35,960 bases of DNA from a bacterium (GTDB lineage: Bacteria; Cyanobacteriota; Vampirovibrionia; Obscuribacterales; JAKAZS01): positions 1 through 35,960 of the forward strand of contig JAJYFO010000006.1 of NCBI GenBank assembly GCA_021785395.1. The letters are read 5' to 3'. Made by a program: the position numbers and the translations under genes. The number at the start of each line of letters is the position of its first letter. Within the stretch, counting starts at the first letter, position 1. The notes under the pieces were generated by a model. That model worked only from the letters and a program-made list of their open reading frames with translations, was not told the origin of the DNA and searched no databases. This document shows positions 1-35,960 of this stretch, one piece after another.

Positions 1-723
1 CACCGGAAAACCGTTAAGAACGGGCAAAGCTTCGTGATTCATGGCATAAGCCAACATAACTTCACCATCAAGGGCGTGGTCTAGCGTCAACACTTTTTCA
101 AAACGAGTTCTAGGCGGAAATGGTTCCATGCCATTTTCTAAACTACGAAAAGCTACATGTGTAGCTCCAGTCTTTACATTAGCCTTGGCCAGTAAATCTT
201 TAAGGGTAACCCCTGTCCAAATTGCATTACCCATAGCTCCGTGAGCCCACTGAGCCCCTGGCACCCTTGGTTCGACGAAACCACGGCTGTTACCGGCACA
301 CTGATTAACCGCTGCAATTTCAGCTGGCTTAAAATTATGCATCAGCTCGTTAAGGGATATCTCTATCGGCTTATCCACTTCACCAAAAACCTTGATCCGG
401 TATGATGTCACATCCACAGTAAGTGGAAAATCAGGCATATGCCAGCGCACATAAAACATGTCGTTGGGAGTAAATATATTATTTTCAAAAACCGACCAAG
501 GTGTTTCTAATAGAGGCGGACGCATACGCTGTAGAATCAGCTCACCTTTTTGCGGAAACGTCCCAGCTGACACAATTTGACGCGTTCCTTTGGTAAAAGG
601 TAAACTAATTGTTGGCGCAGACTTAGCCATAAGATTATTAGACTCATAAAAACCAGCCACCACCCAAAAAGCGGACATCTGCATAAATTGACGACGATTT
701 ATATATGAGGAGTAATTATTCAT
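1..723 (-). CDS. Molybdopterin-dependent sulfite oxidase-like protein with Tat signal (partial, continues beyond the left edge)
   Basis: Own translation of the minus strand from ATG at 723: MNNYSSYINRRQFMQMSAFWVVAGFY... (twin-Arg RRQFM plus hydrophobic stretch), then ...AAVNQCAGNSRGFVEPRVPGAQWAHGAMGNAIWTGVTLKDLL..., containing the CAGN-R Mo-ligand Cys motif of the sulfite oxidase family. Absent from the ORF track because it is truncated. Confidence 0.85.
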   Translation of the reverse strand, partial: MNNYSSYINRRQFMQMSAFWVVAGFYESNNLMAKSAPTISLPFTKGTRQIVSAGTFPQKGELILQRMRPPLLETPWSVFENNIFTPNDMFYVRWHMPDFPLTVDVTSYRIKVFGEVDKPIEISLNELMHNFKPAEIAAVNQCAGNSRGFVEPRVPGAQWAHGAMGNAIWTGVTLKDLLAKANVKTGATHVAFRSLENGMEPFPPRTRFEKVLTLDHALDGEVMLAYAMNHEALPVLNGFPV

Positions 724-1161
724 TTTTCTAGATTCACCTAAGCTAAAAATCACTGTCCATATCAGACCAAGTTAAGTACTATTTTGACGGAATTAAAACC
801 GGTAAACAAGTTAATTCTCTTTAACAGTTTGCCCATACCATTGAGGACATAGGGCTAATTCAGCCATTTAATAAACCTTAAATAAAGTTTAAGCCAATTT
901 TTGGCAGCACAAACGAGTTTTTGCAACTATTGGCCAATTGTTACTAAATTTAATTTATGGCCTGCGCCTATTAGCTTAAATAATGCCCATGGTTAAATTA
1001 CATATAGACCAAAAGACAGATTTATTGATACTATTATCTAAAGTCAGCGCCAAACAAAATAATAGCAATGACCAAAGCGACGCTATCATACGTAAAGCCT
1101 GAAAAAATCAGCTATAAGTCATTTACAGGCTATATACTACTATAAAACGGAGTACAAAACG

Positions 1162-2076
1162 ATGCTAAATTTACCTAAAACCTGGTTTGTAGTAGCCGAA
1201 TCGAGTGAAATTTATAATGAAAAACCCACAGCTTTAAAGCGATTTAACCTCAATTTAGTATTGTGGCGCCATAATGACCAAATCATGGCGTTTGAAGATA
1301 AATGTCCGCATAGAAGCAGTAAGTTAAGCTTGGGTCAACTAAAAAACGGCAATATCGAATGTCCGTTCCATGGCTTTCAATTTGACCAATTTGGTCAATG
1401 TGACTTTATACCTGAAATTAACCATGGCAACACCAACCTTTGCTTGAATAAATTTATAGCAGTCGAACAAAACAATTTTGTTTACATCAACCTAAACCCA
1501 CATACGACTGATTACCAAAACATACCTTGGTTTGATGAATTAGCCCAATTTAAACACTATAGCCATTACAGCGTTACTTGGCCTTGCCATATAACCAGGT
1601 GTATCGAAAATCAGCTTGATTACGCACATTTACCTTTTGTACACAAAACCACGATTGGCCGCAACGTTAAGGTATCAAATAACGTTAAATTTGAACTGAC
1701 CGACGCTTCCATTAAAATGTATACCAATCCTCAAAATAAAGATAGTAGTTATTTTAACTTTAAATTTGGTAATATTTGGCTGTTAAATATATTAAGCGGG
1801 AAATTTCTTCAATTCTTAGCTTTTGTTCCAATCGATGAAAACAATACCAAATTATACGTAAGAACTTACCATAATTTTATTACGATACCATTTATAATAC
1901 CATTTGTTAATTTTGTTTTAAATATACAAAGCAAGATAATTTTAAATCAGGATAAAGGCATCGTAATAAGCCAAGAACCACTAAATTCAATCATGGCAAC
2001 CAGTGAAAAATTATACGTTAGCGACAACGGAATAAAGCATTTTCGCGATACTTATACCAAACTTTGCGATTTATAA
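1162..2076 (+). CDS. Rieske [2Fe-2S] non-heme iron oxygenase (PaO/ring-hydroxylating type)
   Basis: Rieske motif CPH-(16 aa)-CPFH; catalytic NxxDxxHxxxxH pattern in CIENQLDYAHLPFVHKT. Confidence 0.85.
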   Translation: MLNLPKTWFVVAESSEIYNEKPTALKRFNLNLVLWRHNDQIMAFEDKCPHRSSKLSLGQLKNGNIECPFHGFQFDQFGQCDFIPEINHGNTNLCLNKFIAVEQNNFVYINLNPHTTDYQNIPWFDELAQFKHYSHYSVTWPCHITRCIENQLDYAHLPFVHKTTIGRNVKVSNNVKFELTDASIKMYTNPQNKDSSYFNFKFGNIWLLNILSGKFLQFLAFVPIDENNTKLYVRTYHNFITIPFIIPFVNFVLNIQSKIILNQDKGIVISQEPLNSIMATSEKLYVSDNGIKHFRDTYTKLCDL

Positions 2077-2098
2077 CTTTTATTTTTCAACAATAAAT

Positions 2099-2617
2099 TT
2101 AGCGCCATTTAATTGAATCAAAGCTTTGTATTGCATTATAAAAAAATTCTTGATACAAATTACTTGGGCTGGAATAAATAAATTCTTGTAAAAAAACGCT
2201 ATTATGCTCATTATCTATAACCGGTATTAAGACCCAAAAAGTATCGTATTTACGTTCTTTCCACAAACCTTCGATTATAAGCACGTCTTTGCCGTTATGA
2301 TTTTTTGGCATAACCGACTTTAATAAAAAATTTTCCGTTTTTTCAGCTCCGCGCAAAATAAGCGATATAGCCTCAAAATCGCTAAATGTAATATCATGCG
2401 CAGCCATTTTAATTAATTTCAAAAGCCCGTTTCCTGTAATATCATCCAAAGGTGGATTGTGTCCCATAAGATAAAGTCTTGTGTCCTTATAATTGTGTGG
2501 GTGATAATACTCACAAGAAAAACTCGACATAGGTGCAGAAGCATCTACTTTGACCCATGCGTCAGGCAGAGCAATTTTATCTATTTGACCATAACTAATG
2601 ATATTTTGGCTTGGCAT
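2099..2617 (-). CDS. Hypothetical protein, 172 aa, tightly linked to the upstream GGDEF/HD-GYP gene
   Basis: Complete ORF starting 2 bp after the stop of the 2620..4851 gene on the same strand; no recognised domain. Confidence 0.7.
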   Translation of the reverse strand: MPSQNIISYGQIDKIALPDAWVKVDASAPMSSFSCEYYHPHNYKDTRLYLMGHNPPLDDITGNGLLKLIKMAAHDITFSDFEAISLILRGAEKTENFLLKSVMPKNHNGKDVLIIEGLWKERKYDTFWVLIPVIDNEHNSVFLQEFIYSSPSNLYQEFFYNAIQSFDSIKWR

Positions 2618-2619
2618 AG

Positions 2620-4851
2620 CTATTTTTTATTATATATATCCTTGATTATAGTAATAAATATATCAACAATCAAAGGGTCAAACTGTTTACCTGACTCTTG
2701 ACGTAAGACCAAAATAGCGTCTTCGACGGACATAGCCTTACGATAAGGCCTATTAGAAATCATAGCGTGAAAAGAATCGACAATAGACACAATTCTAGCC
2801 GCCAGTGGTATTTCTTCGCCTTTGAGCCCTTTGGGGTAGCCAGTGCCGTCAAATCGTTCGTGATGATTTTCCAAAATTTCGCAAATATCTTTAAGCGCTC
2901 TAATAGGCTTTAACATTTCCACACCAATTACGACGTGTTCTTTTAAAGCCTCTTTTTCAAGCCTATTCATCTGGCCAGTTTTTTCTAATAAATCGGATGG
3001 TATTGCTAAAGTGCCTACGTCATGGAGCAAGCCAGCGACCCTAATTTGTTCAATGTCACGTTTTGGCAGCCCCATAAACTTAGCTAATGTTTCAGCCAGT
3101 TTAGCGGTTTCAATATGATGCGCCTTATTATAGTCACTGCGCGAATAGAGCGACCCAGCCAAAGCTTTGACCATTTCAATAACTTCTGGTACCAGTTCTT
3201 CTTGCTCTTTGGCGTTTTGTGATATTGATGGCAGTTCTACACTTTTTATAAACGGATTTTTATTTATAGGTGCTTGCGGTGGGTCATTGCCCATAATTTC
3301 TTCATACAATAAATCGGGCGCCGAATGAACCTGATTGCGACCGAGTCGCTTCGATAAATAAAGAGCCCTATCTGCCAAAGACAAAAGCTTGGTCTGATTT
3401 TTAGCATCTTCTGGGTAAGACGATATACCAATGCTGGCCGTAATTTTAATCTCAATTTTATCATGCATGATTAATTCGCTACTTAGGTTTTTCCGAATTC
3501 TTTCAGCCACAACAATCGCAGCTTCTTGAGGAATTTCGGGTAAAATAAGCATAAATTCTTCACCACCATATCTTACGGCAATATCAACGTCACGACAATT
3601 ATTTTTGATTAGCCTGGCTACGGCTCTTAACACTGTATCACCAGCCGGATGACCATGGGTATCGTTTATGGATTTAAAGAAGTCAACGTCTATCATCATA
3701 ACAGAAAGGTTGCGCTGATAACGCTCAGCTATTTTTAACTGCTCAGATAATTTTTCCTGTCCGGTTCTATGGTTTAACAAACCAGTCAAACCATCTATAG
3801 TCGCCTGCCTTTGGACAGCAGCGTAAAGCCTTGAATTTATAACACCATTAGATATGTCATTAGCGACATTAAGTAAAAAATTCTCATTATCAGTACTCCA
3901 CTTACCAGCCGATTCGACTTTAATACCACCTAATATACCAAGTAATTTATTTTCATGAGAAACAGGAAAATAAAACAGCGAATTAATGGCTATATTGCTG
4001 AGCAAGCTTTTACCAAATACTTTATAGCGCGGGTCGATAGTAGTATCAGATATTACCAAAGGTTCTTCGCAATTAAAGTTTTGCCTAAAAATTTCCAGTA
4101 TTTTGAGGTCAAGGTCATTTTCAACGATACTATAGGCTTCATTGGAATAACTTTCACACCTAATAGTATCTTCGATATCAATTTCTCCAGGTAATGTAAT
4201 GAAACAGCAGTCGAGATTATAAATACCCGACAAATCATCGACAACTTGTCTTAAATTAGACTTCATATCAAACGACTTTCGAATCGTTTTACCAATTCGG
4301 TGTAAAGTTTTATCCTGGACACGCAAGACGTCTATCTGTGAGTGAGCCATTTCAATTTCTTGTTTGGTTTGGCTTAATTCTTGCTTTATTTTTTTATATT
4401 CTGCCTCATAATCATTTTCGAGTTTTTGGGTAAATTTAGTCTGTTCTCTGGCTAAATTGGCCAGGCGTTCTGAATTTAACGTATTTTGAATCTGGGTTAT
4501 CAACTGCGTGTCTAAATGGTCTTCATTTATAAAACTAACGCTATCTCGATAAGCTAATTTAGCTTTAGCGTTATCCGACTTTAAACTTAAAAACATGGGT
4601 ATATCTTTAAGCTTATCGTTTTTTTTAACACTTTGGACAATTTCAAGCTGATTATACTCAAACGATTCCTGGTCAAAAATAATCAGGTTGGGCTGACTTC
4701 TATCCAACTCCTCTATAAACTTGGATATACTGTCAAACTCGTGTAATTTAGCAAACGTCGTTAATAATTTACTGTACTTCCTTCTTAATACACGGTCTTT
4801 GTGGATTAAGAAAATTACCGAATCATTAATTTCAATATTGTCGATTACCAT
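2620..4851 (-). CDS. Cyclic-di-GMP signalling protein: degenerate receiver, coiled coil, GAF, GGDEF, HD-GYP
   Basis: RYGGEEFMLILPE (active-type GGEEF); HDVGTLAIP and HHERFDGTGYPKGLKGEEIPLAARIVSIVDSFHAM (HD-GYP); GAF-like region FFRQNFNCEEPLVISDTTIDPRY; REC-like N-terminus. Confidence 0.92.
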   Translation of the reverse strand: MVIDNIEINDSVIFLIHKDRVLRRKYSKLLTTFAKLHEFDSISKFIEELDRSQPNLIIFDQESFEYNQLEIVQSVKKNDKLKDIPMFLSLKSDNAKAKLAYRDSVSFINEDHLDTQLITQIQNTLNSERLANLAREQTKFTQKLENDYEAEYKKIKQELSQTKQEIEMAHSQIDVLRVQDKTLHRIGKTIRKSFDMKSNLRQVVDDLSGIYNLDCCFITLPGEIDIEDTIRCESYSNEAYSIVENDLDLKILEIFRQNFNCEEPLVISDTTIDPRYKVFGKSLLSNIAINSLFYFPVSHENKLLGILGGIKVESAGKWSTDNENFLLNVANDISNGVINSRLYAAVQRQATIDGLTGLLNHRTGQEKLSEQLKIAERYQRNLSVMMIDVDFFKSINDTHGHPAGDTVLRAVARLIKNNCRDVDIAVRYGGEEFMLILPEIPQEAAIVVAERIRKNLSSELIMHDKIEIKITASIGISSYPEDAKNQTKLLSLADRALYLSKRLGRNQVHSAPDLLYEEIMGNDPPQAPINKNPFIKSVELPSISQNAKEQEELVPEVIEMVKALAGSLYSRSDYNKAHHIETAKLAETLAKFMGLPKRDIEQIRVAGLLHDVGTLAIPSDLLEKTGQMNRLEKEALKEHVVIGVEMLKPIRALKDICEILENHHERFDGTGYPKGLKGEEIPLAARIVSIVDSFHAMISNRPYRKAMSVEDAILVLRQESGKQFDPLIVDIFITIIKDIYNKK

Positions 4852-4952
4852 ATGCTTTAATAAAAAATTAAAAAAAATTACCGATATCTCATTTTAAGCT
4901 ATATCAGCTAAATTTTCCTTAAATAAATCATAAATCAATAAATAAGTTAAAC

Positions 4953-6851
4953 TTAATTAAAAAATTTATCATACCACGCCTGAAACATGATTAAAGTCCA
5001 AATTTCTTTGCGATAGTCAACTTTGTAAGACTTGTGCAGTCTAATCAAGTTGTCAAGAAACGCCTGATCGAACAAACCCTGGCTACTGACAAATTTAGGA
5101 CTAAAGAATTTATCGGTCAAATCTGCTAAATCTTCATTGATCCACTTGGCTACCGGAATACCAAAACCTTTTTTGGGTCTGTTAAGAATGCTGGCTGGCA
5201 AATCTTCCTGATAAGCTTTACGCAACATATACTTGGTGACAGAACCTTTAATCTTTAAGTTAGAAGGTAATTTCAAAGCCCATTCGACAATTTTATGGTT
5301 TAAAAATGGCAGCCTTACTTCAAGTGAATTAGCCATACTGGCTCTATCTGACTTCACCAGCAAATCATCGGGCAGATAGGCACTTAAGTCTAATTGCATA
5401 ATTTTATTTAAATCCAAGTTTTGACCGTTCAATCTAGGTAAAAGTATTTTGGAAGAATTCTCTAATAAATCGATTTCATTTTTAATTAGAGTCTGCGACT
5501 TTAATAACTGATTTTGCTCGTTTAAATTAAAAGAACCCATCCAACGCAAATGCCGATTCAAATAATTATGTTGTAAATGCTTAAAAAACCGTTTGGCTTT
5601 ATAGTCAAGGCTTAAATTGTTGTACGAAACGGGCAGACTTTTTAAAACCTTTTCCATTAATCGGCCGTTTCTTAAAATAGGAATTTGACTTAGGTATTTG
5701 GCATAATTATGTGCTAAATAAGTAGGATACCCTCCCATAAGCTCGTCACCACCTTCACCAGCTAGGGCTACGGTTACCTTTTGCCTCGTCATTTTGGCCA
5801 AATAATGCGTCGGGATTATAGATGCGTCACCAATCGGTTCGTCCAAAACCTGCCAGAGGCTGTCAAAAGATTCTTTAGCCGTTTGGGGATAAAAAACGAA
5901 ATTATGGTGGTCCAGTTTTAAATATTTAGCCATAAGATGAGCATGGTTGGATTCATCGAAAGATTTATCGGTAAATCCAATAGAAAAACTTTGCAAAGGT
6001 TTTTGAGCGATTAATTGGCTCGCTTCAAGCGCTATGATAGACGAATCAAGTCCACCTGACAAAAATACGCCCAACGGAACCTCGCTAATCAGGCACTTTT
6101 CGATAGATTCTTTAGCTAGTTGCTTAAAATCGGCTTTAGCCTCGTCTAGGTTAATACCGTCATTGATTTTGGTATCAGGGAACCAATAAGGTTGAATATT
6201 TAAGCTAGAATCTGGCTTAACCGTCAAAAAATGACCGGGCAGCAATTTATAAATGTTAGCAAACAAAGTGTTAGGGCTAGGTACGTATTCAAGCGTCAAA
6301 TACTGGGTTAAAGCTTCTTTATTCAAGTCACAATAAGCCTTCGGGTGCTTTAAAATAGACTTGATTTCCGACCCGAATACTAAAGTATCGCCAAATAATG
6401 AGTAATGCAGAGGTTTTTCACCCATACGGTCGCGAGCTATAAACAATTCGTTTTTGCTTTTGTCCCAAATGGCAAAGGCAAACATTCCTTCCAAGTAATT
6501 TAGACAATCGTACCCATATTCTTCATAAAGATGGATTATGACTTCGGTGTCGCTTTGTGTTTTAAATTTATGCCCTAATTTAATAAGTTTTTCGTACAAA
6601 GACTTAAAATTATATATTTCACCATTAAAAACGATAAAAAGCGTGTCGTCTTCGTTAGAAATTGGTTGCTGACCATTTTTCAAATCGATAATAGCTAACC
6701 TGCGCATACCCATAGCCATTGAACCATTTAAATAATAGCCACTGTCGTCGGGTCCGCGATGGTAAATAGCGTCTCCCATGGCTTTTAACAAATCTAAATT
6801 AGAACCTAAATCGTGTTTAGACGTACTAAAATAACCAAATATTCCACACAT
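4953..6851 (-). CDS. asnB: Asparagine synthase (glutamine-hydrolysing)
   Basis: N-terminal MCGIFGYF class II amidotransferase; FNGEIYNF, SGGLDSSI ATP-pyrophosphatase loop, AGEGGDELMGGYP, RLPFLNHKIVEWA. Confidence 0.95.
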   Translation of the reverse strand: MCGIFGYFSTSKHDLGSNLDLLKAMGDAIYHRGPDDSGYYLNGSMAMGMRRLAIIDLKNGQQPISNEDDTLFIVFNGEIYNFKSLYEKLIKLGHKFKTQSDTEVIIHLYEEYGYDCLNYLEGMFAFAIWDKSKNELFIARDRMGEKPLHYSLFGDTLVFGSEIKSILKHPKAYCDLNKEALTQYLTLEYVPSPNTLFANIYKLLPGHFLTVKPDSSLNIQPYWFPDTKINDGINLDEAKADFKQLAKESIEKCLISEVPLGVFLSGGLDSSIIALEASQLIAQKPLQSFSIGFTDKSFDESNHAHLMAKYLKLDHHNFVFYPQTAKESFDSLWQVLDEPIGDASIIPTHYLAKMTRQKVTVALAGEGGDELMGGYPTYLAHNYAKYLSQIPILRNGRLMEKVLKSLPVSYNNLSLDYKAKRFFKHLQHNYLNRHLRWMGSFNLNEQNQLLKSQTLIKNEIDLLENSSKILLPRLNGQNLDLNKIMQLDLSAYLPDDLLVKSDRASMANSLEVRLPFLNHKIVEWALKLPSNLKIKGSVTKYMLRKAYQEDLPASILNRPKKGFGIPVAKWINEDLADLTDKFFSPKFVSSQGLFDQAFLDNLIRLHKSYKVDYRKEIWTLIMFQAWYDKFFN

Positions 6852-6938
6852 AATAAAAAATCTCGCTTAAATTATTTAGACTAAAAGTCAAAATTAATTA
6901 TAATTGGAAAATTTAATTTTTTTATTAAGCCAAACTTA

Positions 6939-6966
6939 TTGAACTTCATATATCTAGTGGTAATAT
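6939..6966 (+). promoter_or_regulatory. Putative sigma70-type promoter TTGAAC-N16-TAATAT upstream of the 7007 CDS
   Basis: TTGAAC at 6939-6944 and TAATAT at 6961-6966, in the region divergent from asnB, about 40 bp before the GTG start. Confidence 0.4.
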
Positions 6967-7006
6967 ATTGTTAGTGAACAGTTAGTACGCTGGAGTGCCT
7001 GTATAA

Positions 7007-7735
7007 GTGATTCGACGTCTAAAAATTTTAACCATTTTAGTTATCATGCTAATACCCACCAATACGCTACAAGCCATGGAAGAGGCCACTTTTATGCAAC
7101 AGCGTGGCGGCGAATTAGGAGCCATATTTACCATCATCAACGCAAACGGTATAAGACTCGATACTTCTTACGGTAGTATCGTTTTTGAATCTAAAGCTAA
7201 AAATGCCTTTGTATATAACAGTCAAAACAAAGTTTATTGTAAGGCCAGGCAAAAATTACTGCTAGCCAAATTAAGACGGATAAAACCGGCCGAATGGTCT
7301 CACGATAATAATTTTAAGATATTAAGCTGGAAAAAAGTTAAAAATGAAAAAATGTTCGGTATCGATACAGACGTGTATGAGTTAAGAGCCCAAAAACCTA
7401 AAAACGATTCGGAATTTGAGTTTCTAGTAATTAGGGTAAATTATGCCAAAAACGTCAAATTACCCCCAAATATCGACTTAATCTTTCCTTTGACACAGGA
7501 ATTTGGCAAAAAGGTGGGTTTTCCCTTAAGAATTGAGACAAAACTCGTAACCAAAGACCACGACGGTAACGTCAAGGATGTTAACAAACTTATAAATTGG
7601 GAAACGAAAACTTATAAATTGGGTAAAATCCCCGGCGACAAGGAATTTAAAGTTCCACCGGGGTATAAATTAGTTACCAACGAATACAATGTAATTCTAA
7701 GCGGCAATAGCGCTTTAGAAGACGCTTATAAATAA
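7007..7735 (+). CDS. Secreted hypothetical protein, 242 aa (LolA/DUF4412-like beta-rich)
   Basis: N-terminal signal peptide MIRRLKILTILVIMLIPTNTLQAM; GTG start; C-terminal FKVPPGYKLV resembles DUF4412-type proteins, weakly. Confidence 0.65.
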   Translation: MIRRLKILTILVIMLIPTNTLQAMEEATFMQQRGGELGAIFTIINANGIRLDTSYGSIVFESKAKNAFVYNSQNKVYCKARQKLLLAKLRRIKPAEWSHDNNFKILSWKKVKNEKMFGIDTDVYELRAQKPKNDSEFEFLVIRVNYAKNVKLPPNIDLIFPLTQEFGKKVGFPLRIETKLVTKDHDGNVKDVNKLINWETKTYKLGKIPGDKEFKVPPGYKLVTNEYNVILSGNSALEDAYK

Positions 7736-7828
7736 TTAATTTAATTTAATCTTCGTAGTTCCAACACTGTAAAAGTCTTGCCAAATTGTGTATATATTGG
7801 TTAACGTCCAGCTTTGGTAAGCCTTCTC

Positions 7829-10732
7829 ATGAAACCCGAACTAGCCACAGATAAAATCGCTAAAACTCCAATTGCCCCAAAGCAATCTAAAAGCAATGGA
7901 TTAATCAGTGAGTTTGTAAAAAGTGCTGAATACACAGCCATTCAAGAACCTGTAAGCAGTTTAGCGCAAATAACCGACGCGCTTCATAATAGTTTCAGCA
8001 AGGATAAATGGCACAAAGACTTAAAATTTATGGACGCTCCAAAACCAGCCAAGTTTGGCAGTCTAGACTGGGCGGCGCAAAACGTAGGGTCAGCAGTAGG
8101 AATCATAGCCCCGTTTATGCTAGCCCAAGGCGGCGTTTCTATGAGCCTTGATAGACTGGGTGTTAGCGAAGCCAGCCAAAGCCTTTTAACTAAAAGTGCC
8201 CTAAGCTTAGACATCCGCAATTCAGCTTTGGCTGGAGCCACCTACGGAGCTTTATTTACCCCTGTAGATTTAAAACAACACGATTTTTTGACCGGCAAAA
8301 TAGAAAACAGTCTAAGTAATGCCTTGACTTTTGGTACGCTTACAGCTGGGTCAATAGGTGTAGCTTCGTTAGGAGAATCTGGCCTAGTTGACAACTTAGG
8401 AGCCAAATCACTTTTAACCAATAAAATCTTTACAGGTGCAACGGCTGGACTTCCGGCTGGTTTTGTAGCGGCCGAATTTAATTCATTGGTTAATAATGGC
8501 AAACTGGCGTCTAAGCAAGAAATTGAACAGTCGCTAGCTGGCATGGCCTTAATAGGCGGTGTATTCGGGGCAAAATCGCAGTTAACCGATAACATTCAAT
8601 CGATTCATATTATCAATCCCAAGCTGGCCAATATAAGTGAAACGAAAATAGAAGCAATTAGGCCTGACCCAAGCCAACCTAGCCCAGAAGCTAACAATAG
8701 GGTTGGTGTCGATTTCAAACCAGCTGATAATCTTGCCGAATCGAAAATAGCTGCCGATTTGGGCGGTTTGCCAAATGACGGCACGGCCATAAGGATAGAC
8801 TTAGACCCAAGCAATTACGAAGCCTTTAAGACTGGTATTACTAAGCTAGGCAAAGCCGTACAATCTTTGCAGTCACCCGATTTAAGCACACGCTTACAAG
8901 CCCGTAACGATTTTATAAATTTTGCCCTATCGCCGGAAGGCCAATCGGTTAAACTAAACTTAATACCGGTAGCCAAAAATCTGGGCAGTTACGCGACCAA
9001 TTTAGTGTTGGATGGCTATAGTGACAAACCAAGCCAAATAAAGATTCAATTACCGCTGCCCGAATTAAAAGCTGGCAATGCCATAGCCTTTGCCCAAGAG
9101 TCGACAAAACTCACTAATAGTTTTAACGATTTTCAAAGTATTGCCGACAGGTTAACGCTAGCCTCAAGCAATGAAAGGCCAGACATTTTAAATGAACTAA
9201 AACAATTTTTAGACCAAAACCCTAACCTTCACGATACCGTAAAATCTTTTGCCAGTCAAAAACGCTCATCAACACTAGCTTTTTCCGTTGACGATTATTT
9301 TAAAGACAATCAAGACCATGTAAGCTTAGCCAATGACTATCATTCAACTTTAAAACCAAGTTCACCAGTGTTTGAAAAAATCAAGGCGGCTCTAGCTGGG
9401 CAATCTATACTAATAGCCGGCAACATAAAGGCAGACCAAGCCATATCTGGGTCTAGCCATGTTTTAGACTTATCGCAATTACACAGCCATGAATTGGACC
9501 AAGTCAAATCAGAAATAGCCAAAAGAAGCAGCGATCTAACATCTAGCGATAAAGCCACCCAAATCAAGTCAGCTCGGTTTTTAACGCAATTCATTGGCGG
9601 CATGGACGTCAATCAATTTAAAGACTGGTATAATGCCACCACTAAAAACCTTCTACAGATGAATTTACCGATGGGGAGCGTTTTAGTAAGACCAGAAATA
9701 AACGAAGCTATAAACGACCAAGATCCTGGCAAAACAATTGATCCAAGCCTAATACAAGCGTATTTAAGTGGCCATAAAATAATCAATACCAAAATTAAAT
9801 CACCCGAGATAACTGAATATTTTGATAACAGCAAGCAAGATTCTAATTTACCCAATTGGTTTAGACAAATTATGGAAAACAATGATACCAAAACAAATAG
9901 CGAATCTAATAATATATCAGCCATACTACCAGACAAATTAGCCAAACTGGCTAATATTCTTGATTCATTTAAGGGAAATAATCAGACTATCAATTCAATA
10001 TTATCGCTAGATAACATTGATGGCAAAGCTGTCGATGAAATGTTCTTTAAACTAGGTAATCCTAAAACGGGTCAGAATTATTTCGACCTCATCAAATCGA
10101 TAACCGAACAACCGATTGACCCACAGTCTTTCAGGCTATTTACCAAAGCTTTGTCAGACTACAACCCTAACGAAAGAAACAATGTTAATTATAAAAGTCA
10201 TAACGAACATATTGCTACAATAGTATTTCACAAACTAGCTAGTGATACCAATATGTCCGAAAGTCAAATTGCCGATGGCGAATTAGCTATTCACAACATT
10301 ATATCTCCACCACCTAGATTCTTTAAGCCCAACAGCAATTACGCAAAACCACCAAGAATAGATAGCCGCTACGGAGCTGGTAAAAATAACGCAGCCGCCA
10401 AAGGCGTCGATAATGATACAGAAAATAGTTCTATACCCGAAAGCGCCGATTCAAAAACCAAGAAAGATAACCAAACGGTTGTAAGTAAGGATGGGAATAC
10501 TCTACCTAAAACAAAACTACCGTCTAATCAAAGTGGAAAAGCGTTAACTAGTGATACAAAAATTTCACCTATTGACAAAATCAAAGCAACCACCGGTCAA
10601 ACTACTACTATAACGCCAGACCAATTTGACCGTGATTTTTCAGGTAAAGAAGACCGCTCTAGTAAAAGAATGGCTGGTCGAGAAAAGGATAGACAGCGAG
10701 AAAAAAACCGCGATAGGCGGTTTGAAGATTAA
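7829..10732 (+). CDS. Large uncharacterised protein (~967 aa) with Gly/Ala-rich hydrophobic segments and a charged C-terminus
   Basis: Single long ORF. The track starts at TTG 7814, but ATG 7829 (MKPELATDKIAKTP) is more likely. C-terminus RSSKRMAGREKDRQREKNRDRRFED. Confidence 0.8.
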   Translation: MKPELATDKIAKTPIAPKQSKSNGLISEFVKSAEYTAIQEPVSSLAQITDALHNSFSKDKWHKDLKFMDAPKPAKFGSLDWAAQNVGSAVGIIAPFMLAQGGVSMSLDRLGVSEASQSLLTKSALSLDIRNSALAGATYGALFTPVDLKQHDFLTGKIENSLSNALTFGTLTAGSIGVASLGESGLVDNLGAKSLLTNKIFTGATAGLPAGFVAAEFNSLVNNGKLASKQEIEQSLAGMALIGGVFGAKSQLTDNIQSIHIINPKLANISETKIEAIRPDPSQPSPEANNRVGVDFKPADNLAESKIAADLGGLPNDGTAIRIDLDPSNYEAFKTGITKLGKAVQSLQSPDLSTRLQARNDFINFALSPEGQSVKLNLIPVAKNLGSYATNLVLDGYSDKPSQIKIQLPLPELKAGNAIAFAQESTKLTNSFNDFQSIADRLTLASSNERPDILNELKQFLDQNPNLHDTVKSFASQKRSSTLAFSVDDYFKDNQDHVSLANDYHSTLKPSSPVFEKIKAALAGQSILIAGNIKADQAISGSSHVLDLSQLHSHELDQVKSEIAKRSSDLTSSDKATQIKSARFLTQFIGGMDVNQFKDWYNATTKNLLQMNLPMGSVLVRPEINEAINDQDPGKTIDPSLIQAYLSGHKIINTKIKSPEITEYFDNSKQDSNLPNWFRQIMENNDTKTNSESNNISAILPDKLAKLANILDSFKGNNQTINSILSLDNIDGKAVDEMFFKLGNPKTGQNYFDLIKSITEQPIDPQSFRLFTKALSDYNPNERNNVNYKSHNEHIATIVFHKLASDTNMSESQIADGELAIHNIISPPPRFFKPNSNYAKPPRIDSRYGAGKNNAAAKGVDNDTENSSIPESADSKTKKDNQTVVSKDGNTLPKTKLPSNQSGKALTSDTKISPIDKIKATTGQTTTITPDQFDRDFSGKEDRSSKRMAGREKDRQREKNRDRRFED

Positions 10733-10919
10733 GTTTTTATTGACAAATACCAGAACGAAAAAGTTAAAATTTACCAAATTAAATTCCCCGCTATAAATAA
10801 CTTCGATGAATTTTATAGTCACCACTATAAGTTTTAGTTCGTTATTATTTTTTAGCTTAACCCGTTCTTCAAGTACTTAATCTAAAATTTTTTTTATTTT
10901 CAGATCGAAAACAATATAC

Positions 10920-10925
10920 TATAAT
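10920..10925 (+). promoter_or_regulatory. Putative -10 box TATAAT upstream of the giant repeat protein gene
   Basis: TATAAT 63 bp before ATG 10988, with a weak -35-like TTTTCA 17 bp further upstream. Confidence 0.3.
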
Positions 10926-10987
10926 GGGCAAATAAATATATTCAAGGAATCCTAATTTTACAGTAAATTTTTAGGGGAATTTAACTC

Positions 10988-13900
10988 ATGCTAGCAAGAA
11001 TCGGATTTATAACCAGGTTATTATCTTTAAACAATAGTACTAGTGTCAAAACAGAATTTGGCAATTCGGCTTTTAAAATAAAATCCACACACTCCAATAA
11101 TTTCATATGTCTAACATCACAGAGTAAGTCAATGGCTAAAAAATTTAGCTGCTCTATGTTAGCTTTTATGCTTACGTTAACGCTGTCGGCCAACGTACTA
11201 GCCAATGATTTAGCCAGTGGCTCTAGCAGAATGACCACACCAGGTCATAACGAAGGGATTTCCTTTAGCGATACCAGCCAATCATTACTAGCCTCTATAC
11301 ACCCCGAAGTTGCCAATCCAGGCCAATACATTAACCAAATTTTATCTAGCGTCATCAATCCGTATATAAATGAGAATTTAAATAGCTTAGCTCACGTCGT
11401 TGATATTGGACACTTAAGCCACGCTATCGACATTCAGCTAGCCAGCCACGAACTGGCTGTTACTAGCAACCAGACGCTTACCCAGGCTGAAGCCATTGCC
11501 GTAAACCAAGTCTTAAGCTTACAGCACCAGTCTTTGGTACTCAATAATTTTGGCCAGGCTATAGGTGGCAGTTTAAACGCAAATTCACTGCCCAATTCGA
11601 CCGTTAGTCTTTTATTGCCATCTGGAGTGACGCTTATTGACAACAGCGATAAATTGGTTTTAAATGGTAACTTGGCCAATTATGGCGATATTATATTCGC
11701 TGGCACAGGCAATATCCAAGCCAACATGATTTTAAACGATGGATTAATTAGCGCACCTAGCAATTTAGGACTGGATACTGGTGTTTTAATAAATAACGGC
11801 GGAATTTATGCTGTTCAAAACATAAACATAAACGCGCCTATCATATTTAACTCGCAAACAATAGAATCAGCCAATGGTAACGTCAACATATTCAATACTG
11901 GCTCGATCGATATAACCGGCACTTCTAATAGTATTTTAGAGGCTGTTAACGGAAGTATCAATATCAACGAAACGTCAGAAGCGATAAATCAAGGAATTAA
12001 TTTAGCCTACCAGAATTATTTGAGCCAGGAATTGAACCTAAATACACCTAATGGCTACGTTCAAGGAGCCACCGATAACGTAAGCGGTATAATTAATATA
12101 AACGCCAACTTGGCCCATTTAGCCACAGCTTCTAGCGATATGCTATTGGGTAACGATGTTGTTAAAGGTGACCCAACATACGTTAATACAGGTGGCAGTA
12201 TAAGCTTAAACGGAGCCGTTTCAACCTCGGGAGCCAATCTAGCAATTATTGCTAGCAACAGCATTATCGTAAACGTTGGCAGCAGTGGCTCGATAACAAC
12301 CGGTGGCGGTAACTTGACGATGATAGCTGGGCTAGGCAGTAATATATCTTCGACCGGCAACACCAATTCATCGACTATTCCTAATGGAGCTACAGCTGCT
12401 ATAAATAGTGTAACGGTAACGCTAGGAGCTAGCTCAGGTAACAGTGGTGGCAATATTGACCTGGTTACTAATAATACGTTAGCCTCTGGGTCAGCTGTAA
12501 TAAACACGTCGAATACTACCGGCAATGGCGGCAATGTAACCTTATTGGCTATAGCCAGTGGCAGTACTGGAGGCGAAATTTTAACCAGTAATTCGTCAAC
12601 GAGTTATTCTATTAACGCGACTTCAACTGATGCAGCTACAGGAATAAGTGGTGGCACTATTTTAATTCTAGCTGACGCTAGTCCCAGTACTGCGACAAAT
12701 ACGATTGTGCTAGGCAATATTGAAACCAATGGCGGGGTTGGAACCACCGCGTCAGCTGGGTCAGTAAATATCTATACCCAAAATGCCGTAAGCAATTCGG
12801 TGGTTTTATCCAACGCTGGCAGTATTACTACTGGGTATATAACCAATAACGGCTCTAATATAGCCAATGCTGGTATTAGTGTTGGCCAGATAACAACTTC
12901 TGGAAATAATGGATCAAGCACTAATGTTCAAAATGCCGCTGGTGAAAATGGCGGTAATGCCGGAAACATAAATATTCAAGCTGGCGGTAGTATTAGTGTT
13001 GCTAACGTAACCAGTATCGGTGGCGTTGGCGGTAATGGTGGGGCTAGCGGTAGCGGTGGAGCTGGTGGTAATGGTGGTAGTCTAAGTGTTTCAAGCTCAT
13101 CCGGCAATGTGAATATATCCGGCAGTGTTGAAGCTTACGGTGGTATTGGTGGCAATGGCGGAGCTGCCAGTAGTGGCACAGCTGGAGGAACTGGCGGCAC
13201 CGGTGGCCATGGTGGCAACGTAAATATTACAAGCTCAAGTGGCAGTCTAAGTGTAACCGGTAGTATCTATGCCTACGGTAACAACGGCGGCTTAGGCGGA
13301 GCTCCCGGCGGAGCTGGTAGCGGCGTTCAAGGCGGAGCTGGTGGTAATGGCGGTGACGGCGGTAACATAACTCTAAACACTAGTACAGGCAATATAAGTA
13401 TTGCCGATTTGTGGTCCTATGGCGGTAGTGGCACGGGTTTATTTTCTAATTATGGTGCCAACGCTGGCAACGGCGGATCAGCTGGTAGTATTACGATCGC
13501 AACTACAAGCGGTAACATCTCCACCGGCAGTGGAATTAGTGCTTCTGGTGGCAACGGCGGCAGCCCTGGAGCTACCGGTGGCTACGGTGGCGCTGGCGGT
13601 AATGGCGGCAACGGTAACAATATCAGCATTTCGACTAACACCGGCAGTATTTCGTTACCAGCAGTCTTGAATACTAATGGTGGTAACGGTGGCGGCGGTG
13701 GTGGTGGAATGGGCAGTGGTGGCGGCGGCGGTGGAAGCGGTGGCAACGCTGGCGACATAAACATAAGCACCAATAGCACTTCTTTAACCCTATCTAATGA
13801 TATAATGGCTAGTGGCGGTTCTGGCGGCGGCGGTGGCGGTGGCGGTGGCTATAATCCAGCCCTTGGTGGCAATGGGGGTAATGCCGGTAAAATCGTCGTG

Positions 13901-16555
13901 ACATCGTCAAATAGTCTAGATATTACATTTTCTGGTTATGTGGTAGCTTTAGCCGGTGGCGCTGGTGGTGATGGCGGACTAAATGGTAGCGCCAGCAACG
14001 CAGTTGGCGGTAGTGGCGGATTGGTTGGCTTTTGCGGCGGCGGCGGCGGTGGCGCTGGCGGTGGTGGCGGGTCTAGTAGCCCAAGTGTGGGTGGCAGTGG
14101 CGGCAACGGCTCAGATTCAGCCCCAGGTAGCGGTGGCTTGGCCAACTCACCGCCTGGCAATGGCAGCAACGGGGCTGCCGGGTCAGCTCCTGGAACTGGA
14201 CCAAACGACGTAAACGGTAATATTTACGACGGTAGTATTCAGGTGACTTCTAACGGTGGTTCGATTAGCATCAATGGCAGCAGTTTTCAGGCCGGCCAAA
14301 TCAACGTATCGACCAATGGCGCTGGCGGAATAGCCGTTAACACGGCTATGGGTATAGACGTAGCGCAAGCCACCCAAACAGTTAACCAGTACCATGTGGG
14401 TTTTGCAATTGGCAACGTAACCCTGGACGCAGCCGGAACCGGTTATATTACGACGAACTCAAGTGGTCTAATTTCAGCCAATAACCTTAATGTAAATAGT
14501 ACCGGTGGTGAAATTGGCTATGGTGTTGGCGGGGCTTCACCGTTAAATATCGACGCCAATAACTTAACTTTTACAGCCGGTTTATCGGTAGGTATACTGA
14601 ATAGTAGCGGCAACTTAAACGTTAATACATCCCAATCTGGTGCTAACCTCTACATTGAATCAGACGGAAATATAATGGCCAGTGGTTCTATTACAGCCCC
14701 AGTTCTCGGTCTTTATTCGTTTGCTGGCAGCACAGGCATTGGAACAGCCAACAATATAATTCAAGTCGACGCCCATAACCTGGGGTTAGAAAGTTATGGG
14801 TCTAACTCAAGCGTATACGTCAACGATACGAATAGTAGCAATACTATACTGCAGGCTAGCCAGGCTCGGTATATATTCAAACTCGATACAGCTGGACCTT
14901 TGTCTATTTTCGCTCAAATATACCAAAATGGGGTAGTTTCAGCCGGAACCATAAGCTCGCAGATAATCGCGATTCAAACATTTGGTGGATACGGCATATA
15001 TAACGACGCTAATATCCAGTCCAACGATTTTATCTTTTTGACAGCTTCGGGAAATGGTTATATAGCCGAGCCCAGTTCGCAAGCCTTGATGATGGCTCCT
15101 AATATTGCCTTAGTTAGTGGTGGTGGAGCCATCGGAGCTGGCGGACGACTGCTTTTAAATAGCCAAAATGTAGCTGCCTCTACCCAAGGGTATAATAATT
15201 TTGTCAATATATACGACGAAGCTAGTAATTCAGGTATTGTGGGCGGTCAAAGTGGGTCTTACTTTACTTTTAACACCAACGGTAACGTCAACATAACCGG
15301 CTCAATAGCTACTGGGGCTGGAACCAACACTAACGGTGGAGCTATTAATATATCAGCCAACGGAAACTTAAATATGGGTTATAGCGGTTCAAAAATTGGT
15401 TTATACACCAATAACGGTCCGATTGTATTACAGAATAACGATACCACGTCTGGGTCTATAAATATTGCCTCAAACACTACGTTTTACACCAATACAGCTG
15501 TTGGCGTCCCTGGTTACATCGTCGTTAATGTTGGCAGTTATAACCAAACTAATACTAGCAATCCTAACCCAAACTATATAACGGTTGAAACGTCTGGCGG
15601 CGCCAATGTTTATTTTGGCACCAATGGCATTACGGCGCAGGCTCCTGGCAACGTAATTGATGCCAAAGGGCAAAGTATTGTCTTTAATACTTCTAACCTT
15701 AGCGCCAATTCTATTACATTAGGCGGAAATGTTAGTATTACAGCGGATCCACCTGTTTTAGCAACCAGTAGCGTTAATAATTTATCCAATACCAATTTGG
15801 TGTCAGTAATAAATAATTCTTCGCCTAGTCTTTTAAATACTTCCCTGTATTCGCAAGTATTTAGTCAAATGAATTTGTTGGATAACCAAGAAGCAGGCAA
15901 CTTAAACCTTTACAGTAGTGCCATCAAGCTAAATTCATTTACTGGTCAAGTAAATAATTTATCCAACAGCGATTCAACCAATAAGCAAACTGACAATTTA
16001 ATAATACCGATAAGCTTCAGTAACAATTTTTGTTCAAGCAATGGTATCAATTCAGTTATTGTAGCTAAAAATGATATGAAAATCACTTTGGGTTATTTAA
16101 ATAAAATCAGCCTAGACCTTAAGCGCGGCAGTGTAGTTCTAGTTGTAAGCCAGGGTAAAACTGCTAGTATTTATAACTTGCACGACAACTCTTGCGGTAG
16201 CGTTAAAGTAAATCTAGCCGGTAGCCAAATAAAACTAGCTCCGGGTCGTCAGGTAAGTATTTTGGCGTCAAGTAAAATAGTTGATTTTGGCAACGTCAAC
16301 CAGTTGCCTTGTGTTGGTTATCGCGATTTAAAAACTAGCTTTGTTAATGGTTACGCAACTTATATTTCTGATTTTTCGATACCAAGTGTCATTAATTCTG
16401 TAAATTCATTAAAAACTATGTTTAGAAGCCAAGACCGCTATACTAAAAATCTAGCCAATAAACTAGTAAAAACAAGCGTTGTAATAATGCAAAGCACAAG
16501 TAATAAAGGTAATTATCAGCAAATAATACAACCCAAATTAACAGCTCTAAAATAA
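10988..16555 (+). CDS. Giant secreted filamentous-haemagglutinin-like / PGRS-like beta-repeat protein, 1855 aa
   Basis: Hydrophobic signal region MAKKFSCSMLAFMLTLTLSANVLA preceded by a 48-aa extension; many short beta-repeats (SGNVNIS, GGNITL); GGNGG-rich centre; FecR-like C-terminal LKRGSVVLVVSQGKTASIYNL...IKLAPGRQVSIL. Confidence 0.85.
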   Translation: MLARIGFITRLLSLNNSTSVKTEFGNSAFKIKSTHSNNFICLTSQSKSMAKKFSCSMLAFMLTLTLSANVLANDLASGSSRMTTPGHNEGISFSDTSQSLLASIHPEVANPGQYINQILSSVINPYINENLNSLAHVVDIGHLSHAIDIQLASHELAVTSNQTLTQAEAIAVNQVLSLQHQSLVLNNFGQAIGGSLNANSLPNSTVSLLLPSGVTLIDNSDKLVLNGNLANYGDIIFAGTGNIQANMILNDGLISAPSNLGLDTGVLINNGGIYAVQNININAPIIFNSQTIESANGNVNIFNTGSIDITGTSNSILEAVNGSININETSEAINQGINLAYQNYLSQELNLNTPNGYVQGATDNVSGIININANLAHLATASSDMLLGNDVVKGDPTYVNTGGSISLNGAVSTSGANLAIIASNSIIVNVGSSGSITTGGGNLTMIAGLGSNISSTGNTNSSTIPNGATAAINSVTVTLGASSGNSGGNIDLVTNNTLASGSAVINTSNTTGNGGNVTLLAIASGSTGGEILTSNSSTSYSINATSTDAATGISGGTILILADASPSTATNTIVLGNIETNGGVGTTASAGSVNIYTQNAVSNSVVLSNAGSITTGYITNNGSNIANAGISVGQITTSGNNGSSTNVQNAAGENGGNAGNINIQAGGSISVANVTSIGGVGGNGGASGSGGAGGNGGSLSVSSSSGNVNISGSVEAYGGIGGNGGAASSGTAGGTGGTGGHGGNVNITSSSGSLSVTGSIYAYGNNGGLGGAPGGAGSGVQGGAGGNGGDGGNITLNTSTGNISIADLWSYGGSGTGLFSNYGANAGNGGSAGSITIATTSGNISTGSGISASGGNGGSPGATGGYGGAGGNGGNGNNISISTNTGSISLPAVLNTNGGNGGGGGGGMGSGGGGGGSGGNAGDINISTNSTSLTLSNDIMASGGSGGGGGGGGGYNPALGGNGGNAGKIVVTSSNSLDITFSGYVVALAGGAGGDGGLNGSASNAVGGSGGLVGFCGGGGGGAGGGGGSSSPSVGGSGGNGSDSAPGSGGLANSPPGNGSNGAAGSAPGTGPNDVNGNIYDGSIQVTSNGGSISINGSSFQAGQINVSTNGAGGIAVNTAMGIDVAQATQTVNQYHVGFAIGNVTLDAAGTGYITTNSSGLISANNLNVNSTGGEIGYGVGGASPLNIDANNLTFTAGLSVGILNSSGNLNVNTSQSGANLYIESDGNIMASGSITAPVLGLYSFAGSTGIGTANNIIQVDAHNLGLESYGSNSSVYVNDTNSSNTILQASQARYIFKLDTAGPLSIFAQIYQNGVVSAGTISSQIIAIQTFGGYGIYNDANIQSNDFIFLTASGNGYIAEPSSQALMMAPNIALVSGGGAIGAGGRLLLNSQNVAASTQGYNNFVNIYDEASNSGIVGGQSGSYFTFNTNGNVNITGSIATGAGTNTNGGAINISANGNLNMGYSGSKIGLYTNNGPIVLQNNDTTSGSINIASNTTFYTNTAVGVPGYIVVNVGSYNQTNTSNPNPNYITVETSGGANVYFGTNGITAQAPGNVIDAKGQSIVFNTSNLSANSITLGGNVSITADPPVLATSSVNNLSNTNLVSVINNSSPSLLNTSLYSQVFSQMNLLDNQEAGNLNLYSSAIKLNSFTGQVNNLSNSDSTNKQTDNLIIPISFSNNFCSSNGINSVIVAKNDMKITLGYLNKISLDLKRGSVVLVVSQGKTASIYNLHDNSCGSVKVNLAGSQIKLAPGRQVSILASSKIVDFGNVNQLPCVGYRDLKTSFVNGYATYISDFSIPSVINSVNSLKTMFRSQDRYTKNLANKLVKTSVVIMQSTSNKGNYQQIIQPKLTALK
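12965..14215 (+). repeat. Protein-coding tandem repeat: ~45-aa modules of beta-strand plus poly-Gly loop
   Basis: Module starts read from in-frame codons: 12965, 13079, 13217, 13364, 13487, 13619, 13754, 13889. Each opens with [N/S/D]-[I/V/L]-x-[I/V] and ends in GGNGG/GGNAG. Confidence 0.8.
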
Positions 16556-16672
16556 AAGAAATAATTTATTTAACTAACTACAATTTATAAATTTAATAGT
16601 TAAAAAAGAGCAGCGTTATTATCTGCCCTTTGGGTAGGTGACGATAAGCACCTGAATTTGCCAAGCTAAAAA

Positions 16673-16689
16673 TAAAACGACTCGTTTTA
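16673..16689. promoter_or_regulatory. Palindrome TAAAACGA-C-TCGTTTTA (possible weak terminator or operator)
   Basis: 8-bp perfect inverted arms around a single C, in the intergenic region downstream of the giant gene. Confidence 0.3.
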
Positions 16690-16749
16690 AAGACAAAACA
16701 TAATATCTAAAATAATATATTTTAAAACTTGCAAACAGTTATCAACATT

Positions 16750-16787
16750 TTTACATCCTGAGCATAAACCTATGCTCAGGATGTAAA
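16750..16787. other. Perfect 17-bp inverted repeat with 4-nt loop (strong hairpin, no U-tract)
   Basis: TTTACATCCTGAGCATA-AACC-TATGCTCAGGATGTAAA, read directly. Confidence 0.9.
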
Positions 16788-16820
16788 GACAGAAATTAAA
16801 TTTAACCAATTATATTAAAC

Positions 16821-16904
16821 TGCCCTCGGAGAGATTCGAACTCTCAATCCCTTACGGGCAACGCATTTTAAGTGCGTCTCGTATACCAGTTCCGACACAA
16901 GGGC
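16821..16904 (-). tRNA. tRNA-Leu (anticodon UAA), class II with variable arm
   Basis: Reverse complement GCCCTTGTGTCGGAACTGGTATACGAGACGCACTTAAAATGCGTTGCCCGTAAGGGATTGAGAGTTCGAATCTCTCCGAGGGCA; acceptor stem GCCCTTG/CGAGGGC; GTTCGAATC T-loop; anticodon TAA. CCA is not encoded. Confidence 0.93.
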
Positions 16905-16928
16905 TTAAACTAACTATTAATTTTACAC

Positions 16929-17726
16929 CTAAAGTTCATTTGAAGCATTAGCTGCAATATTCTGTTTTAAATTCTTAACTTTTCTTTGTCTTTCAAGGTT
17001 CTCAAGGGTTTCTTCCATCAGCTTAAAAACATAATTGGTTAAAGGACGAAATTCATAATTAAAATCAGCTGGGTCTATCGGATCAAGTACTTCAACAATA
17101 ATTCTACCTGAAAAATTCAAATCAAAACTACCCTTAGGTAAAACAGAACCGGTTCCAGCCTGAACAATTGGTACGACAGGCAATTTTAGTTGACACGCCA
17201 ACTTAAAAGCTCCGTCTCGAAAGGGCAATAGTTTCCCGTCAGGGCTTCTGGTTCCTTCGGGGAAAATCATTAACGAAGCACCTTGATTTAGCCATTTCTT
17301 GCAGTCTTTCATCATTTTTTTAATACTGGCCAGGTCGCCTCTTTCTAAAAAAATGTATTGATTAAGATACATATTTTGTCCAATGAAAGGAATTTTAGCA
17401 ATCGACGCCTTAGCAACCCATTTGAAAGGTTTGAAAATGCCATATATTACCATAATATCGATTAATGACTGGTGGTTAGCCACAAAAATATAAGTTTTAT
17501 GCGGGTCAATTTTATCGCAACCATTATAGGTTAGCTTCCACCAAGGACTAACATGAGCATAATGACTACCCCATATTGATGCGAAATAGTGTAAAAACCT
17601 GCGATTTTTATCAAATGGAGCCGTTACGAGACAAATAAGGGCAGCTATAGTTACGAAAAAAAACGACGACGCAAAAAAATAAGCATAGTATAAAAATGAA
17701 AAGATTCTAGTAAACGATAGGGTCAT
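16929..17726 (-). CDS. plsC: 1-acyl-sn-glycerol-3-phosphate acyltransferase
   Basis: NHQSLID (NHx4D-type) and FPEGTRSPDGKLLPFRDGAFKLA motifs; N-terminal hydrophobic segments. Confidence 0.9.
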   Translation of the reverse strand: MTLSFTRIFSFLYYAYFFASSFFFVTIAALICLVTAPFDKNRRFLHYFASIWGSHYAHVSPWWKLTYNGCDKIDPHKTYIFVANHQSLIDIMVIYGIFKPFKWVAKASIAKIPFIGQNMYLNQYIFLERGDLASIKKMMKDCKKWLNQGASLMIFPEGTRSPDGKLLPFRDGAFKLACQLKLPVVPIVQAGTGSVLPKGSFDLNFSGRIIVEVLDPIDPADFNYEFRPLTNYVFKLMEETLENLERQRKVKNLKQNIAANASNEL

Positions 17727-17741
17727 ATTAGCTATTTCAAA

Positions 17742-18335
17742 TCAGACAGGCGAAACAGGTTTATTATTCAAGTAATACAAACTATGAAAGGCCGCTTGCT
17801 GACCGTTATACTTGGCGTTATTTTTTTTGTTATACGGCAATTCGCAATGACTGGTCCTAGTAAAGACCATTTGGCCGATAGGCATAAGCGCGGTTAAGCG
17901 CACAGGGCGATTTCCAACGTTGACTATTTCTAGCGTAATCTGAGCTGGTGGGTCGCTAAACCCAGCGTCGATAAACCCAGCTGTCACATGAACCATTAAA
18001 CCCAAACGAGCCAGACTCGATTTACCGGTCAATTGTCCCACAATATCTGCTGGCAAGCTAAATTTCTCGTACGTTGCCGCTAGAATAAACTGCTGTGGCT
18101 GGATTACAATACTATCCTGGATAGTTTCTTGGACTTTGGCCTGTACACTAACACTGTCATAAGGGTCGATTATTTCATTACCGGGCTCATGCCAGGTAAA
18201 TCTATCGGCCAACCTAACATCATAAGAATTTGGCTGAACTAGGCTAGGTAAATACGGCTCGATAATTAAATCACCATTTTCTATAACCTGTTTTATTTCG
18301 TGATCTACCATTATTGACATAATTAAGTACCCCAT
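17742..18335 (-). CDS. dcd: dCTP deaminase
   Basis: QPNSYDVRLADRF, QLTGKSSLARLGLMVHVTAGFIDAGF, YNGQ; start may be the internal Met MSIMVDHEI. Confidence 0.92.
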   Translation of the reverse strand: MGYLIMSIMVDHEIKQVIENGDLIIEPYLPSLVQPNSYDVRLADRFTWHEPGNEIIDPYDSVSVQAKVQETIQDSIVIQPQQFILAATYEKFSLPADIVGQLTGKSSLARLGLMVHVTAGFIDAGFSDPPAQITLEIVNVGNRPVRLTALMPIGQMVFTRTSHCELPYNKKNNAKYNGQQAAFHSLYYLNNKPVSPV

Positions 18336-18542
18336 GTAATTACAAGTAAATTATATATCCAATTCTGGCAAATTGCATAAGTTAATTTATTTATTCTATT
18401 TAAACTACCAGCTACTTTATGATTTATGCTTCATAAATCTCGATCTTGGATATTCATTTCAAATATTAAAAGCATCAAAACGATTCAATCTACATATACA
18501 TCAATATGCAAAATATTATCAATGATTAACTTAAAAATAAAT

Positions 18543-21374
18543 TTAACCTGACTGTAAATTATCAACTTCTTCTAGGCTTTGCGCCTGGTCAAGCAAATGA
18601 GCAAGCTTAGGATATTTACTTAGACTTGGGTCTTCATTAAACAGCCTGGCAGCTATTAACCTAGCTTTAGTCAATATTTCGCTATCACGAACCAGGTCGG
18701 TTAGTAATAAGTCGGGTAGACCGCTTTGTCTTATACCTAAAAATTCTCCAGGTCCTCTTATTTCAAGGTCTTTTTGGGCTATAACAAAGCCGTCGTTGGA
18801 CGTAGTCATTATATCAAGCCTGGCTTGGGCAATTTCGTTAGAAGTATCGCCCATCAAAAAGCAATACGACTGGTTACTGCCTCGCCCGACACGCCCCCTT
18901 AACTGGTGCAATTGGGCTAGCCCAAATCGATTGGCGTTTTCAATTACCATAATACTAGCGTTAGGTACGTCTACACCAACCTCTATTACCGTCGTAGAAA
19001 CGAGGATATCGATGTCTTTTTGACGAAACGCCGTCATAATCTCGTCTTTGACCGCCGGTAAAAGTTTGCCGTGCATAAGACCAAGTTTAAAATTAGGGAA
19101 TATTTTACTTTTAAGTATTTCGTATTCTTTGGTGGCAGCTTTGGCGGATATAGTTTCAGATTCTTCGATAAGCGGAAAAACTATATAGGCCTGACGACCA
19201 GCTATAATTTGCTTGCCGATAAAATCGTACATCTGTTTTTTTTGACTGTAAGCTACTATCCTTGTTTCAACCGGTTTGCGGTTGGGCGGCAATTCGTCTA
19301 TTTCCGAAATATCTAAATCTCCGTGCAAAGTTAAAGCTAATGTTCTAGGTATTGGTGTAGCTGTCATAGTTAAAAGCTCTGGGTACTTAGCCTTACTTTT
19401 GAGTCGAGCTCTTTGTTTTACACCAAAACGGTGCTGTTCATCGATAACGATTAAGCCCAAATTATTAAATTCAATATCATCTTCTAAGAGAGCCTGGGTT
19501 CCGACAACTATATGAATCAGGCCGTTCAATAGATCCTGTTTAATCAAGTTCTTTTGCTTTGGTGTAAGTTTACCGACTAATAGGGCCACCTTAAGACCAA
19601 GCGGTAAAACTAATTGCTGAAACTGACGGTAATGTTGTTCGGCCAGTATTTCTGTTGGCGCCATAAGTGCTGTCTGATAGCCACTTTCAATAGCTATCAG
19701 CTGAGCCAAAAGGCTAACTACCGTTTTGCCCGACCCAACATCGCCTTGAATCAACCTATACATTGGCTTAGAGCTAGCCATATCTAAGGCTATTTCGTTA
19801 AATACCCTTATTTGAGCGTTAGTTAATTTAAACGGCAAACTTTTAATCAATTCATCAGTTAGACCCTGCTTATAATACTTAAAACTTACGTCTTTGGTAA
19901 CGTGTTTTTGGTCCTGGCGTTTTTTAAACAATTTTAGCTGCAAACCAAATAATTCATCAAAAACGAGCCTGTCTCTTGCTTTCACAAAAGACTCCGGGTT
20001 TGGTGGAAAATGAATCTGACCAATAGCTGTATTGTAATCGACAAGGTCTAATTCTTTAAGGATAAAGTCGGGAATCGGGTCAATCAAGGTTTTATTGACC
20101 AATTCCAGAGCGCTAAACATAACCTGACGAAAATATTTCAAATTCAGACCTTCGGTCAATGAATATACTGGTACTATTCTGCCCACATGAATATTATCGG
20201 TTATTAAATTAGCGAGGTTTAAATCGTACAATAAACCATAATTGCTGGCGCTAGGATTACTTAAAATCTCTATTTGAGCAGTTTTAAAACACAATTTATG
20301 CCTCATTTTATCCAGTTCAACCATACCTGATATCATAATTAAAGCGTCTTTAGGATATTGGCTTTTCATACGCTCAAGCAGGTATTTATTGCTTTTTCCG
20401 CCAACAAAGCGAACGTACGGTATGGTACCAGTCAAGTCTTTGATATTGACAGTAAGAATAGAAATATTGCTTTTAGGAGACGTAAAGGCTGTGCTTGAAG
20501 CTATAATACCAATAATAGTTGCAAATTCTTTTTCTTGTAAATCCTTAATATTTTTACGTTCTTGAAAATCAATATGGTGCCTGGGATAATGTTTAATCAA
20601 CTGACCAATATTAGTTATACCAAGATTACTAAATAATTCGCTGTTTTTTGGACCAACGCCTTTAATAAATTTAACCTCACGATTAAGAATACTTTCATTA
20701 GAATTATTGATACCATTTAATTGGCTGGCCTTATTTTTATCAGCCAAATTACTTAAAGCCGCCTTGCCAGTTTCTAAAGCTGTTTCAAGATTTTTTTTAG
20801 TTTGATTTTGGCGGTAGCTTGAATTTTCGCTATGACCTTCTATAACCAACTCTAAATCATTCGTTTTTTTTGGCATTGATTCAGCCACGAAACTGTTTTC
20901 GCTATCAGTAAGCAGTTTAGGGTTGACAGTTAAATCATTACTGATATTTAAATTAAGCGGCAATTTACCAGCCAATTCGGGACCAGGCTTAATTGACATA
21001 TTTGTCTCAATATAGGTGACAGCTTCAACTTTTAAATCATTAAGTCTAGCTTGGCTTGAGTTTTCGGCAGAATCCGTCTTTAATTTAGTTTCAATATCAA
21101 GCAAAAGTTTTTCGACCTGACGCAACGTATTGATTCTACTTGAAACATCAAGCTGGCTGTAATAGCGCATAAGGCCGCGGATAGTAAGCCAAGTATTTTC
21201 GCAAGGGTACGTAGACGACAACTTTGCACTGGTGCGGCGCACAAATAGTGAAAATATCGTCTTTTTACCCTGCAAATCGGTGTAATAAGCCTTTCGTTCA
21301 AGAGCGATGGCCTTTTTTAAAGCTTTTAACTCATTGCTTAAGTCAGGGTGGGAGCGGGCATTACTTGCCGACAT
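18543..21374 (-). CDS. recG: ATP-dependent DNA helicase RecG with ~230-aa N-terminal extension
   Basis: VKFIKGVGPKNSELFSNLGI wedge-domain entry; RLIQGDVGSGKTVVSLLAQL; VIDEQHRFGVKQR; TMTATPIPRTLALTLHGDLD; QLRGRVGRG; RGPGEFLGIRQSGLP. Confidence 0.95.
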   Translation of the reverse strand: MSASNARSHPDLSNELKALKKAIALERKAYYTDLQGKKTIFSLFVRRTSAKLSSTYPCENTWLTIRGLMRYYSQLDVSSRINTLRQVEKLLLDIETKLKTDSAENSSQARLNDLKVEAVTYIETNMSIKPGPELAGKLPLNLNISNDLTVNPKLLTDSENSFVAESMPKKTNDLELVIEGHSENSSYRQNQTKKNLETALETGKAALSNLADKNKASQLNGINNSNESILNREVKFIKGVGPKNSELFSNLGITNIGQLIKHYPRHHIDFQERKNIKDLQEKEFATIIGIIASSTAFTSPKSNISILTVNIKDLTGTIPYVRFVGGKSNKYLLERMKSQYPKDALIMISGMVELDKMRHKLCFKTAQIEILSNPSASNYGLLYDLNLANLITDNIHVGRIVPVYSLTEGLNLKYFRQVMFSALELVNKTLIDPIPDFILKELDLVDYNTAIGQIHFPPNPESFVKARDRLVFDELFGLQLKLFKKRQDQKHVTKDVSFKYYKQGLTDELIKSLPFKLTNAQIRVFNEIALDMASSKPMYRLIQGDVGSGKTVVSLLAQLIAIESGYQTALMAPTEILAEQHYRQFQQLVLPLGLKVALLVGKLTPKQKNLIKQDLLNGLIHIVVGTQALLEDDIEFNNLGLIVIDEQHRFGVKQRARLKSKAKYPELLTMTATPIPRTLALTLHGDLDISEIDELPPNRKPVETRIVAYSQKKQMYDFIGKQIIAGRQAYIVFPLIEESETISAKAATKEYEILKSKIFPNFKLGLMHGKLLPAVKDEIMTAFRQKDIDILVSTTVIEVGVDVPNASIMVIENANRFGLAQLHQLRGRVGRGSNQSYCFLMGDTSNEIAQARLDIMTTSNDGFVIAQKDLEIRGPGEFLGIRQSGLPDLLLTDLVRDSEILTKARLIAARLFNEDPSLSKYPKLAHLLDQAQSLEEVDNLQSG

Positions 21375-21953
21375 TTATTGCAAACGGTTGAGGATTAATT
21401 TACTAACGGCCTTTAATGTAGCAAAAACACCAAGACCTTCGCTGGCAATAGCCTCAAAGCTAGGGATACTCTTGGTATTGAGCTCACGCTCGAGCCTTTC
21501 TAATTCCATAGCGTTGGCCAAATCACGCTTGTTATACTGCAGCACCCAGGGTATATTGTCAAGCGTCAAGCTGTACTCAGCCAAGTTTTCGATCATATTC
21601 TGGAGCGATTCGACGTTTTCACGGGCTTTCATAGAATCAGAATCGGCCACGAATACAATCCCGTCTACACCATTTAGAATTAACTTACGGCTTGAATTGT
21701 ATTCGACTTGACCAGGTACCGTATACAACGAGAACCTTGTTTTAAAACCAGCTACACTGCCTAAATCTAAAGGTAAAAAGTCAAAAAATAAAGTCCTTTC
21801 AGTTTCGGTATTTAAGCTAACCAATTCACCACGGGTTGATGGCGCCAACTGCGAAAAAATATATTTTAAGTTGGTGGTTTTACCACCCAAACCTGTACCG
21901 TAATAAACTATTTTACAGGTTATCTCCCTTAAAGCGTAATTTACCAGTGCCAT
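21375..21953 (-). CDS. mglA: MglA-like small Ras-type GTPase
   Basis: P-loop [59 protein letters not shown]. The stop TAA immediately precedes the recG ATG. Confidence 0.9.
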
Positions 21954-22388
21954 TTCTTTTTATTGTGCCCTTATTTTTTTGAATTTAGGTTCTTAATTAG
22001 TATACTTGATTTTTTTAAAATGATCTTTAAAATAACGGGATTCCTTGACAACATTGCATTATCTATATTTTAAATTATCATATAATAAAACCATAATTGG
22101 TTAATGTTAAACAATATTCTTACAAAATTTCAATTATTAGACCAAATAATTTGGCTTAATTTCGTGTCGAATTGCAATTTTATGTAAAAGCAAAAGTGTA
22201 AATAAACTTAATTGAAACAATTTTATTAAACTTTGACTATTGCTTTTGATTTGCAATAACGCCGCTAATGTTAGTATTTAATAAGCTGGCTTAACATTTA
22301 CTTATATTTTAAAGTACAGGGTTTAGACTTTTTTTGGTTAATAATATATACTTTACCTATTAATCAAATAAATTTAGGGAAGTAACTT

Positions 22389-22592
22389 ATGGCAAGAAGA
22401 TGTGAAGTTTGTTCAAAAGGCCCAACAACTGGTATGGGATATACGTTTTTGCGTTCACACTATAATCCACACGCTAAACGTAGATGGATTCCGAATTTAC
22501 AAACACAGAAAGTTATGGTCAACAAAACCGTAAAGCATCTAAAAGTTTGTACCAGCTGCATTAAAGCCTTTAAGATTAGAAAAGCTCTATAG
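22389..22592 (+). CDS. rpmB: 50S ribosomal protein bL28 (C+ form, two CxxC)
   Basis: MARRCEVCSKGP ... RRWIPNLQ ... VCTSCIKA. Confidence 0.92.
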   Translation: MARRCEVCSKGPTTGMGYTFLRSHYNPHAKRRWIPNLQTQKVMVNKTVKHLKVCTSCIKAFKIRKAL

Positions 22593-22620
22593 TTTTTTAT
22601 ACATACCCAAATGACGATAT

Positions 22621-23508
22621 TCAGCTCAAAGGCTGGATGTTTTGGGCTAGGTTTATTAGTTCGTCTTTGGTCAAATAATAATCTTCACTACAAAATTGGC
22701 ATTTCCCGCTGGCTCCGCCGTCGATTTGAGCCATGTCAAGAATTTCATCGCGACCGAATAGGGCAATCGCCTGATTGAATCTTTCTTTTGAACATTTACA
22801 GGCAAAGTACAATAATTTAGTTTCTTCAAATGGCAGTATTTTAAAGCCATTTATAATTCTACCCAAAATTTCTTCCAGACTTAAGCCTTTGAGCATTAAA
22901 TTGGTAAATGTTCCAAACGTAGCTATATTATTTTCCAGCTTGCATATAGTGTCTTCGGTATGGTCTGGCAAAAGCTGGATTATAAACCCGCCAGCTGCCT
23001 CAACGTGGCTTGAATTTAGATGCGTACCGACAACTACTATCGACCCTAACTGCTCAGAATTACATAAATAACGATTAATATCTTCGCCAACTTCGCCCGA
23101 AAACAACTCACAACTAGACGTCTGCACAACACCAAAACCATGGTCAATTGTCACTTGAAGTATGCCATTGCGACCAATGGCGCTACCAACATCATAATTA
23201 CCTAAAAAATTTAACGGCAGTTCAACCTGCGGATGGTCAACGTAGCCACGCACAATACCACTAGGGTAGGCGTCGACAAAAACGGTTCCCAAAGGTCCAT
23301 TACCCTTAAACTGAAGAACGATCTGTCCTTGCCTAGAGACCAATGGCGTCAGTAAGACTCCAGCTGTTAAAGCTCGCCCCAAAGCAGCGGCAGCTGTATT
23401 AGACAACTTGTGACGAGACCTGGCTTCTTCTACAAGATTAGTGGTCGTGGCAATTACAACACGTATACTACCATCGCTGGACATAGCTTTAAGGAACTGA
23501 TCTTGCAC
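22621..23508 (-). CDS. hslO: Redox-regulated chaperone Hsp33
   Basis: C-terminal Zn site CKC...CQFC; GPLGTVFVDAYPSGIVRGYV; GEVGEDINRYLCNSEQ. Confidence 0.95.
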   Translation of the reverse strand: MQDQFLKAMSSDGSIRVVIATTTNLVEEARSRHKLSNTAAAALGRALTAGVLLTPLVSRQGQIVLQFKGNGPLGTVFVDAYPSGIVRGYVDHPQVELPLNFLGNYDVGSAIGRNGILQVTIDHGFGVVQTSSCELFSGEVGEDINRYLCNSEQLGSIVVVGTHLNSSHVEAAGGFIIQLLPDHTEDTICKLENNIATFGTFTNLMLKGLSLEEILGRIINGFKILPFEETKLLYFACKCSKERFNQAIALFGRDEILDMAQIDGGASGKCQFCSEDYYLTKDELINLAQNIQPLS

Positions 23509-23632
23509 TGTAAATTACCCTATTGAATTTTTATAATTAAACTAATTTAAAGTTTGTAAATTTATTTTAACTCAAATTTATATTTTTGCCAAATTTTCTA
23601 AATAAAGCTAGCCACCTAAATTGTCCCAAGAG

Positions 23633-24505
23633 TTAATTCCAGGCCGTTATTACACGGTTTAGGCCGTTTGTATCGCGGTACAAATTTATATCGCACCACT
23701 GTCCTAATTTTAAAACATCTTGTACAAGTACCCCCTGGTTGTCACCTATTTCTAAGGCCAAAAAACTATTACAAGCTAGTATCGGCAAATTAGCTGAAAG
23801 CATCCGATAAAACCCCAAACCATCACTATCGATTCCATTTAGAGCCAATTTTGATTCAAATTGCAAAATGGGCTTGGGTAAATTATTATAATCTTCATCA
23901 TTAATATACGGTGGATTGGCTATTATTCCATTAAAAGCACAGGTTTTATAGAATTTCAAAAAATTTACAAAGTCACAATTATAAATTTTTAGCCTATGGG
24001 CCACATTATGAATCAGAGCATTTTTATGGGTAATTGCGCAAGCTTTTGGATTAATATCGATAGCGGTAATTTTTAAATTACAGAATTTTTTAAGTAGACT
24101 TATTGAAATTGCGCCACTGCCCACACCAACTTCTAAGACGTGGGTAAATTTACCTTCTTTTAAATTTATAATATCCGCGGTCCTATCTACCAATTCAAGG
24201 GTATCGCTGCGCGGGATAAATACATCAGGCTCTATTACCAAATTCAAACTACCAAAGTAGCAATGTCCTAAAACGTACTGGATAGGATAATTATTTAAAA
24301 GTTTGATTACTATTTCGTCAAGCCTATCTTGACGCCTTAATGTCATTTCAAGATAATCGGCCATGATTAGGTCAACCTTACTTAAACCAAACAAATCATA
24401 GGCAATTAAATTAAACCAGGCTAAAAACTCCAAATCGTCTAATTTAAGAGGCTTGAGTTGATCTCTAATCTTGATTTTTAAATCATGGTAATTTATTGAT
24501 ACCAT
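23633..24505 (-). CDS. prmC: Peptide chain release factor N5-glutamine methyltransferase
   Basis: IANPPYIND motif, VLEVGVGSGAISISLLKK SAM motif, IQYVLGHCYFGSLNLVIEPDVFIPRSDT; adjacent to prfA. Confidence 0.94.
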   Translation of the reverse strand: MVSINYHDLKIKIRDQLKPLKLDDLEFLAWFNLIAYDLFGLSKVDLIMADYLEMTLRRQDRLDEIVIKLLNNYPIQYVLGHCYFGSLNLVIEPDVFIPRSDTLELVDRTADIINLKEGKFTHVLEVGVGSGAISISLLKKFCNLKITAIDINPKACAITHKNALIHNVAHRLKIYNCDFVNFLKFYKTCAFNGIIANPPYINDEDYNNLPKPILQFESKLALNGIDSDGLGFYRMLSANLPILACNSFLALEIGDNQGVLVQDVLKLGQWCDINLYRDTNGLNRVITAWN

Positions 24506-24513
24506 TATTACGA

Positions 24514-25596
24514 CTAACTAATTTCCATAGACTGCGCTAAAAGCTGTTTTTGTTCTTCAAGGGCGCTAGATTCTATCATTTTATCGAGATCACCCTCAAG
24601 CACTTGTTCTAGACTAAAATTTTGATTGAGTCGATGGTCGGTCACCCTGTTGTCCTTGTAATTATAAGTTCTAATTTTTTCACTACGGTCACCGGTACCA
24701 ACTTGTTGTCGCCGATCATCTATTATAGCCTTTTGCCTGGCCTCTAGTTCAAGTTTATATATTTTAGCCCTCAAAATCTGCTTAGCCCTTTCTTTATTTT
24801 GTAATTGAGAGCGCTCTTCCGAACAAGCTACCATGATACCAGTTGGTTTATGCACTATTCTAACTGCCGTTTCGACCTTGTTGACATTCTGTCCACCAGC
24901 TCCACCTGATCGCATAGTGGAAATTTCTAAATCTTTTTCATCAAGAGTAACTTCTACATCGTCAACCTCGGGCATAACAGCTACTGTAGCAGTCGAAGTA
25001 TGCACCCGTCCTGAAGCTTCTGTCAATGGTACGCGCTGAACCCTGTGAACACCCGATTCGTACTTAAACTTAGCGTAGGCACCATCACCTTTAATACTGA
25101 CGATAACTTCTTTATAGCCACCAGACGAACCTTCACTAAAACTGACTATTTGTGATTGCCAGTTCATTTTATCACAATATTTTAAATAAGTTTTTAATAA
25201 ATCACCGGCAAAAATCGAAGCCTCATCACCGCCCGTACCAGCCCTTATTTCTACCATAATATCTTTGTCATCATTAGGGTCTCGCGGTAAAAGTAGTAGT
25301 TTTAAAGCCTGTTCTAATTTATCGTGTTCGTTACTCAAACTGTCATATTCAACTTTAGCCATTTCTAGAAGTTCGGCGTCGGTTTCATTTTTAATAATTT
25401 CAGACGTTTGCTTTAACTGTTCTTTGACCTCTTTAAACCTTTGAAATTTATCATTGGTTTCTTGCAAATGGCGACGCGTCTTAGTCAAACGTTTGTAAGT
25501 TTCTATATCATTTATTATAGACGGATCCGAAAGCTTGTCATTAAGCTCAAGGTAGTTTTTTTCAATATCAACGAGTTTTTCGTAAAATTTATCCAT
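24514..25596 (-). CDS. prfA: Peptide chain release factor 1
   Basis: [20 protein letters not shown] (GGQ), [26 protein letters not shown] (RF1 PxT region). Start chosen at MDKFYEKL; the track ORF extends to 25620. Confidence 0.94.
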
Positions 25597-25651
25597 AAAT
25601 ACTTTTAAATTTAAAACCAATTACTATGTAGACGATATAGAAATTTTAATT

Positions 25652-25739
25652 CGGAGAGGGAGGGATTCGAACCCTCGCTGCGCTTTTAACACAGACAGTC
25701 TTTCCAGGACTGCACGTTAGACCACTCCGACACCTCTCC
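25652..25739 (-). tRNA. tRNA-Ser (anticodon GGA), class II
   Basis: Reverse complement GGAGAGGTGTCGGAGTGGTCTAACGTGCAGTCCTGGAAAGACTG...GAGGGTTCGAATCCCTCCCTCTCCG; acceptor GGAGAGG/CCTCTCC; anticodon stem CAGTC/GACTG, loop CTGGAAA. Confidence 0.94.
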
Positions 25740-25813
25740 TTACAAAATTGCTTAAATATTTATCTACATAGTTTACCTTAATTTTTATAATTTAAAACCT
25801 ATTATTCAAAAAT

Positions 25814-26662
25814 TTAAGAAAACGCCTTAATAATTTCACAAAAATCTGGGGCAATAAGGCTGCTGCCACCCACCAAGGCTCCATCAATATCCGGTTGCAC
25901 AGCTAATTCCTTAGCGTTGGAACCTTTAACCGAACCACCGTACAATATCGGTATCGAATCGCCAAATAACGTATCGTTATCTTTAGTTTTAAAATGCTGC
26001 GACAGCGTAAACCTAATAAGGTTAATAACCCGGTTAGCTTCGTTAGCTTGACAGACCTGTCCGGTTCCTATGGCCCAGACAGGTTCGTAGGCAACTATAA
26101 ATTTATTAGCCAAAGATTCTCTATCTATTGTGCTCAGACTAGCTACAATTTGCCTTTTTACGACCTGATCGGTTAAACCAGCTTCGCGCTCATCCAGGCT
26201 TTCGCCTACGCACAAAATGGGAGTAAGGTTGTGACTCAAAGCTTTTTGAAGTTTGCGATTTACGATTTGATTGCTTTCGTTAAATAGCTGACGCCTTTCA
26301 CTGTGGCCGATTAATACGTATTTTATGTCTAAATCAACCAGCATAAGCGGTGAGATTTCACCAGTATAAGCGCCTTTATCCTCATAATACATATTTTGGG
26401 CACCCATAACCAAAGGGTAATGATTTTTTTCGACTATCAAACTTAAAGGAAATATATGGGTAAACGGCGGTATAATTATTACTTTACAGTTAGCATCAGC
26501 TTTAGCAAAGCGGCCAACGTCTTCTATCAACGCCTGAGAATCTTTAAGATTGGCGTGCATTTTCCAGTTACCGGCGACAATTTTAGGTCGATTTTCCAAC
26601 TTTCTATCTCCTAGTATTTCATTTAACTCTAATTTTAAAGATAATTGGTTAAAATTACTCAA
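25814..26662 (-). CDS. tpiA: Triosephosphate isomerase
   Basis: VAGNWKMH, YVLIGHSERRQLF, VAYEPVWAIGTG, ILYGGSVKGSNA, DGALVGGSSL. Confidence 0.95.
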   Translation of the reverse strand: MSNFNQLSLKLELNEILGDRKLENRPKIVAGNWKMHANLKDSQALIEDVGRFAKADANCKVIIIPPFTHIFPLSLIVEKNHYPLVMGAQNMYYEDKGAYTGEISPLMLVDLDIKYVLIGHSERRQLFNESNQIVNRKLQKALSHNLTPILCVGESLDEREAGLTDQVVKRQIVASLSTIDRESLANKFIVAYEPVWAIGTGQVCQANEANRVINLIRFTLSQHFKTKDNDTLFGDSIPILYGGSVKGSNAKELAVQPDIDGALVGGSSLIAPDFCEIIKAFS

Positions 26663-26700
26663 AAAAATAGCGCATCTTAATAAAAGCTAAACATAAAAAA

Positions 26701-27255
26701 TTAAGAAAATTTAATCTCATCACCCATGAGGATTAAATCAGCCTTATCCCTCATTGGCTCAATGTAACGGGCGTAATTAGCCTCAACGTTTAAGCTCCAG
26801 GCGATCGTTTCTAAAGTCGACCGCCCCCGCTCGACGTCACGCCTAAGACGTCTAGCCATTCTTTGGTCGATGGGCGTATCAATAAATATTTTTAAAGTGG
26901 CGATTTCACTTATAGGGCTGTGAAAAGCGAATATACCCTCAACCACTACGATATTTTTAGGACTAGCTGGTATAATCTGGCTGCCGACCCGTTTACACGT
27001 TTTGATATCGTAGACTGGCACCATTACGTCGACTCCTTTGGCAAGAGTCTGACAAGCCTTGGCACAAGCGTCTAAATCGACGGCTGAATGATGGTCGAAA
27101 TCGGGCTTACCATCGGTAAAAGCGGTTAAATCTTCAATATCTTTATAGAAGCTATCCGTAGAAACAATGGCCCCACCGACAAATTTATGCGCCAATGTAG
27201 ACTTACCAGAACCAGACCCGCCACAAATGGCTATCACTTGAGGTTTATGACTCAT
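26701..27255 (-). CDS. udk: Uridine kinase-like P-loop kinase
   Basis: GGSGSGKSTLAHKF Walker A; STDSFYKDI; DFDHHSAVDL; VVEGIFAF; RMARRLRRDVERGRS. Confidence 0.8.
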   Translation of the reverse strand: MSHKPQVIAICGGSGSGKSTLAHKFVGGAIVSTDSFYKDIEDLTAFTDGKPDFDHHSAVDLDACAKACQTLAKGVDVMVPVYDIKTCKRVGSQIIPASPKNIVVVEGIFAFHSPISEIATLKIFIDTPIDQRMARRLRRDVERGRSTLETIAWSLNVEANYARYIEPMRDKADLILMGDEIKFS

Positions 27256-27441
27256 AAAGAAAATGCCAAGCCAACAACAACATTACGTAACATAAGCTAT
27301 TCTAAATGGAACAATTACCCCCAATTATACATCTTACGTATGCAGTAAGTTTTTTTGAAATTATTAATTTATTTTAACTGTTTGGGCGAATTTACCACGC
27401 GATGACTACTGTGATTTTTTTCGAAAAATTGGTGCCGAATA

Positions 27442-28578
27442 TTGATTAAAGCCAACGAATATTTTAATATACAAGTCATATATGACTACGCCGATAAAAT
27501 TAAGCTTTTATCAGTAAGTAAGAGTTATAATTATATCAGGTTTTTCCTGAAACTAGTCTATTTTATCGCCTGCGCCGTACTTGCTTCAACTTTTGCCTGT
27601 TTAGTCCTAAGCAATAAATTAGTAATTTTAGAACTCATTAAACTCAAGTTAATCGGTATTCATTCGAGTGTTACGGCCACATGCCTAAATTTACACCAAT
27701 CGGTTAAACATTTATACGTCAATTTACCACAAATTTTAATATTTACAATTACTTTCATTGTCCTTCTTAGTATTATAAACGTTTTGTTGAAGACCATCTA
27801 TAATCAAAAAAAAATAATTTTAAAAAATAATTTTCTACAGAAAGAACTGTTAAAACAAAAAGAAATTGTAAGTAAACTTGCATCACAGACCCATGAACTG
27901 GAAATATCTTTAAATGAACTCAATCAGTTTTCGACCGTTATTTCCCACGACTTACAGGTACCTTTAGCTACCATTAGCGGTTATGCCGACTTAATTCAAG
28001 CCAGGCATTTACAGGCGATGGATAGCGAGGCGAAAGAATTTTTTCAATATATAAATGACAACGCCAGATTTATGCGCAATTTAATTACCGACTTGCATAA
28101 ATATAGCAAAGTTAATTTTCAACTGACCGATCTCGAAAAAATCGACTTAGACTCATTGGTTAATTCGGTCATTGATTCTTTGCAAAGCTTGGTAATTAAC
28201 CAGCATGCCAAAATAGAATACGAGCCACTGCCATCAGTCTACGGACAGCCAAGTCTACTTTCCCAGGTATTTTTAAACCTAATCGCTAACGGTATCAAAT
28301 TTAATACTAAACCCAAACCTTTAATTAAAATTATGGCTACGCAAAAAAACAATTACTGGTTATTCAACGTGCAAGATAACGGTATTGGTATCGATTTACA
28401 AGCTGATAAAGATATTTTTAACATTTTTAAACGCGGGTCAAACGCCAATGACTTCCCTGGCACAGGCGTTGGTCTGGCTATTTGCAAAAAAATAATTATG
28501 GCGCATTTCGGTCAAATCTGGGCCGAGTCCAAGCCAGGTTTGGGCAGCACATTTTACTTTACCCTGCCGATTAAATAA
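27442..28578 (+). CDS. Membrane sensor histidine kinase (orphan)
   Basis: Two N-terminal hydrophobic segments; H-box VISHDLQVPLATISGYADLI; NLIANGIKF N-box; VQDNGIGID, GTGVGLAICKKI G-boxes. Start is TTG in the track and uncertain. Confidence 0.88.
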   Translation: MIKANEYFNIQVIYDYADKIKLLSVSKSYNYIRFFLKLVYFIACAVLASTFACLVLSNKLVILELIKLKLIGIHSSVTATCLNLHQSVKHLYVNLPQILIFTITFIVLLSIINVLLKTIYNQKKIILKNNFLQKELLKQKEIVSKLASQTHELEISLNELNQFSTVISHDLQVPLATISGYADLIQARHLQAMDSEAKEFFQYINDNARFMRNLITDLHKYSKVNFQLTDLEKIDLDSLVNSVIDSLQSLVINQHAKIEYEPLPSVYGQPSLLSQVFLNLIANGIKFNTKPKPLIKIMATQKNNYWLFNVQDNGIGIDLQADKDIFNIFKRGSNANDFPGTGVGLAICKKIIMAHFGQIWAESKPGLGSTFYFTLPIK

Positions 28579-28590
28579 ACGCCAATCTAA

Positions 28591-28608
28591 ACGAACGAAC
28601 GAACGAAC
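28591..28608. repeat. Tetranucleotide microsatellite (ACGA)4AC in convergent intergenic gap
   Basis: acgaacgaacgaacgaac, abutting the TAG stop (28608-28610) of the minus-strand gene. Confidence 0.9.
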
Positions 28609-31556
28609 TAAAAAGGATTGCTTAAAGTCGTGTGTAAATTAGCCACAGCGTCTGATGGAACTTTAGCTTTTAATTCATTGGCAATGGCTATTATAGCTGG
28701 CAAATCAGGATTATTGGGGTCTAGCTGGGTAGCCAGTTTAATGCAGTCTAGAGCACCAGAATAACCTCTGGGGTTGCCGTTAGCGTCAGCGGTTTGGCGT
28801 GCTTCGTTGCTACCATATATAGCTAAGGCGGCCTCAGCGTCAGACCCATTATAGGCTTTGCCTATACCGTTATAGCCAATATCTTTAGCTGCTGCAGCTA
28901 ATTCAACAAGAGCTAAATCTCTGAATAACTTAGCCGACAGGGCTGGTTCTACATGGCCTAATTTAGCGATCCAGTTTTGATTTTTTTGAATTAATTTAGC
29001 GGCCTCGCCAGGATGGAGGTAAGCCAAATTTTCTAATTTATTAAATATAGCGTTGACATCGTGTTTACCATTTATTTTGTTATTAATAATATCGGTAACG
29101 TTGCTCTCTTCTTTAGCTAAGCCGTTGATTTCAGATTGTGTTACGACCTTGCCGTCGACTGTCTGACCTAGTTCAAGTTTAGCCACCTTTTGGGCTGTCT
29201 GTAATTTGTTCTGCGCTAGCATTAAATACCGCATGGCTCGGCCACCAAAATCTAAGTTATAGCCAGGCAGTAGATACTGCGGTGTTTTGGCACCAGGAAC
29301 AAGACTGCCGTGCTTTAATAAAGATTCACCGTAAGCCGCGTCGACAATACTTTGTTGTCTTAGTACATCAAGGTCATTCGACTGATTGGCGTTTAATTCT
29401 TGGACCTCAAGGTTTACAGCCGGTAAACTGGTATCACCTAAAGACTTAAAAGCGTTTATGCTATTTTGCATAGACGAATAAGTCCTATCAGCGGCATCGG
29501 TTTTTAGACTAGCGATGGCGTCGTTTTTCTGGCTGATTTGGCCATCACCTTCAATTAGATTATAAACGCGACCTATCGCCCAAGCGCCACCAACCAAACT
29601 GGCTCGAACCATATTGCTTTCAGTTGGGATTAAAAAGGCTGCTCCCATTAAAACCGAGTCTAAAGTCGTCGGTCTAAGCAGTTTAGAAAATTCCTGTTGC
29701 GAACTTTTTGGCAACAGTTTATCAGCTATAATACTGCCAGCTATACCAGCGCCAGCTAGAGTAATACGGCTGCCCCAGGTTGGTCCGGCAAAGGCAGCCG
29801 GGAGCAACAGACCATTATAAAGAGCACTGGCCTCTTGATGGTCTTTATGAAATACGAGTCTATCGATGTAATCATCGGCTGTCATAGCCAAGCCAGCAAA
29901 AGCCGCTCCTTTAATAAAATTACCAGCCAGACCCTTAATTGATGAAGCGCCCAAAAAGCTGGTCGAGTCTTTAAAGCCACCAGCTAAACTGTCAGCTTCA
30001 ACTTTAAGGTCAACACGTGACTTTAAGGCGGCCAACTCATCTTTGGTGAACATATCAGGTACGAGTTTACTGGAATCATTGATCAACTTAAGCTGTTTAG
30101 CTGCACTATCAGCGTTGGTAAAATTCATGTCATTTAACAAGGTTAACTTAGTATCTAACAAGTCAACCCTGGCAGCCTGTTCAGCTGTCAATTCATCGGG
30201 GCTAATCTGTTTAAGATTTAAAATCTCATTATTGGTACCAGCCTTTATATTATTGATGGTTTTATCAAGTTCAGCTATCTTAGACGTAACAGTCGTAAAT
30301 TTAGCCTTGGTAAATACTTTGGGGTTGAGTTTTTCTTGCACGTAGCTAGCAGCGTCATTTACCTTGCCACCTTCTTTAGTGTGGTTTACAGTAAAATCGA
30401 CGACTTTATTAAGCGTCCAGGGCAATGGGCCAGCCCCTAAAACACCGCCAACGCCACCAGCGAACAGATTACCGGCATAACTTGTTCGTGGTACCAATGA
30501 TGCATTTAATAAAGCGTTGGCAACGCTAAACTGCTTCTGTTGAGCCTGGTTTGATCCAGAATCGGCCGTATGTGGCTGGGGCGCGCTCCAACCAGGTGAC
30601 GATATCCTTGGTTTCCAGGCTGGTCCGTTACTGCTATCACCATTTTGATTAGGATTATAGGGTGCCGCTGCTTGACTGCCGTCACCACCTTGTGGTATTA
30701 CAGAGTTAGCAGGATTATTAGACGAACTAGAAGTTCCAGCAGATGCTGCCCCACTTTTATGAAAAAAGCCAGGCGCTACTTGTCCATAATTACCTCGCCA
30801 CGAGGCTCCAGACGGGTCTATTATGCCCTGGTTGTAACGGTTAAAACCGTTATTAGGCGGAACCGTTTGATTACTACCAGTTGTATTATCACCAGCAGAG
30901 ACAACAGGTTTATTAAAAAAGCCAGGTGCCACCTGACCATAATTATTTCGCCACGAAGCTCCAGATGGGTCTATGACGCCAGTATTACCGTTATTACCGG
31001 AGTGTTCGCGCAAATAAGCACCAACATTGCCAGCTGGAGCAATTGGCGCTGATACTGGCGCAACCGATGCTGGCGGTGAAACGGTAGCATCTGGTGCTGA
31101 TACTGGCGCAACCGACGCTGGCGACACGGGAGCATCGGTTGGAGTAACTGGAGCGACCGACGCAACTGGCGATACGGGAACCTCGGGAGTAACTGGAGCT
31201 GCTGCTGACGATGCTGGAGCGACTGGCGCCTCTGGAGTAACTGGAGCAACCGACGCAACTGGCGATACGGGAACCTCAAGGGTAACTGGAGCTGCTGCTG
31301 ACGATGCCGGCGCTTCTGGTGGGGTAACTGGAGCTGCTGGCGATACTGGAACCTCAGGATTAGCAGGTGCCGAAACATTGCCATCACCAACTGATTGGCT
31401 AGGTGTTTGGTTTGAGCTAGCATCATTACTACTTAAATTGCTGGCACTAGATAACGAATATAATTCTTGAGCGACTTTGGCGCTGGGCTTAGTATTTTTT
31501 TCCACCGTATATTTTACGTTATTAAAGTATAACCATTCTTCCATCGACTCTTTCAT
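28608..31556 (-). CDS. Large uncharacterised protein (982 aa): P/A/V-rich repeat region, IDPSGASWR repeats, Gly/Ala-rich hydrophobic core, TPR-like C-terminus
   Basis: Single complete ORF; core [40 protein letters not shown] shared with 31682..32899; C-terminal [24 protein letters not shown] resembles a TPR. Confidence 0.82.
30756..30980 (-). repeat. Two copies of a 24-aa motif G[VI]IDPSGASWR[NG][10 protein letters not shown][NH]K, spaced 153 bp
   Basis: Copies at 30909-30980 and 30756-30827, each 72 nt. Confidence 0.92.
31144..31320 (-). repeat. Tandem repeat with 93-bp (31-aa) period encoding P/A/V-rich sequence
   Basis: Copy 1 begins gtaactggagcgaccgacgcaactggcgatacgggaacctc at 31144; copy 2 begins gtaactggagcaaccgacgcaactggcgatacgggaacctc at 31237; shorter degenerate units flank them. 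Confidence 0.88.
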
Positions 31557-31681
31557 AAATTAAAATTACACTCCAAAGAATTTGTAAAATATAGAATTTA
31601 AAATTATTATAATTATTTTGTAATTTAAGTGAATGCGTAAAAATACTAATAAATTAAAAAATTAATCTCAAAAGAATATTT

Positions 31682-32899
31682 TTAGCGGTCGAAAACATAG
31701 TGATTCATATTACCCAATAACCAAGCACCGGTAATATAGCTCAACCGCACGCCGACACTTTCAGCTGGCAACATCATAGCTGCCCCAACGAGTAAAGACG
31801 AACACACCGTAGGTTTAAAAAATCTTGAATACTGCGGAACTTCTGACCCTTGCGGCAATATGTGTTCCAAACCGATACTGGATACAGACCCGACTAAACC
31901 CCAGGTTACTAAACTCGACATATTGGGCGCTGACATTGCAATAGGCAAGAATAGACCATTAAACAGCCAGTTAGCGTCGTGCTGGTTTTTATGCGTCAAC
32001 AACCTGTCTAGATAATCATTGGCCGAAATGGCCAGACCAGCAATAGCAGCACCTTTGATAAACTCACCAGCAAGCTCAGGGACGCTTGAAACGCCAAAAA
32101 TATCGCTATGATTACTTATAAAATCATTGGGTTTCACTAGTTGCGGTGAATTTAACCAATCGTCGAGTTTACTGCCAAAATCGTTATTAAAGTAGTGTTT
32201 AAAGGAAAAGAATGAATCTTCAACGTTAGCCACTTTACCATCTTTCAAGCCAGCGGCAAAACGGCTTGAATATTGCTTAAAGTCATCCAAAACGTCGCCT
32301 TTAGTATCCAAACTTCCATCGGTTCTGGTTTGGGTCTGTGGCTCAGGCCTAGATTTACTATGGGTAAAATTTTCAAATGTACTTTTTCCATCAGTATATA
32401 ACTTACCAATCTTAGAATTATCGCCTAATTGGCTAAGTTTTTTGTCGATTACCTTGCCAACGTAGGGAATCGGGCCACCGCCCAATAAACCACCGATTCC
32501 ACCATAAATTAATAACTTGGTGTAATCTATAGGTTGGTCTAGTCCGGTTGCACTATTGTTACTTTGACTTATATCGGCTTTATTACCAAGTTTACTGATA
32601 TTATTCCAGTCGATACTACCAGGATCCCATTGGCTATTATGCACGGGTTCGTGCGTAATATCGGTTGAATAACCGTTATTAGTAGAATTATTAAAAGTTG
32701 AAAAATTTGGCGTAACAGGTAATGTATCAGAGTTAGAATTGTTAGGGTTTAGGGCTCCGCCTTGAATAGACTTTTCATTACTAGAATAGCCTAAATTGCC
32801 TATACCCGACGAATTTAATTTATTTATTGTTTTAGTTAGTTGCTCGATAGACGAGTCGTTGCCAGTTAAGTTACTGAGATCTTGTTCTATTCCAGCCAT
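31682..32899 (-). CDS. Uncharacterised protein (405 aa), paralog of the core of 28608..31556
   Basis: GGIGGLLGGGPIPYVGKVID vs [61 protein letters not shown] vs [40 protein letters not shown]. Confidence 0.85.
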   Translation of the reverse strand: MAGIEQDLSNLTGNDSSIEQLTKTINKLNSSGIGNLGYSSNEKSIQGGALNPNNSNSDTLPVTPNFSTFNNSTNNGYSTDITHEPVHNSQWDPGSIDWNNISKLGNKADISQSNNSATGLDQPIDYTKLLIYGGIGGLLGGGPIPYVGKVIDKKLSQLGDNSKIGKLYTDGKSTFENFTHSKSRPEPQTQTRTDGSLDTKGDVLDDFKQYSSRFAAGLKDGKVANVEDSFFSFKHYFNNDFGSKLDDWLNSPQLVKPNDFISNHSDIFGVSSVPELAGEFIKGAAIAGLAISANDYLDRLLTHKNQHDANWLFNGLFLPIAMSAPNMSSLVTWGLVGSVSSIGLEHILPQGSEVPQYSRFFKPTVCSSLLVGAAMMLPAESVGVRLSYITGAWLLGNMNHYVFDR

Positions 32900-33050
32900 T
32901 AGCTGTTCTCCAGAATTATGAATTTAAATTTTGACAGATTTTTCGAGGGTTTTGACTTATAATTAAAATAATATCTGAGTAGAAATTAATTTAAAAGCGT
33001 AAAAACCGTAAATAATAAAATTAATTTCATTATCTAAAAGGATTGATTAA

Positions 33051-33608
33051 ATGTTTTCACGAATATTCATTTTTTGCTCAATTTTATTGCTGGGCTTATG
33101 TATTACGACAAAATTCGCTTATAGTACCAATGAAGGAGGTCAAACAATGGGAAAAGCCGCTTTTGCTGCAGGTTGTTTTTGGGGTGTGGAAGAACGATTT
33201 AGAACACTAAAAGGTGTTATTTCGACTAAAGTTGGTTACTGTGGGGGGAATTACCCTAATCCAGATTATCAAACCGTTTGTACCGGGACGACGAACCACG
33301 CCGAGACCGTAGAAATCGAATACGACCCTAAAATAATTTCGTACAACGAACTACTCAAAGTATTCTGGACAAATCACGACCCGACCACACCTAATCGCCA
33401 AGGACCCGACTTTGGAACGCAGTACCGGTCGATTATCTTTTATTTTAACAAAGACCAAGAAAAACTAGCCCAAGAATCTAAAGTAAAAATGGCCAAATCA
33501 TTTAAAAGCCCTATTGTAACGGAAATTTTGCCCATGGGTGAATTTTATGACGCCGAAGAGTACCACCAAAAATATTTACTAAAACACGGTCAAAACGTCT
33601 GTCACTGA
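33051..33608 (+). CDS. msrA: Peptide methionine sulfoxide reductase A, with N-terminal signal peptide
   Basis: AAGCFWGVEERF catalytic Cys motif; GYCGGNYPNPDYQTVCTGTTNHAETVEIEYDP; GTQYRSIIFYF; EEYHQKYL. N-terminal hydrophobic FIFCSILLLGLCITTKFAYS. Confidence 0.95.
   Translation: MFSRIFIFCSILLLGLCITTKFAYSTNEGGQTMGKAAFAAGCFWGVEERFRTLKGVISTKVGYCGGNYPNPDYQTVCTGTTNHAETVEIEYDPKIISYNELLKVFWTNHDPTTPNRQGPDFGTQYRSIIFYFNKDQEKLAQESKVKMAKSFKSPIVTEILPMGEFYDAEEYHQKYLLKHGQNVCH
33133..33149 (+). promoter_or_regulatory. Internal Shine-Dalgarno AAGGAGG plus in-frame ATG (33147) within msrA
   Basis: AAGGAGG at 33133-33139, 7-nt spacer, ATG at 33147, in frame (codon 33) with the 33051 start. Confidence 0.65.
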
Positions 33609-33793
33609 TAGAATTTTAATAAAGTTTCAACATACGTTCAAACCGTCTTGCGGTAAACTTAAAAGTAAAACAAGGTATACCGCCATTGACTTTTGGCCAA
33701 AGCCTTAAGCTGGGGTCAAAAATTATTGAATTTTTACCAAAGCACAATAGAACGAGGAAAACAATTTATTAATTCTTAGACGATAAATTTAAA

Positions 33794-34873
33794 CTAGTTT
33801 TGCGATAAAGAATAAATACTTATCTGGGCAGCTAGATTTTTGGCAATTTCAATAAATTTCTTCGACACCATATGGTCTGGGTCACCATAAACCAAAGGCT
33901 TACCATCGTCACAAGCTTGGCGCAATTCTGTGGCTATCGGAATTTCGCCTAAAAAAGGTACACCTTCTTCTTGGGCCAGTTTGCGTCCGCCACCGTGCCC
34001 GAAAATTTCGTACCTTTCAGTACTGCCTGGGGGCGTGAAATAACTCATATTTTCAATAAAGCCTAAAATTGGTACATTCATTTGTTTAAACATACTAAGG
34101 CCCTTTCGTCCGTCTAGCAGAGCTACTTCTTGAGGTGTCGTAACGATAACACCACCGGATAATTGCGTTGCCTGAACCATAGTCAACTGAGCGTCACCAG
34201 TGCCTGGCGGCATATCGATAATCAAATAATCGAGTTCGCCCCATTCAACGTCACGTAAAAACTGGCGGATAGCCTTATCGAGCATCGGACCACGCCAGAT
34301 AACCGGTGTGTCTTTAGCGACAAAAAAGGCCATAGAGATACATTTAACACCACAGTTTTGAGCCGGAATAATTTTATTGTCGTTAGCCGTCGGCTTATAA
34401 TCGTCTACGCCTAACATTAACGGTGAATTAGGTCCGGTTATATCAGAGTCTAAAACGCCGACTTTGGCGCCCAAATGAGCCAAGGCACAGGCGATGTTTA
34501 TAGCTGTGGTAGTTTTACCAACGCCGCCTTTACCTGACGTTACAGCAATGATATGCTTAATTCCAACAATAGGCTCTTTATCGTTAATTTTAGGCGCATT
34601 GCTAACATTGGCGGTAGTATTAATAGTAATCTCGCCAACGTCACCAATAGCTTTGAGAGCGTCTTTACAATCAGCTTCTATTTTTTCTTTTAAAGGGCAA
34701 GCTGGTGTTGTCAGAGTAAGCGTAAAACTGATATCGTTTTTATTAATTTCTATATTTGATACCATTCCTAAAGATACGATATCTCTATTTAAGTCAGGGT
34801 CCATAACTTTGCTTAAAGCTTCATTGACGCTGGCAACGCTGACTTTATTTTTTTCACTGGCAAACATATTCAT
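33794..34873 (-). CDS. mrp: Mrp/ApbC-family P-loop Fe-S carrier ATPase with N-terminal DUF59 (MIP18-like)
   Basis: VTSGKGGVGKTTTAINIACALA deviant Walker A; LIIDMPPGTGDAQLT; N-terminal VMDPDLNRDIVSLGMV DUF59 signature. Confidence 0.93.
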   Translation of the reverse strand: MNMFASEKNKVSVASVNEALSKVMDPDLNRDIVSLGMVSNIEINKNDISFTLTLTTPACPLKEKIEADCKDALKAIGDVGEITINTTANVSNAPKINDKEPIVGIKHIIAVTSGKGGVGKTTTAINIACALAHLGAKVGVLDSDITGPNSPLMLGVDDYKPTANDNKIIPAQNCGVKCISMAFFVAKDTPVIWRGPMLDKAIRQFLRDVEWGELDYLIIDMPPGTGDAQLTMVQATQLSGGVIVTTPQEVALLDGRKGLSMFKQMNVPILGFIENMSYFTPPGSTERYEIFGHGGGRKLAQEEGVPFLGEIPIATELRQACDDGKPLVYGDPDHMVSKKFIEIAKNLAAQISIYSLSQN

Positions 34874-34899
34874 CCTCTTTTACAGAAACATATACAATT

Positions 34900-35283
34900 T
34901 TACTGGTTTTCAGATCCTATCGTTTCGGGTAATAACTTTTCACTCCAAGCTCGATAGCCACCTTTCATAGATAGAACGTTATTATACCCCATTTCTTGTA
35001 AATTATAAGCAGCCAAGGCCGAACGGTAGCCACCACCGCAATATAACACGATACAATCGTCATGATTAGGGACCAAAGTTTCAATATCGCGCTCTATTAT
35101 CCCCTTACTTAAATGAACGGCGTTAACAGCGTGAGCCTTTTCCCATTCGCTATCTTCCCTAACGTCGATAAAGTGAAAGTTATCATTGTGGTTGAACTTT
35201 ATCATTACTTCTTCCGGGGTAATTTCTTTTATAAAAGGTTTGACCTTGTCGACTATTTTTAAAAAGCCAGGCGAGTGTTTCAT
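34900..35283 (-). CDS. Rhodanese-like domain protein
   Basis: FIDVREDSEWEKAHAVNAVHL; active-site loop YCGGGYRSA; MKGGYRAW. Confidence 0.92.
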   Translation of the reverse strand: MKHSPGFLKIVDKVKPFIKEITPEEVMIKFNHNDNFHFIDVREDSEWEKAHAVNAVHLSKGIIERDIETLVPNHDDCIVLYCGGGYRSALAAYNLQEMGYNNVLSMKGGYRAWSEKLLPETIGSENQ

Positions 35284-35515
35284 TAGTTTATCCCAACTAC
35301 AGGTACTATTTTATTTTAACAAAGATAGCGTACATTTTTTAAGCCTTTAATGTTTTATACATTTATTTAAGCAAACTAACTTAAAACCGTTGTAAAGAAC
35401 CAATCTTTATTAGATTATTGTTTAGATTTTAGCAAAATCAAATTTTCAATGTGATAATTATGATCAATATATGATTGTGTCACACTGTGCTTTCACAAAG
35501 GAAGGATTACAAAAT

Positions 35516-35960
35516 ATGCTATTTAACAGAGAAATTAGGCAAATTGAATTATTCGGCTCGCTGGTTCCCGAACCAAGGATATTAATCGATTTTTTAGGTT
35601 TTGAAAAACACGTCGTTCAAATCCGTGGTCGCCGTGGCGTTAGCATATCGCCGTTATGGTACGACCATGCCGCCTATTTTTCTATCGATTTGCCACCCGA
35701 AAAACTCTATGGAAATGGCTGTACAGTTGAAGTACCCAATTTTGTAAAAGCTTTGGATTACGAATTAGAAATTGGCTGCCTGGTCACCAAAAAGGCGATG
35801 CTGAAATCTTTGCCGCAAGCCGTCGAATTTTTCAAGGAAAACTGCCTATTAACAATTTTGAACGACTGGTCCGCCAGAGACATTCAAAAGAAAGACATGG
35901 AAGGTTTGGGGCCGGCTAACAGTAAATTTATAATTGGCAAAAGTATCGGTCCAAAATTCG
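35516..35960 (+). CDS. Fumarylacetoacetate hydrolase family protein (partial, runs off the right edge)
   Basis: Own translation MLFNREIRQIELFGSLVPEPRILIDFLGFEKHVVQIRGRRGVSISPLWYDHAAYFSI...LNDWSARDIQKKDMEGLGPANSKFIIGKSIGPKF; NDWSARDIQ and GP-x(7-9)-GP motifs; AAGGAAGG SD upstream. Not in the ORF track. Confidence 0.83.
   Translation, partial: MLFNREIRQIELFGSLVPEPRILIDFLGFEKHVVQIRGRRGVSISPLWYDHAAYFSIDLPPEKLYGNGCTVEVPNFVKALDYELEIGCLVTKKAMLKSLPQAVEFFKENCLLTILNDWSARDIQKKDMEGLGPANSKFIIGKSIGPKF

Follow-up and report, generated by a model that had tools for sequence, protein, structure and literature searches.

The question raised by two neighbouring minus-strand genes in contig JAJYFO010000006.1, from a bacterium of the order Obscuribacterales (Vampirovibrionia, Cyanobacteriota), is whether their products of 982 and 405 amino acids represent a genuine protein family and, if so, what such a family might do. 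The window analysed here is the whole contig (35,960 nucleotides) of a 2.83 Mb draft genome. A sequence-only reading of this window had described the two genes as domain-shuffled paralogs with a shared hydrophobic core, which was suggested to insert into or remodel membranes.

A shared core in two proteins of different length

Both open reading frames are present with the positions and lengths proposed in that reading, and 125 bp lie between them. The features of the pair are listed below (G001 and G002 are genomes of the same genus; A1, A6 and A7 are family alignments).

28608..31556, minus strand: large paralog, 982 aa (ORF; the G001 orthologue is 68% identical over 580 aa; dN/dS about 0.11)
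30522..31556, minus strand: N-terminus of the large paralog, residues 1-345, P/A/V/S/N-rich and probably disordered (composition; tandem repeat)
30925..30953, minus strand: WRxxYGQVAP motif of the large paralog, copy 1 (motif search)
30772..30800, minus strand: WRxxYGQVAP motif of the large paralog, copy 2 (motif search)
30417..30461, minus strand: Gly motif of the large paralog, residues 366-380 (sequence; GGxGGxLGGGPxP conserved in A1)
29985..30308, minus strand: long-helix (coil-like) segment of the large paralog, residues 417-524 (AlphaFold2 model, pLDDT about 78-93)
29553..29963, minus strand: shared Gly/Ala hydrophobic core of the large paralog, residues 532-668, made up of a helix plus two hairpin units (BLASTP, A1 and A6, low-confidence model)
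28629..29537, minus strand: C-terminal all-helical domain of the large paralog, residues 674-976, with conserved GxHD and AKLxRD (AlphaFold2, A7)
31682..32899, minus strand: short paralog, 405 aa, core without the C-terminal domain (ORF; the G001 and G002 orthologues are 53% identical)
32462..32506, minus strand: Gly motif YGGIGGLLGGGPIPY of the short paralog, residues 132-146 (sequence)
31694..32107, minus strand: shared core of the short paralog, residues 265-402 (BLASTP)

A BLASTP comparison of the two proteins yields 43% identity over 138 aa with an E-value of 6e-34. The similarity does not reflect low-complexity Gly/Ala sequence, a source of error that the sequence-only reading itself had raised, because the true pair scores 122 bits, compared to at most 30.8 bits when the short protein is block-shuffled 500 times with its local composition kept. 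Situated upstream of this alignment, the Gly motif is conserved in both paralogs and in the wider family (GGxGGxLGGGPxP); along with a segment that includes DYxDRLxxHK and a P[TA]ES motif, it belongs to the three originally quoted motifs, which are common to both proteins and follow the same order. This motif had been placed near the start, which is true of the shared region but not of the 982-aa protein. The P/A/V-rich repeat reported at the N-terminus of the large copy corresponds to a tandem repeat detected by TRF (31102-31292, period 45, 4.2 copies). Beyond the core, the 982-aa protein continues for about 310 aa with predicted helical structure; the 405-aa protein ends at the core, as originally noticed, and its orthologues in G001 and G002 stop at the same point. 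The gap between the two genes contains a promoter-like site (31606-31633, minus strand) with 10 of 12 consensus bases; across the region, sites of this kind exceed the number in shuffled sequences by only about one standard deviation.

A family confined to Obscuribacterales

No Pfam or NCBIfam model matches either window protein above the cut-off, the PDB contains no sequence match to the family, and no description of it was found in the titles and abstracts that literature searches listed, in agreement with the original assessment of the core as unrecognised. Comparison of 20 relatives with Pfam and NCBIfam gave only scattered matches, each in a single member. A profile that combines the core and the C-terminal domain matches 47 of the 53 genomes of the order (E up to 1e-5) and none of the 385 other genomes in a sample of the phylum (386 genomes, the window genome being the sole match). 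The profile of the core alone matches 39 of the 53 genomes (E up to 1e-3), with up to 12 copies; at E up to 0.01, a sample of the class yields no match among about 236 other genomes, and the highest copy number is 13. Thus, as far as the sampled genomes go, the family is specific to the order Obscuribacterales. The relatives identified by protein similarity come from metagenome-assembled genomes (MAGs) labelled Candidatus Melainabacteria, Candidatus Obscuribacterales or Cyanobacteria, apart from two that are labelled “Proteobacteria bacterium” (L106) and “uncultured bacterium” (L108). The window genus, with three genomes, constitutes family f1, beside which a larger family, f2, is present in the same order.

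Hence the description of the locus as an undescribed gene pair falls short of what is found, namely an order-wide family with up to 13 copies per genome and far more members than two. Likewise, the DYxDRLxxHK segment, which had been called invariant, holds without change in the window pair alone and varies across the family (A1, A6). The outcome is a sound new family without an assigned function, not a demonstrated new system.

Modules and a family-specific motif

The proteins of this family consist of a low-complexity N-terminus with repeated WRxxYG motifs, the Gly motif, a long-helix segment and the Gly/Ala-rich helical-hairpin core, to which many members add a helical C-terminal domain of 300 aa. 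Among the 80 proteins collected, 38 score for both the core and the C-terminal domain, 33 for the core only (some of these entries are cut by contig ends), and 9 for the C-terminal domain only, where five proteins of 834-918 aa may hold a diverged core, leaving four of 375-488 aa as clear cases. The modular architecture suggested for the pair therefore extends to the family. In f1 (three genomes), several paralogs lack the C-terminus, and each genome has at most one large form. In a 455-aa protein (L062:9099-10466), a ChaN/Tiki-type domain (PF04187, E 1.9e-8) precedes half of the family core, which occupies the C-terminus. This fusion, seen in one relative only, is the point of contact with the ChaN/Tiki superfamily; in contrast, Pfam detects no PF04187 domain in either window protein.

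An AlphaFold2 model of the C-terminal domain alone is confident (pLDDT 90, pTM 0.88) and all helical apart from short strands; in a model of residues 345-982, the long-helix segment (417-524) and the C-terminal domain are confident and the core is poor (pLDDT mostly 38-55). The invariant columns of the C-terminal domain (A7) include the HD of GxHD and AKL-RD. This domain had been called TPR-like, and it does resemble TPR/alpha-solenoid scaffolds in being an all-helical array whose last conserved stretch reads like a TPR; the Foldseek list for it includes LGN, KLC1 and a designed helical repeat, with non-significant E-values of 0.03-0.3. However, the domain differs from such scaffolds in having short extended strands and in showing no significant structural match in the PDB (Foldseek; best E 0.029, TM 0.24), and no Pfam TPR profile matches the 982-aa protein (E up to 10) or 20 members of the family (E up to 0.1). 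What stands, then, is a helical model with a weak resemblance to TPRs and other helical repeats. At the start of one contig (L036:1-80, G001:C93), about 26 codons repeat a segment of the C-terminal domain, which is probably an assembly artefact at the contig end.

A comparison of the two hairpin units of the core by hhalign gives an E-value of 2e-4 and a probability of 46%, and the profile of unit 2 alone finds only a few extra copies, with none in shuffled sequences. The units look duplicated, and the repeat is tentative. Longer tandem arrays of hairpins, which visual inspection had suggested in L075 and L038, found no confirmation with the unit 2 profile.

The low-complexity N-terminus of the large form contains two copies of a WRxxYGQVAP-type motif. 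WRxxYG occurs in 19 of 61 family proteins, often in two or three copies each, compared to none of 363 other neighbouring ORFs (the single background match is an N-terminal fragment of the G001 large paralog and was counted as family). The stricter coding pattern WRxxYGxxAP is found at 16 sites in the 53 genomes of the order, 14 of these inside family genes by coordinates, and the reversed-pattern control at 4. The motif is almost exclusive to the family, and because it is kept in otherwise diverging sequence, it suggests a putative binding site.

Origin, selection and genomic context

In the tree of cores, which carries a long-branch warning elsewhere, the short protein groups with its orthologues from G001 and G002 as sister to the large f1 form (support 99/96), in line with the proposed tandem paralogy. 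This placement implies that the duplication predates the split of the three genomes; the 405-aa gene is an old tandem duplicate of the large gene that lost the C-terminus. The large and short copies are also neighbours in G001, another genome of the genus, with the large gene truncated there by contig ends; the G002 contig ends at the short copy, so that adjacency covers the window and G001. Two further short paralogs of the genus belong to a separate branch of the tree, with the orthologue sets C242 and C121 in G000, C101 and C29/C99 in G001, and C60 and C48 in G002, some of them cut by contig ends. Tandem copies are encoded elsewhere in the order as well (e.g., G024 C24; G017 C56; G020 C56; G030 C366 and C139; G042 C313). 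The dN/dS ratios, about 0.03-0.25 across comparisons with several dS values near saturation, indicate purifying selection: 0.13 for the short paralog (G001 versus G002), about 0.11 for the large paralog and 0.026 for the C-terminal domain (G011/G024).

In Obscuribacteraceae, the main copy has a dCTP deaminase gene on one side and a ComEC-like gene on the other, and ribonucleotide reductase is encoded upstream (neighbours identified by reading); this place is conserved in several genera. Given that the same gene order is absent from the window genome, it is taken as ancestral synteny of housekeeping genes, which provides no partner and no functional clue. A link to two-component genes, which the neighbour clusters made look possible, is not claimed because the cluster strings together dissimilar proteins and the link lacks a computed background.

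A patatin-like protein, identified by reading the motif GVGGV..GGSAGA, is encoded divergently next to a short core gene in two loci (L037:1954-3642, G000:C242; L058:6732-8393, G002:C48). By BLAST, it clusters with a 972-aa window protein (7814-10732) that has a hydrophobic N-terminal half, a charged C-terminus and no Pfam match. The window also encodes (10988-16555) an 1855-aa repetitive, Gly/Asn/Ser-rich, adhesin-like protein without a Pfam match.

Membrane association and possible functions

Our tentative preference, which we regard as possible rather than probable, is that these proteins are a cytoplasmic scaffold specific to Obscuribacterales, possibly peripheral to the membrane, that oligomerises and carries docking modules. 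Packing of the Gly/Ala hairpins against one another would yield homo- or hetero-oligomers, which might sit at the membrane's inner face. Partner proteins would dock on the WRxxYG motifs and on the C-terminal helical domain, and the short paralog, co-assembling with the large one, would serve as a subunit without the docking platform. The module counts, the confident C-terminal domain, the enrichment of WRxxYG, purifying selection, the paralogs of f1 that lack the C-terminus, the two hairpin units and the lack of a hydrophobic N-terminal signal in the sequences of the window proteins are all compatible with such a scaffold; the low-confidence core model, neighbours that give no partner, non-significant Foldseek matches and weak evidence of a hairpin repeat argue against it. 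What this reading adds to the domain layout, taxonomic range, motif and selection, we infer.

An alternative only slightly less likely, close to the original suggestion of membrane insertion, is that the hairpins of the core cross the inner membrane or dip into it, with the C-terminal helical domain in the cytoplasm. The Gly/Ala-rich helices are hydrophobic (their averaged hydropathy, taken over 15 residues, peaks at about 1.2-1.3), and the half-core of the L062 protein follows the ChaN/Tiki-type domain at the C-terminus, where an anchor would sit. However, on the Kyte-Doolittle scale, a simple one, 22 of 25 cores contain no 19-residue window reaching 1.6 (the window proteins peak at 1.31 for P0001 and 1.44 for P0002), the hydrophobic stretches are only about 12-16 residues long and are interrupted by proline and charged residues, and a charged ADDYIDRL-type segment terminates the first core helix. 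Membrane insertion is thus not established; the short core helices of low hydropathy argue against ordinary transmembrane helices, not against peripheral or re-entrant association.

A more elaborate and unlikely possibility is a self-assembling intracellular structure peculiar to the order, such as a membrane-associated coat, a microdomain or a condensate, in which core-only and core-plus-platform subunits would be mixed and clients would be recruited via WRxxYGQVAP.

Chlamydial Inc proteins insert into membranes by paired hydrophobic hairpins. By analogy, members of the present family could be exported or injected to insert into another membrane and act on other cells, which we consider improbable. 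Similarly to Inc proteins, they combine hydrophobic hairpins with helical segments, have undergone a lineage-restricted expansion (to 13 copies) and lack a classical signal; they also diverge fast and possess a disordered N-terminus. However, their helices are less hydrophobic than Inc hairpins, no known secretion genes were noticed beside members in the neighbourhoods read, and the main copy resides in conserved vertical synteny in several genera. A structural protein of a phage or mobile element, e.g., a tape measure or tail-associated protein, is hardly credible: several viral Foldseek matches are named tape measure proteins, but these have E-values above 0.03 and TM of about 0.1, PHROG matches are weak and limited to single members, the neighbours are housekeeping genes, and searches of viral contigs and phage records revealed no relative. 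A role in anti-phage defence was also rejected since P0001 has no PADLOC match, and a weak match of one other member to Cas8-type models (2e-4) was taken as chance.

Whether or not the scaffold reading holds, the family is large, absent from the family libraries searched and present in almost every genome sampled from this uncultured order of cyanobacterial relatives. The core, the confidently predicted C-terminal domain and the family-specific motif give experiments concrete starting points for studying cell biology that is peculiar to these non-photosynthetic bacteria.
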